Source: Acidobacteriota bacterium (GTDB lineage Bacteria > Acidobacteriota > Blastocatellia > UBA7656). Taken from it: DNA of 64,000 nt. Below, one piece after another: positions 1-64,000 of this stretch. A program made the translations under genes and the position numbers. Each line of letters starts with the position of its first letter. The first letter of the stretch is position 1. The notes below the pieces were generated by a model. It was not told where the DNA came from. It ran no database searches and worked only from the letters and a program-made list of their open reading frames with translations. The stretch is taken from NCBI GenBank assembly GCA_038040445.1, contig JBBPIG010000015.1, positions 62,001 to 126,000 of the forward strand. Reading direction: 5' to 3'.

Positions 1-2
1 CG

Positions 3-524
3 ACCTTCTCTGACTGGTGGGCGTACAAGCTCGAAGCATACGACGCGATTCCCTACAACGCTGCTCTGATGGCATCGCGCGGAGTCATCGTCTCCTTGAA
101 CTCCGACTCGGATGAGCTTGCGCGGCGGCTCTATCTGGAAGCGGCGAAGGCGATGAAGTACGGCGGCGTCGCCGAAGAAGAGGCACTGCGAATGGTGACG
201 CTCAATCCAGCGATTCAGCTTGGCATACAGAAGCGAGTAGGCTCGATTGATGTTGGAAAGGACGCGGACCTGGTGATCTTCAGTCAGCATCCCTTTTCGG
301 TCTACACGGTGCCGGAGATGACGTTCATCGAAGGTGAGGTCTACTTTGACCGAAGTGAGGATCTCAAGCAGCGCGAGGTGCTCAAGCGCGAGAAGGCCGA
401 CTTGATAAAACGCGAACGTGACCAGCGTGGCGGGCCCCGGCCGCCTCGCCCCGAGAGGCCGGATGAGCCTCAGCCAAGACCGAATGAATCGCCTCGGCCA
501 AACGGGACCGAGCCGCAGAGTTGA
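3..524 (+). CDS. Amidohydrolase family protein, C-terminal part (5' end outside window)
   Basis: The reading frame is already open at base 3, so only the last 173 residues are present and the gene begins before the window. The segment has the end of an amidohydrolase barrel: a strand ending SLNSDSDE, where the Asp could be the metal-site acid, then a helix rich in [12 protein letters not shown], and the typical composite-domain return [19 protein letters not shown]. The C-terminus is a charged, Pro/Arg-rich tail with no known role. The next gene, 98 bp downstream on the same strand, belongs to the same superfamily, so the two probably form one unit. Substrate cannot be told; relatives are imidazolonepropionase-like or secreted dipeptidase-like enzymes. 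Confidence 0.85.
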
Positions 525-622
525 AGGAGACGCGACGAAAACGAGTGTAGATTGCGCGGACTCTTAAGGCTCAGTATCCGGGCAGATTTAGGCTGGCAGC
601 GCGCGCTACGTTCAGGGAGAGA

Positions 623-1957
623 ATGATGAAGACGAAGAGAATGCTTGTTGCGATTACAATTTTGATTGGCGCTGGTGCGCTCGGCTTCGTTAGGTGCGGT
701 TCATCAGAGGTGTCGGCTCAGACTTCGGAGAGCTATGCGATCCGAAATGCGCGAATCATAACGGTGACCGGAGCAGTGATTGAGAGCGGCACGGTAGTGA
801 TTGTTAACGGAAAGATCGCGGCGGTCGGCGCGAATGCCTCAGTACCGTCGGGCGCGAAGGTCATCGACGGGAAGGGGCTCTCGGTCTATCCCGGAATGAT
901 CGATGCAGACACCGAGATCGGCTTGACTGAGATCGGGTCTGTGCCCGGCTCGGTTGACACGAACGAGATAGGCGATAACAACGCGAACATCCACGTAGAC
1001 GTCGCTATTCATCCCGACAGCTCGCACATCGCTGTAACTCGGGTGAACGGAGTTACGACTGCTCTTACCGCGCCGCGCGGCGGATTGATTGCGGGGCAGA
1101 GCGCGATCCTTAACCTCGACGGCTGGACCCCGCGGGAGATGGTGTTGAAATCGCCTGTTGCGATGCATATCAACTGGCCAGGCGGAGGCGGAGGGGGCGG
1201 CGGCGGCGGATTCGGCGGTTTCGGACAGCAACGCTCGGTCACAGAGTTGCGGCGGGAACAGGAGCGGCAGATTGAAAGCCTGAAAAAGATCCTGCGTGAT
1301 GCCGCGGCTTATGGTGATGCCAAGGACGCTCGCGCGAAGGATCCGAGCTTGCCGAAACAGGACGTTGACTTGAAGCTCGAAGCGTTGATTGCCGTGGTGC
1401 GCGGCCAGATGCCCGTCGTGATAAACGCGAACCTCGAGCGCGACATCAAAGCCGCCATCGCATTTGCCGGCGAGATGAAGCTCAGAGCAATCATCTCCGG
1501 TGGCATCGAAGCCTACAAAGTCGCGGACCAGCTCAAGGCCAAGAACATTCCGGTGATAGTCGGCCCGGTGCTGCGTATGCCGGTTAAGGAAGATGATCCG
1601 TATGACGCGGCTTTCACGAATGCCGGATTGCTGTCGAAGGCTGGCGTGAAGATCGCATTCCAGACTAACGATTCCGCTTATTCGAGGAATCTGCCTTATC
1701 ACGCCGGAATGGCCGCGGCGTTTGGTCTGCCGAAGGAAGAAGCGCTCAAGGCAGTGACGATTTATCCCGCGGAGATATTCGGCATTGCCGACCGCGTCGG
1801 CTCGATCGAACAAGGGAAGATCGCGAACCTGATAGTGACCGACGGCGATCCGCTCGAGATTAGGACGCAGATCAAGCACGTGTTCATCAACGGACGCGAT
1901 ATACCGCTCACCAGCAGACACACCGAGCTCTACGAGAAGTACAAGGCACGTCCTTAA
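623..1957 (+). CDS. Exported amidohydrolase-like protein lacking the usual HxH metal motif
   Basis: The 444-residue protein starts at ATG 623 behind an AGGGAGAG ribosome site. It has an N-terminal hydrophobic signal segment with likely cleavage after SAQ. The beta-sandwich part reads IRNARIITVTG and KVIDGKGLSVYPGMIDADTEIGL. In active amidohydrolases the last stretch is PGxIDxHxH; here both His are absent. A Gly-rich run sits near residue 193, followed by a charged helix. The end has the family's ALKAVTIYPAEIFGI and GSIEQGKIANLIVTDGDPL. Such metal-ligand-poor members are common in secreted tandem pairs with a normal amidohydrolase, as here. The catalytic role is unknown; it may be a partner subunit of the upstream protein. 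Confidence 0.88.
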   Translation: MMKTKRMLVAITILIGAGALGFVRCGSSEVSAQTSESYAIRNARIITVTGAVIESGTVVIVNGKIAAVGANASVPSGAKVIDGKGLSVYPGMIDADTEIGLTEIGSVPGSVDTNEIGDNNANIHVDVAIHPDSSHIAVTRVNGVTTALTAPRGGLIAGQSAILNLDGWTPREMVLKSPVAMHINWPGGGGGGGGGGFGGFGQQRSVTELRREQERQIESLKKILRDAAAYGDAKDARAKDPSLPKQDVDLKLEALIAVVRGQMPVVINANLERDIKAAIAFAGEMKLRAIISGGIEAYKVADQLKAKNIPVIVGPVLRMPVKEDDPYDAAFTNAGLLSKAGVKIAFQTNDSAYSRNLPYHAGMAAAFGLPKEEALKAVTIYPAEIFGIADRVGSIEQGKIANLIVTDGDPLEIRTQIKHVFINGRDIPLTSRHTELYEKYKARP

Positions 1958-2161
1958 AGACTAAAGGTAGAAGGCATAAGGCGAGAGTGCAGCCCCGTTG
2001 AGCGATCGGACGGCCTTCTACTTTCTGTCTTCCGCTTGGCAATCCCTACCCAGACCGCCGTACAAGCAACGCGGATTTCTTTCGGGCGACCGCTAGTGCG
2101 CCACACGAAGTTTCTTGTAGACTTGTCTGGGACGTTCGATCATCCCGGGAGCGAGCCAGCA

Positions 2162-3733
2162 ATGGTCACGACGATAAACGAGAAAGAAAACGTATCAACT
2201 GACAACCTGGACTTGATGCTGGCCGTGCTGCCGGGGCGAATCCGCGAAGGTCTCGGCCGCGCCGCCAACATGGCCTCACTCATCGAAGTGGTGCTCGATC
2301 TTGGACGTCAGCCGGAAGCTCGGTACACCGCGCACGCTCAATATCTTGACGATTCGCTCGTGACCCGCGAGGACCTTCAGTACGTCGCCAGCCGAGTCGG
2401 CCAGTTCACCCGCGACAACCGGGCGGGCATCGAACGCACGCTTCATCGCATATCCGCGATGCGCAACCGGCTCGGCGAGATCGTCGGACTCACCTGCCGG
2501 GTGGGCCGCGCGATCTATGGCACCGTTGACATCATCAGAGACATAGTCGAATCGGGCAAAAGCATTCTCCTGATGGGCAAGCCGGGCGTTGGCAAGACGA
2601 CCCTGCTGCGGGAAGCCGCGCGCGTGCTCGCCGACGACCTCGACAAGCGAGTGATCGTCGTCGACACCTCAAACGAGATCGCCGGCGACGGCGACGTTCC
2701 GCATCCGGGAATCGGGCGCGCTCGACGAATGCAGGTGCCCGAGCCGGAACACCAGCACGGAGTCATGATCGAAGCAGTCGAGAATCACATGCCGGAAGTC
2801 ATCGTCATCGACGAGATCGGAACCGCTCAAGAAGCGCTCGCCGCACGCACGATCGCCGAGCGCGGCGTGCAATTGATTGCCACGGTGCACGGCAACACGC
2901 TCGAGAATCTGATGATCAATCCGACCCTGTCGGATCTGGTCGGCGGGATTCACCCGGTGACATTGTCGGATGAAGAAGCGCGCCGGCGCGGCACGCAGAA
3001 GACGGTGCTCGAACGCAAAGCTCCTCCTACGTTCGACGTGCTCATCGAGATTCAAGACAAAGACCGCCTGGCAATTCATCGCGACGTCGCCGAGGCTGTC
3101 GATCAGATGCTCAGAGGCTTCCTGCCAAGCACGGAAGTCCGCGAACGCCGCGCGGGCGGCCAGGTCGCCATTACTCAACCGCTTTCGGCTGAGAGCGCGG
3201 GGTTGGGGTCGGAGCGGAGAGAAGCTAGACAAGAGATGCTGGGCCAGCCGGCCCGCGAGTCTCGCGCGAGGAAGGGCAAGCTCCTGCGCATCTACCCTTA
3301 CGCGATAAGCCGCGAGCGATTGGAGCGGGCTATCGAAGTACTCGGCTTGCCGGTAGCAGTGACGAACGATCTGGCGGAGGCCGACGTGTTACTCACGTTG
3401 AAGTCGCACGCAAAACGCCAATCTCAAAAGCTTCGGGAAGCGCGCGGCCACGCGGTCGAAGTCTTCACGCTCCGCAGCAATACGCTCACGCAGATGGAGA
3501 ACTTCCTGCGCGAAACTCTCGGCACGGCCGCGCGCGCCGGTAACGAAGACGCGGCTATGCAAGAGGTGGAAGACGCAGTCATTGAGGCGGTAGAGCGCCG
3601 TCGGCCGACGGAATTAGCGCCCCAGCCAAGACACATTCGCCGAATGCAACACCTCTACATTGAGCGAAGCGGACTGCAATCTGAAAGCAAAGGCCAGGAC
3701 CCCACGCGCCGAATAATTATCTATCCGCAGTGA
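2162..3733 (+). CDS. R3H domain AAA ATPase (ycf45/SpoIIIAA-like)
   Basis: A nucleic-acid-associated P-loop ATPase of the plant-plastid ycf45 type. The open frame reaches back to a TTG at 2036, but ATG 2162 has a GGGAG site about 10 nt upstream and gives the family-like start MVTTINEKEN (523 aa). Walker A is GKPGVGKTT, followed by TSNEIAGDGDVPHPGIG and Walker B VIVIDEIG; sensor-like ATVHGNTLENL follows. The C-terminal 80 residues carry an R3H-type single-strand nucleic-acid-binding module (RRMQH then RRIIIYPQ). Between them is a charged linker and a small alpha/beta unit (LLRIYPYAISRERLERAI). Its cellular job is not established. It stands alone between convergent or unrelated genes. Confidence 0.85.
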   Translation: MVTTINEKENVSTDNLDLMLAVLPGRIREGLGRAANMASLIEVVLDLGRQPEARYTAHAQYLDDSLVTREDLQYVASRVGQFTRDNRAGIERTLHRISAMRNRLGEIVGLTCRVGRAIYGTVDIIRDIVESGKSILLMGKPGVGKTTLLREAARVLADDLDKRVIVVDTSNEIAGDGDVPHPGIGRARRMQVPEPEHQHGVMIEAVENHMPEVIVIDEIGTAQEALAARTIAERGVQLIATVHGNTLENLMINPTLSDLVGGIHPVTLSDEEARRRGTQKTVLERKAPPTFDVLIEIQDKDRLAIHRDVAEAVDQMLRGFLPSTEVRERRAGGQVAITQPLSAESAGLGSERREARQEMLGQPARESRARKGKLLRIYPYAISRERLERAIEVLGLPVAVTNDLAEADVLLTLKSHAKRQSQKLREARGHAVEVFTLRSNTLTQMENFLRETLGTAARAGNEDAAMQEVEDAVIEAVERRRPTELAPQPRHIRRMQHLYIERSGLQSESKGQDPTRRIIIYPQ

Positions 3734-3946
3734 AGCTCACAGCGCGGGCTGTTGCGGGGGTCGAAACACATTGTTGGGCTATCTGGCCATTCGATTCTTC
3801 GGGCTCAACTGACTTCAAAGAATTCAACCGGTCTCGTGATGTTCTATCGCGCTCGAAGATTCGGAAAAAGAACCCAGACATAAAGCCGGTTTGACCATTC
3901 GGTGTTGCCACGTGTATACATGGGCTATCCCGGAAGGAGGAACACT

Positions 3947-4192
3947 ATGATGGTCTCGAGGGTTCAGCAATGGGGCAACAGCCAGGGGGTGCGCTTACCC
4001 AAGAACGTGCTCGATCTCGCTCACATCGCCGTCGGCGACGAGGTCGAGATCATAGTTGACGACCACCAGATCCTCGTTAAGAAAGTGCCGCGCGCCAAAT
4101 ACGACCTTGCCGAGCTCGTTTCTCGAATCCCAAAAGGCTACAGAGTCAAAGAGGTCAACTTCGGGCCGCCAGTCGGCAAAGAGGAGTGGTAA
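3947..4192 (+). CDS. AbrB/MazE-type antitoxin
   Basis: An 81-residue SpoVT-AbrB fold DNA-binding protein. The start at ATG 3947 is set by a strong GGAAGGAGG 7 nt upstream; the in-frame TTG at 3902 has no such site. The swapped-hairpin signature is clear: VQQWGNSQGVRLPKNVLDLA, then VGDEVEIIVDDHQILVKK. The C-terminal KYDLAELVSRIPKGYR is the toxin-binding tail seen in MazE proteins, and VKEVNFGPPVGKEEW resembles tails of MazE partners of MazF. A MazF-family ribonuclease would normally follow at once, but only a short broken remnant is visible, so this is an orphan or decayed module. Autoregulation of its own promoter is expected from the family. Confidence 0.9.
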   Translation: MMVSRVQQWGNSQGVRLPKNVLDLAHIAVGDEVEIIVDDHQILVKKVPRAKYDLAELVSRIPKGYRVKEVNFGPPVGKEEW

Positions 4193-4245
4193 GTGGCGCG
4201 CTACACGGGGTGAACCGCGCTGGCTCTTGTTAGCTCTGCACTAGA
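4193..4245 (+). pseudogene. Possible remnant of a mazF toxin gene
   Basis: Directly after the MazE stop codon a GTG opens a frame reading VARYTG and then a TGA. After that stop the same frame reads TALALVSSAL. MazF proteins usually begin with a similar basic RY segment and soon after contain a PALVLS-like strand, so this may be a start and a nearby strand joined by a deletion. The similarity is short and could be chance; the position immediately 3' of mazE is the main support. Confidence 0.25.
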
Positions 4246-4292
4246 GAACCACTGGCGAGGGGCCGGCTGCAATGGGTTCTTCGGCTGCAAGC

Positions 4293-5468
4293 TCACGGAA
4301 ACCGGACCACGACGTTTTCAAGCGGAATCTCCATCCGGCGCTCTTCAACCTTACCGTTTGGGAGCGGTTTCCAACTTGCTCCACTGTCCGTCAGCCCGCC
4401 GTCGCCTTGCTTTTCGAACAATTCAAAAACAAAGGGCAGACCCTCTGACCCGAGCGGCGAATCGGCCTCGCAGATTTGAAAGTGAAGATGTGGCCCGTCT
4501 GAGTTGCCGGAGTTTCCAACCAGCCCAAGAACCTCGCCTCGGCGCACTTTGTCGCCCACTTTGACGCGAATCTTACCTGGCTGCATATGAAAGTACATAG
4601 CATACCGGCCATTGCCGAGATCGAGTGTGACGTAATTGCCGCCTATCGTCTCGAGCGTGATTGGCACAGCCCTGGAATCGGTATCGGGTTTGTTCTCGGG
4701 GACCGAGTCATTAACCGACGCCACAACGGCATCAGCCACGGCAACAATTTCGGCTCCGTAGCCGAACCAATTCGCATTCTTCCCCACATCGCCAGACCAT
4801 AGCTGGCCGTTTGCTCCGAACTTGATCCAATCGATCGCGAACCGCTGTGCAATCCGAGCCTTCCCATCTACCGTGTTAATGGCGCGCCGGTGTTCATTCT
4901 CAGCCCGAGTGGACGGGCCGTTGGCTGCCATCCATCCTTCGCCGCGCAGTGGCGGGCCGATGACGAGCGGGGCGTCGCGGCGAACTTCGACGGATGCTCC
5001 CTCGACCGTCCTTTCGCCGTTCACTTTCTCTATCGCGAAGCCCAGGCGATGGCGCAAGGTTCGAGGAACGGCGGCGGTCGAGTCCACGGTGATCCACATG
5101 AAGACGACGGCCCGCATACCGCCGGCAATACGGCGTTTGTCGGGCAGTTTCTCGCCGGCGCCGGGACGGGACATTTGTTTGGCGAGGTCCTCACCCACCA
5201 AACGCGCGAGCGGAACGGCGTCCTGGTCATCGCCGAGAACTTCGACGCGAGTCAGTGTTAAGTCGCGGGCTGGTTTGTCAAAGTTAGTGATGTGCAGCTC
5301 GTAAACGAGATGGACTCTACCGTCAGCCTTAACAGGCATCGGGGCGACCGGAATGTAGAGATCAACCGGGACGGCAGAATGTGTTTGCGCCCTGCCCAAG
5401 GCGATCGAGAAGTGAAGCAGCAGCACTGCGCTAATTAATAACTTAACCCGCGTCGTAGTCCTTTTCAT
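4293..5468 (-). CDS. M23 family (LytM-like) peptidase with degenerate first zinc motif
   Basis: A 391-residue exported protein probably acting on peptidoglycan. I chose ATG 5468 because it has AGGGAGAG upstream and starts directly at a signal peptide (MKRTTTRVKLLISAVLLLHF, cleavage near GRAQ); the frame extends upstream without support. The N-terminal half is an immunoglobulin-like beta domain with no named family. The C-terminal M23 domain shows GNYVTLDLGNGRYAMYFHMQ, KVGDKVRRGEVLGLVGNSG and the HLHFQ zinc ligands. The usual first motif HxGxD is replaced by GYGAEIVAVADAVV, so full zinc coordination is doubtful. That degenerate form is seen in many proteins annotated as M23, and activity is uncertain. 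Confidence 0.85.
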   Translation of the reverse strand: MKRTTTRVKLLISAVLLLHFSIALGRAQTHSAVPVDLYIPVAPMPVKADGRVHLVYELHITNFDKPARDLTLTRVEVLGDDQDAVPLARLVGEDLAKQMSRPGAGEKLPDKRRIAGGMRAVVFMWITVDSTAAVPRTLRHRLGFAIEKVNGERTVEGASVEVRRDAPLVIGPPLRGEGWMAANGPSTRAENEHRRAINTVDGKARIAQRFAIDWIKFGANGQLWSGDVGKNANWFGYGAEIVAVADAVVASVNDSVPENKPDTDSRAVPITLETIGGNYVTLDLGNGRYAMYFHMQPGKIRVKVGDKVRRGEVLGLVGNSGNSDGPHLHFQICEADSPLGSEGLPFVFELFEKQGDGGLTDSGASWKPLPNGKVEERRMEIPLENVVVRFP

Positions 5469-5722
5469 CGAAGCTCTCCCTAAACGTCTCCGAGTGTGCG
5501 GCTGAAAAGCAGCCGAACTCTGAAAAGTTGGTCCCGGAGTCGTTCCTAATGCGGAGTTTCGGCCGCATGACACAAACGACTCTCGCGCTAAACTCAATAT
5601 GCTGGTGCTGGTGATCCTTGAGGCCTTGCCGGATTATACGGCTTACTGAGGGATTTGCAACGCCGAGGCCCCCGAAGCAACGACGAACACCATTGCTAAG
5701 AGGCTCACCAGGTTAGTTGCCG

Positions 5723-6580
5723 TTACTTGATCGGGCTGAATGCGTCCCAGTCGTAGGTGATGCCGAACGTAAGTCCGGTCTTGGGCGCGCGCTTTGACGT
5801 GCCGAAGATTCCCGCCGCATACCAGCGCACGCCGAGCGCGCGAATCTGCGCGCCCAATCGCGCTTCTGAAAAATCTTCGGTGCCCAGCGGCGCAGTCTTG
5901 CGCGTCGAGTGGAAGCCGTTCACTTCGCCAACGATGTTCACTCGGTCCGAAGCCGTGTAGATTCCCGCCAGTCCATACAACAGCACGTCGTTTTGCGAAG
6001 TCGATTCCAGCGGTACGGTCAGTATTCCCAAGCCAAGATTCCCAAACACATTCAACTTGTCCCCAACTCGTTTTCCCGCGGTGAACATGCCGTAGAAGCT
6101 TGTCGTGTTTGTGCCGATCCCTCGAGCTTGATTTGAGTTTGGCAGCTCGACGCCGAAACGAAATCCGACCGCGGGCGTCCGGCGCGACTCGTTACGGAGC
6201 TTGATTTTCATCCAGAGCCTCGCGTCGCCGACGTCATTAGTGTCCGCTTCGTTGGCCCCAAGCTTGAGCGCAATCGCCGAAGGACTGCGGCTCTTGATGG
6301 AAAGAAAATTCTGAAAGGTCCACTCGATCTGAAACTCGACGTTGGGGGCGAGGCCGAAGCTCAGCCTTGTGTCGGCGAGCCTGGTCACGTCGCCGCGCAG
6401 CCCTGAGAGAGTAAAACGCTGGTTCTGAAGGAACTCGAAACCTGTTTCGATGCGTATGACGCCGGGCTTGATGATGTCGACATCTTCGGTGATCAGCGGC
6501 CGCTGCTGCCCCGGCGCGCTTGCCGCAAGAGCCGAGATTGCTATTGAGACAACCAGCAATCTACCGAAACTGCGAGTCAT
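5723..6580 (-). CDS. Exported beta-barrel-like protein (phenol-degradation MetA-type)
   Basis: A 285-residue protein with a clear signal peptide (cleavage near ASAPGQ) followed by alternating amphipathic strands, typical of an outer-membrane barrel. RPLITEDVDIIKPGVIRIETGFEF at the start of the mature chain (residues 27-50) and FGITYDWDAFSPIK at the C-terminus fit the family often called putative MetA-pathway or transporter-like outer membrane protein. No catalytic motif is visible. It lies 254 bp downstream of the M23 peptidase start on the same strand, so any link is loose. Function unknown. Confidence 0.75.
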   Translation of the reverse strand: MTRSFGRLLVVSIAISALAASAPGQQRPLITEDVDIIKPGVIRIETGFEFLQNQRFTLSGLRGDVTRLADTRLSFGLAPNVEFQIEWTFQNFLSIKSRSPSAIALKLGANEADTNDVGDARLWMKIKLRNESRRTPAVGFRFGVELPNSNQARGIGTNTTSFYGMFTAGKRVGDKLNVFGNLGLGILTVPLESTSQNDVLLYGLAGIYTASDRVNIVGEVNGFHSTRKTAPLGTEDFSEARLGAQIRALGVRWYAAGIFGTSKRAPKTGLTFGITYDWDAFSPIK

Positions 6581-7147
6581 TTATCTATCTCCGAGTGCGC
6601 GATGATCCGGCGCCGACGCTTCTGAACTCGTGCCCCGATTGTATGGCGGTGAATTGGGTTTGTCAATTTTGCTTTCCGGCATTCACTTACATAATACACC
6701 TACATCGGACACCGCCCGTTTGAGCCAAGCTTGGAAAAGAGAATTCAACGGCCAATTCACGTTAGACCCTGAGACATGCAGGGATTGTTTTTGATACTGT
6801 TCATTACTCTAAGATTCTAATCCAGGCTTACAGACAAGAGGTTGCAATATTCACCATATAAAGTTGGCGATACTGCCCAGAAGGGTTACTCTAGGAGCTT
6901 TCAAACTAGGAGGATCAGCAACAACATCTTTGTTATTCGACCTGTCCGCTGATGAACTTGATCAACCGAAGAAGCTTTTATTAGAAGTTGAGTTAACACA
7001 TCCGGAGAAAAAGAAGTTAATGTTTCAAGTTGATTTGAAATGCTGAACTCGCCCTCCGGTTATGATTCACCAAAGAGCTTACCCTGGAATGAACGAAGTG
7101 AACTTGCACATTCAGCTTCGAGATTTTAGTGTGCATAGTGTCGAAGG
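6581..7147. other. AT-richer intergenic stretch before the NRPS-like gene
   Basis: About 570 bp without a convincing gene. Bases 6660-7060 are visibly richer in A and T than either neighbour. It must hold the divergent control regions of the barrel protein (minus) and the NRPS-like gene (plus). I could not fix a promoter with confidence. Confidence 0.5.
6864..7046 (+). CDS. Doubtful small ORF, 60 aa
   Basis: An open frame of 60 codons starting with TTG and lacking a visible ribosome site. The product (MAILPRRVTLGAFKLGG ... LMFQVDLKC) has no recognised motif. It could be a decayed remnant or a small cargo gene of the AT-richer segment. Listed only because the surrounding 570 bp has nothing else. 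Confidence 0.15.
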   Translation: MAILPRRVTLGAFKLGGSATTSLLFDLSADELDQPKKLLLEVELTHPEKKKLMFQVDLKC

Positions 7148-9859
7148 TTGATCGCAAAAATCATGGACGACAAGGACTACGCTATCGGTCTTTATGGCTC
7201 CTCGTCAGCACCGGCTCACCAAATTCGCCCGACTAACCAATTCATCGAGTGGAAGAAGGAATCGACGGAGCATTCGATCCCTTATCATTTCCGCCGGCAA
7301 GCGCGCGCGCTTCCACACCGCCCGGCTGTAAAGATCGGCGAATACCAAGCGACTTATGAAGCCCTCGACAAGGCTTCCAACCGTGTCGCGCAGGCGATCC
7401 TCGCGAAGCGCGTTGAGTCCCAACAGGCAATCGCCCTGGTTCTGGGGAACGACGCTCAGATGTTCGAGGCCATTCTGGGCGCGCTGAAGGCCGGCAAGTT
7501 TTACGTCCCGCTCGACCCCTCCTACCCCATTGAGCGGAATAGATACATCGCGGATGATGCGGGCGCGGACCTCATTGTCACCAACACCAAATACCTGCCC
7601 CAGGCTGCTCCCCTGGTCAAAGCCGGGAACGAACTAGTCAATCTTGATGAAATAGGTCCCGATGTTATCGATGAGGATCCCGACCTCTACATAGGGACGG
7701 ATGACATTGCGTTTATACACTACACGTCCGGCACAACCGGACAACCCAAAGGTGTGATCTACACTCACCGAAACGTGCAGCACATCGTCCTGCGCTATAC
7801 GAACGGCCAGCACATATCCGCAGATGACCGGCTGCTGCTCTTATCCTCCTACAGCTACGGCGCATCGGTGGGAAACATCTTCGCCGGCCTGTTGAATGGA
7901 GCGGCTGTGTCTGTTTTTGATATTAAGGAGGAAGGCCACGACTGGCTCGCGCGCTTTCTTATTAACGAAGACGTATCGATCTACTATTCGGTCCCGACCG
8001 TCTTTCGTCATTTCGCGGAGGGCCTCAAGGGCGACGAAGTATTTCCCAAGCTGCGAATCATCAGATTAGGCGGAGAGACCGTCTATAAGAGTGATGTGGA
8101 GTTATACAAGAAGCACTTTCACGACGGTTGCCTCTTGCACGTAGGCTTCGGGACTACGGAGACCAACCTCGCGCGCGAGTTTTTCTTCGACAGGCATACT
8201 GAGTGCCGGACTGATGTCGCGCCGATCGGTTATCCGGTCGAAGATGTTGAAGTGCTCCTGCTCGATGAGAGTGGCGAAACGGTTGGCTTCGATCGCGTAG
8301 GCGAGATAGCCGTGCGGAGTCGCTACATCTCCCCCGGCTACTGGCGCAGGCCGGAGCTTACAAAACAGTTCTTCCTCCCGGATACAGCCGACGCGAAGTC
8401 ACAGATCTATCTCACCGGCGACCTGGGACGCATGCGGCGCGACGGATGCCTGATACACGCCGGCCGTAAAGATTCTCAACTGAAGGTCCGAGGATTCCGC
8501 ATTGAAGCCTCAGAGATCGAAGCAGCCCTTTTGAACTTGAAGGGGGTAAAAGAAGCTGTCGTCGTGGCGCGCGACTTTCCCGCCGGGCAAAAGCGATTGG
8601 CCGCCTTCTTAGTTCCCGAAAAGGGTTCGAAGATCAATCCCGCCGATTTGCGCACCGCCCTGCGAACGTCAATGCCGGACTTCATGATTCCCACGGACTT
8701 CATGACGCTTGATGAGCTCCCGCGCACGCCGGGCGGGAAAATAGACCGCGGCCAGTTACAGAATCTATCGCCGGCCCGTCCAAAGGCTCAAAGCGATTTC
8801 ATAGCCCCGGCCAATTCCGTTGAGGCGCGGCTTAAGCAGTTATGGGAACAGGTCCTGGATGTCCGACCTGTTGGTGTAGCAGACGACTTCTTTGACCTGG
8901 GGGGTGATTCTCTTGCGGCAGCCGAGTTATTTGCCGCGATAGCGGCGATCTACGGCAGAGAGCTTCCACCCTCGACTCTGTTGCAGGCGTCGACCATCGA
9001 GCAGGTAGCAAGGCTTATCGACGCAGGGCAAGGCGAAGACTCATCGCTCGTCCCTATTCAACCGGCCGGCTCCGAGGCGCCGTTTTTCTGCGTGCATGGC
9101 ATCGGCGGAGATGTGATTTCATTCCGGCACCTGGCCCAACATCTCGGCGACGATCAGCCGTTTCATGGGTTGCGAGCGAGGGCTGGCGACGTGAGCACCC
9201 TAAGCGTTGAAGCGATGGCCGCGCACTATATTACGGAGATGCAGCGTCTCCAGCCCGAGGGCGCCTACTTCTTCGGCGGGTACTCATTCGGCGGGACTAT
9301 CGCTTTTGAGATGGCCCGACAGTTAGTCGGGCAGGGTAAGACGGTCGGGCTACTCGCTTTGTTTGACACCTACGGCCCGGGCTATCCGAAGCTCTTGCCC
9401 GTAAGGGAGAGGGCGTCAATTCATTTGAAGGCACTTCTACGCGCCGAACCGTCTGAGAAGTTGAGCTACTTGCGCGAGCGATTTGCGATCAACGCAATCA
9501 GGATCAAGAAGAGCGTCAGGAGACTCTCATATCAGCAAGGCGTGAGGGCTCGGCGCAGACCGGGCGCAGGTATGACCGGAGATCTTAAGGCAGCCCGGCA
9601 GCGCGCTCTCTGGGACTATTTGCCAAAGCCCTATGATGGCAGGCTTGATTTGTTTAGGGCCGCTAATCAGAAGCCAATCTGGCGCCCTGACCCTGTTTTA
9701 GGGTGGGGCGGGTTAGCGCGCGGCGGCATTCAAGTGCACGACATACCCGGCGATCACACTTCAATCATTGGAGAACCAAACGTATCGATACTCGCTCGGA
9801 GCCTACGGGAGTGTCTGAGCAAAGCCCGGCACGATGAGGTCACCCTGACCCTTCAATGA
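7148..9859 (+). CDS. NRPS-like protein: adenylation, carrier and thioesterase domains
   Basis: A 903-residue single-module synthetase without a condensation domain. The adenylation domain (about 40-550) shows YTSGTTGQPKGV, FGTTETN, YLTGDLGRM, GRKDSQLKVRGFRIE and PRTPGGKID. The carrier domain has the phosphopantetheine Ser in DDFFDLGGDSL (near 590). The C-terminal alpha/beta thioesterase has FCVHGIGG and the nucleophile elbow GYSFGG. In core A4 the sequence is SYSYGASVGN where amino-acid-activating domains have an Asp (FDxS); with Gly there the substrate may lack an alpha-amino group. The start may be TTG 7148 or ATG 7163; neither has an ideal ribosome site. The stop overlaps the next gene. 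Product unknown: a soluble enzyme that may dimerise or release an acyl group. Confidence 0.88.
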   Translation: MIAKIMDDKDYAIGLYGSSSAPAHQIRPTNQFIEWKKESTEHSIPYHFRRQARALPHRPAVKIGEYQATYEALDKASNRVAQAILAKRVESQQAIALVLGNDAQMFEAILGALKAGKFYVPLDPSYPIERNRYIADDAGADLIVTNTKYLPQAAPLVKAGNELVNLDEIGPDVIDEDPDLYIGTDDIAFIHYTSGTTGQPKGVIYTHRNVQHIVLRYTNGQHISADDRLLLLSSYSYGASVGNIFAGLLNGAAVSVFDIKEEGHDWLARFLINEDVSIYYSVPTVFRHFAEGLKGDEVFPKLRIIRLGGETVYKSDVELYKKHFHDGCLLHVGFGTTETNLAREFFFDRHTECRTDVAPIGYPVEDVEVLLLDESGETVGFDRVGEIAVRSRYISPGYWRRPELTKQFFLPDTADAKSQIYLTGDLGRMRRDGCLIHAGRKDSQLKVRGFRIEASEIEAALLNLKGVKEAVVVARDFPAGQKRLAAFLVPEKGSKINPADLRTALRTSMPDFMIPTDFMTLDELPRTPGGKIDRGQLQNLSPARPKAQSDFIAPANSVEARLKQLWEQVLDVRPVGVADDFFDLGGDSLAAAELFAAIAAIYGRELPPSTLLQASTIEQVARLIDAGQGEDSSLVPIQPAGSEAPFFCVHGIGGDVISFRHLAQHLGDDQPFHGLRARAGDVSTLSVEAMAAHYITEMQRLQPEGAYFFGGYSFGGTIAFEMARQLVGQGKTVGLLALFDTYGPGYPKLLPVRERASIHLKALLRAEPSEKLSYLRERFAINAIRIKKSVRRLSYQQGVRARRRPGAGMTGDLKAARQRALWDYLPKPYDGRLDLFRAANQKPIWRPDPVLGWGGLARGGIQVHDIPGDHTSIIGEPNVSILARSLRECLSKARHDEVTLTLQ

Positions 9860-10284
9860 GAGTACTCGTAGTGAACAAAAAGAAAGAATTGAAACGAGAG
9901 TACCAACAGAATCATACCCCGATGGGTATCTACCAGATCCGCAACACCGCCAATGACAAAGTCTTCATCGGCACGGCCCTTAATCTTCCGGGCGTACTCA
10001 ACGGGCAGAAATTTCAACTAAGCGCGGGGTCTCATCTGAACAAGAGACTTCAGGCCGATTGGAATGAGTTCGGTAGCGAAAGCTTCACCTTTGAAATTCT
10101 CGATGAGCTCTCGGCTACGGAAGGGCCCTCTCATGACTATCGAGCAGACCTGGCGTTCTTGGAAGAGTTTTGGCTTGAGACGGTGCAACCCTACGGCGAG
10201 CGTGGATACAACGAGAAGAAAAAAGACAAAGAAGAGATGCTGAGACTCATTGCCCAGAACAGGCTATCGAAACAATCAAAATGA
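9856..10284 (+). CDS. GIY-YIG domain protein
   Basis: A 142-residue protein whose ATG overlaps the TGA of the NRPS-like gene (ATGA), so the two are translationally coupled; a GTG at 9871 is the alternative start. The nuclease-fold signature is MGIYQIRN with VFIGTA, later WNEFGSESFTFEILDEL, and an acidic residue in LAFLEEFWLETVQPYGERGYNEKKK consistent with the metal-binding Glu. Stand-alone GIY-YIG proteins of this form are widespread and poorly understood. Coupling to an NRPS-like gene is unusual and may be a local accident. Confidence 0.85.
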   Translation: MRVLVVNKKKELKREYQQNHTPMGIYQIRNTANDKVFIGTALNLPGVLNGQKFQLSAGSHLNKRLQADWNEFGSESFTFEILDELSATEGPSHDYRADLAFLEEFWLETVQPYGERGYNEKKKDKEEMLRLIAQNRLSKQSK

Positions 10285-10392
10285 GGCCAGACTTGCTGGC
10301 CGCAAGCAGTCATCGTGTGCGACACTCGGAGCTTGCCAAGGCCGGCCGGCTTGGCGCCATACGGCGCGCATACTTTGAAAAAGTCGGGGCGG

Positions 10393-11640
10393 TCACTTCA
10401 ACCCATCGCGAGCGCCTTTGTTGGCGGTCTCGGCCTCTTCTATGGCTCCGCTCATCGCGGCTATCTCGCTCTCAGATTTCAACTCGGGCTTGAGTGTCCG
10501 CAGCGTTTGCAAGTGTTTATCCGTCGAGTCGCGCAGAAACGCTAACGCCTTTGGCAACGCGGAGCTCTTCGGGTTGCGCTCGTATGCGTCTTCGAGCTTC
10601 GCGATGCATTCCGAGATGGCCCGCGCATAGTGACGAAGCAGTTCCGCGCGGCTCACCTTCGGCACTGCGCCCCATTCGCGCTCTTCTTCTTCAACTTTCT
10701 TTTCATCCTTTTTGTCGGTGCGCGCCGGCGCCGGTCCAACAATCGCGTTGAGCCTGCGGTCCGCAATCTTCATGAAAACCTTAACGCGCGCGTCCGCCGC
10801 CTGAGCCTCCCGCACGTGGTTGTCTTCTTCATCAGTCAGGTAATCGACGGGCGTTTGCCCGTGCGCGCTACCCGCTTTGAAGTCAACCGCCGCGAGCTTC
10901 ATGACCGGACTCTTACGATCAGCAAGCGCCGCCCGTTGGAAATTCATGTTTCTTCGAAAGGTCATCACGCCGAATACCAGTGGTGGAGCCGGCGGGTTCT
11001 TAGCCGGAGCTTCCTTGGGCGGCGGTTCGCTCTTAGGTTTCTTCTCCTCGTCGGGATCTTTCAACACATCCCCGGAAGCAAACGCCTCGTTCAGCGCTTG
11101 CACTCGGAGCTGCTTCGCGCGCTTCAGCGCGGCCTCCGCGAATACTTCGCGCTCGCCCGGGAACAATCGGTAGATCGTCTCGAGGATTTTTATTTGCCTG
11201 TACAGAGTCTGCTCGACCTTTTTCGCAAGGTCCCGTTTGCCTTCTCGAATCGCGAACGCTTCCTTCAACGCCGCGGCCGCAGCTTTGGTGTAGATGTCCA
11301 GCTCCAACTCAGCCGCGCTGTGGTTGTTGGCCTTGATCGCGTTACCCGCCACCTGGAGATGCGCGTCTGAAATCTTGAGATATGCGTCCACAAGCTTTTT
11401 CGGATTGTTGGCCTGTGCCAGGAACGCCTTATCAACCGGCGAGAGCAGTTGGCTAAGCGGTCTGGGATCCACTGGCAGCGGAGGTTCGGGGAGTTGCGCG
11501 CGGGAGCTTGCTGCCGTTACCGAGAACACACAAACGGCCATCACCAGACGAAATAACCTGACGGCGGCAACGCTGCTCGTCCGGCTGGATCCTCCCGTCT
11601 GGTGGTTTATTTTCCTTTTGGCTTGCCCGCTGATTTGCAT
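10393..11640 (-). CDS. Exported helical protein of unknown function
   Basis: A 415-residue protein with an N-terminal hydrophobic segment (LVMAVCVFSVTAASSRAQ) that looks like a cleaved signal; translation may start later than the first Met. The mature part is largely helical and charged, with a Lys/Glu/Pro linker near 200-220 (EEKKPKSEPPPKEAP) and a second acidic stretch near 315. No known domain is recognised. It overlaps the 3' end of the upstream TPR gene by 34 bp, so the two are one transcript and may work together in the periplasm. Confidence 0.7.
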   Translation of the reverse strand: MQISGQAKRKINHQTGGSSRTSSVAAVRLFRLVMAVCVFSVTAASSRAQLPEPPLPVDPRPLSQLLSPVDKAFLAQANNPKKLVDAYLKISDAHLQVAGNAIKANNHSAAELELDIYTKAAAAALKEAFAIREGKRDLAKKVEQTLYRQIKILETIYRLFPGEREVFAEAALKRAKQLRVQALNEAFASGDVLKDPDEEKKPKSEPPPKEAPAKNPPAPPLVFGVMTFRRNMNFQRAALADRKSPVMKLAAVDFKAGSAHGQTPVDYLTDEEDNHVREAQAADARVKVFMKIADRRLNAIVGPAPARTDKKDEKKVEEEEREWGAVPKVSRAELLRHYARAISECIAKLEDAYERNPKSSALPKALAFLRDSTDKHLQTLRTLKPELKSESEIAAMSGAIEEAETANKGARDGLK

Positions 11641-13034
11641 TTGCCTTCTTTGATCAACCTCTGCAACTGGGCGGATCTCGTGTTTGCCTCTTCGACTTCG
11701 TTTTTGTTCGCGGCCGGGTCGGCCCTGCGCACGTATTCCTGATAAGCCCTGAGAGCTTGCTGGCAGTCGCCGAGATGGTCCAGCGAGATTGCCAGAAAAT
11801 AATAGCTGGCCGATACATCAGGCCGAGCGTGGATGATCCAGATGAATTCACGCGCCGCTTCCGGGTATTGCTTCAGCTTAAAATGCGCCGTCGCCAGGCT
11901 GGCGTGCGCGGGATAGTTGTCAGCCTCGCGAGCTATCGCTTCTCCCAGTACCGGCAACGCGGCTTCGACCTGCAGCGAGCGCACAAGCGAGGCTCCCAAC
12001 TGAGCCCGCACTCGATTGTTGCCGGGATCTGCTTCGATCGATCGCTTATAGTAATCCGCCGCCTGCGCAGGCTTCTCTTTGAAAAAGAAGTCGCCGGCTT
12101 TGGCCAACAGTTTCGCGTCTGCCGGCTTGGCGGCAAGCACGCGAGTCATCTCCATCTCGGCTTCCTGGCCCTGCCCGTTATCAGCCATCAAGCAAGCCAT
12201 CTCCGCGCGGATCGCGAAGTCGTCAGGTTTCTCCAGGAGCAATCTACGATAGAGCTGAATCGCCGCCTGCAACTGGCCCGCGCGCGCGTGTAGCTCGGCG
12301 AGCTTGACGGCAAGCCCGCGTGAAGGCTGAGCGCGATACGCCGCGCTATATTCTTCGATCGCCTTTGCAAAATCACCGCGGGTTTCCAGCAAACGCGCGC
12401 GGCCTTCGTGAGCCGTGGCGTTGTTTGCGTCCAGCTCGATTGCGCGCGAGTAATCCGCAAACGCCTCTGCCGATTTTCCGAGCCGCTCCTCGGCAACTCC
12501 GGCCAGCGCGTATGCAAGCGGCGCCTCTTCGCGTTGTTCGATGGCAACACGCAGGTGCTCGATCGCGCGCGCGGGCTCGCCCGACTTGAGAAGCGCACTC
12601 GCCAAATAGACGCGAACGCCCGGCAGTTTCGGGTCCAGTTCGACGGCGCGCGCAAGCGCGCGCGTGGCATCTTCGGTCTGTCCTCGATCAAGCCAAATCT
12701 GTCCCAGGCTGCGATGAGCCCGCGCAAAACTGGGCTCGAGCTGAATGACTTTTTTCAGGTCGGTTTCGGCTTCGGGCTCGCGGCCGAGCTTGAGCAACGC
12801 GGTGGCTCGCTGATAGTAGGCTTGAAACAAAGAGGGGTCAGCCACGATGGCCGTTGTATAGAACCTCACCGCTGAGTTGAGGTCGCCACGCTGCTGAGCG
12901 TTTTGTCCTTCATCAAAAGCCGCAGCCGCGCTGTGTTTGCTGTCGGCCGAGGTGGCGCGGGGCGATTGCGCGAATGCGACGCGCGAGGGAAAGACAACCA
13001 AAATAACCGAAGCTGCTACGGCCAGGAGACGCAT
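11607..13034 (-). CDS. Exported TPR-repeat protein
   Basis: A 475-residue scaffold-type protein. A signal peptide (MRLLAVAASVILVVFPSRVAFAQ) is followed by about ten tetratricopeptide units, recognisable from spaced A..A...Y..AI..DP patterns such as AVRFYTTAIVADPSLFQAYYQRA and AFADYSRAIELDANNATAHEGRA. There is no catalytic domain. The C-terminus is Lys-rich. TPR arrays bind other proteins, and the overlapping downstream gene is the natural candidate partner. Probably periplasmic. Confidence 0.85.
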   Translation of the reverse strand: MRLLAVAASVILVVFPSRVAFAQSPRATSADSKHSAAAAFDEGQNAQQRGDLNSAVRFYTTAIVADPSLFQAYYQRATALLKLGREPEAETDLKKVIQLEPSFARAHRSLGQIWLDRGQTEDATRALARAVELDPKLPGVRVYLASALLKSGEPARAIEHLRVAIEQREEAPLAYALAGVAEERLGKSAEAFADYSRAIELDANNATAHEGRARLLETRGDFAKAIEEYSAAYRAQPSRGLAVKLAELHARAGQLQAAIQLYRRLLLEKPDDFAIRAEMACLMADNGQGQEAEMEMTRVLAAKPADAKLLAKAGDFFFKEKPAQAADYYKRSIEADPGNNRVRAQLGASLVRSLQVEAALPVLGEAIAREADNYPAHASLATAHFKLKQYPEAAREFIWIIHARPDVSASYYFLAISLDHLGDCQQALRAYQEYVRRADPAANKNEVEEANTRSAQLQRLIKEGKCKSAGKPKGK

Positions 13035-13258
13035 TGCTCTTACAACCTCGGATCGATCATAGCACCTGCATTATCGGCCTTCAACGGCGGCGCCGTCCGC
13101 GTTACTTGGACTGCGCCGCCCTCGACCAGGCTGTATCATCTATCGAGCAATCGGCTGCGCATTGGTTTGGTAGCAACGTTGACGGCAGTATCCAAAAGCG
13201 CAGCCGATGCTTTGTCGAAGCAATTCGCGGCTCGAAGGCGGCGCGCTCCAAGTTATGT

Positions 13259-15097
13259 CTACGGCTTGTGTTCGTGCAGCCTGAGCTGCGCGATTAACGC
13301 GGGAACAATTTCCGCCCAGTCCCCAACGATGCCGAAGTCGGCTGTATGAAATATCTCTGCGTTCGCGTCGATATTGATTGCCACGATTGTGCCCGCTTGC
13401 TGGATGCCGATCGTGTGGTTGAGCGCGCCCCGCACACCGATGCCGACGTAGAGCGCCGGCGACACAACCCTGCCTGTCAGCCCGATCTGTTGATGCCGTG
13501 GAAGCCAGCCCTGATCGACGACCCGCCGCGTCGCGCCTATTTGCGCGCCCAGCGCTCGCGCCAGGGCTTCGATCGCGACAAGGTTCTCCGGTCCGCCGAT
13601 TCCCGTGCCTACACAGACGATTCTCTCCGATTCATCAAGCTCGGCGACTTCCAGCGGGACCTCTTTGCGAACCTCGATCAGGCGCGCCCGCCGATCAAGA
13701 AGCTTCGGCATCGCAACATCGATCACTTCGGCAGTCCGCGACCGGTTAGGGGCAGCGGCTCGAAGCATTCCCGGTTTCACAGTCGCGATCTGCGGCAGAG
13801 TTCGAGAGTAGATCAGCGCGATGATGTTGCCGCCGAACGCGGGCTTGTGCTGGACCAGCGCTCCGTGTTCGTTGACGTCGAGGTCTATGCAGTCAGCGGT
13901 CAGCCCCACGCCAAGGCGCGCTGCAACCCTCGGCGCCAGGTCTCGCCCGTTTGCCGTCGAAGGAAGCAGGACGACGGCCGGGCTGTAGCTGTTGATCGCG
14001 CCGGCCAGCAGCGACGTGTACGCGGCAGTCGTATATCTGGTCAGTAGTTCGTCTTCGGCGAGATAGATTCTATCCGCGCCGTGAGCCGCCAGAGTTTTAG
14101 CGTGAGTGGTCACGTCAGCTCCGGCCACGAACGCCGCGAGCCGCGCGTTGAGCATTCTCGCCAGCTCAATCCCCTTCCCCAGCAACTCGAAGCTCACGCG
14201 ACGGAGCTTGCCGTCGAGCAACTCTGCTACCGCCCACACTTCACCTCCGCTCGAGGATTCGAGGGTGGCATTCGGCGCCGGTTCAATCTCACGTCCATCT
14301 GTTCTGTCGCTCAAAGCGCCGCGCGCTTCGAGCCACTCTATCAACTTCGCCGCCTTCTCTTCCGCGTTTGCGCCTTCGATCATCTCGACCTGCCGGGTTC
14401 GCGCAATCGACCTGATCTCTTGCACCCAGGTCGGCGAGCCTGAGAATCCGAATATGCTGGTATCGGCAGATAGTTCGGCGGCAGTGACTTCGACGATGGG
14501 CTTCGCGCGCCCGGCCTCGAGTTGAGGCTCTTTGACTTTGATCGGACGGATGAGCCGCTCAGCGGCTGTCAGTAACACCGGCAAGTCGCACTCGATCGTT
14601 TCGAAACCATCGTCGGTCTCGCGCTCGATCGTGAGGTGCTTGTGATCTTCGCTCAACTCGAGCCTGGTCGCGCCGGTCACTTGCGGCAGATCGAGCATCT
14701 CGGCAAGCTCGGGACCGACTTGCCCGGTCTCGGCGTCAACACTGTACTTGCCGCAGAAGATGATGTCGTAGTGTTCGCGCCGAAGTGCAAGCGCGAGCGC
14801 TCGCGCGGTCGCAAGCGTATCGGATCCGGCGAAGGCTTTATCGACCAGATGTATCGCCCTATCAGCGCCGGCCCCGAGACATTCGACCAACGCGTCGCGA
14901 GCTTGTGGCGGACCCATGGTGAAGACCACAACCTCGCCGCCGCATACGTCGCGCAGGCGAATTGCTTCGGCGAGCGCCCGCCGGTCGAAGGGGTTTACCG
15001 AGTTGGGCACGCCTTCTCTGACGATGGTGTTTGTTTCGGGGTTGAACTTAATCTCGGCGACTTCGGGAACTTGCTTTATGCAGACGATCAGCCTCAT
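13259..15097 (-). CDS. Fused electron transfer flavoprotein, beta-alpha
   Basis: A 612-residue fusion of both ETF subunits in one chain. Residues 1 to about 260 are EtfB: MRLIVCIKQVPEVAEIKF, NPFDRRALAEAIRLRD and DIIFCGKYSVDAETGQVGPE with LLTAAERLIRP. Residues from about 285 are EtfA: VWAVAELLDGKLRRVSFELLG, LLPSTANGRDLAPRVAARLG, and the FAD-binding GATRRVVDQGWLPRHQQIG then SPALYVGIGVRGALNHTIG. Normally etfB and etfA are separate adjacent genes. The protein should pass electrons from acyl-CoA or similar dehydrogenases to a quinone oxidoreductase in the cytoplasm. The join is continuous with no stop or frameshift. Confidence 0.93.
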   Translation of the reverse strand: MRLIVCIKQVPEVAEIKFNPETNTIVREGVPNSVNPFDRRALAEAIRLRDVCGGEVVVFTMGPPQARDALVECLGAGADRAIHLVDKAFAGSDTLATARALALALRREHYDIIFCGKYSVDAETGQVGPELAEMLDLPQVTGATRLELSEDHKHLTIERETDDGFETIECDLPVLLTAAERLIRPIKVKEPQLEAGRAKPIVEVTAAELSADTSIFGFSGSPTWVQEIRSIARTRQVEMIEGANAEEKAAKLIEWLEARGALSDRTDGREIEPAPNATLESSSGGEVWAVAELLDGKLRRVSFELLGKGIELARMLNARLAAFVAGADVTTHAKTLAAHGADRIYLAEDELLTRYTTAAYTSLLAGAINSYSPAVVLLPSTANGRDLAPRVAARLGVGLTADCIDLDVNEHGALVQHKPAFGGNIIALIYSRTLPQIATVKPGMLRAAAPNRSRTAEVIDVAMPKLLDRRARLIEVRKEVPLEVAELDESERIVCVGTGIGGPENLVAIEALARALGAQIGATRRVVDQGWLPRHQQIGLTGRVVSPALYVGIGVRGALNHTIGIQQAGTIVAINIDANAEIFHTADFGIVGDWAEIVPALIAQLRLHEHKP

Positions 15098-15113
15098 TGA
15101 GTAACCTTAGGCG

Positions 15114-15200
15114 AATAGACCGCGGATTAGACGGATGCGACGGATTCCCACTGATCTGATCCGTGCAAATCCGTCGCATCCGTCTAATCCGTGGTCTATT
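15114..15200. repeat. Large hairpin, 33-bp arms
   Basis: Bases 15114-15146 and 15168-15200 are reverse complements with one mismatch, separated by 21 bases. The arms are built of the iterated words GGATTAGACGGATG and CGACGGATT. The right arm covers the stop codon of the phosphatase-like gene. It may act as a transcription barrier or be a mobile palindrome family. Confidence 0.9.
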
Positions 15201-16647
15201 TCTTCGTTGTCTTTTTCTTTCTCTGCTTTGGGTCGGGCGGTGGGATGATTCCCGGCTTGAGCAGTTCCGCGATTGGTGTTCCTTCCGCATTCGAGAAACT
15301 CAATCCCAAAACCGCGGCGGCGGTTGGTCCTATATCGATCATTCGCGCGAGCGCCATCTTCGCGCCGACCCTCGCGCCCGCGCCATACACGATCAGCGAC
15401 GAGCGCATGTCAGCTCGGGTAGGCAACTGACCATGCGTTCCGCGATAGTCTTTGGCGTCGTGAGTCTCCGGCCCGGTCAGTTCTTCGCCGAATGAAATGC
15501 CGGGCGCCGCGTCCAGCATCAGCACAGCAGTCGGGACTGCTTGCATCCGTTTCATCTCTGCCTGGTTCAACACCCGGTTGATCGGACCTTTGCTCGCAGC
15601 CAACCGGTTGAAGATCGATGTCACCTTCGCGGCGGTCTCTTTGTCAGCCGGGTCGCGCAGCACGATGGCGCACGAGCCGCCTGCGGGCCACGCCGCGGCT
15701 TTCCAATCCGTAGGCTTTCCGTCCGCCCCCAGCGTTATGAGTTTCTCCTTGACCAGTGTGACGTTCGGCTCGAACTTCCGGGTCACTTCGGCGAAGCCGT
15801 GATCCGAAACAAGAAAGAAAGTCGTCCGATCAAAGATGCCCGCCTTGCGCGTAGCTTCGATGATGCGGCCAACGTAGCCATCCATTCGCTCGGTTGTTGC
15901 GGCCGCGGCCGGCGTGCGCGGACCGATCTTGTGATGCACATCGTCGAGCGCGATAACGTGAATCAGCATCAAGTTGGGCTTGTAGGTGTTGATGATGTAC
16001 TCGCTGATCGCCGCGCGCCGTCCGTCGGTAGTGTTGTCGCCTCCCGACCCGCCGGCGAGCGCTTTCTCGAGCAGCCCTGGCGTCGAGTACTGAGCAGTGC
16101 GCTTTCCGGTCGGTGGATTTTCCTTCGGGTCGGCAATCTCGGGAACGCTGTAGTCGATGTCCGCTCCAACAGTCACCGGCCAACCGACATTCGCGGTTAT
16201 CAGTCCCGCTTTCTTCGCGATGCTCCATAGCGTTTCGGTTTTCAGAGCCTCGGCGAACCAATACCACTCGCGAGTCTGAGGCTCAGTCGGGGCCTCAAAT
16301 ATCCGGTTCTGAACTATGCCGTGCACGGCCGGGCGCACTCCGGTAATCATGGTTGTGTGAGCCGGATAAGTCACCGACGGAAATATGCCCTCGACTCCTT
16401 CGGCATAAGCGCCTCCGAGTTTCATCTGCACAAGACTGGGGACTCGCAGCCCAAGCCGCGCAGGCTCCAGATAGTAATCGGGCACCAATCCATCAATCGA
16501 AATCATTATTACGTGAGCATCGCGCCGGGGCGGCGGCGTTGCGGCAGGCTGGTTCTGACTTGCTTGCGGTGACGCCGGCAGGAGCAGCGATGCGAACAAC
16601 AGGCAGATGATTGCGAGTAGCCTGTTCGAGCGAAACAGTTTATTCAT
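15196..16647 (-). CDS. Exported alkaline phosphatase superfamily enzyme (nucleotide pyrophosphatase/phosphodiesterase-like)
   Basis: A 483-residue protein with a signal peptide (cleavage near SPQAS). The metal/nucleophile region reads VIMISIDGLVPDY and FPSVTYPAHTTMITGVRPAVHGI, in which the Thr of SVTYPAH is the expected nucleophile. Further ligands are in LIHVIALDDVHHKIG and FFLVSDHGFAEV, and YRGTHGQLPTRADMRSSL near the C-terminus. It fits type I phosphodiesterase/nucleotide pyrophosphatase-like phosphatases. The substrate is likely a phosphodiester or phosphonate in the periplasm. The C-terminus is Lys-rich and its coding end falls in the palindrome. Confidence 0.9.
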   Translation of the reverse strand: MNKLFRSNRLLAIICLLFASLLLPASPQASQNQPAATPPPRRDAHVIMISIDGLVPDYYLEPARLGLRVPSLVQMKLGGAYAEGVEGIFPSVTYPAHTTMITGVRPAVHGIVQNRIFEAPTEPQTREWYWFAEALKTETLWSIAKKAGLITANVGWPVTVGADIDYSVPEIADPKENPPTGKRTAQYSTPGLLEKALAGGSGGDNTTDGRRAAISEYIINTYKPNLMLIHVIALDDVHHKIGPRTPAAAATTERMDGYVGRIIEATRKAGIFDRTTFFLVSDHGFAEVTRKFEPNVTLVKEKLITLGADGKPTDWKAAAWPAGGSCAIVLRDPADKETAAKVTSIFNRLAASKGPINRVLNQAEMKRMQAVPTAVLMLDAAPGISFGEELTGPETHDAKDYRGTHGQLPTRADMRSSLIVYGAGARVGAKMALARMIDIGPTAAAVLGLSFSNAEGTPIAELLKPGIIPPPDPKQRKKKTTKK

Positions 16648-16844
16648 TGCTGAAGGCCTACCTTCCTTACGAGGATTCGACTGACAGTCGCCAAGCTAAT
16701 GCTTTGATAGTCCGGCGTCAAGTTTGAGGCAGCGTACGTTCATTGCCGAGGATTCGGTTTCTGACATGAGAATCAACCGCTGACCTACGCTCACTGACGT
16801 AACGCTGGTTTTCGCAGACTCAGCGAGAATCCGCGTTAGGTCAC

Positions 16845-17612
16845 TCAGCGTGGATCAGCGGTTATTTCCGATCCGTCTCGCCCAACGATCACCTCGCCCG
16901 AGTACTCGCGTTCCAACTCGGCCTTCAGCTCGCCTTCATTCACCTCGAAGTAAAAGTGGGTGACTATGAGTTTCGCGGCTCCTGCCTGAGCCGCTAAGCG
17001 AGCCGCTTGCCTCACCGATAGATGTGGCACACCCTCGCGAGGCTCGCGAAAAGAACACTCCGAAATCAGCAAGTCCGCCTTGTTGAAAAAGCGCGCCAGC
17101 TCCTCGCTGTAGTCCGTGTCCCCGGTGTAACAGAGCGCGCGGCCGCGGCTTTCGATCCTGACCGCCAGGCTTTCTTCCGTGTGTGGCGTCTTCTCGACCG
17201 AAAGCGTCGAGTCGCTTCCCAGTTCAAGCCTCTCGCCCGGCGTTAGCATTCTCACGCTGACCGGAAACTTCGCTTCGAAGAGTTTCGAGCCGAACGCCAT
17301 CTTGAGTCCGTCCATTACGCGGTCGAGCCCGCGCGGACCGATGATTGTGAAAGGCTCCTTGCGATCGGTTTTCATTCCGTACTGAAACGCGAAGAACAAA
17401 GAAGCCAGTTCGCCAATGTGGTCTACGTGAAAGTGGCTGACGAACAGGTGAGTCATCTGATCCCATGGCAAACCGTATCGGGCGAGCGCGTGCACGGTTC
17501 CGGCTCCGCAGTCCATCATGACTCGCGCATCGGGCAGTTCGACGAAGTAGCCGGCAGAGTTTCGCGAACCGCTTGGGACAACAGTGCCTGAACCGAGGAT
17601 CGTCAATTTCAC
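16845..17612 (-). CDS. MBL-fold hydrolase, RNase Z-like
   Basis: A 255-residue metallo-beta-lactamase-fold enzyme. The frame runs further upstream through a repeat element, but GTG 17612 has GAGGTAAG upstream and begins the family's VKLTILGSGTVVPSG, so I start there. Zinc-site motifs are SHFHVDHIGELASL, MMDCGAGTVH, CYTGDTDYSEEL and VTHFYF. The length and the first strand match RNase Z/arylsulfatase-like members, but nuclease activity is not assured; phosphodiesterase or quinolone-response lactonase-type roles are possible. The MITE-like palindrome at 17695-17918 lies in its promoter region. Confidence 0.88.
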   Translation of the reverse strand: MKLTILGSGTVVPSGSRNSAGYFVELPDARVMMDCGAGTVHALARYGLPWDQMTHLFVSHFHVDHIGELASLFFAFQYGMKTDRKEPFTIIGPRGLDRVMDGLKMAFGSKLFEAKFPVSVRMLTPGERLELGSDSTLSVEKTPHTEESLAVRIESRGRALCYTGDTDYSEELARFFNKADLLISECSFREPREGVPHLSVRQAARLAAQAGAAKLIVTHFYFEVNEGELKAELEREYSGEVIVGRDGSEITADPR

Positions 17613-17694
17613 TGTGCTTACCTCGAACTTGTGCGCTAAGAGTGCTCCGCATTCTATCACGCGGGTTGTGGGCAGCACACGAACACCAACTGAC

Positions 17695-17918
17695 GGTAGT
17701 GTCCTAATCTTGTGTTGATATTTGCAGGTGCCCTGGCGCACGGCCGATGACGAGCGACGGAATATTTGGACTGCGGCGGCCTTTGTGCGTTGCCGCCGCT
17801 TTTTGGTTATCGTCGACGAAACGACAGAAAGCGGTGGCAACGCAAAGACGCCACCGCAGTCCAAATACGCGGTCGCTAATAGTGTCCTACTTGACCAACA
17901 CAAGATTAGAACACTACC
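17695..17918. mobile_element. MITE-like palindromic element, copy 1
   Basis: A 224-bp near-complete palindrome. Its ends are inverted copies of GGTAGTGTCCTAATCTTGTG (right end read in reverse, one mismatch), and an inner pair of arms near 17762-17810 and 17828-17869 is also inverted. The word CAACTGAC occurs directly on both sides (17687-17694 and 17919-17926), as expected of an 8-bp target duplication. It has no coding capacity. A second copy is at 34548-34758. Confidence 0.85.
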
Positions 17919-18038
17919 CAACTGACCCGTTTGTTGACACACGACTATCCGTTACTCTAGCATCGCACGAGTCGGTCAGCGGCGTCGGTCAATCCATGGA
18001 CGCTGCTCAGCAACGGATCGAGCGGCGCGCAAGGACGA

Positions 18039-19283
18039 ATGACGGCACCGAAGACTAAGCAAGCCGAAGCGGCCGAGCAAACAGATTCACCTTCCCGCGC
18101 CGGCGTCGTAATAGCCATCCTCTTTCTGGTTTTCTTTTTGGGCAGCAGCGATCACCAGATGATCTCGCCTTTGCTTCCTCTCATCGCGCGCGAGTTTGGA
18201 CTAAAGGAAGGCGAAGTCGGACGGCTGATCGGTCCGGCCTATGCGCTGGCGGCGGCGACCGCGGCATTGCTGGTTGGCCCACTCTCTGACCGCTTCGGGC
18301 GGCGCAGGTTCCTGCTATACGCTTCGATTCTGTTCGGGGTGTCGCTGGTTTCGGTCTGGCTAGTCGCCGATGTTCGAGTGCTCACAGGCGTGAGGCTGTT
18401 GACGGGGCTTGCGGCCGGGACCTTTTCAACTTGTTCGATTGCTTACGTGGCGGACTACTTTCCGTATAAGCGCCGGGCCGTGGCGATGAGCATAGTGCAA
18501 GCCGGCTACTTCGGAGCGCTGGTCGTGGGAGTCCAGATCGCGAACAACATCGCGCAGTGGCAGGGCTGGCGCATAAGCTTCGTTGCGTTCGGCTTGTTGT
18601 CGATGGTTGCCTTCCTGTCAGTGCTCGCCCTGCTGCCCGAGGACAAGCACCTGATGACGGATCAGGGGCCTTCGGCGATCGTCGCGGGCAGATTTCACAA
18701 TATCAGAATGCTCTTCGACAATCGCGAACGCGTTGCCGCCATCGCAGCGGCGTTCTTTGTGTCCGGTGGATTCGTCGGCTTCTTTTTCTATCTCGGATCC
18801 TGGCTGAAGCAAAGCCTTCAGTTTACGACTCGCGATTTTGATCTTGTGTTCGCGTTGATCGGCGTGGCCCTGCTGATAGGCGTGGTCGTTGCGGGGCCGG
18901 TATCAGACAGAGTCGGCAAGCGGGGCGTCTCAATACTCAGCACGATTCTGCTGGCCGCGATGCTGCTGATCATTCCGGCGCTGGGCCGGGGCGTCCTGCT
19001 GCACGCGTGCTTGATGGCGGCCGCGCTCGCCTTCTCATTTCGACAGGGCCCACTGCAAGCGCTGGCGACGGAACTGGTGCCTCGACGATCGCGCGGCACA
19101 TTGGTCGCGGCTCGCAACACCGCTTCGCAGATCGGCATCGCCATCGCGACGGTGGCTTGCGGCCAGCTCTACGATCACGTGGGCTATCGGGCCGTCGGGC
19201 TGTTCAGCGGAATCGTGACCTTAGCCGCGGCCGTTTGCATCTTTATCATGAAAGAGCCGAATGAAAGAGCCGATTCTGGTTGA
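18039..19283 (+). CDS. MFS transporter
   Basis: A 414-residue, 12-helix permease beginning at ATG 18039 with AAGGA upstream. The cytoplasmic loop motif after helix 2 is GPLSDRFGRRRFLL, and the second half repeats it as GPVSDRVGKRGVSIL. Helix 5 carries the GYFGALVVG stretch. The substrate cannot be told; relatives export drugs or sugars. The last codons overlap the possible TTG start of the alpha/beta hydrolase, so the two are probably co-transcribed. Confidence 0.9.
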   Translation: MTAPKTKQAEAAEQTDSPSRAGVVIAILFLVFFLGSSDHQMISPLLPLIAREFGLKEGEVGRLIGPAYALAAATAALLVGPLSDRFGRRRFLLYASILFGVSLVSVWLVADVRVLTGVRLLTGLAAGTFSTCSIAYVADYFPYKRRAVAMSIVQAGYFGALVVGVQIANNIAQWQGWRISFVAFGLLSMVAFLSVLALLPEDKHLMTDQGPSAIVAGRFHNIRMLFDNRERVAAIAAAFFVSGGFVGFFFYLGSWLKQSLQFTTRDFDLVFALIGVALLIGVVVAGPVSDRVGKRGVSILSTILLAAMLLIIPALGRGVLLHACLMAAALAFSFRQGPLQALATELVPRRSRGTLVAARNTASQIGIAIATVACGQLYDHVGYRAVGLFSGIVTLAAAVCIFIMKEPNERADSG

Positions 19284-19300
19284 ACCGGCAGCGTGAACTC

Positions 19301-20293
19301 ATGAGCCAATCAAACAAATCTGAAAGTCCGAAAGCAAAGCCTTCCAGATGGCGGCGCATCCTCAAGCGCGTTGTCATAACTTTGATCGTCGTCGTGGTGG
19401 TCCTTGTGTTCGGCGTGTTGCCGTGGGGTTTTGCCGCGCTGGTGACCGGCGCAGGAACGCGCCCCATGGACCGCAACCTTACTGAGACCCCGGCCACCTT
19501 CGGCGCACCGTTCCAGGATGTAGAGTTCCAGACTTCGGATGGCGTGAAGATAAGCGGCTGGCTGATTCCCGGCCGCGACAAGCGCACAACAATCATCTAT
19601 TCGCACGGGCTTTTCAGGTCGCGCCGCGAGCTACTAAAACGCGCGATGGAACTATGGCGGCTGGGCTACGGCGCATTGCTCTACGACTCTCGCAATCACG
19701 GTGGCAGCGGAAAGGCTCGCGTCAGCCTGGGCTACAACGAGAGGCTGGACGTTGAAGCGGCGGTGCGTTATCTGCGCGAAGAGGTCCACTCGACGGACCG
19801 AATAATTTCGTTCGGGATTTCCATGGGAGCGACGGCCGCTCTGCTTGCGGCGGCCGAGACTCCCGAGATCGCAGCCGTCGTTTCAGACAGCTCGTTTCTA
19901 TCGTTCAAGGACACCGTTGATCATCACATCAAGATGTTCCTGCACCTTCCGCCGTTTCCGATCGCAAACGAGTTGAGGTTTTTCATCGAGCGCCGCGCGG
20001 GTTTCGACGGTTCGCAGTGTGACGCGCTCGAAGCAGTTAAGCGAAGCGGCGACCGGCCCATTCTGTTCATCGCGGCCGCACACGACCGCAGGATGCCTCC
20101 CGAGATAGCGCAAAGGCTCTACGACGCTTCAACGAGTTCGAAGCGGGATCTGTTAGTAGTTGACGGACCAGGATCGCAGATTCACGCGCACGCTTATCAG
20201 GCAAATGAATCTCTGTACATCAGCAAAGTGGCGCAGTTTCTTGATTCGGCCTTCCGCGACGGAACCGCCGTCGATATGATAGGAGCGAAATAA
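19301..20293 (+). CDS. Membrane-anchored alpha/beta hydrolase
   Basis: A 330-residue protein. ATG 19301 is preferred over a TTG at 19280 that overlaps the MFS stop. One N-terminal transmembrane helix (VVITLIVVVVVLVFGVLPWG) anchors a hydrolase domain with the oxyanion HG (YSHGLFRSRREL), LLYDSRNHGGSG, nucleophile GISMGATAALLA, acid DRRMPP and a His in GSQIHAHAY. It resembles BEM46/YqkD-type serine hydrolases. Esterase or peptidase activity is plausible; the natural substrate is unknown. Confidence 0.87.
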   Translation: MSQSNKSESPKAKPSRWRRILKRVVITLIVVVVVLVFGVLPWGFAALVTGAGTRPMDRNLTETPATFGAPFQDVEFQTSDGVKISGWLIPGRDKRTTIIYSHGLFRSRRELLKRAMELWRLGYGALLYDSRNHGGSGKARVSLGYNERLDVEAAVRYLREEVHSTDRIISFGISMGATAALLAAAETPEIAAVVSDSSFLSFKDTVDHHIKMFLHLPPFPIANELRFFIERRAGFDGSQCDALEAVKRSGDRPILFIAAAHDRRMPPEIAQRLYDASTSSKRDLLVVDGPGSQIHAHAYQANESLYISKVAQFLDSAFRDGTAVDMIGAK

Positions 20294-20338
20294 TTATTTC
20301 ATCTCCGGGATCTGACCACGCTGAACTGTACGTGATTA

Positions 20339-20632
20339 ATGTTTGAAATTGAGTTCACACCAGAGGCGATAGAGGACCTTAGGGCGCTCAGAAAGCACGA
20401 AAGGAATCGAATCATCGAGGGAATCGAACGGCAGCTTCCGCATGAGCCCGACCTGGAGACACGAAACAGGAAGAAGCTTCGGCCTAACCAAGTTTCGGAG
20501 TGGGAACTGAGAATCGACAGGTTCCGCGTGTTTTATGACATCGATGAACAATCGCGGATTGTAAAAGTCGAGGCAGTCGGTTACAAGAGAGGTAGCGCCC
20601 TCTTTATTCACGGGGAGGAATACGAGCTGTGA
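20339..20632 (+). CDS. RelE/ParE-superfamily toxin
   Basis: A 97-residue protein with the compact RelE fold pattern: MFEIEFTPEAIEDLRALRKHERNRI, then LRPNQVSEWELRIDRFRVFYDID and VKVEAVGYKRGSAL. Basic residues in ELRIDRFRVFYDI correspond to the mRNA-contacting strand of RelE toxins. The reversed gene order (toxin first, antitoxin second, 4-bp overlap) is like HigBA. The likely target is ribosome-bound mRNA or gyrase, which sequence alone cannot separate. Confidence 0.85.
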   Translation: MFEIEFTPEAIEDLRALRKHERNRIIEGIERQLPHEPDLETRNRKKLRPNQVSEWELRIDRFRVFYDIDEQSRIVKVEAVGYKRGSALFIHGEEYEL

Positions 20633-20871
20633 AGACAGTCAAAGTATCCAAGCGAGCCAAAGGCGTTAACACTCTTCTCGAACAAGCCCAAAGAGAAAAC
20701 CTGATTGTGCGTTCTCACGACGGTCGAGAGTTCATTCTCGCGGAGATAGATGACTTTGATCGAGAGATTGAATTAACGCGGCGAAACAAGAAGCTGATGA
20801 AACTCCTGGACACGCGAGGCAAGCAAACCAAGACAATCTCTCTGGAAGAAGCCAAGGCTCAGCTAAGTTAG
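20629..20871 (+). CDS. Antitoxin partner of the RelE-like toxin
   Basis: An 80-residue protein starting at GTG 20629, whose GTGA overlaps the toxin stop. The N-terminus (MKTVKVSKRAKGVNTLLEQA) and REFILAEIDDFDREIEL resemble small antitoxins of the Phd-like class adapted to this toxin; the C-terminal TISLEEAKAQLS is a typical toxin-wrapping helix. Overlap with the toxin supports co-expression and autoregulation. Confidence 0.8.
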   Translation: MKTVKVSKRAKGVNTLLEQAQRENLIVRSHDGREFILAEIDDFDREIELTRRNKKLMKLLDTRGKQTKTISLEEAKAQLS

Positions 20872-20900
20872 ACGTTCAATACCAAACAAGTAGGAGCTGG

Positions 20901-21125
20901 CTAATTCAGCTCAGCCTCAACAGCATGCCATTCTAACCAACCCGCCTTTTCACGGTCGCCACCGGCAGCTTTCAATTCGGCCATTGCTTGCTTTGCGATG
21001 TCCACGTCTTCCAGCGTCTCCAACCATTCGATGAGAGCTTCCCAGTCGTCGGCATTTACGAGAGCAAAACGTTTGTCCTTTACGGTGACGAACTGAACAG
21101 ATTGCAATGCTTCCAATGCACTCAT
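20901..21125 (-). CDS. Small antitoxin-like protein
   Basis: A 74-residue acidic protein (MSALEALQSVQFVTVKDKRFALVNADDWEALIEWLETLED...). The segment RFALVNADDWEALIEWLETLED is like the middle of Phd/YefM antitoxins, but the DNA-binding N-terminus is short. Upstream on its own strand is a GGAG-like site. No toxin is adjacent on the same strand, so it may be solitary. Confidence 0.65.
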   Translation of the reverse strand: MSALEALQSVQFVTVKDKRFALVNADDWEALIEWLETLEDVDIAKQAMAELKAAGGDREKAGWLEWHAVEAELN

Positions 21126-21247
21126 TTGAACTCCCTCCGCTTGTATTTCCCAGCAGGAGAGTAGTCTAGCTTAGTATTAGTATCTATGCATCAAGTCCTA
21201 GCTGAACTAGGGAGATTGGTTATCATTGCAGTGTACTCAGAACAGGA

Positions 21248-21499
21248 GTGAGTGATCTGGTGATTTGTGATAATTGCGGGAAAGAGGGCGCGCGCGTTCG
21301 TCACGTGAGCAGAAGCTATGGGAAAGGCGATAACCTGCTAGTTATCGAAAATGTTCCGATTGTTAGCTGTCCTCACTGCGGCGAGAGTTATCTAACCGCT
21401 GAGACGCTGCACGAGATAGAGCGCATCAAGCTTCATCGCAAAAGATTCGCGGCACAGCGCAAAGTAGCGGTCGCGGCTTTCGTTCAAGCGAATCGCTAG
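21248..21499 (+). CDS. YgiT-type zinc-finger protein (MqsA-like N-domain)
   Basis: An 83-residue protein with two zinc knuckles, CDNCGKEG and CPHCGESY, and YLTAETLHEIERI, the pattern of MqsA/YgiT antitoxin N-domains. The start is GTG 21248; GTG 21260 is a possible alternative given the ribosome site CAGGAG at 21243-21248. The usual DUF4258 or MqsR toxin is not visible upstream, and the helix-turn-helix half of MqsA is missing, so this is a short orphan form. Confidence 0.8.
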   Translation: MSDLVICDNCGKEGARVRHVSRSYGKGDNLLVIENVPIVSCPHCGESYLTAETLHEIERIKLHRKRFAAQRKVAVAAFVQANR

Positions 21500-21583
21500 G
21501 AGTTCGTGCACACCTACACCTTTGCGTTGCCGAAGGAAGATTCTAGCAGTAGTCTAGTCGCACCTGCGCGAGGGATCTGTCGC

Positions 21584-21808
21584 ATGTCGGCTCAGGATAT
21601 TACCGAGGGCTTTAGGAAGCTGTCGCCAAGTGAGAAGATCCGCCTCCTCCAGAAGCTGTGGGACGAGGTCGCCGACGAAGTTGTCAGCGAGCCTCTGCAG
21701 GAGTCGCAACGACGTCTCCTCGATGAGCGCGTTCAACAGCACGACGAGAATCCGGGCGACGTAGAACCGTGGGCGAAAACACGAGACGACATTCTCAGTG
21801 AACTGTGA
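21584..21808 (+). CDS. Putative addiction module component (antitoxin)
   Basis: A 74-residue protein of the small addiction-module family (CHP02574 type). ATG 21584 is chosen because AGGGAT lies upstream and the product starts MSAQDITEGFRKLSPSEKIRLLQKLWDE; the frame extends upstream without reason. LQESQRRLLDERVQQHDENPGDVEPW is the family's second half. The downstream frame overlaps by 4 bp and looks like the toxin, but is cut short. Confidence 0.82.
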   Translation: MSAQDITEGFRKLSPSEKIRLLQKLWDEVADEVVSEPLQESQRRLLDERVQQHDENPGDVEPWAKTRDDILSEL

Positions 21809-21918
21809 GCTATCGCCTCTTAACCAGACGACAAGCCAAGGCTGACCTGCGTCAGGCAGCTCGATGGTACGAGCAACAATTGAACGGGTTGGGGCGCAAG
21901 ACCGTTGCACGTCGTTAG
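21805..21918 (+). pseudogene. Truncated ParE/RelE toxin gene
   Basis: GTG 21805 overlaps the antitoxin stop (GTGA), as in intact modules of this class. The frame encodes 37 residues, MSYRLLTRRQAKADLRQA then RWYEQQLNGLGRK, the first helices of a ParE-like toxin, and ends at a TAG where about 60 more residues would be expected. Just after it is a short GC-rich inverted sequence. The toxin is presumably inactive. Confidence 0.7.
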
Positions 21919-22035
21919 CGCGTTCGCTCGCTGTTATGTAAAAAGAGCCCGCGCCGCAATGTCGCCAATATCCAAGCGAGCTAAGGGATTCATGAGTGGA
22001 CCTCGTTTAGTACTTTGTGAATGAAGGCCCGCGTA

Positions 22036-22548
22036 CTACCTTCTCCTCGTGGCCGGAGATATGGTCCTTGGTTCTGGCAACAGAATCTCTTCGACCTTAT
22101 CGACGACTTCCTGAACAGCAGCCCAATACTTTTCCACGCGAGCTAACGATACTGAGGCACCCCCGCCATGAGCGATGTCGTTCCGAAGGCCAATGATGCT
22201 GTTGAGCGCGGCTTTTCGCTCGTCGACCAAATACTTCTCAAGCTGAGAGGCCCACCCCGCGTCGAAGCTGCCCACGATACGGAGAAGACGCTCATCATCC
22301 ACATTTGAAAGGCGCTTCAACGACACATCGAGAAACGATCGGAGCGGAGTAGCCGTCTTACCTTGTGCGTAAGCCAGAATAATTTCAGCAACTGACCGTT
22401 CCACGAAGCCTGACACAAGGACGCATAGATGTCTTGCAAAGTCTGCCTGAAGTTCACTCGGATCCGATAATTCTGCTAGTTGTTTCGCTCGCTCAAAAGC
22501 CGCCGTCAGTCTTCGCTTTCGCAGTTCGACCTCACGAACCGTGCCCAT
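22036..22548 (-). CDS. HEPN-domain protein (RiboL-PSP/MAE_28990-like)
   Basis: A 170-residue all-helical protein. The HEPN catalytic motif is visible as LRNDIAHGG (Arg-x4-His) near residue 124. The early helices (FARHLCVLVSGFVERSVAEIILAYA) fit the RiboL-PSP-HEPN type. HEPN proteins of this type are predicted RNases or toxins. It begins 5 bp after the stop of the DUF262 gene, so both are one operon, and a pairing as effector and nucleotide-sensing partner is reasonable. Exact target unknown. Confidence 0.75.
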   Translation of the reverse strand: MGTVREVELRKRRLTAAFERAKQLAELSDPSELQADFARHLCVLVSGFVERSVAEIILAYAQGKTATPLRSFLDVSLKRLSNVDDERLLRIVGSFDAGWASQLEKYLVDERKAALNSIIGLRNDIAHGGGASVSLARVEKYWAAVQEVVDKVEEILLPEPRTISPATRRR

Positions 22549-22553
22549 TAGGA

Positions 22554-23693
22554 TTACTCCGCCCCTGAGATCAAAGAGGTTGCCAATTTGAGCCTCTGCT
22601 TGACGTTTTCCTCGTTCGCGGTAGCACGAGAAATTGCCGCCTGAAAACTCTCATCACGAAGAAGTAGGTTGTATGCTGCCTTGAGTGAAGTAGGGTCAGG
22701 AGCGCCGCCTTTTGCCGTAATGCGACGGGCCACGCCGACCATGACTGCATCGACTACCGCTGCGTTCAGCGTGCCTTTTGGCTTAAACGCTTTGGGTCCG
22801 ATTGCTCGAAGAATCGCATCGGATGTCTGCTCAAAGAAACTTCGGAATTCAGCTTCGAGGGATGGGTCAAGGTTGCGGCGGTGAGCCATGTAACTACTCA
22901 AGAACCCCTTCATGGGCGGTGCGTACTTCTTACTGCTCTCGAGAAGAGCAAAAAACCGAAGGATGAGTTCGATATCTTTAAGCCGTTTCGACTTACGCCC
23001 AAACAAAGCCCGCCAACTGGCGTGGACATTCAATGAGCTTAGAAGCTGAACAAACCGTCCGTGATAGAGTGCGACTCTTATCTCTTGCGGATGAAGTGAC
23101 GTGCCCCCAGAGTTCAGGCGCTCGAAGATCAGATAGATGCTGCTCAGGTCCTCGCTTGGCTCATCCTGCCGAATTATCGTCGCATGTACGACAGAATCAT
23201 TTAGACGTCGCCGATCGGCAGCCTCAAGCTGCTGATAGGTCCGATCCTTGAAGCGATCCTGTACGGCTTCCAAGGAAAAGGCCCCGCCTTCCCAGTTATT
23301 CGCGTAGAACCAGTACAGAGTTTGTAGACGCTGATGACCATCTAAAACCAGATGCTTGCCACTCTCTTCCTTAACAAGGAAGATGCCGGGCACAGGAAGG
23401 CCGAGCAAGAGCGACTCGATGAAGCGGTCCGCCTGAAGTTTCTTCCAAACGTACTCGCGCTGGAATCGTACAGGAGAGTCCGCTGTTGCGGTTGATAGGC
23501 TGAATAGAGGTATGAAAATGTCGCCTTCCTTCAACCGTCTAACCAGCAAGTCGACCGGGTAGTCAGCGCCGTATGCCGTAATCGCATAAGTGTAGGGGAT
23601 CACCTCGGCGACCTCATCAACGTCCAACACGCCATCGATAATGAGTGCGTCGCTTGCTGGCTCCTTCCGAGCCCGGGTTGCTCTAACTGACAT
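22554..23693 (-). CDS. DUF262 (ParB-like, GmrSD N-domain) protein
   Basis: A 379-residue protein. ATG 23693 follows a strong GGGAGGAG, so I reject the longer frame. The DUF262 core shows FQREYVWKKLQADRFIESLLLGLPVPGIFL and LVLDGHQRLQTLYWF (DGQQR-type motif with His), then IYLIFERLNSGGTSLHPQEIR. The C-terminal part is helical and shows no HNH (DUF1524) motif, so it is shorter than GmrSD or BrxR-associated forms. DUF262 domains are NTP-dependent and common in anti-phage systems. It is coupled to the HEPN gene downstream. Confidence 0.85.
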   Translation of the reverse strand: MSVRATRARKEPASDALIIDGVLDVDEVAEVIPYTYAITAYGADYPVDLLVRRLKEGDIFIPLFSLSTATADSPVRFQREYVWKKLQADRFIESLLLGLPVPGIFLVKEESGKHLVLDGHQRLQTLYWFYANNWEGGAFSLEAVQDRFKDRTYQQLEAADRRRLNDSVVHATIIRQDEPSEDLSSIYLIFERLNSGGTSLHPQEIRVALYHGRFVQLLSSLNVHASWRALFGRKSKRLKDIELILRFFALLESSKKYAPPMKGFLSSYMAHRRNLDPSLEAEFRSFFEQTSDAILRAIGPKAFKPKGTLNAAVVDAVMVGVARRITAKGGAPDPTSLKAAYNLLLRDESFQAAISRATANEENVKQRLKLATSLISGAE

Positions 23694-23851
23694 GCTCCTC
23701 CCTATCTCGACAAATCCCGCGAAAGAATTAGCGGGTCCTAAAATCCAGGCAGCGGAGCGATCAAGATCCCGCATACAATACTACGAGTCGTTCCGCTGTG
23801 CGACGGGTTGTTAGGGCTTCGCTTCGGCTAACTGCGAGAGACAACCAGCGG

Positions 23852-25183
23852 TTACTTCTTCTTCTTCTGCACATCTGCAAGCATTTTCTCAGCGACGCTG
23901 TTTTGGAACTCGAGATTCTGCGAGTTCATCTGAATCGCTTTCTTGAACTCGTCCACCGCCTTGGACCAGTCCTTCTTGCTCTTCGACTGTGAGTAAACTA
24001 TCGCCAGGTTCAGATGAGGCAGTGCGCTGTTCGCATCGAGCTTCATCGCGCGCTCGATATCTTTGACCCCGTCCTTCTCGCCCTTCATAACGCGCGCAAG
24101 CCCGAGACTCGCAATTGCCGCGACGTTGTTCGGTTCGATCTCGGCGGCTTTGCGGTAAGCAACGATCGCTTCTGCAAACTTGCCCCCGCCATAGTAAGCC
24201 GATCCCAGCGCGTTGTAAGCCGAAGCCCATCGAGGCTCGGCCTGCGTGACCTTAACCAGAGTCGCTTCAGCGCCGGGTACGTCCCCCGACGACAGCATCA
24301 CGACTCCTAACTGATAACGCGTGGCAGCGAGCGATTCGTCAAGCTTCAGCGAGTTCTCAAACTCGGAACGGGCAGCGGCCGGCCCGCTCGCGGCGCCGGC
24401 GTCGCCCTGTCCCAATTCACCCTTGCCCCCTGCGCCGGCAGTCTGCCAGTCGCGCAGCGCTATCGCGCCTCTGAAGTATGCCGCCTCCGCCTGCGTTTTG
24501 ACGTCGTCTTTCCTAAAGGCAAGCGAGTTGGTCGTTGAATCGAGCGCACGCACCATCTGCTCGCGGGTCACGGCTCGCCAGTTCGTAGCCGTTTGAGTGA
24601 TCAGCACCGGCAGGGCTTCGACGAGCTTTGCAGCGAGCACGCTCTTAAGCGTTGTCACTTCGGGACGGCCGGGGTAGGACGTCGCCAGCTTGCTGACAAG
24701 CTCGAACGCGTTAGGGCTCTCAGGGCCGGCAAGTTTTCCCGCACCCAGCAACGCGTTGAACTCTTTGATGTAGTCATCAAGCTTCGGTTCGAGTTTGAAG
24801 ACCAGCGTCGGAGCCTCGGTGCCGGCGTCGAATCCGCGAGTCAACGTGTTATAACCGTCCTTGCGCACCTCGATGCTGTAGTGGCCCAGCGCAAGTTTTT
24901 CAAACTGGACTTTACCCTCGCCGTTGGTTACGCCGCGCTGTTCGCCGTTGACGAACACAGCGCACTCAGGCGGCTCACTCAACACCGTGAGCGTCACGGT
25001 GATCGGTGGCGGCTCCGTCTTCGTCGTCGTTTTTCCCTTTGGGGTAGTCTTCTTGCCCTTGGTGTCCGTGGGCCGGCCGGATGGGTCTTGTCCAAAGCTC
25101 AAGGCCGGCGAGGCCAGCACCATGAGAACAGCGAGAGACCCTATGCAAGCAAATGTAGTGAGGAAAGATTTCTTGTCCAACAT
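23852..25183 (-). CDS. Exported PEGA-domain TPR protein
   Basis: A 443-residue protein starting at ATG 25183 with GAGGTGG upstream. The signal peptide ends near LSFGQ. A Thr/Lys/Pro-rich linker leads to a PEGA domain (about 50-125; SEPPECAVFVNGEQRGVTN, LGHYSIEVRKDGYNT). Three to four TPR units follow in the C-terminal half (WASAYNALGSAYYGGGKFAEAIVAYR and neighbours). Probably a periplasmic scaffold. The end is a Lys run. Confidence 0.85.
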   Translation of the reverse strand: MLDKKSFLTTFACIGSLAVLMVLASPALSFGQDPSGRPTDTKGKKTTPKGKTTTKTEPPPITVTLTVLSEPPECAVFVNGEQRGVTNGEGKVQFEKLALGHYSIEVRKDGYNTLTRGFDAGTEAPTLVFKLEPKLDDYIKEFNALLGAGKLAGPESPNAFELVSKLATSYPGRPEVTTLKSVLAAKLVEALPVLITQTATNWRAVTREQMVRALDSTTNSLAFRKDDVKTQAEAAYFRGAIALRDWQTAGAGGKGELGQGDAGAASGPAAARSEFENSLKLDESLAATRYQLGVVMLSSGDVPGAEATLVKVTQAEPRWASAYNALGSAYYGGGKFAEAIVAYRKAAEIEPNNVAAIASLGLARVMKGEKDGVKDIERAMKLDANSALPHLNLAIVYSQSKSKKDWSKAVDEFKKAIQMNSQNLEFQNSVAEKMLADVQKKKK

Positions 25184-25329
25184 ATCGCCACCTCGGAGCG
25201 CAATTATAGCGCAGGTCCCGCAAGCTACCAACAGGGCAAATGCACGGCGTATCAAAAACTTTCACACTAGATTGCCGTTCGTAGTAGAATCCGTTCTGTT
25301 CTTGAGCAGCTCAGCTTGGGAGGGCTGAT

Positions 25330-25590
25330 ATGCCCGAAGTCAAGTTGTACACGACCAGTTGGAGCGCAGACTGCAATCAGGCGAAACAATTCCTCGACGA
25401 CGAAGGAGTATTCTACGAGGAAGTTGATATCGAAGAATCCGCCGAGGGTGCGCGCGTGGTCGAGCAAGCCAACAAAGGAAAGCGGATCGTGCCCACGTTC
25501 GACATTGACGGGACCATCTTCAGCCTCAAGCCGTTTAATTGGAAAAAGCTTCAAGCCGAGCTCGAGCGCCTGGGCGTCGAAGAGGAGTGA
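25330..25590 (+). CDS. Glutaredoxin-like protein with SxxC site
   Basis: An 86-residue thioredoxin-fold protein starting at ATG 25330. The active-site loop reads TTSWSADCNQAKQFLDD, so the usual first Cys of CxxC is Ser and only the second Cys remains. KRIVPTFDIDGTIF carries the cis-Pro and GSH-side strand. Loss of the nucleophilic Cys argues against ordinary disulfide reduction; a binding or monothiol role is more likely. It sits 35 bp upstream of xseA and may share its transcript. Confidence 0.85.
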   Translation: MPEVKLYTTSWSADCNQAKQFLDDEGVFYEEVDIEESAEGARVVEQANKGKRIVPTFDIDGTIFSLKPFNWKKLQAELERLGVEEE

Positions 25591-25625
25591 GCTCTTTTTC
25601 TAACCGCTGCCTCGCGGGAATCTGA

Positions 25626-26978
25626 ATGTCTCAACTGACCTTCCTCGAACAACTCATGCAACAACGCCGCGCGGTCTCGGTGTCCGAGCTGACGTCGCGG
25701 CTCAAGGCATTTATCGAACGCGAATTCATCGACGTTTATGTCGAAGGTGAGATATCAAACCTCCGCCGGCACTCGTCGGGGCACTGGTATTTCTCGCTCA
25801 AGGATGAAGCCGCTTCGCTGCGGTGCGCCAGCTTCAGAATGCAGAATCGAATGATTCGCTTCATACCTGAAGATGGGCTGCACGTCATCGCCCGAGGCAG
25901 GCTTTCCATCTACGACGCCCGCGGCGAGTATCAACTCATAGTCGAGTACATGGAGCCGGTGGGGGCCGGCGCCTTACAGCTTGCGCTCGAGCAGTTGAAG
26001 ACGCGTCTGGCGGCCGACGGTCTGTTCGCGATGGAACGTAAGCGGCCGCTGCCGATCTTGCCACGCTGCATCGGTGTGGTGACTTCGCCAACGGGCGCGG
26101 CGATCCGCGACATCCTTCGAGTCCTGAAGCGGCGCAATGAAGCGGTGAGCGTATTGATCGCGCCGGTGCGCGTTCAAGGCGACGCGGCAGCGTCAGACAT
26201 CGCGCGAGCCGTCCGGTTATTGAACTCGCGCAAAGAAGTGGACGCGATCATCGTGGGAAGAGGCGGCGGGTCGACGGAAGACCTGTCGTGCTTCAACGAC
26301 GAGGCGGTTGCGCGAGCGATCTACAACTCGCGAGTGCCGGTTATCTCGGCTGTTGGTCACGAAACTGACTTCACCATCGCGGACATGGTAGCCGACCTGC
26401 GCGCTTCTACTCCGTCGGCGGCTGCCGAGATGGTAGCCAGCGCGCGCGATGAAATGTGCTCTCGAGCTAACGGTCTCGCCGAAGACATAAGGAAGGCGGT
26501 TCGGTACCGCCTGCTCGCCTTGCGCAGCACCTTATCTGAGCTTGAATCGAGCCGCGCATTTCCTGAAGTCCAATCGCGCATACGCGGGTTCGCCCAAAGA
26601 GTTGACGATGCAGGTTACTCGATGGAATCGTCTCTGCGAACCGCGTTGAAAACACGGCGCGCTCGCCACGCGGCATTGGAGCTGCGCTTGAGCGAAAGCG
26701 ATTTGCGCCGACGGGTGATCGAGCGGCGCGGCAGACTCGCCGAGCTGAGCGGGCGGCTTCAGGCAGGCACTCGGGTTGTCGTCGAGAGCGCAAGCGAACG
26801 AGTGTGCTTGGCAGCAGGCAAGCTTGATTCGCTCTCGCCGCTTGGCGTGCTTGCGCGCGGATACGCGATCGCGTTTGACTCACAGGGGCGAGTCATCAAA
26901 CGCGCCGGCGAGGTGAGTTCCGGCGAGAAAGTTCGCGTCCGGGTGTCGGAAGGCGAGATGGATTGCACCAAGAATTAG
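25626..26978 (+). CDS. xseA: Exodeoxyribonuclease VII large subunit
   Basis: A 450-residue protein. The N-terminal OB-fold is VSELTSRLKAFIEREFIDVYVEGEISNLRRHSSGHWYFSLKD (residues 19-60), and the catalytic region contains GVVTSPTGAAIRDILRVLKRR, VDAIIVGRGGGSTEDLSCFND and VISAVGHETDFTIADMVADLRASTPSAAAE. The end is GVLARGYAIAFDSQGRVI. With XseB it degrades single-stranded DNA from both ends. It is separated from xseB by one inserted gene and a repeat. Confidence 0.97.
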   Translation: MSQLTFLEQLMQQRRAVSVSELTSRLKAFIEREFIDVYVEGEISNLRRHSSGHWYFSLKDEAASLRCASFRMQNRMIRFIPEDGLHVIARGRLSIYDARGEYQLIVEYMEPVGAGALQLALEQLKTRLAADGLFAMERKRPLPILPRCIGVVTSPTGAAIRDILRVLKRRNEAVSVLIAPVRVQGDAAASDIARAVRLLNSRKEVDAIIVGRGGGSTEDLSCFNDEAVARAIYNSRVPVISAVGHETDFTIADMVADLRASTPSAAAEMVASARDEMCSRANGLAEDIRKAVRYRLLALRSTLSELESSRAFPEVQSRIRGFAQRVDDAGYSMESSLRTALKTRRARHAALELRLSESDLRRRVIERRGRLAELSGRLQAGTRVVVESASERVCLAAGKLDSLSPLGVLARGYAIAFDSQGRVIKRAGEVSSGEKVRVRVSEGEMDCTKN

Positions 26979-27117
26979 TTCTGGTTTCTGGTTTGTGGTT
27001 TGTGGTTGCAGATCAGCCTTGCCTTTGACTGGGGCCGGACTCAAACGGGTATACTCTTAGCAACTTGAAACCAAAAACCAGAAACCAGAAACTACAAACC
27101 AGAAACTCCAGAACTAG
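26976..27117. repeat. Iterated-word palindrome (family of TTCTGGT words), copy A
   Basis: The left arm (26976-27007) iterates TTCTGG and TTGTGG words; the right arm (27069-27116) iterates their reverse complements CCAGAAA and ACAAACC. The centre of about 60 bp is unique but resembles that at 43525-43585. It lies between xseA and the next gene, whose apparent longer frame reads into the right arm. Confidence 0.85.
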
Positions 27118-27121
27118 TCTG

Positions 27122-27787
27122 ATGCGGACCGTAGCACTTCTCGCCGGAACGCTCATCGCCGTGACGTCAACCTCAGCCTGCGTGTCCCGACCCGGTGAGG
27201 CTGCGGCTTCGGCGAAGGCGGCGCAACGGGCTACAGTTGAGAACCTAACTCGCCGCCCGATTTCAGACATTCCGCAGATAAAGAAAGCAGTGGATGCCGC
27301 AATCGAGCAGACCCAATATACCTTTGCCTACGACCCATCGTATGCGAAGCTCGACTACCCGAACGGCGATGTCCCGCTCGATCGCGGGGTTTGTGCCGAT
27401 GTCGTCGTGAGGGCTTTCCGGAATGCGGGGGTCGATCTGCAGAAAGAAGTTCACGAAGACATGGCGCGGCATTTCGGGGCGTATCCCGACAAATGGGGCG
27501 CACGCAGGCCCGACTCAAACATCGACCATCGACGTGTGCCAAACCTGATGACCTTCTTCAAAAGGGCTGGCAAGTCTATTGCCGCGAACAAACCATCTGA
27601 TTACCTGCCCGGTGATGTGGTCGCGTGGGAACTCGATAACCACCTGCTTCATATTGGGCTTGTCACCGACGCCGCCGCCGCGGGAACACAGAATTATCTG
27701 ATCGTTCACAACATTGGCGCCGGCGCGAAGATTGAGGACGTGCTGATGGCTTGGAAGATAATAGGTCACTACAGAATGTGGAAGTGA
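27122..27787 (+). CDS. DUF1287 domain protein, exported
   Basis: A 221-residue protein starting at ATG 27122; the longer frame runs into the repeat. A signal segment ends in TSTSAC, a weak lipobox. The DUF1287 part holds LDRGVCADVVVRAFRNAGVDLQ (catalytic-type Cys), RRPDSNIDHRRVPNLMTFF (His) and YLPGDVVAWELDNHLLHIGLV. This resembles the NlpC/P60-related YijF family, so cell-wall peptidase activity is possible. It interrupts xseA-xseB. Confidence 0.85.
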   Translation: MRTVALLAGTLIAVTSTSACVSRPGEAAASAKAAQRATVENLTRRPISDIPQIKKAVDAAIEQTQYTFAYDPSYAKLDYPNGDVPLDRGVCADVVVRAFRNAGVDLQKEVHEDMARHFGAYPDKWGARRPDSNIDHRRVPNLMTFFKRAGKSIAANKPSDYLPGDVVAWELDNHLLHIGLVTDAAAAGTQNYLIVHNIGAGAKIEDVLMAWKIIGHYRMWK

Positions 27788-27790
27788 AAG

Positions 27791-28027
27791 ATGATGCCAG
27801 AAAAAAGTTTCGAGTCATCGCTCGAAGAGCTTGAGCAGATCGTCCGCCAGCTCGAAGCGGGCGATCTTCCGCTAGACCGTTCTCTCGAACTGTTTGAGCA
27901 GGGGGTGCGCCTTTCGCGCGAGTGCCAGAAGCGTCTCGACGAGGCCGAGCGTAAGGTTGAGATCCTGCTTCGCGGCAACGACGGCGCTTACAAGCCGGCG
28001 CCGTTCGAAGAGCCTGAGGAAGAATAG
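27791..28027 (+). CDS. xseB: Exodeoxyribonuclease VII small subunit
   Basis: A 78-residue helical protein: FESSLEELEQIVRQLEAGDLPLDRSLELFEQGVRLSRECQKRLDEAERKVEIL (residues 5-57) is the family pattern, matching the usual 60-80 aa. Start is one of two adjacent ATGs at 27791/27794. It begins 3 bp after the DUF1287 stop. Multiple XseB subunits bind XseA. Confidence 0.95.
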   Translation: MMPEKSFESSLEELEQIVRQLEAGDLPLDRSLELFEQGVRLSRECQKRLDEAERKVEILLRGNDGAYKPAPFEEPEEE

Positions 28028-28082
28028 CGCGCGGGAATCACGTGCTCCCCGGAGGTCTAGCGAGCTGCTGAAAAAGAGGTTC

Positions 28083-28166
28083 GCCAGTAAGACACAAAGC
28101 CACGAAGGTGCCCCAAGTCAGTGAATGCATGCTTTGTGTTCCTTTGTGCCCTTGTGGCTTAGTGGC
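28083..28166. repeat. Inverted repeat of CCACTAAG/CACAAAG words
   Basis: GCCAGTAAGACACAAAGCC on the left is matched by an imperfect reverse complement ending GGCTTAGTGGC on the right. It lies between xseB and ispA and consists of iterated 7-8 base words. This is the general class of dispersed intergenic palindromes seen elsewhere in the window. Confidence 0.75.
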
Positions 28167-28196
28167 AATAGATTGATTCGCCTGCTATGAGGAAGA

Positions 28197-29096
28197 ATGA
28201 CCTCACCCGAAACGATCACGAGTTATCTGGCGCGGCGAGCTACAGAAGTCAACGAATGGCTCGACCGCTTTCTGCCCTCCCAGTCAGCGCCGCCCGAGCA
28301 GCTTCATCGTGCGATGCGCTATAGCTTGCTTGCGGGCGGGAAACGGCTTAGACCTGCTCTGGTGCTCGCCGCCGGTGAAGCCTTCGGCGCCGATACCGAC
28401 GATCTCATGCCCGCGGCTTGCGCGATTGAAATGATCCACACTTACTCGTTGATCCACGACGATCTTCCGGCGATGGACAACGACGACCTGCGGCGCGGCC
28501 GTCCGGCCTGTCACAAGGCCTTCGGTGAAGCTGTTGCGATTCTCGCGGGCGACGCGCTGTTGACTCAGGCGTTTCGCGTGTTGGCTTCGGACTCGCCGAA
28601 ACGCGACGCCGAGCGGCAAGTGCGAGTCATCCGTGAGATCGCGTCTGCCGCGGGGACTGTCGACGCGCTGATCGGCGGGCAGATAGCGGATATCGAAAGC
28701 GAGGGCAAGCAGATTGACGCGGCGATGCTCGAATACATTCATCGCTCGAAGACCGGCGCGATGATCTGCGCCTCGGTTGTCGTCGGCGGCATTATCGCGG
28801 GTGCCGGCGACGACCAGATAGAGAAGCTTCGAGGTTACGGTCAGCGGATCGGTCTCGCTTTTCAGATCGCGGATGATATCCTCGATGTGACTTCAACGAG
28901 CGAGCAGCTCGGCAAGACACCCGGTAAAGACCGGGCCGCTAACAAAGCTACCTACCCGGCGATCCACGGAATAGCGTCGTCAGAAGCACGGGCAGGCGAG
29001 CTGGTTGCTGAGGCAGTCGAGATCGTTTCCAGTCTCGATCTAAAGACCCATGTCCTGGAAGACATAGCCGGATTCATCATTGCAAGAAGCTCGTGA
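28197..29096 (+). CDS. ispA: Polyprenyl (farnesyl) diphosphate synthase
   Basis: A 299-residue enzyme making farnesyl or geranylgeranyl diphosphate from IPP and DMAPP. ATG 28197 has GAGGAAG upstream. GGKRLRPALVLAAGEAFG, the first Asp-rich motif DDLPAMDNDDLRRGRP, KTGAMICASV, the second Asp-rich motif FQIADDILDVTST and GKDRAANKATYP are all present. The two extra residues in the first motif are typical of bacterial short-chain enzymes. It stands just upstream of dxs, as in many bacteria. Confidence 0.95.
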   Translation: MTSPETITSYLARRATEVNEWLDRFLPSQSAPPEQLHRAMRYSLLAGGKRLRPALVLAAGEAFGADTDDLMPAACAIEMIHTYSLIHDDLPAMDNDDLRRGRPACHKAFGEAVAILAGDALLTQAFRVLASDSPKRDAERQVRVIREIASAAGTVDALIGGQIADIESEGKQIDAAMLEYIHRSKTGAMICASVVVGGIIAGAGDDQIEKLRGYGQRIGLAFQIADDILDVTSTSEQLGKTPGKDRAANKATYPAIHGIASSEARAGELVAEAVEIVSSLDLKTHVLEDIAGFIIARSS

Positions 29097-29159
29097 GGTC
29101 GCTATCTTTGTTAACGCCAGTTCAGGGCTAGCAAAACCTTCAGGAGACCAAGGCTTATT

Positions 29160-31064
29160 ATGAAGTTGCTCTCGCAAATCAACGATCCGGCGGACCTCAG
29201 ACGCCTTCCGCAATCGAAGCTGCAACCGCTCGCCGACGAGATCCGCGAGTACATGATCGAAACACTTTCAAAGATCGGCGGTCACACCGGCGCGAGCCTG
29301 GGCCCGGTCGAGTTGCTTATTGCGCTGCACTACGCGCTCGATACTCCTCGCGACAAGCTGGTCATCGACATAGGTCATCAGGCCTACGCGCACAAGATCC
29401 TGACCGGCCGTCGCGATCAGTTTCCCACTATTCGACAATACGAGGGGCTGAGCGGCTTTCTGCGGCGAGAGGAATCCGAGTATGACGTGTTCAACGCGGC
29501 TCACGCGGGCACGTCCATCTCTGCGGCGCTGGGCATCGCCGCCGCGCGCGATCTGAAGAACGAAGACTTCAACGTAGTTGCCTTCATCGGTGACGCGGGG
29601 CTGACTGCCGGGATGGCGCTTGAAGGCATAAATCAAGTCGGGCATCTCAAGAAGCGGATGATCATCCTGCTAAACGACAACGAGATGTCGATCTCGCCCA
29701 ACGTCGGCGCGCTTTCAGGGTACCTGAACCGGATTCGCGGCGCGCGGCCCTACAACGAGTTCAAGCACGAAGTCGAAGAGTGGCTGAAGGTTATTCCTGC
29801 GTTCGGCGAGCTCATGCTGTCGAGCGCCAAAGCGGTCAAGGACACTCTCGCTCGAGCGTTCATACCCGGCGCGCTTTGGGAAGAACTGGGACTGAAGTAT
29901 CTGGGTCCGATCAACGGTCACGATATCAACTCAATACTTCAAACCCTGGAAGAAGCGAAGAGCGAAGCCGGCCCGGTGCTGATTCACGCGCTGACGGTGA
30001 AGGGCAAAGGCTACGAGCCGGCCGAGCGCGACAAAGCTGCGTGGCACGGCACGTCGGCCTTCGAGATCTCAACCGGCAAGTTCATCAAGGAGCCGGCCAC
30101 GGCGCCGGCTTACACTGCAGTGTTCGCCCAGGCCACTATCGACTTGATGAAAGAAGACAAACGCATTGTGGCCCTCACGGCCGCGATGCCCGACGGCACC
30201 GGGCTCAGCAAGGTGATGAAGGAGTTTCCTGATCGGACGTTTGATACCGCGATAGCCGAACAACACGCGGTGACCTTCGCCGCCGGCATGGCTACGGAAG
30301 GCTTGAAACCAATCGCGGCGATCTACTCGACGTTCTTGCAGCGCGCGTTCGATCAGATATTTCACGACGTCGTGTTGATGGGACTCGACGTGACGTTCGC
30401 GCTCGATCGGGCGGGTGTGGCTGGAGCCGACGGACCGACTCATCACGGGCTGATGGACTTCGCTTATCTGCGGCCGATGCCCGGATTCGTGATCATGGCG
30501 CCGAAGGACGAGAACGAGCTTCGGCACATGCTCAAGACAGGAGTCTTGTACGACGGGCCGGCGTCTGTGCGCTATCCGCGCGGCAGCGGCGTCGGCGTGC
30601 CGATGGATGAAAAGATCGAAGCGCTCGAGATCGGGAAGGGCGAGATTCTGCGCGAAGGCTCGGATGTGGCGATCCTCGGGATAGGATCAGAAGTGAGCTA
30701 CTGCCAGAAGGCCGCCGAGAGACTCGCGTTGGAAGGCATCAACGTAACAGTGGTTAATGCGCGGTTCGTGAAGCCGCTGGACTCGGAGTTGATACTGGCG
30801 CTCGCGCGCTCACACGGTTCGATCGTGACTGCCGAAGATCACTATCTGATGGGCGGCTTCGGCAGCGCGGTGATGGAGCTGCTTGAAGAAAACCGCCTGA
30901 ATGAAGTTCGCATGCTGCGTCTCGGCTTCCCGGACAAGATCATCGAGCATGCCAGCCAGAGCTTGCTGCTTGCGAAGTATGGACTCGACGCGGATGGAAT
31001 CTACGCACAGGTGAGAGACTTCGTCGCGAGCAAGTTCAGCTTCGAGCCGGTGTATACACGGTAG
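29160..31064 (+). CDS. dxs: 1-deoxy-D-xylulose-5-phosphate synthase
   Basis: A 634-residue thiamine-diphosphate enzyme, first step of the MEP isoprenoid pathway. It shows GGHTGASLGPVELLIALHYAL, DIGHQAYAHKILTGR, the TPP motif FIGDAGLTAGMALEGINQ with LLNDNEMSISPNVG, the catalytic Glu in DTAIAEQHAVTFAAGMA, and ADGPTHHGLMDFAYLRPMPG. Length is normal. It follows ispA by 63 bp in the same orientation. Confidence 0.97.
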   Translation: MKLLSQINDPADLRRLPQSKLQPLADEIREYMIETLSKIGGHTGASLGPVELLIALHYALDTPRDKLVIDIGHQAYAHKILTGRRDQFPTIRQYEGLSGFLRREESEYDVFNAAHAGTSISAALGIAAARDLKNEDFNVVAFIGDAGLTAGMALEGINQVGHLKKRMIILLNDNEMSISPNVGALSGYLNRIRGARPYNEFKHEVEEWLKVIPAFGELMLSSAKAVKDTLARAFIPGALWEELGLKYLGPINGHDINSILQTLEEAKSEAGPVLIHALTVKGKGYEPAERDKAAWHGTSAFEISTGKFIKEPATAPAYTAVFAQATIDLMKEDKRIVALTAAMPDGTGLSKVMKEFPDRTFDTAIAEQHAVTFAAGMATEGLKPIAAIYSTFLQRAFDQIFHDVVLMGLDVTFALDRAGVAGADGPTHHGLMDFAYLRPMPGFVIMAPKDENELRHMLKTGVLYDGPASVRYPRGSGVGVPMDEKIEALEIGKGEILREGSDVAILGIGSEVSYCQKAAERLALEGINVTVVNARFVKPLDSELILALARSHGSIVTAEDHYLMGGFGSAVMELLEENRLNEVRMLRLGFPDKIIEHASQSLLLAKYGLDADGIYAQVRDFVASKFSFEPVYTR

Positions 31065-31104
31065 TTCCGGGTTCCGGGTTCAGAGTTCCGGGTTCCAGGT
31101 TCGA
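31065..31104. repeat. TTCCGGG iterated array
   Basis: GTTCCGGGTTCCGGGTTC continues as AGAGTTCCGGGTTCCAGGTT. It lies after dxs and looks like one arm of the same kind of repeat as at 26976, without a clear opposite arm. Confidence 0.75.
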
Positions 31105-31152
31105 AGTCGCAGGCAGCGTGGTCAGTGACCTTTTCTCGGAAAGAGGATAGCG

Positions 31153-31509
31153 ATGAGCCGACAAGCAATCACGGTTGAGCTTCCCGAAGAGGTCTACAGG
31201 CATATGAAGCGCGCCGCCCAGGGGATGAAGCGTCCCCTCGAACGCGTGCTGGCGAGCATTGTTAAAGGCGCCACGCCATCGCTCGAGAAAGTGCCGGCTC
31301 AATACCGCTCAGACCTTGAGAGCATGGAAACCCTCGGGGATGAGAAGTTGTGGAAGATTGCCGAGAGTCGAGTGCCAGTGGAACGTCAACGCAGGTTGGA
31401 GCGACTGTTGGAACATGGTCAGAGCGGTGAACTGACCGAGCGCGAACAACAGACTCTTACTCGGTGCGAAGTACGGCTTAAACCGGATGGGATCTCGACG
31501 AGCTACTAA
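31153..31509 (+). CDS. Small protein, ribbon-helix-helix-like N-terminus
   Basis: A 118-residue protein starting at ATG 31153 (GGAAAGAGG upstream). The N-terminus, ITVELPEEVYRHMKRAAQGMKRPLERVLASIV, looks like an antitoxin-type ribbon-helix-helix. The middle is charged and helical (ERQRRLERLLEHGQSGELTEREQQTLT). Relatives I recall continue with a further helix of the LKWRG type; here the end turns into CEVRLKPDGISTSY, perhaps out of frame after a deletion. Function unknown. Confidence 0.65.
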   Translation: MSRQAITVELPEEVYRHMKRAAQGMKRPLERVLASIVKGATPSLEKVPAQYRSDLESMETLGDEKLWKIAESRVPVERQRRLERLLEHGQSGELTEREQQTLTRCEVRLKPDGISTSY

Positions 31510-31531
31510 CCACGGACTACGGACTTCTTCT

Positions 31532-32305
31532 TCACTGAGTCTCGCGTTTCCCTTGCGGCTGAGCATCCTCGAAAATATGTGTCGTGTGCTCGGTGACGCT
31601 CGGAGGCGGCTCGATTGGAGGCTCGTAGCCGATCGGAACAGATTGTCGCTCGACCACGGGCGCGGTGTCCTGCCTGATAAAGGGTTGCGGTTCTTCCAAC
31701 AACGGCGGCGGAGTGAAACGAGCCGCAAGCGTCGCCATCGACTCCGCAAAGAACGCCGCGTAGATGATGTGCGCCAGTCCCTTCAGCACCGGCAGCAGCG
31801 CAATCATCCAGATCATCCTCACTATCGGCTCGAGCCCTTGAACATGGCCCTGCGAGCTTTCCTCTAAGCGCCTGATAAGCCCTTCATCAATCGCAGTCTG
31901 GCCAAGATAGTAGAGAAGCACTCCGAGGCCTGCGCCCCAGAACAGGCTCACCAGGCCATTTCTGAGGTTATGCTGCCACGAGTAGGACATATACTCCTTC
32001 GGCTTTGGTAGGTTTTGGCGGCGCGCTTCTTCACGGGCTTGCTTTCTTATTTCGCGAGTGACTCGATGCCGCTCCCTTGCGTCTCCGCTGCCTGTCCGCC
32101 CGCCGACGGCGACGGCAACGTTGGTCTTCCAGCTCTTGGCGAAGTCCCTTGCATTCTTGGCGAGCTCGTCGACGTTGATCCCGAATGGACCCTGAGGACC
32201 ATCGCCGCCGCTGAGCGCGTCATTGATCAATTGAAGGTTAGTCCCACAGGCCTTGCAGAAACGCTGGGCTTCGACTGATTCACTACCGCATTTCGGACAA
32301 AACAT
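31532..32305 (-). CDS. Zinc-ribbon membrane protein
   Basis: A 257-residue protein beginning at ATG 32305 with GGGAGGCG upstream. The N-terminal ribbon is MFCPKCGSESVEAQRFCKACGTN (two CxxC). After a charged region come two hydrophobic helices (LFWGAGLGVLLYYLG and IWMIALLPVLKGLAHIIYAAFFA). The C-terminus is Pro/Glu-rich. A DUF-type protein whose role is not known; probably inner membrane with a cytoplasmic ribbon. Confidence 0.75.
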   Translation of the reverse strand: MFCPKCGSESVEAQRFCKACGTNLQLINDALSGGDGPQGPFGINVDELAKNARDFAKSWKTNVAVAVGGRTGSGDARERHRVTREIRKQAREEARRQNLPKPKEYMSYSWQHNLRNGLVSLFWGAGLGVLLYYLGQTAIDEGLIRRLEESSQGHVQGLEPIVRMIWMIALLPVLKGLAHIIYAAFFAESMATLAARFTPPPLLEEPQPFIRQDTAPVVERQSVPIGYEPPIEPPPSVTEHTTHIFEDAQPQGKRETQ

Positions 32306-32481
32306 CTTCGCCTCCCATCGACGGCTGGTTCCCAAGCCGAAAGCTTACCCACAACCAAAAAGCTTGTCACTACCTTAACTGCTGAATTCGAAGTGTGCAC
32401 GCTGCCGTTGCGCCTTCTCTCATACGCCAACCATAGCGCGATAGTTTTGAACTCGGATAAGCTATTCACTGAGGGGTCAGG

Positions 32482-33723
32482 TTGATTAACCTTAACGCAA
32501 CGCAACGCCAGACCATCCGTGCGCTTTCAGCATTCATTGTGCTGTCAGCGATCCCCTGCGTGGGCTGCAACCGCGCCGCGGTGACCCCGCCCCCGGCGGT
32601 TGCCGAAACTGTCGATCCGTGGAAAGCAGCAGCCGGTAAGATCGAACAAGATCGTGGGGAACCGGTTGGCAGAAATGCTACAGTCGAAGTCCCGGAACAA
32701 CTCGAGCATTACGTCGATCGTCGTCGCTTTCTGGCTGTGCAAGCTGCAGACTTCCGGGCGCGCGTCGATGCCATCTGTCGTGACTTCGCGGACCTCGTGC
32801 CGTTGATCCAGCGCGGCGAGATCGTCGAGATAAAGCCTCTGGGTTCGGACTACATTCTGTACGGCGTAGGCTATCGTGTCAGCGGCGAACCGTTCGCGCA
32901 CTACGATAGCGGGACGAGGCAAGACATCCCGCTCCAGGCAACCGAAGAAGGCTTTAGGGCGGAAGTCCAGCAAGCGCTGAGTGACGTCAAAGAAAAAGCC
33001 GCCAGGCTTTCCTATCTCGAAGCCGCGTGGCGGCGCGTGCCCAGGCGTGATCGCGCTCGCCGAGCCACGCTGTCGACCGAGCTTGCGCTGACTCGCAAAG
33101 CATTCAACTCGACAAGAGCGAGGAGCAAAATGTTGGCAGCCTTCTACGCCGATGCCGGGCGGCGCAAGGCTATCCTGGCGGAATATCAAACGCTCTCGGA
33201 CGTTGCCCGTGACTTCGAGGGTGAGGCATACGATTTGAACGATGCGGATGCGCGGCGCCGTTTGAAGACCCGTCTTCTCAGCTTCATTCGACCGGAAGCG
33301 CGTGATCTGCTCTCTAAGATCGCTCACGCCTACAAAGAGAAGTTCGACCGCCCGCTGCCCGTCTCTTCGCTGCTGCGTCCGGTTCAGTACCAGCACGAAC
33401 TCGCGGGGACTAACGCGAACGCCGCGCGGGGTGCTACGCCTCCCCACTCGACCGGTTTGGCATTCGATCTGTATTACAAGTATATGAGTGCAGCCGAGCA
33501 GGAGTTCTTGATGTCGTTCATCGCACATCTGGAAGACGAGGGACGCGTCGAAGCGCTCCGCGAGGCGCGAGATAACATTCACGTGTATGTCTTTGGGAGT
33601 GGACGGCGGCCGGATGAGAAGCTCATCGCTCGTTTGATCGCGGAAAAAGGATCGCGCAATCCTGGCAAGAAATCACGAGCCGCCTCGCTGCGAGAAGGAA
33701 CGAGTCGAAAGCGTGGGCGGTGA
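32482..33723 (+). CDS. DUF5715 family exported protein (VanY/M15-like)
   Basis: A 413-residue protein starting at TTG 32482 (GAGGGG upstream). The signal segment ends AIPCVGC, a possible lipidation Cys. The C-terminal half has LLRPVQYQHELAGTNANA, PPHSTGLAFDL and NIHVYVF, matching the SxHxxGxAxD and HxH spacing of M15 D,D-carboxypeptidases. The N-terminal half is long and coiled. Likely a peptidoglycan-acting protein, but activity not shown. It ends with a basic tail and touches tlyA. Confidence 0.8.
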   Translation: MINLNATQRQTIRALSAFIVLSAIPCVGCNRAAVTPPPAVAETVDPWKAAAGKIEQDRGEPVGRNATVEVPEQLEHYVDRRRFLAVQAADFRARVDAICRDFADLVPLIQRGEIVEIKPLGSDYILYGVGYRVSGEPFAHYDSGTRQDIPLQATEEGFRAEVQQALSDVKEKAARLSYLEAAWRRVPRRDRARRATLSTELALTRKAFNSTRARSKMLAAFYADAGRRKAILAEYQTLSDVARDFEGEAYDLNDADARRRLKTRLLSFIRPEARDLLSKIAHAYKEKFDRPLPVSSLLRPVQYQHELAGTNANAARGATPPHSTGLAFDLYYKYMSAAEQEFLMSFIAHLEDEGRVEALREARDNIHVYVFGSGRRPDEKLIARLIAEKGSRNPGKKSRAASLREGTSRKRGR

Positions 33724-33737
33724 GGACACAAATTAGA

Positions 33738-34535
33738 ATGGCAAAGGAGCGTGCAGACAAGGTCTTAGTCGAGCGGGGACTCGTCGAGAGCCGAACGCGC
33801 GCGCAAGCGTTGATCCTCGCGGGCCAGGTGCTTGTTCGAGAACAGCGCGTCGATAAGCCCGGCCAGTTGATCGATACGGATGCGGAGATTCGAATCAAAG
33901 GCGAGACTCTTCGATATGCCGGGCGGGGAGGATTGAAACTCGAAGCAGCGCTTCGCGAGTTCAACATCGACGCTGCCGGAAAGAATTGTATCGACGTGGG
34001 AGCCTCGACCGGCGGATTCACCGACTGCTTGCTTCAACACGAAGCTGCGCGCGTGTGGGCCGTGGACGTAGGGCACAATCAGCTTGTGTGGCGCTTGCGT
34101 CAGGACCCGCGGGTGGTCGTGCTGGAAGGCGTGAACGCGCGCAACCTGAATCCCGGGCAGTTCCCTGTTAGTTTCGATCTCGCGACGGTCGATGTGTCGT
34201 TTATCTCGCTCACGAAAATACTTCCGGCAATGCGACCGTGTCTCGACGAAAAGGCAGACTGCGTCGCGCTGATCAAACCCCAGTTTGAAGTCGGCAAAGG
34301 TGAGGTCGGACGCGGCGGAATAGTCACCGATCCCGCGAAGCACAGACGGGTGCTGCGCGAGATTAACGAAGCCGCGCTCGAGGCCGGCTTTCGTCCTATA
34401 AGCTTGATTCAATCTCCGATACTCGGCGCGGAAGGCAACCGCGAGTTCCTGATTCATCTAAAGTGTTCGACGGTCGATGCGCAGGTGACGTTAGAGGTTG
34501 AACAGCGAATCCTCGATCTAACCCCGCTTGTGTGA
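33738..34535 (+). CDS. tlyA: TlyA family rRNA methyltransferase
   Basis: A 265-residue protein. ATG 33738 gives MAKERADKVLVERGLVESRTRAQ, the family start; the frame also opens at GTG 33720. The S4 domain (ALILAGQVLVREQRVDKPG) is followed by a FtsJ-like methyltransferase (IDVGASTGGFTDCLLQHEA, VWAVDVGHNQL, LATVDVSFISLTKI, LIKPQFEVGKGEVGRGGIV). The ribose 2'-O methylation of rRNA is the known role of TlyA. Confidence 0.95.
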   Translation: MAKERADKVLVERGLVESRTRAQALILAGQVLVREQRVDKPGQLIDTDAEIRIKGETLRYAGRGGLKLEAALREFNIDAAGKNCIDVGASTGGFTDCLLQHEAARVWAVDVGHNQLVWRLRQDPRVVVLEGVNARNLNPGQFPVSFDLATVDVSFISLTKILPAMRPCLDEKADCVALIKPQFEVGKGEVGRGGIVTDPAKHRRVLREINEAALEAGFRPISLIQSPILGAEGNREFLIHLKCSTVDAQVTLEVEQRILDLTPLV

Positions 34536-34547
34536 GAAGCAATCTTG

Positions 34548-34758
34548 GGTAGTGTTCTAATCTTGTGTTGGTCGATCGACTAGGACACGATCGGGCGACC
34601 GCGTATTTGGACTGCGGTGGCGTTTTTGCGTTGCCGCCGCTTTTTGTTACCGCCCATGAAACGACAGAAAGCGGTGGCAACGCAAAGACGCCACCGCAGT
34701 CCAAATACGCCCTCGCTTGAGAGTGTCCTAGTCGACCAACTCAAGATTAGGACACTAC
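34548..34758. mobile_element. MITE-like palindromic element, copy 2
   Basis: A 211-bp copy of the element at 17695, with the same outer TIR (GGTAGTGTTCTAATCTTGTG and its reverse complement), the same inner arms and a shared core word GAAACGACAGAAAGCGGTGG. The flanks share only TCTTG, so a target duplication is eroded or absent. It sits 13 bp after tlyA and just ahead of the FHA-protease gene. Confidence 0.85.
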
Positions 34759-34805
34759 GCGTCTTGCTGACCACCAGGGGCTGTCTTAGAATCTGCAAGT
34801 AACAG

Positions 34806-36134
34806 ATGCGTACCACCTTCACCTACCTCATAGGTCCCCAAAAGGGAAAATGTGCAGACTTCACCGCCGGCAGAATCTCGGTCGGGCGCGCCGCGGATAA
34901 CATGCTCTGCTTAGGCGACGGCGAGCGGCGCGTTTCGTCACATCACGCCGAAGTTATCCAGCGCGGAGGTCAGTTTGTGCTGCGCGACCTCGGCTCGACC
35001 AATGGAACGTCGATCAACGGCCGCCGCGTGGTAGTCAGCGAGTTGGAGCATGACGACTTACTCGAATTCGGCGCCGGCGGCCCGCTGTTGCGATTCGAGA
35101 TTGACCGCGAGATTGATCGCGATACGGGGCAAGATCAGGTTGAGACGATTAGCGCGCCACTACCGGCCCACGATCGTGATTTATCGGTTACTCCCGACAG
35201 CGCGCCAAATACTCGCGCGGTCGGCATCTTGAAGAGCAACGCCGCGCTCATCGTAGCTCTGGTAGCCGCTATGCTGGCGGGCGGCGTAGGCGGAATAGTC
35301 GCATCCTCCCGGCTTCGCGCTTCCGACCCGGAGCCGATGAGCTTCGCGGAAGTCGCCGAACTCAATAGCCCTGCGGTTGTTTTCATTAGAGCGGAGTTCG
35401 AGCTGCTTGATTCGAGTGGCCGGGTAACGACGACTGAAGCGCGGACCGGGTCAGGGTTCATCGTCTCGGAGAGCGGATTAATTGTCACAAATCGCCATCT
35501 GGTTCGCGACTGGGAATATAACGCGCTGCCGCCGGGAACGACCGGCCGGATCACCAGGATCGAGGCGATCCTCCCGCATCAGAAGGTCGAAGACGCGATG
35601 CCGGCAGAGGTCTACAAGCTTGGACCGGACAGCAGCGTGGACGTGGCGATTCTAAAGATCAGGTTCCCCAACCCTTCGGTTGTGCGCGGCATTGAACCCG
35701 ATATCAGCCACACAAATCCAGGCGACGAAGTTGTCGTTATCGGGTATCCTCTTGGGCTGGACTTGTTGCAATGGACTAAGGACAGCACGGTTGATCCGTC
35801 GATTTCAACAGGTATCGTGAGCCGCGTGGGGCACGATTTCATTCAACTCAGTCTGCGCGCTTATCACGGCAACAGTGGAGGGCCGGTGCTCAATCGGAGG
35901 GGAGAAGTGATCGGTATTCTGACCGGGAACATCGGCAGCGCGCAGGACATCGCGCTGTGCCTCCCAATAAGCTCCGCGCTCACGCTTGTGAGAAACCTGG
36001 GAGCGCAGGCATCCCTGCCTGCCTCTCTTAGCAGACTTGGCTATTTTCTTTCTCACGCAACGGCAAGCAGGCAGGGATGCCTGCGCTCCCAGGTCAGAAT
36101 CGAGATTGCGCAGCGCTCCGGAGCAATGAAATGA
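34806..36134 (+). CDS. FHA domain, membrane-anchored trypsin-like protease
   Basis: A 442-residue fusion. The FHA domain (1-100) has [27 protein letters not shown] and [16 protein letters not shown], for phospho-Thr binding in the cytoplasm. One helix (about 144-165) crosses the membrane. A chymotrypsin-fold protease follows: [20 protein letters not shown] (His), [11 protein letters not shown] (Asp) and [17 protein letters not shown] (Ser). The last 40 or so residues ([16 protein letters not shown]...) come from an inverted repeat. Its stop overlaps the ppk start (ATGA), so they are co-translated. It may relay a phosphorylation signal to proteolysis. Confidence 0.88.
35996..36093. repeat. Perfect 27-bp inverted repeat in the protease 3' end
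   Basis: CCTGGGAGCGCAGGCATCCC on the left (35996-36022) and its exact reverse complement on the right (36067-36093), 44 bp apart. It is translated as part of the protease tail. The ppk coding start follows 38 bp after it. Confidence 0.9.
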
Positions 36135-38269
36135 CAGACGCAATGAACCCGGATAAGACGGACGAGAGGGGCGGACGACATCCGGTTACGCTTCCGCCGA
36201 CGCTTTTTCTCTCGCGCAAGCTGCTGTTCAACCGCGAGGCGAGCTGGCTTGAGTTCAATCGCCGCGTGCTTGAAGAGGCGATCGACAAGTCGCAGCCGCT
36301 GCTCGAACGCGTAAAGTTCATGTCGATCTTCTCCGCAAACCTCGACGAGTTCTTCATGATCCGCGTGTCCGGACTGAAGGAGCAGGTCGATGAAGGTGTC
36401 ACCGATCTGTCGCTCGACGGCATGACGCCGGCGGCTCAGCTCAAACTGATCAACGAGCGATTGCGCCCGATGCTGGCCGAGCAGGTTCGCTGCTTCAAGG
36501 AGGAACTGCTTCCCGAGTTTTCTTCAAACGGCATCGTGCTTACCTCCTACCGCGCACTGTCGGATCGCGAGCGACGCATGCTCGGCACATATTTCATGGA
36601 GAACGTATTCCCCGTGCTCACCCCGCAAGCAGTCGATCCGAGTCACCCCTTCCCTTATATCTCGAACCTCAGTCTCAACCTCGGGGTTATGATCGAACCG
36701 AACGGCGACGCGGACTCGACCGCGAGCACTTCGGCGCCACGCTTCGCGCGGGTTAAGGTGCCGCCTCTCGTCCCGCGGGTTGTGCAGGTTGGTGATGAAT
36801 CGAGCAATGAGTTCATCCTGCTCGAGGAACTCATTGCGGCCAACGTCGAGATGCTGTTCCCGGGAATGCGTGCAAGCGAGCTGCACGCCTTCAGGGTGAC
36901 GCGCGATGCCGATCTTGAAATCCGTGAAGACGAAGCGAATGACCTTCTGCAAGCCATCGAGCGCGAGTTACGCAAACGGCGATTCGGTACGGCGGTAAGG
37001 CTCGAGGTCGCCGCCACGATGCCCGGCGAGATGGTCCGATATCTGGCAAGCTCGCTGCGGTTGAATGCCGATGATGTTTACACGATCGACGGGCCGCTCA
37101 ACATGCCCGACTTGATGGCGCTCTACAAACTCGATCAGCCGGGACTAAAGGATAAGGCGTTCAGCGCTCCGTTGTCCGCTGCCTTCAGAACGGACGAGTC
37201 CATCTTTGACGTGATCAGGCGCCAGGACGTGCTCGTGCATCATCCATACAACTCTTTTTCGTCGGTCGTCGATTTCATCAACAGCGCCGCGAACGATCCA
37301 GCGGTCCAAGCCATCAAGATGACGTTGTACCGCACCGGAAGCGACTCGCCGGTCGTTCGAGCCTTGATGGAAGCGAGCGAAAAGGGCAAGCAAGTGGCGG
37401 TGCTCGTGGAGCTGAAGGCTCGTTTCGATGAAGAGAGCAACATCGAGTGGGCGAGGAGGCTCGAGCGCGCAGGCGTTCACGTTGTATACGGGCTGATCGG
37501 ATTGAAGACCCACTGCAAGCTGGCGCTGGTTGTGCGCCGCGAAGCTGACTCGCTTCGGCGATACGTGCACGTAGGAACGGGCAACTACAATCCGGCGACC
37601 GCTCGAATCTACACCGACCTCGGCCTGTTCACCGCTGACGAAAAGATCGGCGCGGACGCAAGTGAACTGTTCAACTATCTGACTGGCTTCTCGAAGCAGA
37701 CTGAGTATCGCCGCTTGCTTGTTGCGCCGGTGAACTTGCGCGAGCGGGTGACCGCCCTGATCGAACGAGAGATCGAGCATCACAAGAATGGACGACCCGC
37801 GCGCATCATCGCCAAGATCAACAGTCTGACGGATACCAAGCTGGTTCGCACTCTCTACGAAGCATCGCAGGCCGGCGTGCCCATCGATCTGTTGGTCCGC
37901 GGGGTTTGCGCGCTGAGGCCGGGCGTTCCAGGGCTCTCGGATACGATCACTGTCACGAGCGTCGTCGGCCGGTTTCTGGAGCACAGCCGAGTCTTCTACT
38001 TTCTGAACGGTGGCGAAGACGACATCTACATTGGCAGCGCGGATTGGATGCAGCGGAATCTCGATCGGCGCGTCGAGCTGCTCGCGCCAATCGAAGATCC
38101 GCGATTGAGGAAGCATCTGAAGGAAGAAGTGCTCGACGTGTGCTTGCGGGACAACGTCAAGGCGCGGCGCCTTCAGCCGGATGGAAGCTATGAGCGAGTA
38201 CGGGCGGCTGAAGGTGAAGAGACGGTCGACTCGCAGAATCACTTCATCAGTTACTACGGCTCTGTTTAG
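36131..38269 (+). CDS. ppk1: Polyphosphate kinase 1
   Basis: A 712-residue enzyme making polyphosphate from ATP. The start is ATG 36131, the ATGA overlap with the protease stop; the longer frame lies in the repeat. N-domain: [19 protein letters not shown] and [16 protein letters not shown]. Catalytic region: [52 protein letters not shown] (catalytic His), [21 protein letters not shown]. Length matches the family. Confidence 0.97.
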
Positions 38270-38321
38270 CCGCGCGGCTAATCTTCCCGCCGCGGCCATG
38301 CGAAGCAAAGGAGTCGATATC

Positions 38322-38816
38322 GTGAAAACAACTATCCCGAGAAGAACGTCACCTTTCCTGTCAGTGGTGGTTATGCTGGTTGTAGCTGCGGCCGCGCCGG
38401 CTGCGATCCTGCAAGAGAAAAACCCACTAGTAGGTACGTGGAACGCCAACCTCTCGAAATCGAAGCGCCATCCGAATCATCTCTTCAAAAGCGCCACGTT
38501 TCGCTTCACGATTTCCGATGATGTTGTGACGCTCAGCTATACCGGCGTAAACATGTCCGGGGTGGAAGAAAAAGGTACAACCACGTTCCATCCGGACGGC
38601 AAGGAACACCCGCTTGCAGGAATGGCCGGCGCTGTAGAGGTTTCGAGATGGGTGGGTGCGCACATTCTAGAAACCGTGGCCCGGCAAGACGGAAAAGCGA
38701 TCGGTCAAAGCACTTTTGAAGTCTCGAGCGACGGGAAAACGCTGACTGCAAATGTGAAGGGAACCGATGCAGGCGGAGCATGGTTCGAGCAGGTCATCGT
38801 GTGTGACCGCGAGTAA
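38322..38816 (+). CDS. Small exported protein of unknown family
   Basis: A 164-residue protein starting at GTG 38322, chosen because AAAGGAG lies about 9 nt upstream. A signal peptide precedes LQEKNPLVGTWNANLSKSKRH. The rest is beta-rich (FRFTISDDVVTLSYTGV and so on), lipocalin-like. No named family recognised. It lies between ppk and the M19 dipeptidase with short gaps. Confidence 0.7.
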   Translation: MKTTIPRRTSPFLSVVVMLVVAAAAPAAILQEKNPLVGTWNANLSKSKRHPNHLFKSATFRFTISDDVVTLSYTGVNMSGVEEKGTTTFHPDGKEHPLAGMAGAVEVSRWVGAHILETVARQDGKAIGQSTFEVSSDGKTLTANVKGTDAGGAWFEQVIVCDRE

Positions 38817-38837
38817 CGCGCGAATCAAAGACCATTC

Positions 38838-39998
38838 ATGAAAAAGCTGACTCGTCGAGATATGCTGAAGTCGGCCGGCGGAGCCGGTCTCGCAACGCTT
38901 GCCGCGCCGATGACCAATCGCGGGCGTTACCGATTGTTCGCCGCTTCACCGAAGGAGTACTCGGCGCGAGCGGTTGAGCTGATGACCCGATCAACCGTCA
39001 TCGACATGCTCAGCCCGTTCACGCTCAACTTCACCAAGCAAGCCCGGTGGTTCGCAAACCCGGAGACTTTCACGGTCGCGGACCTTCAACCTTTCAAAGA
39101 CTCGGGCATCAACGTCTTGCATATCGGCGTTGGAGTGGGCGGGCCGGAAGCCTATCTCGAAGTGCTCAGGTTCTTCGCATCATGGAACGGATTCATCGCC
39201 GGTCACACAGATCATCTGATGCGCGTGGCCAGCGCGGCGGATCTCGAACGAGTCAAGAAGTCAGGCAAGATCGGCGTGCTGCTGGGATTGCAAAACTCCG
39301 AGCAGTTTCGCACGCCCGCCGACGTCAACTTCTTTCACGGAATCGGCCAGCGCGTTTCGCAACTGACTTACAACTCGCGGAACATGATCGGCAACGGCTC
39401 GACCGAACGCCGCGACGAAGGCATCAGCGATTTCGGCATCGCGATCATCGAGCGAATGAACTCGGTGGGTATGGCTGTCGACGTCTCTCATTGCGGTGAC
39501 CGCACGACGCTCGATGCCTTTGAGGTTTCCAAAAAGCCCGTGCTGATCACCCACTCAAACTGCCGCGCTCTTGTGCCCGGTCACCCGCGCTGCAAGACCG
39601 ATGAAGCCATAAAGAAAATGGGAGCCGCCGGCAGCGTCATGGGCATAACCGGGGTTCGCATGTTCGTGAAGGCTGACGAGCCGACTACCATCGAGCACGC
39701 TCTGGATCACTTCGACCACGTGGCGAAGCTGGCCGGCCCCGAGCATCTCGGCGTCGGCAGCGATATCGATCTGTATGGTTACGACGCGATGCCACCGGAG
39801 TTGAATCGACAGTTGCGAGCCGGCTACAAGGGCAGCTACGGGTTCCGCGAGAAGATCGATATTGAAGGCATCGATCATCCGAGGCGAATGTTTGACCTGA
39901 CCGAAGGACTGATTCGGCGAAAGTATAGCGACAAGGACATCGAGGGCATCCTCGGCGGCAACTTCAAACGGGTCCTGTCTCAGATATGGAATGGATAG
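38838..39998 (+). CDS. M19 family dipeptidase, Tat-type signal
   Basis: A 386-residue protein. The N-terminus KKLTRRDMLKSAGGAGLATLA is a twin-Arg signal. The M19 fold has VIDMLSPF (metal-site D), LGLQNSEQF, VDVSHCGDRTTLDAFEVSKKPVLITHSNCRALV and HLGVGSDIDLYG. HxD at the first site is changed to IDMLS, so one or more ligands may be missing compared with renal dipeptidase. Periplasmic peptide hydrolysis is the family role. Confidence 0.88.
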   Translation: MKKLTRRDMLKSAGGAGLATLAAPMTNRGRYRLFAASPKEYSARAVELMTRSTVIDMLSPFTLNFTKQARWFANPETFTVADLQPFKDSGINVLHIGVGVGGPEAYLEVLRFFASWNGFIAGHTDHLMRVASAADLERVKKSGKIGVLLGLQNSEQFRTPADVNFFHGIGQRVSQLTYNSRNMIGNGSTERRDEGISDFGIAIIERMNSVGMAVDVSHCGDRTTLDAFEVSKKPVLITHSNCRALVPGHPRCKTDEAIKKMGAAGSVMGITGVRMFVKADEPTTIEHALDHFDHVAKLAGPEHLGVGSDIDLYGYDAMPPELNRQLRAGYKGSYGFREKIDIEGIDHPRRMFDLTEGLIRRKYSDKDIEGILGGNFKRVLSQIWNG

Positions 39999-40401
39999 TT
40001 CCAGGATATTGGAAGCGGGGCAGCGGCCCCGGCAATTCCCCCAACCGGGAAGGTTGGGGATCTTTCACGTCCGCGCCTTTCGCGATCTTTGAAGGCTCTT
40101 CCGGTTGGGGGATTGCCTCGCGAGCGCCGGCTGCCTGCTTGCAGGCTGGAGTGAATGATCCCCAACCTCCCGGTTGAGGTTTTCCCATAGTCTCTGGCGC
40201 ACGTGGGCATCTGGGCGCACGAGTGATTCTGTAGGCGTTAACATCACGGACCCACCGCTGGCGCGTGTGGGTATGCCCGAGGCAAAGTGAGGCGGCATGA
40301 ATCGCCGGTAGGTCGGTGCGACACGTGCCTGTTCCATGCGATGTCTCAATCTTGAACTTTAGGTTAAGACACCGCGCCAAACATCAGTTGGAGAGACAAC
40401 T
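39999..40401. repeat. Intergenic region with palindromic repeats
   Basis: No convincing gene in about 400 bp. AATTCCCCCAACCGGGAAGG is followed by inverted copies (GGGATC words, CCCCAACCTCCCGGTTG) up to about 40180. The last 200 bp before 40402 must hold the promoter of the beta-lactamase-family gene; I could not place it. Confidence 0.7.
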
Positions 40402-42210
40402 ATGAAACTGACGAAAGCAATCCGTTTAATCGCTCTATCGCTGCTGGTCGTGGCGGCTTGCCAGACCGCGTATTCACAGGAAGCGCCATCGAAAGACTTT
40501 GATGAGTACATCAACAAAGCTCTCAAGGACTGGGACGTTCCGGGTCTCGCAATCGCGGTCGTCAAGAACGATCAAGTCGTCTTCGCCAAAGGCTACGGCG
40601 TGCGCAAGCTCGGCGATCCGGCTGCAGTCGACGCGAAGACTCTGTTTGCGATCGGGTCCTCGTCGAAGGCGTTCACCTCGGCGTCGATCGCAATGCTGAT
40701 GGACGAAGGCAAGCTGAAGTGGGACGACCCGGCGACAAAATACCTTCCCGGCTTTCAGCTCTTCGACCCGTACGTCTCACGCGAGATCACCGTGCGAGAC
40801 CTGCTGTGTCATCGCAGCGGACTCGAGCGCGGCGACTTCCTCTGGTACGGCACGTCGTACAGCCGCGACGAGATACTTCGCCGCGTTCGCTACCTGAAGC
40901 CAACCTGGAGCCTTCGCTCGACGTTCGGCTATCAGAACATCATGTACCTCGCCGCCGGTCAGATCGTTGCAGGCGTGTCGGGAAAGAGCTGGGACGATTT
41001 CATTCGTGAGCGCATCTTCAAACCGCTGGGGATGACTTCCAGCAGCACCAGCATCAACGATCTGAAGAACTCCGGCGACGTCGCGACGCCGCACGCGAAG
41101 ATTGATGGAAAGGTCGAGATCATCCCGTGGCGCAAAATCGACAACATCGCGCCGGCCGGCTCGATCAACTCTAACGTGGTCGATATGGCGCAGTGGGTGC
41201 GGCTCCAACTCGGCGAAGGTTCCTACAAAGGCCAGCGTCTGATCAGCTCCGGCGGAGCAAAAGAGATGCACACTGCGCAGACTGTCATTCGAATGGAGCC
41301 TCCGTGGACGCTCTTCTACAGCGACGCGCATTTCCTGAACTACGGGCTTGGCTGGTTCCTGCACGACCATCGGGGGCGCAAGGTGGTCGAGCACGGCGGG
41401 AACATCGACGGCATGAGCGCGATGGTCGCGATGATTCCCGAAGAAAAGCTCGGTCTTGTGATCCTGACAAACATGAACGGCACTCCTCTTCCCGGTGCGA
41501 TCGCCAGCCGCGTCTACGACTTGTATCTGGGAGTTCAACCGCGAGATTACAGCGCCGACTTGTTGAAGATCTACGGCGCTTTTCTCGAGCAAGGCAGACA
41601 AGCCCAGAAGAAGAACGAAGAGTCGCGCGTTAAGGGAACATCTCCGACTCTCTCGTTGGACAAGTACACCGGCCCGTACAAGGATGAGATGTACGGTGAC
41701 GCGAAGGTCACGTTTGAAAACGGCAAGCTTGTGCTGACGACCCCCGGGTTCGACGGCGACCTCGAGCACTGGAATTACGACACGTTTCGAGTCACCTGGC
41801 GCGCGCGTTCTCTTGGAAAGGCGCTGGTGAGCTTCACGCTGAATGCGCGGGGCAAGGTCGACGAGATGAAACTGCCCGACTTGCAAATCAGCTTCAAGCG
41901 CGGGCCCGATGCCGCGGACACAGCTCCAGGCGTGAAGTTGAGCGAAGCCGATTTGAACAAGTTCGCCGGCAAGTACGAAGCGAAGGTTCCGCCGATCGAG
42001 ATCAGCCTTGAAATGGTCGGAGGTTTGTTGAAAGCGGTCGTGCCCGGACAGCCAGTGTACACTTTGACACCGGTGTCCCCGACGCGATTCAGGATCGAGG
42101 GCGCGCCAGCAGGGTTCTTCGTCCAGTTCGAGATGGCTGGCGGCAAGGTGAAGAGCCTGACGATCGAACAAGGTCCCGCTGTCAGCTTCACGCTTCTACC
42201 GAAGCAATGA
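40402..42210 (+). CDS. Beta-lactamase-family serine hydrolase (with DUF3471-type tail)
   Basis: A 602-residue exported enzyme starting at ATG 40402. The signal segment contains VVAAC, a possible lipobox, and AYSQ, a possible cleavage site. Class C-like catalytic motifs are SSSKAFTSASIAML (SxxK), FGYQNIMYLAAG (YxN) and EHGGNIDGMSA (HxG). A C-terminal beta domain from about residue 410 has PSLSL-type folds typical of DUF3471 (DKYTGPYKDEMYGDAKVTFE). It is likely a periplasmic peptidase or esterase, not an antibiotic lactamase. Confidence 0.9.
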   Translation: MKLTKAIRLIALSLLVVAACQTAYSQEAPSKDFDEYINKALKDWDVPGLAIAVVKNDQVVFAKGYGVRKLGDPAAVDAKTLFAIGSSSKAFTSASIAMLMDEGKLKWDDPATKYLPGFQLFDPYVSREITVRDLLCHRSGLERGDFLWYGTSYSRDEILRRVRYLKPTWSLRSTFGYQNIMYLAAGQIVAGVSGKSWDDFIRERIFKPLGMTSSSTSINDLKNSGDVATPHAKIDGKVEIIPWRKIDNIAPAGSINSNVVDMAQWVRLQLGEGSYKGQRLISSGGAKEMHTAQTVIRMEPPWTLFYSDAHFLNYGLGWFLHDHRGRKVVEHGGNIDGMSAMVAMIPEEKLGLVILTNMNGTPLPGAIASRVYDLYLGVQPRDYSADLLKIYGAFLEQGRQAQKKNEESRVKGTSPTLSLDKYTGPYKDEMYGDAKVTFENGKLVLTTPGFDGDLEHWNYDTFRVTWRARSLGKALVSFTLNARGKVDEMKLPDLQISFKRGPDAADTAPGVKLSEADLNKFAGKYEAKVPPIEISLEMVGGLLKAVVPGQPVYTLTPVSPTRFRIEGAPAGFFVQFEMAGGKVKSLTIEQGPAVSFTLLPKQ

Positions 42211-42270
42211 CCGTTGGTGAGCCTTGCAGCTGCGTCTGTTGGCGGGCGACCCGACAGGAAGAAAGAATAG

Positions 42271-42849
42271 GTGAGCAACCAGCGCGTCACAGTAGTTCGC
42301 ACCTTCATCTGCATCGAGATCTCTGAATCGATCAAAGAGCGAATCGGCCAGCTTCAAAAAACACTGCGTGAAATCGAAGGCCAGGTTAGTTGGACCAAGC
42401 CGTCAAACATTCATCTGACCTTGAAGTTCCTCGGAGATGTCGAGGCAACCCGAATCGACGCAGTTTGCAAAGCTGTCCAGAGAGCTGCCGGCGGGATCAG
42501 TCCGTTTGAAGTCGAGGCCGGCGGCACAGGCTGCTTCCCTTCGCCTCGAAGCCCTCGGGTCTTATGGGTTGGCTTTTCTGTTGTACCCGAACCCCTCAAG
42601 CAACTTTATGCAAACATCGAAGACGAACTCGCGCGAGAAGGCTTTCCTGGCGAGAAGCGAAAGTTCTCGCCTCACCTGACGATCGGCCGCATACGCACAC
42701 CTCACAACGCCGCTCGCGTTGCAGAAGAGCTGATTGCTGTGGGCTTCAAGTCTGAGACGTTCAAGGCTACCGAAGTGATCGCTATGCGTAGCGACCTAAG
42801 ACCGACGGGCTCGATCTACACTCCGCAGGCGGTCATCAAGCTGGCGTGA
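42271..42849 (+). CDS. thpR: RNA 2',3'-cyclic phosphodiesterase
   Basis: A 192-residue 2H phosphoesterase beginning at GTG 42271. The two HxT motifs are IHLTLKFLGDV and HLTIGRIRTPH, and WVGFSVVPEPLKQLYANIEDEL lies between. It opens 2',3'-cyclic phosphates of RNA. The last base pairs are close to the next frame, so it may be co-transcribed with the MoaB-like gene. Confidence 0.93.
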   Translation: MSNQRVTVVRTFICIEISESIKERIGQLQKTLREIEGQVSWTKPSNIHLTLKFLGDVEATRIDAVCKAVQRAAGGISPFEVEAGGTGCFPSPRSPRVLWVGFSVVPEPLKQLYANIEDELAREGFPGEKRKFSPHLTIGRIRTPHNAARVAEELIAVGFKSETFKATEVIAMRSDLRPTGSIYTPQAVIKLA

Positions 42850-42986
42850 GGTTGGAGCTGCACGAACGCCGGCGAGGAGTTTGCGGCTTTGAAATCTCAG
42901 CCGGTTTACAATCGGCTCGAGCCGCTGCAATACTATCAATTAAACCGGTCGGGTTCGGTAAACACCCTCAAAGCGACGGAGCGTCA

Positions 42987-43487
42987 ATGGCAAGAGTAGA
43001 AATCGCGGCGGCAGTGCTGACTATCAGCGACTCGGCTTCAAGGGGCGAACGCGTGGATAAGTCAGGACCTGCAGTTGTAGCCGAGCTGGAGAAGCTCGGC
43101 TGCCGCGTTGCCGCTACTGAAATCATATCCGACGATCGTGATCAGATTTCAGCCAGGCTGCGAGAATACGCCGACCGCGGCGACGTCAATTTGATCCTGA
43201 CAACCGGCGGGACTGGATTTGCTCCGCGAGACAACACTCCGGAGGCTACTCGAAGTGTGATCGAGCGCGAAGCCCCGGGGCTTGCTGAGCTGATGCGGCT
43301 CCGAAGCCTCGATGAGACCCCGCTTGCGCCGCTCTCCCGGGCAGTGTGCGGCATTCGAGGCCGAACGCTGATAGTCAACTTGCCGGGAAGCACGCGCGGC
43401 GCAGTTCAGAACTTCAACGCGATCCGCAGCTCGCTTCCGCATGCGATTGGCTTAATGACGGAGCAATCCAAGAAATGTGCTTCTTAG
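42987..43487 (+). CDS. MoaB/Mog-type molybdenum cofactor protein
   Basis: A 166-residue protein starting at ATG 42987 behind CGGAG; the frame extends upstream without need. IAAAVLTISDSASRGERVDKSGP, NLILTTGGTGFAPRDNTPEAT and IVNLPGSTRGAVQNF are family motifs. MoaB/Mog binds molybdopterin and adenylates it. No other moco gene is in the window. Confidence 0.92.
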   Translation: MARVEIAAAVLTISDSASRGERVDKSGPAVVAELEKLGCRVAATEIISDDRDQISARLREYADRGDVNLILTTGGTGFAPRDNTPEATRSVIEREAPGLAELMRLRSLDETPLAPLSRAVCGIRGRTLIVNLPGSTRGAVQNFNAIRSSLPHAIGLMTEQSKKCAS

Positions 43488-43499
43488 TCATCCGTTATC

Positions 43500-43621
43500 G
43501 GTTTCTGGTTTCTGGTTGTGGTTGCGGATCGGTCCGTGACCTTAGCCCGCGGCCGAATGCAAGCGAGGACAAACTCTTAACAGCTAGAAACCACAAACCA
43601 GAAACCAGAAACCACCAAACC
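43500..43621. repeat. Iterated-word palindrome, copy B
   Basis: The left arm (43500-43524) iterates TTTCTGG; the right arm (43586-43621) iterates its complement (ACCAGAAACCAGAAACC). The middle shares GGTTGCGGATCGG-type words with copy A at 26976. Confidence 0.85.
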
Positions 43622-43622
43622 A

Positions 43623-44579
43623 ATGACCACCGACAAACTCATTCACGCGACGGCAGCCGACAATCAGCTCAGATGTGTGGCGGCGGTGACCACCCACCTG
43701 GTAGCCGAAGCCTGCCGCCGGCATCGCACTTCCCCCACTGCATCTGCTGCGCTCGGCCGCACGCTGACCGGCGCGTTGTTGTTGGGAAGCGGCGTAAAAG
43801 ATCTAGAAAAGCTCACGGTGCATTTCGATTGCGACGGTCCAATAAGCAGCATAGTCGCCCAGGCAGACCCCCTCGGCAATGTGCGCGGCTACGTCTCGAA
43901 TCCCGAAGCTGACGCGACCGCGATGAACGAACACGGCAAGCTTGACGTTCGGGCAGTGGTTGGCGGCGGAAAGCTCTACATCACCCGCGACGCCGGATTT
44001 GAGATCGGATTGATGAAGGAACCCTATCGAGGGATGGTGCCGATCGTATCGGGCGAGATCGGCGAGGACATCGCCTACTATCTGGCGAAATCTGAACAGG
44101 TAAATTCCGCTGTCAGCCTGGGCGTGTTGATGACAATCGATGGCGCCGAATTCAAACAACCCGGCCACGGATCAACCATATCCGCGACGACTGAGTTTTC
44201 ACTCCACAGCTTGCGAGTTGCAGCGGCGGGCGGGTTCATTATTCAGATGATGCCCAGCGGACACGAGGGACTTGCTGCTCATTTAGAGCGGAACATTGCG
44301 CGAGCACCTTATGCGACCGAACTGGTACGAGCCGGTTTGTCGCCCGTCGAAATGCTTGAAGCAGTGCTTGGAGACCTCGACCTGATGGTGCTCGAAGAGC
44401 ATGAGCCGCACTTCTATTGCCAATGCTCACGCGAGCGCGCGCTTCTAATCATCTCGGCGCTCGGCCGCGAAGAGGTCGAGGACATGCTCGAGAAAGACAA
44501 CGGCGCCGAATTAATATGCCACTTCTGCAACGAGGCTTATCAATTGAGCGCCGACGAGCTAACGAGGTTGTTGGCCTGA
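43623..44579 (+). CDS. hslO: Hsp33 redox chaperone
   Basis: A 318-residue protein. DKLIHATAADNQLRCVAAVT at the start, GRTLTGALLLGSGVKDLEKL, and the C-terminal zinc-redox site FYCQCSRERALLIISALGREEVEDMLEKD then CHFCNEAYQLS (CxC, CxxC). It is a holdase active under oxidative stress. Its start falls directly after the iterated repeat. Confidence 0.96.
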   Translation: MTTDKLIHATAADNQLRCVAAVTTHLVAEACRRHRTSPTASAALGRTLTGALLLGSGVKDLEKLTVHFDCDGPISSIVAQADPLGNVRGYVSNPEADATAMNEHGKLDVRAVVGGGKLYITRDAGFEIGLMKEPYRGMVPIVSGEIGEDIAYYLAKSEQVNSAVSLGVLMTIDGAEFKQPGHGSTISATTEFSLHSLRVAAAGGFIIQMMPSGHEGLAAHLERNIARAPYATELVRAGLSPVEMLEAVLGDLDLMVLEEHEPHFYCQCSRERALLIISALGREEVEDMLEKDNGAELICHFCNEAYQLSADELTRLLA

Positions 44580-44610
44580 GCAGCGACCGATCAGTCACCT
44601 GAAACAAAAT

Positions 44611-44646
44611 GCAAGGCGGATGCGACCGGTCAAGCATCCGCCTTGC
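44611..44646. terminator. Hairpin after hslO
   Basis: A perfect 13-bp stem, GCAAGGCGGATGC with its complement, and a 10-base loop. Flanks are AAACAAAAT on the left and GATTT on the right, so it may terminate in both directions, more convincingly on the minus strand where T follows. Confidence 0.7.
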
Positions 44647-44708
44647 GATTTACCCTGCCGTTAGAGAACCGTTTATTCGTCCTTCGAGACTCCCGTTAAG
44701 CCGAGGCG

Positions 44709-44858
44709 TCAAACTACACTTCGACGGCCGCTCAGCAGTTGGAAAAGCAGCACAATGACGGCGACGACTAACAGCAAGTGAATAAGCCCTCCGCCTATGC
44801 CACCGAGCAGACCCAGCAGCCACAGAATCATCAGCACTACTAAGATTGTCCAAAGCAT
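44709..44858 (-). CDS. Lmo0937-like small membrane protein
   Basis: A 49-residue hydrophobic protein. I start at the second ATG (44858), because GGGAGGAA ends about 8 nt upstream. The sequence MLWTILVVLMILWLLGLLGG then LIHLLLVVAVIVLLFQLLSG with basic RR ends is the lmo0937/DUF5670 pattern, two short helices. Function is not known; these often respond to stress. Confidence 0.85.
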   Translation of the reverse strand: MLWTILVVLMILWLLGLLGGIGGGLIHLLLVVAVIVLLFQLLSGRRSVV

Positions 44859-45177
44859 GATCATTTCCTCCCGTGTTATGTCAAAAGCATCGTTCCGATT
44901 GCCCGCGTTTTATGCTTTCGCGCTTCCACGGGCGCCCAAATCCGAACTCGATATACAGGGTTGGCAACTGTCATTCCACGCTTGGGAGCCTTAATTTGAA
45001 CCGAAACGGGCGTTGGAGCGATCGAACAGCTAAGGGTTTAGTACAGCCCCGTACCGCAATACTACAGCTAAAGAGAAGGCGCTCCCCCGCAGTCAGACTG
45101 AAGAACGTCGAACAGTTATCTGGATCGAGCTTGCGATGAATGAGACGGAGGGCGCTTGACGCGCTGAGGGGGTAGTC

Positions 45178-45915
45178 TCAGAATTCTCTTAGTAGGCGGC
45201 CGATTCGGCGTTGAAGGTTTCGATAGATCAGGTCTATCGGTTCAGTCGCGTCGATGACCTCGAAACCGTACTCATCGATCATCGAGTCGAACACCGAAAG
45301 CATCCTGGTCTGATACTCGGCAAAGCTATCGAACAAATCATCCCCAAGATGGATGTCCATTCCGGATTCCCAATAGTCGAACCCGCCCGGACTGCTCAAT
45401 ACCCGCGGGATCAAGCCGCCGACGTTCGAGCGCAGATAGAAAACTGCGTCAGGCTTTAGCGCCAGCCCGTAACACGCTTTGATCCAGCTCGCCTCCAGAC
45501 CCCGGACGATTGAGCGCGCGATCAATGAATAGATGTAGCGATCCGTCAGGACTATGAAGCCGGCCCGCAGCGCCGGAATCATCTCGTTCTCGAGCCGATC
45601 GGCAAAATCGGTTGCATAGAAAAGCGTCAGCGATATTGGACCGAGCGTGATCCCAGCCTTGGCCTGTTTGATTCCTTTGCCCGCGAGAGCCGATCGGGTC
45701 ATACCGGTGTCAAGCACCGCATGGCCGTTGGATTCTAACCATGGCTTGAGCATGGACACCTGAGTCGAACGCCCAACTCCGTCCGGGCCTTCGATCACGA
45801 TCAACCTGCCGCGAAGTTCCTCCAGCTCGACGCCCGGCAGGCCCTCACCGTAGAATTCGAACGCGTGGTTGTTAGATCGATTCTCCAAGCTCGGTTTAGT
45901 TCTCCCAGGAATCAA
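45178..45915 (-). CDS. Thymidylate-kinase-like P-loop protein, second of a tandem pair
   Basis: A 245-residue protein. P-loop EGPDGVGRSTQVSML, DRYIYSLIARSIVRGLEAS and LRSNVGGLIPRVLS. It starts with TTG 45915 in the track-length form, overlapping the upstream paralogue by 20 bp; other starts such as the TTG at codon 10 are possible. Its closest visible relative is the neighbour at 45896-46612. The LID region is not canonical, so its nucleotide substrate is open. Confidence 0.8.
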   Translation of the reverse strand: MIPGRTKPSLENRSNNHAFEFYGEGLPGVELEELRGRLIVIEGPDGVGRSTQVSMLKPWLESNGHAVLDTGMTRSALAGKGIKQAKAGITLGPISLTLFYATDFADRLENEMIPALRAGFIVLTDRYIYSLIARSIVRGLEASWIKACYGLALKPDAVFYLRSNVGGLIPRVLSSPGGFDYWESGMDIHLGDDLFDSFAEYQTRMLSVFDSMIDEYGFEVIDATEPIDLIYRNLQRRIGRLLREF

Positions 45916-46612
45916 GATTTGACGCCGAGAGCGCGTGCATTGGGCGCTTGGGCACGTCGATAAGCTCGCGCTCGACGATAGCGCGCACCTCGTTTTGCTG
46001 TTCTTCGATCGACCGGGTAGCGTCTATGACCCGCAGCCCGAATTCGTCCACCATCCCTTCATACTTGCGGCTGATCAGCCCCTGGAACAGCTCGAAGCTC
46101 TCCTCCAGGTCGTCGCTCAACCCCAGGTCCATTCCGGCTTCGTAGTACTTGAGCCCGGCACGCGCGCTCAGTATTCGTTTGAGCGAAACGTCGAGCGGCA
46201 CGCGGAAATAGAAAGCGATCGTAGGCTTGACGGCGAACTTATAAAGCTCGAGCACCCAACGCGGACTGACGCCGCGGGCGGTGTCGCGCGCGAATGCGGT
46301 ATAGATGTAGCGGTCCGCCAGTACTATGGCTCCGGCCTTGAGGGGCGGAATGATGTGGCGCTCAATGCGATCCGCAAGGTCGGTCGCGTGAAGAAGCGAG
46401 AAGGTTGAAGGCGTCAGCATCTGCTTTTTCTTGCCGCGGCGGGTCGTCTCCTTGACCAGCGGAGAGGAGTTCCACTCGCTGAAGAACACCATGTATCCTT
46501 CGCGCTTGAGCCATTGTTGGAGCAAGCTTAACTGGGTGGATTTTCCTGAACCGTCAATTCCCTCGACGATGAATAGCTTGCCGGGAAACTGGTGGTCGCC
46601 GTACATTTGCAT
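45896..46612 (-). CDS. Thymidylate-kinase-like P-loop protein, first of a tandem pair
   Basis: A 238-residue protein. P-loop VEGIDGSGKSTQLSLLQQWLK, the DRY motif in VLADRYIYTAFARDTARGVS, then KPTIAFYFRVPLDVSLKRI and YYEAGMDLGLSDDLEESFELFQGLI. It is like dTMP kinase but with an inserted basic KETTRRGKKKQM region. It is followed by its paralogue in a 20-bp overlap, so the two are probably made together, perhaps as a heteromer. Confidence 0.85.
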   Translation of the reverse strand: MQMYGDHQFPGKLFIVEGIDGSGKSTQLSLLQQWLKREGYMVFFSEWNSSPLVKETTRRGKKKQMLTPSTFSLLHATDLADRIERHIIPPLKAGAIVLADRYIYTAFARDTARGVSPRWVLELYKFAVKPTIAFYFRVPLDVSLKRILSARAGLKYYEAGMDLGLSDDLEESFELFQGLISRKYEGMVDEFGLRVIDATRSIEEQQNEVRAIVERELIDVPKRPMHALSASNLDSWEN

Positions 46613-47251
46613 CGGGTAAGAGTATAAACAAATGGCTGCAGCGACGCCACTGCTGCTCCGAAGGGTGTTGCTCCGAAGGGGAAGTCTCCTATGGCATTGA
46701 ACGGGGATAAGTCTGCTGAGGAGTTAGTTCTCTCATATTGATTGTGTCACGGCCATAAAACCTCCTTGTTCACAACTTCGGATCTCACAACCGAGGGTTA
46801 AGGGGGCCTAATCTAGAAGTCCCCTCAACTCATTCTTTCTCTCGGTGGTATGAGGCCGCTCGCTACAAGGCTAAGGCTACTTGGCCTGGAATCTCAAGCA
46901 CCTCGGATTTTGATTGACAAAGAACGGCGGTTGGGACTACATTTGCGCGGCTCAACCACTGAGTGCAAGATGACATTGCTGGGTGGGCTCAGGTGCTTCC
47001 CGTTCCGACCCTTGAGGCTAAGACCTTCAGGCGAGTCGTCGTCTCGATCAAAAGAACGAGTTACCAGGCGCTCGGTTGCTTAGTTGGAGCGGCGCTGGAG
47101 TTCGGCTAACGAATGGCTGATCGAGGTAATGAGTTAAAAGGACTTAGTCGCCAGTCTGGTCGCTAAGGAGGCGGTCGCGGGCAGGCATCCCACGGTTAGT
47201 GTCCTACCAAGATGCGGAACCTCCTAACTAAGGACATTCGGAGAAACCAAA
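46613..47251. other. Long intergenic region before the asparaginase operon
   Basis: About 640 bp with no persuasive gene; a 77-codon frame at 46850-47083 has no motif and is likely chance. The base composition becomes less GC-rich here and stays so to about 53.7 kb, which marks the left edge of the putative acquired block. It should hold the operon promoter. Confidence 0.5.
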
Positions 47252-48331
47252 GTGACAGACGACAACTTGAATCAACAAATTGAGGAATTCTGGTGGGCCT
47301 TCATCGGCAACGACCTTGATCGAGCCGCCCGTATAGTCAACGACTTGATCGTTCATACAATGGTTTCCCTTTTTGAAAGAACAAGAGATCAACTGCAGGA
47401 TCCCAGTCGACAGGGTTTTGACGACCGAGCGTCGCGAATTCTGGGAGGCACGCCTGTATCTCTGATAGATCTAGCAAGGCTCGCAATATTGTTCAACGAG
47501 TTACAGGTGTTCGACATTGCGGCTGGCCATGAATCCGTGCGGAAACGTCTAAGGGTTTATGAACTCTCCCGATTGTCGGTCCTAGCTGCGGGTACACTGG
47601 CTTCAGACACTGAAGATGTACTCCGCCGAAAAGACATCGGCACGCTCAGCGAGTTTTTGTCGGCACTTCTCGATTTTGAACCCGGGATGCCCTATAACAC
47701 TAGTCTAGATGACACAAGCTTAGATCAGAAGAGATTTACTATAGACCTAAGCACCGGCATAATGAAGAACCCCGCCGATCTATCCAGGAACGTCTCGTTC
47801 AAAGCAGCAACCTTTGGAGCGATGCTGGGCCACATCTGCTCTCAAGTGGCGAACAACTTTCGTCCCGATCTTATCACTCCCAATCCAACGGAGGATATTC
47901 ACCAGATAAGGGAAAGGATGAAACAAGAGATGGATGCGATTCTCTTCAGGTCTGGATTCAATGCAGGTGCGAACTTCGGAACGGAGTTGTCAGAGGCACT
48001 CTCAAACAAGACGCCTGAAATGCCGCTCAGTGAGAGAATAGACAAGTGGTGTTCCTTCGACACCAGCGTTGGTTGGGGGAAGTTCGAGAACCATCTAACG
48101 ATCAACGAGATTGCGCAAAAGGCAACGGGGAAAATAGTGCTGAAATCGAATTTTCTTATTGCTGAAAAGGACTACAACGATTTCAACATCTGCGGCTTGA
48201 TGAAGGGATATGTTGCGGGAGTGCTGAAGCAGTTAGCTGGGTTCGCGATAGAGATTAGACACGACAAGTATCGTAGCGATTGCGCCCAGTTCAACCCTGA
48301 GAAGCAGTCATGCGATTTCGTCGCTCTCTGA
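47252..48331 (+). CDS. V4R-like domain protein, first gene of the asparaginase operon
   Basis: A 359-residue protein starting with GTG behind GGAGAAA. Residues 1 to about 220 are helical with no family recognised. Residues 225-359 look like a V4R (4-vinyl reductase) ligand-binding domain: FRSGFNAGANFGTEL, VGWGKFENHLTI, a strand KIVLKSNFLIAE, GYVAGVLKQLAG, and C344/C354 with CDF near the end. V4R domains bind small hydrophobic molecules or metals in regulators such as XylR/DmpR. The next gene begins 45 bp after the stop. A sensor role is inferred. Confidence 0.7.
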   Translation: MTDDNLNQQIEEFWWAFIGNDLDRAARIVNDLIVHTMVSLFERTRDQLQDPSRQGFDDRASRILGGTPVSLIDLARLAILFNELQVFDIAAGHESVRKRLRVYELSRLSVLAAGTLASDTEDVLRRKDIGTLSEFLSALLDFEPGMPYNTSLDDTSLDQKRFTIDLSTGIMKNPADLSRNVSFKAATFGAMLGHICSQVANNFRPDLITPNPTEDIHQIRERMKQEMDAILFRSGFNAGANFGTELSEALSNKTPEMPLSERIDKWCSFDTSVGWGKFENHLTINEIAQKATGKIVLKSNFLIAEKDYNDFNICGLMKGYVAGVLKQLAGFAIEIRHDKYRSDCAQFNPEKQSCDFVAL

Positions 48332-48376
48332 CAATGCGTGACGAGAAATCTGTACGACGCCGGAGGAGACAAGGCT

Positions 48377-49855
48377 ATGAGCGCAAGCAAGGAAAACCGA
48401 GTACTGATCATAAACACGGGCGGGACGATAGCGATGGTGCATGAGGACAATAACCCCTTGAACCCGCTTAAGCCGGGTAAGTGGGACGAAATCACCAAGA
48501 ACTATCCAGTGCTGAAACAGTTGAAAGAAAAAAACATTGAGACAGACATTCATACATTCGACCCTCTGTTGGACTCCTCGAACATATCACACGAGAACTG
48601 GAAGCAGATGGCGGAAGTGATCAGCAGCAACTACGATCAATTCACTGGGTTCGTGATACTGCACGGCACCGACACGATGTGCTACACAGCCTCAGCACTT
48701 TCGTTCATGCTAGAGCACTTAAGTAAGCCAGTTATTCTGACTGGCTCGCAGCTCCCGCTCGCCGTCCCCAGAAGCGACGCTTTGGAGAACTTTGTCACCG
48801 CTCTCAGCATCGCTGCTGGAGTCGATGTAAACGATGGCTCAACAATCCCACTCGTTCCCGAGGTATGCATATACTTCCGCGGAAAGCTATTGCGCGGCAA
48901 CCGCGCACGGAAGCTTAGCTCAAGTGCCTATAGCGGTTTTGAGTCTCCGAACTATCCCCCTCTTGGAACCGTTGGCGAGCACATCGAACTTGATACGAGG
49001 CTGATCCGGACACCTGGGCCAGAGCAGTTATTTGCCAATACTGAATTCGTCACTCAGGTAATGGCGCTCGACATTTTCCCGAGTCTGGATCCGGAAATCG
49101 TCGTAAGAGTTGCCACTGAATCGGCGAGCGGCAAGAAAATTAGGGCCCTCATTCTGAAGACCTACGGGACCGGAAATGCGCCAAGCAACGAAGACTTTCT
49201 CCGTGCGATCGAACAGATAGTGAACGCGGGTCTTCTCGTTGTTGACGTCACTCAATGCCCTCAAGGAATGGTTGAAATCGGACAATACGAAGCTAGCGTT
49301 CCGCTCTTGGAAAGGGGCGTCATTAGCGGTCTGGACATGACTCCGGAGTCTGCTCTGTGCAAGCTCATGTGGCTTCTTGGAATGGGCTGGGACCTCGACC
49401 AGGTTCGAAAGCAGATGCAGTTGGATCAGCGTGGGGAGCAAAGCCTAAATATCTTTGAAATAGACTACGGCCCGGGAAGTGCCAGCCCTGTGTTTTCTAG
49501 CCAACAGGTTATCCCTGGAGAGGTCGAGTTTGAGAAGCTTGAAGTCGCGATATTACGTCTGCAGGGAACGAGCTTACTGACCGAGGACAAGGGAGATCGG
49601 AGACTCAGCCTGAGGGTGTATGTCAACTACCAGAATCTTCAAGAGAGCAGCGGCACGGAGATAATTCAATATGCAGGTACATGCGAAAAGACAATCGAGA
49701 CAACAGGACAAAAGGCCAGCCTTTTTCTTGACGTGACGAGTTCCGTTAGAAAGTTCTTCACAAAGGGCAAGCCGGGCAGGATCGGCCTAGTAACGAATGG
49801 CTCGTCGGGGGCGGAGTGGGAAAAACTCAATCTGGCATTATACGTGAAGGCTTGA
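48377..49855 (+). CDS. Type I-like asparaginase with extra C-terminal beta domain
   Basis: A 492-residue protein. ATG 48377 follows GGAGGAGACAAGGCT. The asparaginase core (1-350) shows LIINTGGTIAMV (first Thr nucleophile), GFVILHGTDTMCYTASALSF, KPVILTGSQLPL and KTYGTGNAPSNEDFL. It lacks a signal peptide, so it is cytoplasmic. Residues about 358-492 form a beta-rich extra domain (EKLEVAILRLQG, SLRVYVNYQNLQESSG, FLDVTSSVRKFFTKGKPG); its pattern is a little like the C-terminal domain of tyrosinases, which is tentative. Reaction: asparagine to aspartate plus ammonia. Confidence 0.88.
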   Translation: MSASKENRVLIINTGGTIAMVHEDNNPLNPLKPGKWDEITKNYPVLKQLKEKNIETDIHTFDPLLDSSNISHENWKQMAEVISSNYDQFTGFVILHGTDTMCYTASALSFMLEHLSKPVILTGSQLPLAVPRSDALENFVTALSIAAGVDVNDGSTIPLVPEVCIYFRGKLLRGNRARKLSSSAYSGFESPNYPPLGTVGEHIELDTRLIRTPGPEQLFANTEFVTQVMALDIFPSLDPEIVVRVATESASGKKIRALILKTYGTGNAPSNEDFLRAIEQIVNAGLLVVDVTQCPQGMVEIGQYEASVPLLERGVISGLDMTPESALCKLMWLLGMGWDLDQVRKQMQLDQRGEQSLNIFEIDYGPGSASPVFSSQQVIPGEVEFEKLEVAILRLQGTSLLTEDKGDRRLSLRVYVNYQNLQESSGTEIIQYAGTCEKTIETTGQKASLFLDVTSSVRKFFTKGKPGRIGLVTNGSSGAEWEKLNLALYVKA

Positions 49856-49868
49856 TAGGCTGGTCGCC

Positions 49869-50954
49869 ATGGATCGAGTATGCGTGATTTATACAGGCGG
49901 CACCATAGGGATGAAAGAGGTAAATGGTGTCCTACGGCCTCCAGATTCGGCTGATGAATTCCTCGAGATGGCACCGGAACTGCAGTCATTCGTTGAAGTC
50001 GAGCTTGTCCAACTCCTTCATAAGGACAGCACAAACATAACGCCTGGTGATTGGGTCGCAATGGCTAATGCCATTTACGAGCGGCGGAATGCCTTCAACG
50101 GGATAGTAGTGGCCCACGGCACAGATACTATGCACTTCTCGTCGTCTGCGGTGGCGTTCGCACTCGGTCTCGGCCTGGATTTTCCAGTTGTGTTTACTGG
50201 ATCTCAGACAATCCCATCCGTGCCTGGAGGAGATGCGCGCCGGAATCTCGTTAACGCGTGTCGAGTGGCATTGACCGATCTCGCGGAAGTAGTGATTAGC
50301 TTTGGGGATTACGTCTTTCGCGCATGCCGCGCCCAGAAGAAAGACGAGAAGAGGTTTGATGCTTTCGAATCCCCGGCATACTTTCCGATTGCGTATATTA
50401 CAGAGACCATCGACGTGCAGCCCATAGCCTTCACGAAATCCAAGAAGTCTTCAAAAGGAATTCAGCCATCAGACTTCCAGCCCTTCTACGAGTCTGGAAT
50501 ACTACAGATTGAACTTATTCCCGGTCTCGAACCCGAGCTTGTGTCGCCAATGTTAGAGGCAACCCTGTGCAAAGGGATCATTCTGAAGTCCTTCGGTGCG
50601 GGCAACGTCCCCGATGAACCTCTCTATTCGTTCATTCCATTAATAGAGGAAGCTGTGCATGAAAAAGGTATACCGGTGATAATTACGAGCCAGTTTCCAG
50701 CAAACTCAACGATGAACACTGCATATGAACCTGGAGTGAAGGCCAAAGACGCAGGCGCAATACCGACAGGAAACATGACAAGTGCGGCGGCGGCCACCAA
50801 GTTCAGGTGGGTGCTAGCGTTGGCAAATAGGCTGAAGTTGGACGGACACGAGAAAATCAAATACGTACGTAAAATGATGTCGCATGTGTTCATCGGTGAA
50901 ATGAGTGTTGGAGTTGATTCTATCGACGGACCTCCTTCGGTCCAAGATCGCTAG
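49869..50954 (+). CDS. Asparaginase, second copy
   Basis: A 361-residue protein starting 13 bp after the previous stop. CVIYTGGTIGMKEVNG, GIVVAHGTDTMHFSSSAVAFAL, PVVFTGSQTIPSVPGGDARRN and ILKSFGAGNVPDEPL are the active-site motifs. It is closer to standard L-asparaginase I length and has no extra domain. It is clearly divergent from the first copy, so the pair is not a recent duplication. Both are cytoplasmic. It may use asparagine, glutamine or an unusual amide. Confidence 0.9.
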   Translation: MDRVCVIYTGGTIGMKEVNGVLRPPDSADEFLEMAPELQSFVEVELVQLLHKDSTNITPGDWVAMANAIYERRNAFNGIVVAHGTDTMHFSSSAVAFALGLGLDFPVVFTGSQTIPSVPGGDARRNLVNACRVALTDLAEVVISFGDYVFRACRAQKKDEKRFDAFESPAYFPIAYITETIDVQPIAFTKSKKSSKGIQPSDFQPFYESGILQIELIPGLEPELVSPMLEATLCKGIILKSFGAGNVPDEPLYSFIPLIEEAVHEKGIPVIITSQFPANSTMNTAYEPGVKAKDAGAIPTGNMTSAAAATKFRWVLALANRLKLDGHEKIKYVRKMMSHVFIGEMSVGVDSIDGPPSVQDR

Positions 50955-50968
50955 CTGGCAGGCTTGGA

Positions 50969-51934
50969 ATGATCGATCTAGAGACGCTATTTGAGAAACA
51001 CAACCTAGACCGGGAGCGCTTCGACTGGGCTACGCACCATCTCAACGAGCTGAATGCGATCTGCGAAGACTACGAAGGTTTTCGGGAGAAACTTCATCCA
51101 CTCGCCAGCTATCTTGCCGACGTCTTGAGACAAGGAGGCGACAAAGTCCACTCAATTAGATTTCGATTGAAGGATCCAGAGCATCTGATCGTGAAGATCA
51201 TCAGAAAAGAAGATCGTGTTCCTATTGACAGGAGCAATTACAGAGTCAGAATCAAGGATCTAATTGGACTCCGCGCGTTGCACCTATTTAAGGAGGATTG
51301 GGTTTACATTGATGAGTATATCAGGGCTAAATGGAGGCTGGCGGAAAACCCCACTGCCAGCGTACGCAAGGGGGATCGCGAGGAGCTAATAGAGGATTTC
51401 AAGAAGGCTGGTTGTAAAATAAGGGAGCATAAGGCTGGATACCGCTCGGTTCACTACTTGATCCGGACGCAACTGGACAAAGAGACGCAGGTAGCGGAAA
51501 TCCAAGTTCGGACGATTTTTGAAGAAGGATGGAGCGAAATCGATCACCTAATTCGCTACCCAGACAATCTTACCACCGAACGGAATGAAGGATTGTTAGG
51601 CATTCTCAACAAGCATGCAGGAAGTGCAGATGACCTGGGTTCATTTATTAGGGATATCCAAGAAGAATACCTTGGAGATCGGCAGGTGCCCCGCTCGGGT
51701 CGAGCAACACAGATGCTAGCAAAACAGAGGAACGAGAGGGTTGATAGAATGAACATAGAGAAGAAAGAGAAGAGTTATATCAAGCAGGGCCTTGAGGATC
51801 TCGATAAATCTGCGCGTGAGGAATCTCTCCCTAAAGAATCGGCGGGAAAATTTAGTCAAGCAAACCCGCCCTCCCGCCACAGTCAGATGATCAAAGAGGT
51901 TTTCTTTGGCAGGGTTGATGACAGCAAGGACTAG
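50969..51934 (+). CDS. Synthetase-only RelA/SpoT-domain protein
   Basis: A 321-residue protein 14 bp after the second asparaginase. The nucleotidyltransferase core (about 35-215) shows DKVHSIRFRLKDPEHLIVKI, RIKDLIGLRALHLF, KAGYRSVHYLIRT and EIQVRTIFEEGWSEIDH. It has no HD hydrolase and no TGS/ACT domains. The C-terminal 100 residues are charged and helical. It could make (p)ppGpp or related alarmones, or, as some toxSAS proteins do, transfer pyrophosphate to tRNA. Which of these applies cannot be seen from sequence. Confidence 0.9.
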   Translation: MIDLETLFEKHNLDRERFDWATHHLNELNAICEDYEGFREKLHPLASYLADVLRQGGDKVHSIRFRLKDPEHLIVKIIRKEDRVPIDRSNYRVRIKDLIGLRALHLFKEDWVYIDEYIRAKWRLAENPTASVRKGDREELIEDFKKAGCKIREHKAGYRSVHYLIRTQLDKETQVAEIQVRTIFEEGWSEIDHLIRYPDNLTTERNEGLLGILNKHAGSADDLGSFIRDIQEEYLGDRQVPRSGRATQMLAKQRNERVDRMNIEKKEKSYIKQGLEDLDKSAREESLPKESAGKFSQANPPSRHSQMIKEVFFGRVDDSKD

Positions 51935-52101
51935 CCACGCAACCAGATGTCTGTGGATGAACCCTTGCAATCTGCGTGTGTCGTTGACAGGGAGCGGAGG
52001 AACTCGAGACATGGAGATCGGAATCCGACAGGGCGGAACCGTGTCTTGCGGCTCTGACTGAGTCAAGCGAGTCCTAGACTGCCGAAAGCACTAGCGGTCT
52101 T

Positions 52102-53676
52102 TCACCCTCTCCCGATGAGTACGTGATGCAGTTCGGTTGTCTGGCTGTCAGTCAATTCAATATCGTGCACTCCCTTCAAAAGCGCCGGAGCTGCCGCCTG
52201 CATCGCCGCGTAGGCTTGGGCTTCGCTAGCATCCGCGCCACCGACATGCACACCTTTGTTCAGTTCATTGCGAGCCTTTTGCAGACGGGATGCCGCATCC
52301 CGCGCGCCAACGGGCCCATTCTGCGCGATCCATTGCAAAGCCCCCTTTATGTCCTCACTCTCTGATTCCTCCGCACCGGCAATCTCTCGTACGAAGCCCT
52401 CCAAAACGGTTCTCGCCCGGGAGACAACTCTGGTGTAGTCGGCCAAAACGTAGGGGCAGAGTACCTCTCGGCACAAACTTTCCACTGTAACTGGATAGCG
52501 CACGAGCACACACGACACTCTAAACAAAAGAGCCGGAGTCTTCGAGCCGTCAGAACTCTGCGTCACGCGAGTTAGCACTGGCTGTGCCTCGTGACTGTCG
52601 TTGACCTTGGTTCGCAGGCCGTGAGAGGCGGCAAGTGCTGCTGAGAAGGTTCCTTCCAAGTAAGCCGACCAGAATGCTTCATGTTTGGCGAGCAATGGTA
52701 GGTCGTCGTACTCGGAACGCACGTGGCAAGCAGAAAGGAAGTCGCGTTCAATCCTGATATCGACAGACCAAAGTTCTGATCCGCGTCCCTTCGCCGTCTT
52801 GCTTACGGTAATTCGCCCCCACCCAGACGCCTCATCAATCTTGGTTGCCGCAACGATTAAATCTCGTCCCGACTTAGGCAGCCCTAAGACACCCCTAACG
52901 CTCTTACTTTTCTCCATGAGCCACTTCACGACACCAAGACCGAACGATACACCGGCACGATATCCTGCAGCTCCGTACTCCTTTGGCGTGCCTGCTGCGG
53001 CGGCCGCCATGAGTGCCTGAAGTGTCTCGCCTCTAATCACTAATGCTTGTGCATCAGTTTCCAGTGTCCCAATGTTGACGAATCTGGTGAACTCAGGTTT
53101 ACCAAAGAACTGTTCTACTGCACGATAGGCCGCATCCGCGAGATACGGCTGAAGAGACTCGGCAACCTTCGATGGCGAGAGCGATAGTAACCTCTCTATT
53201 TCCTCACTTCGCAGGTCCTGGATTCCAGTCGGCAACTGTTCTTCGCCCGCCAATGGCTGCTTTGTACCGTCGCTTCCGTAGTGAGCGCAAATTTTCAGCG
53301 CGGTCTCTTTCACCGAAATGAGCAACTCGGCGTATCGGGTCGGGTCGTATTGAATGTGTTCGACAGTCGGGTCTACATCGGGAATCTCTTCAAGCTTGAC
53401 TCCGTGTTCAACGATAAGGACGATCTTCTTGCCAAGTTGCCGGGCCCACGAATGTTCTGCATTAACCCACTTGGATTTCGCACCGGCACTCGTAATCAAG
53501 AAGAAGCAGGCCTGAGATTCAGCAATCTGTGTTCTGAGTCGATCACCAAGCGGTGCCCCTGGGGAGGACCGATCAAGATCCCGCTCGACGACTACGCCGC
53601 TGACGTCGCGCAGCGTTGCCACGATCGTGTCGGCTAGTAGCATATCGTGCCGTGAGTAGCTAAGGAAGAGTTTCAT
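52102..53676 (-). CDS. TIR-domain protein with V4R-like middle domain
   Basis: A 524-residue protein convergent to the RelA gene. The TIR domain (1-135) has MKLFLSYSRHDMLLAD and SKWVNAEHSWARQLGKK, where E74 is the candidate NADase glutamate. Residues about 234-375 match the pattern of the V4R-like domain of the first operon gene: GYRAGVSFG, SGWGRITV, SVDIRIERDFLSAC, FWSAYLEGTFSAAL. The C-terminal 150 residues are helical (EGFVREIAGAEESESEDIKGALQWI). TIR proteins of this form degrade NAD or make cyclic ADP-ribose signals in anti-phage defence. Confidence 0.82.
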   Translation of the reverse strand: MKLFLSYSRHDMLLADTIVATLRDVSGVVVERDLDRSSPGAPLGDRLRTQIAESQACFFLITSAGAKSKWVNAEHSWARQLGKKIVLIVEHGVKLEEIPDVDPTVEHIQYDPTRYAELLISVKETALKICAHYGSDGTKQPLAGEEQLPTGIQDLRSEEIERLLSLSPSKVAESLQPYLADAAYRAVEQFFGKPEFTRFVNIGTLETDAQALVIRGETLQALMAAAAAGTPKEYGAAGYRAGVSFGLGVVKWLMEKSKSVRGVLGLPKSGRDLIVAATKIDEASGWGRITVSKTAKGRGSELWSVDIRIERDFLSACHVRSEYDDLPLLAKHEAFWSAYLEGTFSAALAASHGLRTKVNDSHEAQPVLTRVTQSSDGSKTPALLFRVSCVLVRYPVTVESLCREVLCPYVLADYTRVVSRARTVLEGFVREIAGAEESESEDIKGALQWIAQNGPVGARDAASRLQKARNELNKGVHVGGADASEAQAYAAMQAAAPALLKGVHDIELTDSQTTELHHVLIGRG

Positions 53677-53720
53677 CTTGTTCTCCAGACCCTCTGATTT
53701 TCAGACTCCCTTGTGTCCAG

Positions 53721-54470
53721 TTAGGCTAGCCGCTTCAACATCTCTTTCGCCAAAGCGCTGTAGTCTTCGGCGCCATCGCTTCTCGGCGCGTACTCGAATA
53801 CCGATTTGTGCTCTTGTTGCGAGTAGTCCAGTTCTGTTCGCTCGCGAATGACTGTTCGATACACTCTACCGTGAAACAGCTTCTTCGCTTCGTGGCGGAC
53901 CGTCTCGGGACCAGCGCGGCGTGTCGTGTAAAACGTTATCACGATGCCGGTGCGTTCGCTATCGATTCGCGCGTCCCGGGTGTGGGTGTCTATGAACTCG
54001 ATCATCTGCGCGATCGACCGCAAGCCCAGCCAGGTGGAAACGCAAGGTATCAACAGATAATCGGAAAGCGAGATCGCCGCTGAAGTCATTCGCCCAAGCT
54101 CCGGCGGACAGTCGAACAACACGAAATCGTAGTCGTCATCCCTCGCTCGAAAAGCATGTCTGAGCGGCGCCGTCAGGTGCCCCAGACCGTCGGAGGCAAC
54201 AGTTGCATGCCACAGACGTCTGCCGCCGCTTGGCAACAGCCACACGTTTTCTCCGATACGATTTGCGCTGAACGTTCCCTGCTCGATCGCCGAGGCCAGC
54301 GTGCCGCGCGCGTGATCCGTACCGGCAATGAACCGAAGATTGTCCTGGGGATCGCAGTCCACCAGCAGCACCCGCGCGCCAGCGAAAGCTAAACCGTGTC
54401 CAAGGTTCCAGGTCGTCGTAGTCTTGCCTGTCCCGCCCTTCGACGCCGCGATCGCTATGTGAATGCCCAT
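53721..54470 (-). CDS. ParA-type ATPase
   Basis: A 249-residue protein with the deviant Walker A SKGGTGKTTTTWNLGHGLA, VLLVDCDPQDN and VLFDCPPELGRMTSAAI. It is preceded on the same strand by the AI-2E-type permease (27 bp) and followed by the TIR gene (44 bp). No ParB or parS is visible, so it is an orphan ParA that may position a membrane or nucleoid cargo. Its composition is like the background. Confidence 0.88.
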   Translation of the reverse strand: MGIHIAIAASKGGTGKTTTTWNLGHGLAFAGARVLLVDCDPQDNLRFIAGTDHARGTLASAIEQGTFSANRIGENVWLLPSGGRRLWHATVASDGLGHLTAPLRHAFRARDDDYDFVLFDCPPELGRMTSAAISLSDYLLIPCVSTWLGLRSIAQMIEFIDTHTRDARIDSERTGIVITFYTTRRAGPETVRHEAKKLFHGRVYRTVIRERTELDYSQQEHKSVFEYAPRSDGAEDYSALAKEMLKRLA

Positions 54471-54497
54471 CTCGCTGACCAGCCTGAGGGAAAGAAC

Positions 54498-55694
54498 CTA
54501 CTTTTCGAGAGCTGAAGCGGAAAGCTGGGGGTCAGCTTCGCTCCCCGCGTGTTCCGAAGGAACGACTACGCGCAGATTCTGTATCCCTCGATAAGCAAGG
54601 TAGTGGTTATAGAACACAATCAGCAGCCCAACAGCCGGGATCGACAGAAATACGCCAACAAGTCCGCCGATCTCCGCTCCCGCTAGAATAGCGATGATCA
54701 CCACCAGCGTGTGCATCTTGATGCCATGCCCGACAATCCGGGGATAGATAAAATAGTCCTGAATCAGTCGAAGAACTGCGAGGAACAACGCGACGAACAG
54801 AGCGGTTTTGAATGAGACGGTCAGCGTCAAACCGACGATAATGCATGCCGCGATCAACGGACCAATCAGCGGGATGAATTCCAGCAAGCCGGCTATCGTG
54901 GCCAGCACTACCGGATACGGCGCGCGGATCAGACTCAGCCCAATCATTACCAGAATGCCAACTACAAGACACGCGGTGATCTGCGCGCGGATGTAAGCGG
55001 CAAGCGTTCGGCTGACGTCCATCAGCAGCCAGTGAGCGCGCTTCTGCAGCCGCTCATTTGGCAAAAGCGCTATCAGGTTCTGCTCAAAGTACGCCGCATC
55101 TTTCAGCAGGAAGAATGAGAGTATCGGAACCAGTATCGGCCACGTTAAGTACTGCAGGTAGCCTAATGCGCCGGCCACAGACTCGGTCATCCATCCAGCA
55201 ACCGCGTTCGTCATGTCGCTCGCGCGGCTGAAAATCGCCTCCCGCCACTGCGGCGGGATCTTCACGTGCCTCATCCAGCTATTGGCATCATTGAAGACTT
55301 TGTTAACCCAGCCCTCTGCCGATTTAGTATAGCCCGGCAGATTCTTCGCCAGGTCTGCCACCTGTTGAGAAAGCGGTTGCCAGATGAGTTGCACGCCGAC
55401 AAACAGAACGACGCCGATCAGCAGATACACTAACAATATCGCGACGTTGTGCGGCAGTCGAAGCTCATATCTGGCCACGTACACGGGCTGCTCGAGCAGG
55501 TGTACAATCGGCGCAATCAAGTAGCAAAAGAAGATCGATACGATCAGCAACAACAGCAGAGTGCGTATCTCATAAAGCAGCCAGCTCGCGATGAACAGAC
55601 CCGCCAAGAGGAAGATCACGCGAACGATCACCGTCGTCCACATGCGAATCATCTCCGAGTTTTGATGCTGCCTTTCCTTCAACGAGGCCTCCAA
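54498..55694 (-). CDS. AI-2E family permease
   Basis: A 398-residue membrane protein with about eight helices. Motifs IMIGLSLIRAPYPVVLATIAGLLEFIPLIGPLIAA-like and IVGHGIKMHTLVVIIAILAGAEIGG are typical (FIPLIGP is the hallmark). The start could be TTG 55694, ATG 55652 or ATG 55643 (GGAG about 9 nt upstream of the last). Transported substrate is unknown despite the family name. Confidence 0.88.
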   Translation of the reverse strand: MEASLKERQHQNSEMIRMWTTVIVRVIFLLAGLFIASWLLYEIRTLLLLLIVSIFFCYLIAPIVHLLEQPVYVARYELRLPHNVAILLVYLLIGVVLFVGVQLIWQPLSQQVADLAKNLPGYTKSAEGWVNKVFNDANSWMRHVKIPPQWREAIFSRASDMTNAVAGWMTESVAGALGYLQYLTWPILVPILSFFLLKDAAYFEQNLIALLPNERLQKRAHWLLMDVSRTLAAYIRAQITACLVVGILVMIGLSLIRAPYPVVLATIAGLLEFIPLIGPLIAACIIVGLTLTVSFKTALFVALFLAVLRLIQDYFIYPRIVGHGIKMHTLVVIIAILAGAEIGGLVGVFLSIPAVGLLIVFYNHYLAYRGIQNLRVVVPSEHAGSEADPQLSASALEK

Positions 55695-55910
55695 AAGGGT
55701 GAAGGATATCCTCTATGCGGCGGAGTATAACACACGCGCAGAGCACGTTGCTGCTACGGGATTCAGAGGAGTCGTAAACAGAGGATTGAAGATCGAGAAT
55801 TGAAATCCGCCCCGCGTTGCCGCGCCCTTGAGCAAATTCCAATTCCCAATCTCTGACTGTTTATGTCACAAGCGGCGTGCTTTGATAAGACACTGAAGGG
55901 AGACACGAAC

Positions 55911-57563
55911 TCAGTTCCTTCGAATATCCCCGCGAGCCGCAGCGCGGATACGCCGAATGTCGTCGGTCAGCGCCTTCGCCTTCGGCATTTCACCCAGAGC
56001 GCGTTGTAGCTGGACATCCCCATCGGCGAGCGCGGCGCGAGCATTCTCTTCGCCAAACGCCGCCGTGGCCACCTCGTAGCGAACTCGGCGCTTGACCCAG
56101 TCCGCATCTTTGTCAACGCGCGAGTCGTCGGATTTCAATTCCTTGTGCTCGCGGAGAAAGTTCTTGAACGCGGCCAGAACCTTGTCGCCCACGGCGTACT
56201 CGCCTTGCGCGAGCCGGTGTCTGTGATCGCACGGGCGATCGACCTTGAACTCCGACAGCCCGGCAATCTGCCCGGCTACTAAAGCGCGAGTGAATTGGAA
56301 AACGGGTTCTACCCATACCCGTTGGAGCTCAAACTCAGCCGACGGAAACTTCACCAGTACATCCGGCTGAATGCCGCCGCCGCCGTAGACCGTTCTGCCG
56401 GTATCGGTGCGTTTCTCTTCGGTTCGCTGAACCGCGTCCTTGTCGCCCCGTTTCAGATAGTAGTCGTAGAAAGAGCGGTTGTTGTACTCGCGCTGGATCA
56501 GACGTCCGCTCGGCGTATAGAAGTGCCCGGTAACAAGCCATAGACCCGAGCCGTCCGACAACGGGAACACGCTCTGCACCAATCCCTTCCCGAAGCTGTT
56601 CTCGCCGACTATTACTCCGCGGTCGTGATCTTGAAGCGCACCCGCAACGATCTCAGAAGCCGACGCCGATCTGGAGTTGATAATGACAACGATAGGAAAC
56701 TCTTCGGGATTGTTGTTACTGGCAACTTCTTCGCGGGTCGGAAACGTTTGCGGACGCCCCCGCAGCGTCACTATGGGCTGCCCACGATACAGAAAAAGAT
56801 TGGTGATCTTTTTCGCCTGTTCCACCAGACCGCCGGGATTGTTCCGCAGATCCAGAATGAGCGACGTCATTTCCTGTCTTTGCAGGTCTGCCAGCGCCGT
56901 GCGAATCTCGTCGTAGCTCGTGAAGTTGAATCCTCGATCGAAGTTGATGTAGCCAACGCCATTGGCGGCCATGTAGGAATTGGTCACCGACGCCAGCTTC
57001 ACAGCTTCGCGAACGAACTTGAACTCGACCGGCTGACTTGCGCCCAGCCGCGCCACCTTCACCGTAACAGATGTGCCCTCCGGCCCGATCAGCTTTTGCG
57101 AGACTTGTTGGGAGTTCCAAGTCTCAGTCGATTCTCCATTGATCTGGACGATCTGATCTCCGTAGCGTATGCCGCCACGATGAGCCGGAGTCGCATCGAA
57201 CGGCGACATGATATAGACCCTGTCGTTTCGCTGCGCTATGGTCGAGCCTATCCCGGAATAACGGCTGCGCTGATCCTGTTGGACCTTCTCCCACTCTTTA
57301 GCGTCGAAATAGCTGGAGTGCGGGTCGAGCGTGTGAAGCATGCCAAGGATCGAAGCCTTGGTCAGCTTGCTGAAATCAACCTGCCCGGCGTAGTTGTCTT
57401 TCGCGACCAGAACCGCCTTAGCAAAGTCTTCGGCAATCTGCTGCCGCGCCGTAGAGACGTCCGCTCTCTGTCCGAGAAGCTTCTGAGCGGGATGCGCGCC
57501 TGCAAATGTAATTGGGATGATGAGAGCGACAACAAGCAACCAGTAGCGCTTCTTAGATTTCAT
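55911..57563 (-). CDS. S41 (CtpA-like) peptidase with PDZ, first of a tandem pair
   Basis: A 550-residue exported protease starting at ATG 57563 with GAGGTG upstream. Signal segment WLLVVALIIPITFAG. PDZ domain: GIGSTIAQRNDRVYIMSPFDATP and GDQIVQINGEST. S41 catalytic part: LILDLRNNPGGLVEQA, IINSRSASASEIVAGALQDHD (Ser) and GENSFGKGLVQSVFPL (Lys). A C-terminal helical region follows. Periplasmic. It is paralogous to the next gene upstream. Confidence 0.92.
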   Translation of the reverse strand: MKSKKRYWLLVVALIIPITFAGAHPAQKLLGQRADVSTARQQIAEDFAKAVLVAKDNYAGQVDFSKLTKASILGMLHTLDPHSSYFDAKEWEKVQQDQRSRYSGIGSTIAQRNDRVYIMSPFDATPAHRGGIRYGDQIVQINGESTETWNSQQVSQKLIGPEGTSVTVKVARLGASQPVEFKFVREAVKLASVTNSYMAANGVGYINFDRGFNFTSYDEIRTALADLQRQEMTSLILDLRNNPGGLVEQAKKITNLFLYRGQPIVTLRGRPQTFPTREEVASNNNPEEFPIVVIINSRSASASEIVAGALQDHDRGVIVGENSFGKGLVQSVFPLSDGSGLWLVTGHFYTPSGRLIQREYNNRSFYDYYLKRGDKDAVQRTEEKRTDTGRTVYGGGGIQPDVLVKFPSAEFELQRVWVEPVFQFTRALVAGQIAGLSEFKVDRPCDHRHRLAQGEYAVGDKVLAAFKNFLREHKELKSDDSRVDKDADWVKRRVRYEVATAAFGEENARAALADGDVQLQRALGEMPKAKALTDDIRRIRAAARGDIRRN

Positions 57564-57783
57564 CGTGAGCTTTCACCTCGAAAACGATTCACTCGAGTCA
57601 CAGCAGTTGGAAGTTTCGCCAGTACGCCTTCAGCAATCGTCCAGAAGAAATCTTAGCGGAAAGGGATTGCCAAAACAACTGGAGCTTCGAGGTAGCATAA
57701 ACTTCGCCTGTGGATCGGTCGCTCAGTCTCACTGGTGGGAAGTCTCCAGCAAGGATGGTTTACACAGGAACTCAGCAAAAGCA

Positions 57784-57812
57784 GCGGCCCGAGCCTTATG
57801 AGCTCGGGCCGC
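57784..57812 (-). terminator. Terminator hairpin after the second S41 gene
   Basis: A perfect 11-bp stem GCGGCCCGAGC with a 7-base loop. In the minus direction it is followed by TGCTTTTGC, a short T-run. It lies 26 bp beyond the stop of the S41 gene at 57838. Confidence 0.8.
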
Positions 57813-57837
57813 CGTGTATCCCAGACTGTCTAGTTGG

Positions 57838-59496
57838 CTAATTCCTTCGCGGCTCTACGTCGCGCGAGCTCCGCAAGCGATGAAGGTCCTCTGCCATCGT
57901 TCTGGCCTTTGGTATTTCGGTGATCGCTCGCTGCATCTGAAGGTCAGTTTCCAACAGCACCTGATACGCCGTTTCGACTCCGTACGCCGCGGTCACCATC
58001 TCGTAGCGGATCTGGCGCTTGATGAAGTCAGCTTCCTTGTCCACACGCGAGTCGTCCACTTTGAGTTCCTTGTGGTCTCGCAGGAAGCTCTTGAACGCGG
58101 GAAGGACCTTGTCGGTGATCTGATACTCGTTCGCCGCGAGATGGTGGCGATGATCAGCCTGCCGATCCAGCTTGAATTCCAAACACCCCTGAATCTGCCC
58201 TGCTGCAAGTTGGTGCGCAAACTCGAAGACGGGGTCGAACCATACGCGCTGAAGCTCGATGTCGCGCTGGGAAACTCTTACTTTCGCCTCGACGTCTGGA
58301 TCGATTCCTCCGCCACCGTAGACCGGCCGGCCCGAGTCGGTTCGCTTCGCATCAGTGTGCGTTCCGTTCTTGTCGTCGCCGCGTTTGAGGCTGTAGTCGT
58401 AGAACGAGCGCCCGCTGTAGTCGCGCTGAATCAGCCGCCCGCTTGGCGTGTAGTAGTGACCAGTCGTCAATATCAGCGCCGATCCGTCCGCCAGCGGGAA
58501 CGGGCTCTGCACAAGACCCTTGCCAAAACTGTTTTCGCCAACAAGCCGTGCGCGGTCGTGGTCCTGCAACGCGCCGGCAACGATCTCAGCCGCCGAAGCC
58601 GATAGCCTGTTAATCAAAACGACGATCGGATATTCCTCCGGAGCGGTGTTGTTGGCAACAAATTCCCTGGACTGAAAGACCCCGGGGCGTCCGCGCATGG
58701 ACAATATCTTCTGCCCGCTATACAGGAACAGGTTCGATACGCGCTGTGCCTGGTCGACCAGCCCGCCGCGGTTGCTTCTGAGGTCGAGTATCAGTGAGGT
58801 CATCCCCTGCTGCCGCAGTTCTCGGAGAGCCCTGTTCACTTCATCGTAGGTGGTTGTGTTGAATCCCCGCTCGAGATTGACGTAGCCGACTCCGCCCGCG
58901 AGCATGAAGTAGTTCGCGACCGATGGCAGCGGAACGGGTCCGCGCGTCAGCTTGAAGTCTATCGGCTTATCGACGCCCAGCCGGGCTATCTTGACGTTTA
59001 CCGTGGTGCCTTCCGGGCCAAGCAGCTTGCTTCTGACTTGAGCCTGAGTCCAACCGTTGGTCGACTCGCCGTTGATCCCGGCAATATGATCCCCGTAACG
59101 AAGCCCGGCTCTGTACGACGCGGTCCCCTGGGTCGGCGAGACGATATACACCTTCCCGTAGTGTTGAATGATCGTCGAACCGATGCCGTAGTATCGGCTG
59201 CTCTGATCGTTCTGGAAGTCTTCCCATTGCTGCCGGTCGAAATATGCCGAGTGGGGATCGAGCGTGCGAAGCATCCCCCCGATGGATGCTTTGGTTACCT
59301 TGTTGAACTCAACCTGGCCCGCGAAATTGTCCTTCGCGACGACGATGGCATTTGCAAAGTCTTCGGCGATTCGCTGGCGAGCTGCCATATCGGCTGGGCT
59401 TTGCCCCGTCGAACGCTGCCCAGTGTGCGCACCGGCAAACGTGAGCGGCAGCACAAGCGTCAAGACTAACAGCCAGTGTCGCTTCTTGAATCTCAT
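57838..59496 (-). CDS. S41 (CtpA-like) peptidase with PDZ, second of a tandem pair
   Basis: A 552-residue exported protease. ATG 59496 begins MRFKKRHWLLVLTLVLPLTFAG and is preferred over an ATG ten codons earlier. PDZ: GIGSTIIQHYGKVYIVSPTQG. Catalytic: LILDLRSNRGGLVDQA, LINRLSASAAEIVAGALQDHD (Ser) and GENSFGKGLVQSPFPL (Lys). It is highly similar in layout to the 55911 gene; a terminator lies between them, so they are separate transcripts. Confidence 0.92.
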   Translation of the reverse strand: MRFKKRHWLLVLTLVLPLTFAGAHTGQRSTGQSPADMAARQRIAEDFANAIVVAKDNFAGQVEFNKVTKASIGGMLRTLDPHSAYFDRQQWEDFQNDQSSRYYGIGSTIIQHYGKVYIVSPTQGTASYRAGLRYGDHIAGINGESTNGWTQAQVRSKLLGPEGTTVNVKIARLGVDKPIDFKLTRGPVPLPSVANYFMLAGGVGYVNLERGFNTTTYDEVNRALRELRQQGMTSLILDLRSNRGGLVDQAQRVSNLFLYSGQKILSMRGRPGVFQSREFVANNTAPEEYPIVVLINRLSASAAEIVAGALQDHDRARLVGENSFGKGLVQSPFPLADGSALILTTGHYYTPSGRLIQRDYSGRSFYDYSLKRGDDKNGTHTDAKRTDSGRPVYGGGGIDPDVEAKVRVSQRDIELQRVWFDPVFEFAHQLAAGQIQGCLEFKLDRQADHRHHLAANEYQITDKVLPAFKSFLRDHKELKVDDSRVDKEADFIKRQIRYEMVTAAYGVETAYQVLLETDLQMQRAITEIPKARTMAEDLHRLRSSRDVEPRRN

Positions 59497-59698
59497 CTCG
59501 AGCCCTTTCGTGTGAGTGATCATCATCCGCGGGCCGCCCCAAAACGAATGTTACGCCGCAAGATACTTGGCGATTTTACAGGACGGATAACTGGAAAACA
59601 ACCGTAAGCTGGAAAGCGTCGTTGATTGAACGGGCGCTTTGCTTCTGTTAGTTTTAAGAGCGATTCATTCGTGCATCGTGAATGTCATCTGACAACCA

Positions 59699-60985
59699 TT
59701 GAACCAAGCCGTCAACGAACCCTCTCTTCGCACTTGCCCTGGCTGCGGCACTCAAACGCCCGCTGAGGACCCTCGGTGCGCGCACTGCGGTCTCAGTTCA
59801 ATCGATGTGGTGTTCGCCGACCGCAAGGCTGATTCGGAGCGCCGCTTCCTGCAGGCGTTATTCACTCGCTCAAATCCGTTCACGATGATCTTCATCGGGA
59901 TCAATGTTGGGATCTTCGTGTTGATGTGCCTGGCAGGTGGTTTCGCCGTGACCTCATCCGATCCCGCGGTGTTGCTGGGATTCGGCGCAAAACAAAACAG
60001 CTTGATTGCCGGCCAGCATCAATACTGGCGGCTGATCACTTCGATCTTCATTCACATCGGGTTCATTCACCTGTTCCTCAACAACTACGCGTTGTGGATC
60101 ATCGGCCAGGAGATCGAGCGCATCTACGGTTCGGCTCGTTTTGTGGTTCTCTACCTGGCCACAGGCATTGTCGGTTCAGTTGGCAGCTACGTCTTCAATC
60201 CCGAGGCGACATCGGCCGGCGCTTCGGGCGCCATTTTCGGGCTGTTTGGGGTGATGGCAACCTTCGCGTTCAAGTACAGGAGAGAAATCCCCGAGTTGCT
60301 GAGCCGCGAGATCAAGCGGCGTGTGATTCCGATCATCGCAATCAATTTAGTGTTCGGCTTCTCAGTCAGAATAGTCGATAACGCGGCGCACATCGGAGGT
60401 CTGCTGACTGGAATCGCGCTCGCCTTGGCAGTCCCATACAAACGGCCACACGAACGAATCACCCCAGCGGTCTGGCGCGCGCTGCATATCATCTGCCTTG
60501 CGGTTATTCTTATCTCGTTCGTCAGCGCGTTCCGAGCATACAACGGACCGAGCCTGGGCTTTTCGAACCTTACCCGGCGTCCCGGCTCGAGCGTTGTGAA
60601 GTACTTCGATCAAATGAAAGAGGCCGCCAGATCGTTAAGCCAGTCTATCGAGTTTGGCGCCGCGCCGCTCGACTCCGGGAGCGAGGCGGCTGGCGTGAAA
60701 CCGGCCCTCGCCGCGGTCGAACTAGGAATCCGGGCCGTCAATGCGGTACCTCAGATGGACTCCGACGCCGATCAATACCGCAAGCGATTACTTGAATTGT
60801 TAGTCGGGCAGAAAGAAATTCTGGATCGATTCGCGCGGACGAACTCAAAGAACCGCAACTCGCTGATTGCTGAAGAGGAAATGCTCAAGAATCGCTACAA
60901 TCAGTTCCTGGCGGATTATGGTAGATGGATACCGGGATTTTTGAAGGAACACGGGTACGAGCTCGGCGAAGCAAATGATCGGTGA
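59699..60985 (+). CDS. Rhomboid intramembrane protease with zinc ribbon
   Basis: A 428-residue protein with TTG start. The N-terminal ribbon CPGCGTQTPAEDPRCAHCG precedes a rhomboid core: HIGFIHLFLNNYALW, GASGAIFGLFGVMATFAF (Ser) and DNAAHIGGLLTGIALAL (His). The C-terminal part is a helical cytoplasmic tail (SLSQSIEFGAAPL...). Ribbon-rhomboid fusions are known in several phyla. It cleaves membrane proteins; its substrate is unknown. Confidence 0.92.
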   Translation: MNQAVNEPSLRTCPGCGTQTPAEDPRCAHCGLSSIDVVFADRKADSERRFLQALFTRSNPFTMIFIGINVGIFVLMCLAGGFAVTSSDPAVLLGFGAKQNSLIAGQHQYWRLITSIFIHIGFIHLFLNNYALWIIGQEIERIYGSARFVVLYLATGIVGSVGSYVFNPEATSAGASGAIFGLFGVMATFAFKYRREIPELLSREIKRRVIPIIAINLVFGFSVRIVDNAAHIGGLLTGIALALAVPYKRPHERITPAVWRALHIICLAVILISFVSAFRAYNGPSLGFSNLTRRPGSSVVKYFDQMKEAARSLSQSIEFGAAPLDSGSEAAGVKPALAAVELGIRAVNAVPQMDSDADQYRKRLLELLVGQKEILDRFARTNSKNRNSLIAEEEMLKNRYNQFLADYGRWIPGFLKEHGYELGEANDR

Positions 60986-61012
60986 GTCCGTTCGCAGACG
61001 GAATGGGCGGGA

Positions 61013-61558
61013 TCACGGCTCGGACAATCGCTCGACGTCCAGGATGGGTACGCGCCGTCTCCCGCTCTTGAAGTAAGTCTTCGCGGGCCATCCGAACTTC
61101 GCGCGTTGAGCGGTGAGGCTGTCCTTGCCGTGAGCGATAGGACGAACCTTGTTTGGCTCGAGTGCAAGGACCCCTTCCACGCGATCCGCCAATAAGCCCA
61201 ACTGCGCATCGCCCTTCACCAGAATCAAACGCCGCTTGGCCGGCTCCTGGCTCACCTCGAGGCCGAGATCCATCACCACAGTCATGCGGCCTCGCACACT
61301 CGCGAGCCCTGCAACACCATCCGGCGGACCCGGCAGCGGAGTGATTCGCGGACAGTCAACGACTCCTTCAGTGCTCTCCACGCCGATCGCGTACGGCGCG
61401 CCGCCGACTTCAAACATCAACACCGAGACAAGCTCCGTCTTGCCGTCGCCCCCACCAGGCGAGCCGAACTCCAGCGGCAAAGCAGCTATTGTGCGGCGAG
61501 CGCTCGCGTACTTGTCCCTGGGTGATTCCGGCATTTGCTTTTGTGACTCCGCTTTCAC
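61013..61558 (-). CDS. cheW: CheW-like scaffold
   Basis: A 181-residue protein starting with GTG 61558, whose GTGA overlaps the CheA stop. ELVSVLMFEVGGAPYAIGVE and GLASVRGRMTVVMDLGLEV and LIVK-type strands (RLILVKGDAQLGLLADRVEGVLAL) are CheW motifs. A Pro/Gly-rich N-terminal extension is present. It should link CheA to chemoreceptors, none of which are in the window. Confidence 0.9.
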   Translation of the reverse strand: MKAESQKQMPESPRDKYASARRTIAALPLEFGSPGGGDGKTELVSVLMFEVGGAPYAIGVESTEGVVDCPRITPLPGPPDGVAGLASVRGRMTVVMDLGLEVSQEPAKRRLILVKGDAQLGLLADRVEGVLALEPNKVRPIAHGKDSLTAQRAKFGWPAKTYFKSGRRRVPILDVERLSEP

Positions 61559-63675
61559 GACCGAATGCTTCTGAGAACAAGCAAGCTCGGCAGGTCCAAT
61601 ACGAGGGCGACATCGCCCCCTTCCAGATCGACTGCGCCAACTATTCCCTTCAGCCGGCGTCCGATCGAGCCGAGCGACTTCACTATGATTTCACGTTGCT
61701 CATCGAACTGCTCGACTGCGACCGCCACGTTTCTGTCCGCCGCTGATATGACCAACACCGGTACCTTGATCGAGCCGGCGTCCGCTGCCCGTTTCCCGCC
61801 ACCATTTTGACCGCCGTCCGGTTGATGAAGCAGGCGCGCGCCTCCCAGCCCGAGCACGTATCCAAGCTCGACCAGCGGAATCGCCGCATCCCGCCAACCG
61901 ATGGTCCTTCTGCCATCGCGGCCAAGTATTTCCTCCGGACGGACATAGAGAAGCTCGATGATCTGAGCGACATTGACGGCGTATCGCCAACCACTAGCTC
62001 GAACGATGAACGCCGAGATCATCACCAGCGTCGTCGGAACTGCCAGCTCGAAGGTGGTCCATTTCCCTTCCTCGGAGGCAATTCGAACCTCTCCTCCAAG
62101 CTCGTATATGGTCCTCTCGACCGCATCAAGCCCAACGCCGCGGCCGGATACGGCCGAGACGCGCTCAGCCGTGGACAAGCCTGGGCGCAAGATCAATCGC
62201 AACGTCTCCTCTTCGCTGAGGATTTCATCAGGAGCGATCAGTCCGGCTTCGATGGCCCGGCGCCGCACCTCGGCTTGACCTATTCCGCGCCCATCATCGG
62301 TGATAGATATAACTGCGCGCGTGCCTTCGAGTCTTGCTTCGAGCTTGATCTTTCCGCGAGCGCTCTTCCCCGTCATTCTTCGCTCTTCAGCAGTCTCGAG
62401 CCCGTGGTCCACCGCGTTGCGCAGAACGTGATAGATCGAGTCAGCCACGCGATCGACTATCACCTTATCCAGTTGCGTTTCGCGACCGGTCAGGTCTACC
62501 GAGACCGACTTGCCAAGTTCGCGAGCGAGTCGCCCGGCCAAACGTGCCGCGCGCGTAAACGTCTGCGCAAGCGAAACCATTCGAAGCTCGACAAGCCGCT
62601 CTTCCAATTCGAGGAATTCGCGCTTCATACGGCGCGCGCTGAACCTCAGGTCAGACCTTTCGCGTGCGCCGAGGTTGGCGGCCCCCAGGAAGGTCTCGGC
62701 CATTGACGTCAGCTTTTCCATCCCGATCGACAGCTCGTGAGCCAGACCCGATAGCTCGTCGATCTGCGACATGTCGACTCGGACGCTCGGAGAAAGGGGC
62801 TGCAATGATTCTTGAGCGAAACTCGGTGGTAGAACAGCGTCAAGATCCCCGGTCGCGTCCTTGGTGGTTGCGCCCCTTCCCGGCATAATGCGGCCCGCGG
62901 CCCTCAGCGCGGCCCCGGCCTTGCGCCAGGTCGAGCGTTCGAGGCGCGCGACGCGCCCGCCAAACGAGCCGGCTATTCGTTTTACGTCGGCTTCCTTGAG
63001 CCCGGCCGCGAACACCAGCTTGAACCCGACAAGCGAAGCCTCCGCTGTTTTCTCAGGCAGAGTTGTGATCAATTCGCCGGCCTCTTCGAGCCTGGCGGAG
63101 AGCGCTCGATATTGAGTGTCGAGTTTGCCGACATCAAACGTCACCGTGATAGCGTAGAATGATCTGCCCGCGCGAACGTTCTCGTTGATGCGATGCGCCT
63201 CGTAATCGGTCAGCAGCGTCCGCTCGCGATCGGATAGGTTGAGCGACTCCAGCCCGCTATCTTCTCTCTTTACACGCTCGCGAGACTTCAATGCGACCGC
63301 GGCCAGAAGCAGACGGAGCCTTTCGAAGTCTTCTTCGCCTGCGGTTCCGCGCGCGGCGCCGCCCACCAGCGCCGCCAGTCCGCTCGCGGCTTCTTGTAGC
63401 GCGGCGCTGGTTCGTTCATTCAGCGCGAGCTGACCTAGCCTCAGATCGTCCAGAATGTCTTCGAAGTCGTGAGCCAGCGATTGCACCTCAGCCAGACCCA
63501 TCATTCCGGAAAGGCCTTTCAGCGAGTGAACAGTTCGGAAGGCTCGATTGATCAGGTTGGTATCGGGACTTTCGCCGCCGCGAGAGGCCAGCGAGTCCAG
63601 GTCGGCAAGAAGCGAGTCCAGCAACTCTTCCGACTCGGAGAGGTACTCATTCAAAAGCGCCTTGTCATCGATCAT
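61555..63675 (-). CDS. cheA: CheA-type chemotaxis histidine kinase
   Basis: A 706-residue kinase. ATG 63675 begins MIDDKALLNEYLSE; the longer frame lies in a repeat. Hpt His is H50 in FRTVHSLKGLSGMMG. Next comes a helical linker and a dimerisation region (LSPSVRVDMSQIDELSGLAHELSIG), the ATPase motifs DSIYHVLRNAVDHGLET, SITDDGRGIG and SGRGVGLDAV, and a C-terminal CheW-like domain (IVRASGWRYAVNVAQIIELL). Its stop overlaps cheW. The receptor and response regulator are outside the window. Confidence 0.95.
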   Translation of the reverse strand: MIDDKALLNEYLSESEELLDSLLADLDSLASRGGESPDTNLINRAFRTVHSLKGLSGMMGLAEVQSLAHDFEDILDDLRLGQLALNERTSAALQEAASGLAALVGGAARGTAGEEDFERLRLLLAAVALKSRERVKREDSGLESLNLSDRERTLLTDYEAHRINENVRAGRSFYAITVTFDVGKLDTQYRALSARLEEAGELITTLPEKTAEASLVGFKLVFAAGLKEADVKRIAGSFGGRVARLERSTWRKAGAALRAAGRIMPGRGATTKDATGDLDAVLPPSFAQESLQPLSPSVRVDMSQIDELSGLAHELSIGMEKLTSMAETFLGAANLGARERSDLRFSARRMKREFLELEERLVELRMVSLAQTFTRAARLAGRLARELGKSVSVDLTGRETQLDKVIVDRVADSIYHVLRNAVDHGLETAEERRMTGKSARGKIKLEARLEGTRAVISITDDGRGIGQAEVRRRAIEAGLIAPDEILSEEETLRLILRPGLSTAERVSAVSGRGVGLDAVERTIYELGGEVRIASEEGKWTTFELAVPTTLVMISAFIVRASGWRYAVNVAQIIELLYVRPEEILGRDGRRTIGWRDAAIPLVELGYVLGLGGARLLHQPDGGQNGGGKRAADAGSIKVPVLVISAADRNVAVAVEQFDEQREIIVKSLGSIGRRLKGIVGAVDLEGGDVALVLDLPSLLVLRSIRS

Positions 63676-63689
63676 AGGCAAGCCCCGGA

Positions 63690-63820
63690 ATTGAGGAACG
63701 GGAGAATTGAAAATTGAAAAATGAAACTTGAAAATCTCAAATTGAACCGGAACCGTCTGCGTTACCTTATACACCTCTCAATTTGCATTTTTCAATTTTC
63801 AATGTTCCATCTTCGATCTT
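63690..63820. repeat. ATTGAAAATTGAA iterated palindrome
   Basis: The left side iterates TTGAAAATTGAAAAATGAA and the right side has its complement (TTTTTCAATTTTCAAT). It lies between the nusB end and cheA. Confidence 0.75.
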
Positions 63821-63853
63821 GACTGCAGAGCCTTCCGATCGCGGTCCGCTCAG

Positions 63854-64000
63854 CTATGACTGTTGGGCATTAGCTGCCGAGGCCGTCTGATTACCCTCGA
63901 GGTCGCGCTTGATCGCGTCGAGTATGCCGTTGATGAACTGAGTCGCCTCGAAAGTCGAAAAGCGCCGGGCTATTTCCAGCGCTTCGTTTATTACGACGGT
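63854..64000 (-). CDS. nusB: NusB, C-terminal part
   Basis: The reverse complement encodes TVVINEALEIARRFSTFEAT, then FINGILDAIKRDLEG, ending in a TAG at 63854; this is the end of NusB, whose family has VVINEAVELAK and FVNGVLD. The frame is open to the window edge, so 48 codons are seen and the rest is beyond. NusB acts in transcription antitermination of rRNA. It lies upstream of cheA on the same strand. Confidence 0.88.
   Translation of the reverse strand, partial: TVVINEALEIARRFSTFEATQFINGILDAIKRDLEGNQTASAANAQQS

Follow-up and report, generated by a model that had tools for sequence, protein, structure and literature searches.

The window analyzed here, 64,000 nt of Acidobacteriota bacterium GCA_038040445.1 (contig JBBPIG010000015.1, positions 62,001 to 126,000 of the forward strand), harbors two divergent genes, an MBL-fold hydrolase gene (Lactamase_B_2; 16845 to 17612, minus strand) and an MFS transporter gene (18039 to 19283, plus strand), whose start sides face each other across an interval occupied by a 224-bp element (17695 to 17918). 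The element, delimited on the sequence and by its copies in the genome, is flanked by an 8-bp target-site duplication, CAACTGAC, found at 17687 to 17694 and again at 17919 to 17926 both in the sequence as read and in the alignment of the copies. A pattern search places its 23-bp terminal inverted repeats at 17695 to 17717 (left, GGTAGTGTCCTAATCTTGTGTTG, plus strand) and at 17896 to 17918 (right, GGTAGTGTTCTAATCTTGTGTTG, minus strand), with one mismatch between the two; the chance expectation for this 23-mer end in the window, allowing up to 3 mismatches, is 0.00. At the right side, the end core recurs subterminally (ATAGTGTCCTA; 17879 to 17889, plus strand), so that this end alone contains a small inverted repeat. 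Inside lies a 101-bp core (17765 to 17865) made of two inverted REP-like units, TTTGGACTGCGGCGGC...GCCGCCGCTTT, separated by a 31-nt loop.

The first-pass annotation had described this near-palindrome with its long terminal inverted repeats, and its coordinates proved correct to the base; the inner inverted arms that it reported are likewise present, but it missed that they constitute a separate repeat also found without the outer ends. Folded as single-stranded DNA, the 224-bp near-palindrome reaches -72.8 kcal/mol versus a mean of -34.5 for shuffled sequences (z = -11.5), and none of 200 shuffles matched its stability. The open frames running through it are incidental only, in keeping with its earlier description as non-coding, and an Rfam scan of the element returned just microRNA hairpin models, all far under their gathering scores, which we read as unspecific matches to a hairpin. 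Being short, non-coding, and bounded by terminal inverted repeats, the element has the makeup of a MITE.

Searches of the whole assembly (6.75 Mb, 72 contigs) recovered 20 bounded copies of 199 to 226 bp, 87 to 99% identical to the 224-bp consensus, which occupy many unrelated places in both orientations. Perfect 8-bp target duplications, each of a different sequence and at unrelated sites, flank 12 of the 20, as expected of a MITE present in multiple copies; three more copies have a duplication with one mismatch, and none is recognizable at the remaining five, which fits copies that are older or have been rearranged. The chance of an identical pair of flanking 8-mers is about 1 in 65,000 per copy, and 12 perfect duplications of different sequence, together with three near-perfect ones, argue that the duplication is not fortuitous. 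Further copies with clean, differing duplications were one of the checks proposed in the first-pass annotation, and its claim that the duplication records an insertion is supported. In all copies with an intact duplication its length is 8 bp, within the 8- to 9-bp range of IS1-derived elements. The end sequence (up to 3 mismatches) gave 28 matches on each strand of the genome, whereas the control, the same pattern reversed, gave 11 and 9. Some copies are still 98 to 99% identical to the consensus, and the second copy in the window (34548 to 34759; 212 bp, 88% identity to the consensus) is older and has no intact target duplication.

Contigs C65 and C58 both end inside one further copy, with AAACAAAG as common duplication, and contigs C15 and C46 end in copies whose flanks, CTCGGTTG and ATCGGTTG, are alike at 7 of 8 positions. 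Since several contigs stop inside copies at the hairpin, the assembly may undercount the family, and our figure of about 25 copies is an estimate that combines the 20 bounded copies with split and partial ones. At both pairs of assembly breaks, the matching target duplications offer contig joins. We considered these four contig ends as parts of longer, autonomous elements and rejected them, as they look like copies broken at the hairpin; single-ended matches on C2, C6, C7, and C11, considered as hidden autonomous copies, were likewise discarded, being surrounded by ordinary genes without a transposase.

An empty counterpart of the locus is found in the MAG Chloracidobacterium sp. UBA7656, in which the order of the phosphodiesterase, MBL, and MFS genes is the same and the MBL-MFS interval lacks the element. 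The only two exact 10-bp blocks common to the two intervals, CATTCTATCA and TTGTTGACAC, bracket the point of insertion at a spacing of 46 bp in UBA7656 and of 49 bp here after subtraction of the insert and one duplication, and no such block pair arose by chance in 2000 shuffles. A permissive local alignment of the UBA7656 interval is not significant by itself (score of 40 versus a shuffle maximum of 59), so that the argument from block spacing is carried by the exact-block test. Elsewhere, the insertion of copy L008 is absent from six same-family relatives, with which its flanking gene aligns at 74 to 85% identity up to ~50 bp from the insertion, whereas copy L004 provided no usable empty site, its neighboring gene content being different in the congener G001. 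Because intergenic DNA has diverged, none of these comparisons is an empty-site alignment exact to the base.

The element had been assigned to the promoter side of the MBL gene. It does lie between the divergent MBL and MFS starts, but nearer to the predicted MFS promoter than to anything of the MBL gene; this promoter-like site (TTGACA at 17934, 18, TAGCAT; 17934 to 17963, plus strand) is defined by a consensus match only. Its first hexamer starts 8 bp beyond the end of the right target duplication, and TTGTTGACAC, the block with its TTGACA, is conserved in UBA7656; hence, the predicted core MFS promoter seems to have been spared by the insertion. The position of the element just upstream of this site, together with one stem whose T-rich tail scores as terminator-like, could be taken to mean that it has been retained between the divergent genes for a regulatory role or as a hairpin that ends transcripts, and that its location at 17695 is selected. 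We consider this improbable, since one terminator-like site is at the level of shuffled sequences (mean of 0.7), the other copies show no such constancy of place or orientation, and UBA7656 does without the element.

The outer part and the core are separable, as each exists alone in this genome. A shell-only copy of 92 bp (C1:478304-478395) lacks the core and has CAAGTTCA on each side as a perfect duplication, and the core units TTTGGACTGCGGCGGC...GCCGCCGCTTT recur, as pairs and as single units, at other genomic sites where the outer ends are lacking, and are also present in the congener G001. Because the core occurs independently, we favor its capture by the shell over an origin of the 92-bp form by deletion. 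In two copies, L016 (C50:15622) and L017 (C31:54552), the loop between the inner arms agrees better with the loop sequence in reversed than in forward orientation (17 versus 5.5 and 3), which suggests, from the sequence, that these loops were inverted by recombination between the arms.

The core has the layout of a REPIN, namely, two inverted REP units of a kind that is dispersed through the genome, which also contains seven Y1_Tnp matches. The unit might then be primarily a REP/REPIN-type palindrome spread by an HUH tyrosine transposase (RAYT), with incidental outer ends. However, the core REP motif was not found within 1.5 kb of any of the seven Y1_Tnp loci, i.e., no linked RAYT is flanked by the same REP, and for this reason we do not file the core as a REPIN, REPIN-like though it is. 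Moreover, HUH enzymes are not known to make target duplications, whereas the 12 perfect 8-bp duplications are located exactly at the outer ends and the shell-only copy has one too. Thus, a RAYT-driven spread appears very unlikely. As a separate observation, what looks like a REP and RAYT arrangement is present on contig C4 (~66 to 70 kb; L171/L172), where 10 copies of the palindrome CCACCAACKCAGTTGGTGG, in either orientation, lie around two Y1_Tnp matches.

That a transposase located elsewhere must act on the element had been proposed from its non-coding nature. When 162 genomes of the class were searched for the end pattern, long elements with matching ends emerged, namely, IS1-family (DDE_Tnp_IS1) transposons of 2.6 to 5.2 kb with related GGTAGTGTCC... 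ends and passenger genes. In G131, a 5.2-kb element is bounded by these ends and by the duplication GGAATTCC, and in G067 a 4.8-kb element has the duplication AAAAAGGG; each encodes an IS1-type transposase of 333 to 335 residues and a DNA methyltransferase. A search with the transposase of these two elements found relatives in 33 of the 162 genomes, and in 13 genomes of the class other than ours (G131, G067, G003, G084, G008, G116, G106, G159, G032, G139, G148, G072, and G153) the IS1-type transposase is spanned by GGTAGTG/GGTGATG end pairs with identical 8-bp duplications. Against PF03400 (DDE_Tnp_IS1; cut-off of 24.1 bits), the G131 transposase scores 34.1 bits and a transposase relic on contig C5 of our genome 29.0 bits, both above the cut-off, and the conserved D, D, and E motifs are visible in the transposase alignment; the likely partner transposase is, as for an IS1-derived element, an IS1-type DDE enzyme. 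The NCBIfam IS1 equivalog model gives 51.8 bits, and 43 bits in our genome, under its cut-off of 100 bits, so that we regard these transposases as divergent IS1 relatives and file them as IS1-type, not as canonical IS1. The ends and the 8-bp duplication by themselves also fit IS256-like elements, and IS256 was our first guess from the ends, but the genome contains no Transposase_mut match, for which reason we rejected IS256 as the source family, and in 13 elements an IS1-type transposase lies physically between such ends. An origin from a different DDE family that makes 8-bp duplications and has GG...TGTC-like ends, with a coincidental likeness to IS1-type ends, is thus very unlikely.

The passengers of these IS1-type transposons, which are ~3 to 5 kb long with perfect 8-bp duplications, include an N6/N4 DNA methyltransferase with an Mrr-like part in G131 (L115, G131:C124) and G067 (L116, G067:C117), and a HigB-like toxin with an HTH/IrrE-like gene on contig C14 of our genome (L177), the HTH/IrrE-like gene being found in G067 as well. 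Further IS1-type transposons carrying passengers are L175, L178, L179, L183, L184, L185, L187, L188, L189, and L191. Short elements of 139 to 663 bp with like ends and perfect 8-bp duplications were also seen, several of which enclose long palindromes: L098 (G006:C29, 1092 to 1523), L096 and L103 (G019, 1501 to 1661), L088 (G066, 978 to 1116), and L095 (G156, 1501 to 2163).

In the genome of the element itself, the 5'-truncated transposase fragment at C5:120971-121657 is nearest (66%) to the transposase of G003:C64. This G003 element is the nearest intact one; its ends, GGTGATGTCTTAATCTTGTGTGG, have TAATCTTGTGT in common with the 224-bp element, with 4 of 23 positions differing between the two. 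The MITE ends are thus related, not identical, to those of transposase-bearing elements. One complete IS1-type element, of a second subgroup, is located at ~C14:103250-106708, with the duplication GAGCCGCG and the ends GGTAGTGGTTCAATTTGACTTC. The 72 contigs yielded no intact transposase of the subgroup that matches the MITE. Transposons with related ends do occur in relatives, where the first-pass annotation had proposed to look for them, but the cognate one is not intact here, and the mobilizer is a likely one. On sequence comparison, we favor a cognate transposon of the first subgroup (G003-like) that has decayed in this genome, although a cognate copy may lie inside an assembly gap or the C14 enzyme may cross-mobilize the MITE.

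Altogether, we propose that the element is, in all likelihood, an IS1-derived MITE with a REP-like core, for whose movement an IS1-family DDE transposase acted in trans. Its origin would be a short shell with IS1-type ends, of which the 92-bp shell-only copy would be a survivor; this shell would then have gained a genome-resident REP-like double palindrome, and the resulting composite would have multiplied to ~25 copies. At each insertion, (i) the transposase supplied in trans would recognize the MITE ends, (ii) it would cut at GGTAGTGTCC... and join the element to a target cleaved with an 8-bp stagger, and (iii) repair of this cut would produce the 8-bp duplication. The autonomous partner probably resembled the 4.0-kb transposon that is intact in the same-family member G003 and would have decayed here to the 5'-truncated relic. 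The copies now seem largely stranded.

The MITE has in common with the IS1-family transposons of the class (e.g., G003:C64, G131:C124, and G067:C117) the GGTAGTG/GGTGATG ends, the 8-bp duplication, and a TTGTGTTG-like subterminal box, but these are 2.6 to 5.2 kb long and carry a DDE transposase and passengers, both absent from the MITE. IS1-family ends with 8-bp duplications have been reported for a relative of ISAba3 (PMC6382973); the ISAba3-type IS1 elements of Moraxellaceae have ends starting with GGTGGTGTTTC and 8-bp duplications, whereas their ends differ past the first bases, the elements are autonomous, and their hosts belong to a different phylum (PMC6382973). Short elements that an IS mobilizes in trans are well known, and MITEAba12 is an example, being short and non-coding with terminal repeats and a proposed mobilization of this type, although it is 113 bp long, makes 9-bp duplications, is partnered with ISAba12, and has no REP core (PMC6382973). 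A repetitive extragenic palindrome enclosed in a MITE has been described in a review for QMITE2 of Coxiella burnetii (PMC10969869), in another host and with a GTAG-type palindrome; we liken the two on the description given there. With REPINs and REPs (PMC3116915, PMC3733652), our element shares a dispersed core of two inverted palindromic units, but these begin with GGAC and not GTAG, and no RAYT gene was found adjacent. The element thus represents a new MITE family of an already well-known kind, whose REP-in-MITE architecture has a precedent in QMITE2.

Other gene-less elements of the class with like ends enclose strong palindromes too: the core of the 432-bp element of G006 is made of CCCCAACTGCGTTGGGG units, and that of the 160-bp element of G019 is a long perfect palindrome. 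A speculative extension, which we hold to be rather doubtful, is that IS1-type miniature shells of this class repeatedly capture resident palindromes as their core (GGACTGCGGCGGC units in the present case), because a strong internal hairpin would aid the pairing of the ends for transposition or reduce the harm done by the insert. If true, palindrome capture would be a recurrent route to success for gene-less elements.

Our analysis adds a MITE family of IS1-type descent to a little-studied bacterial class and identifies, through common ends and target duplications, the probable kind of its source transposon. The IS1-type transposons with their passengers, among them DNA methyltransferases and a HigB/HigA-like pair, are useful for mobile-element annotation. 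Since shell and core are each also found on their own in this genome, the composite lets one trace how a MITE is put together.
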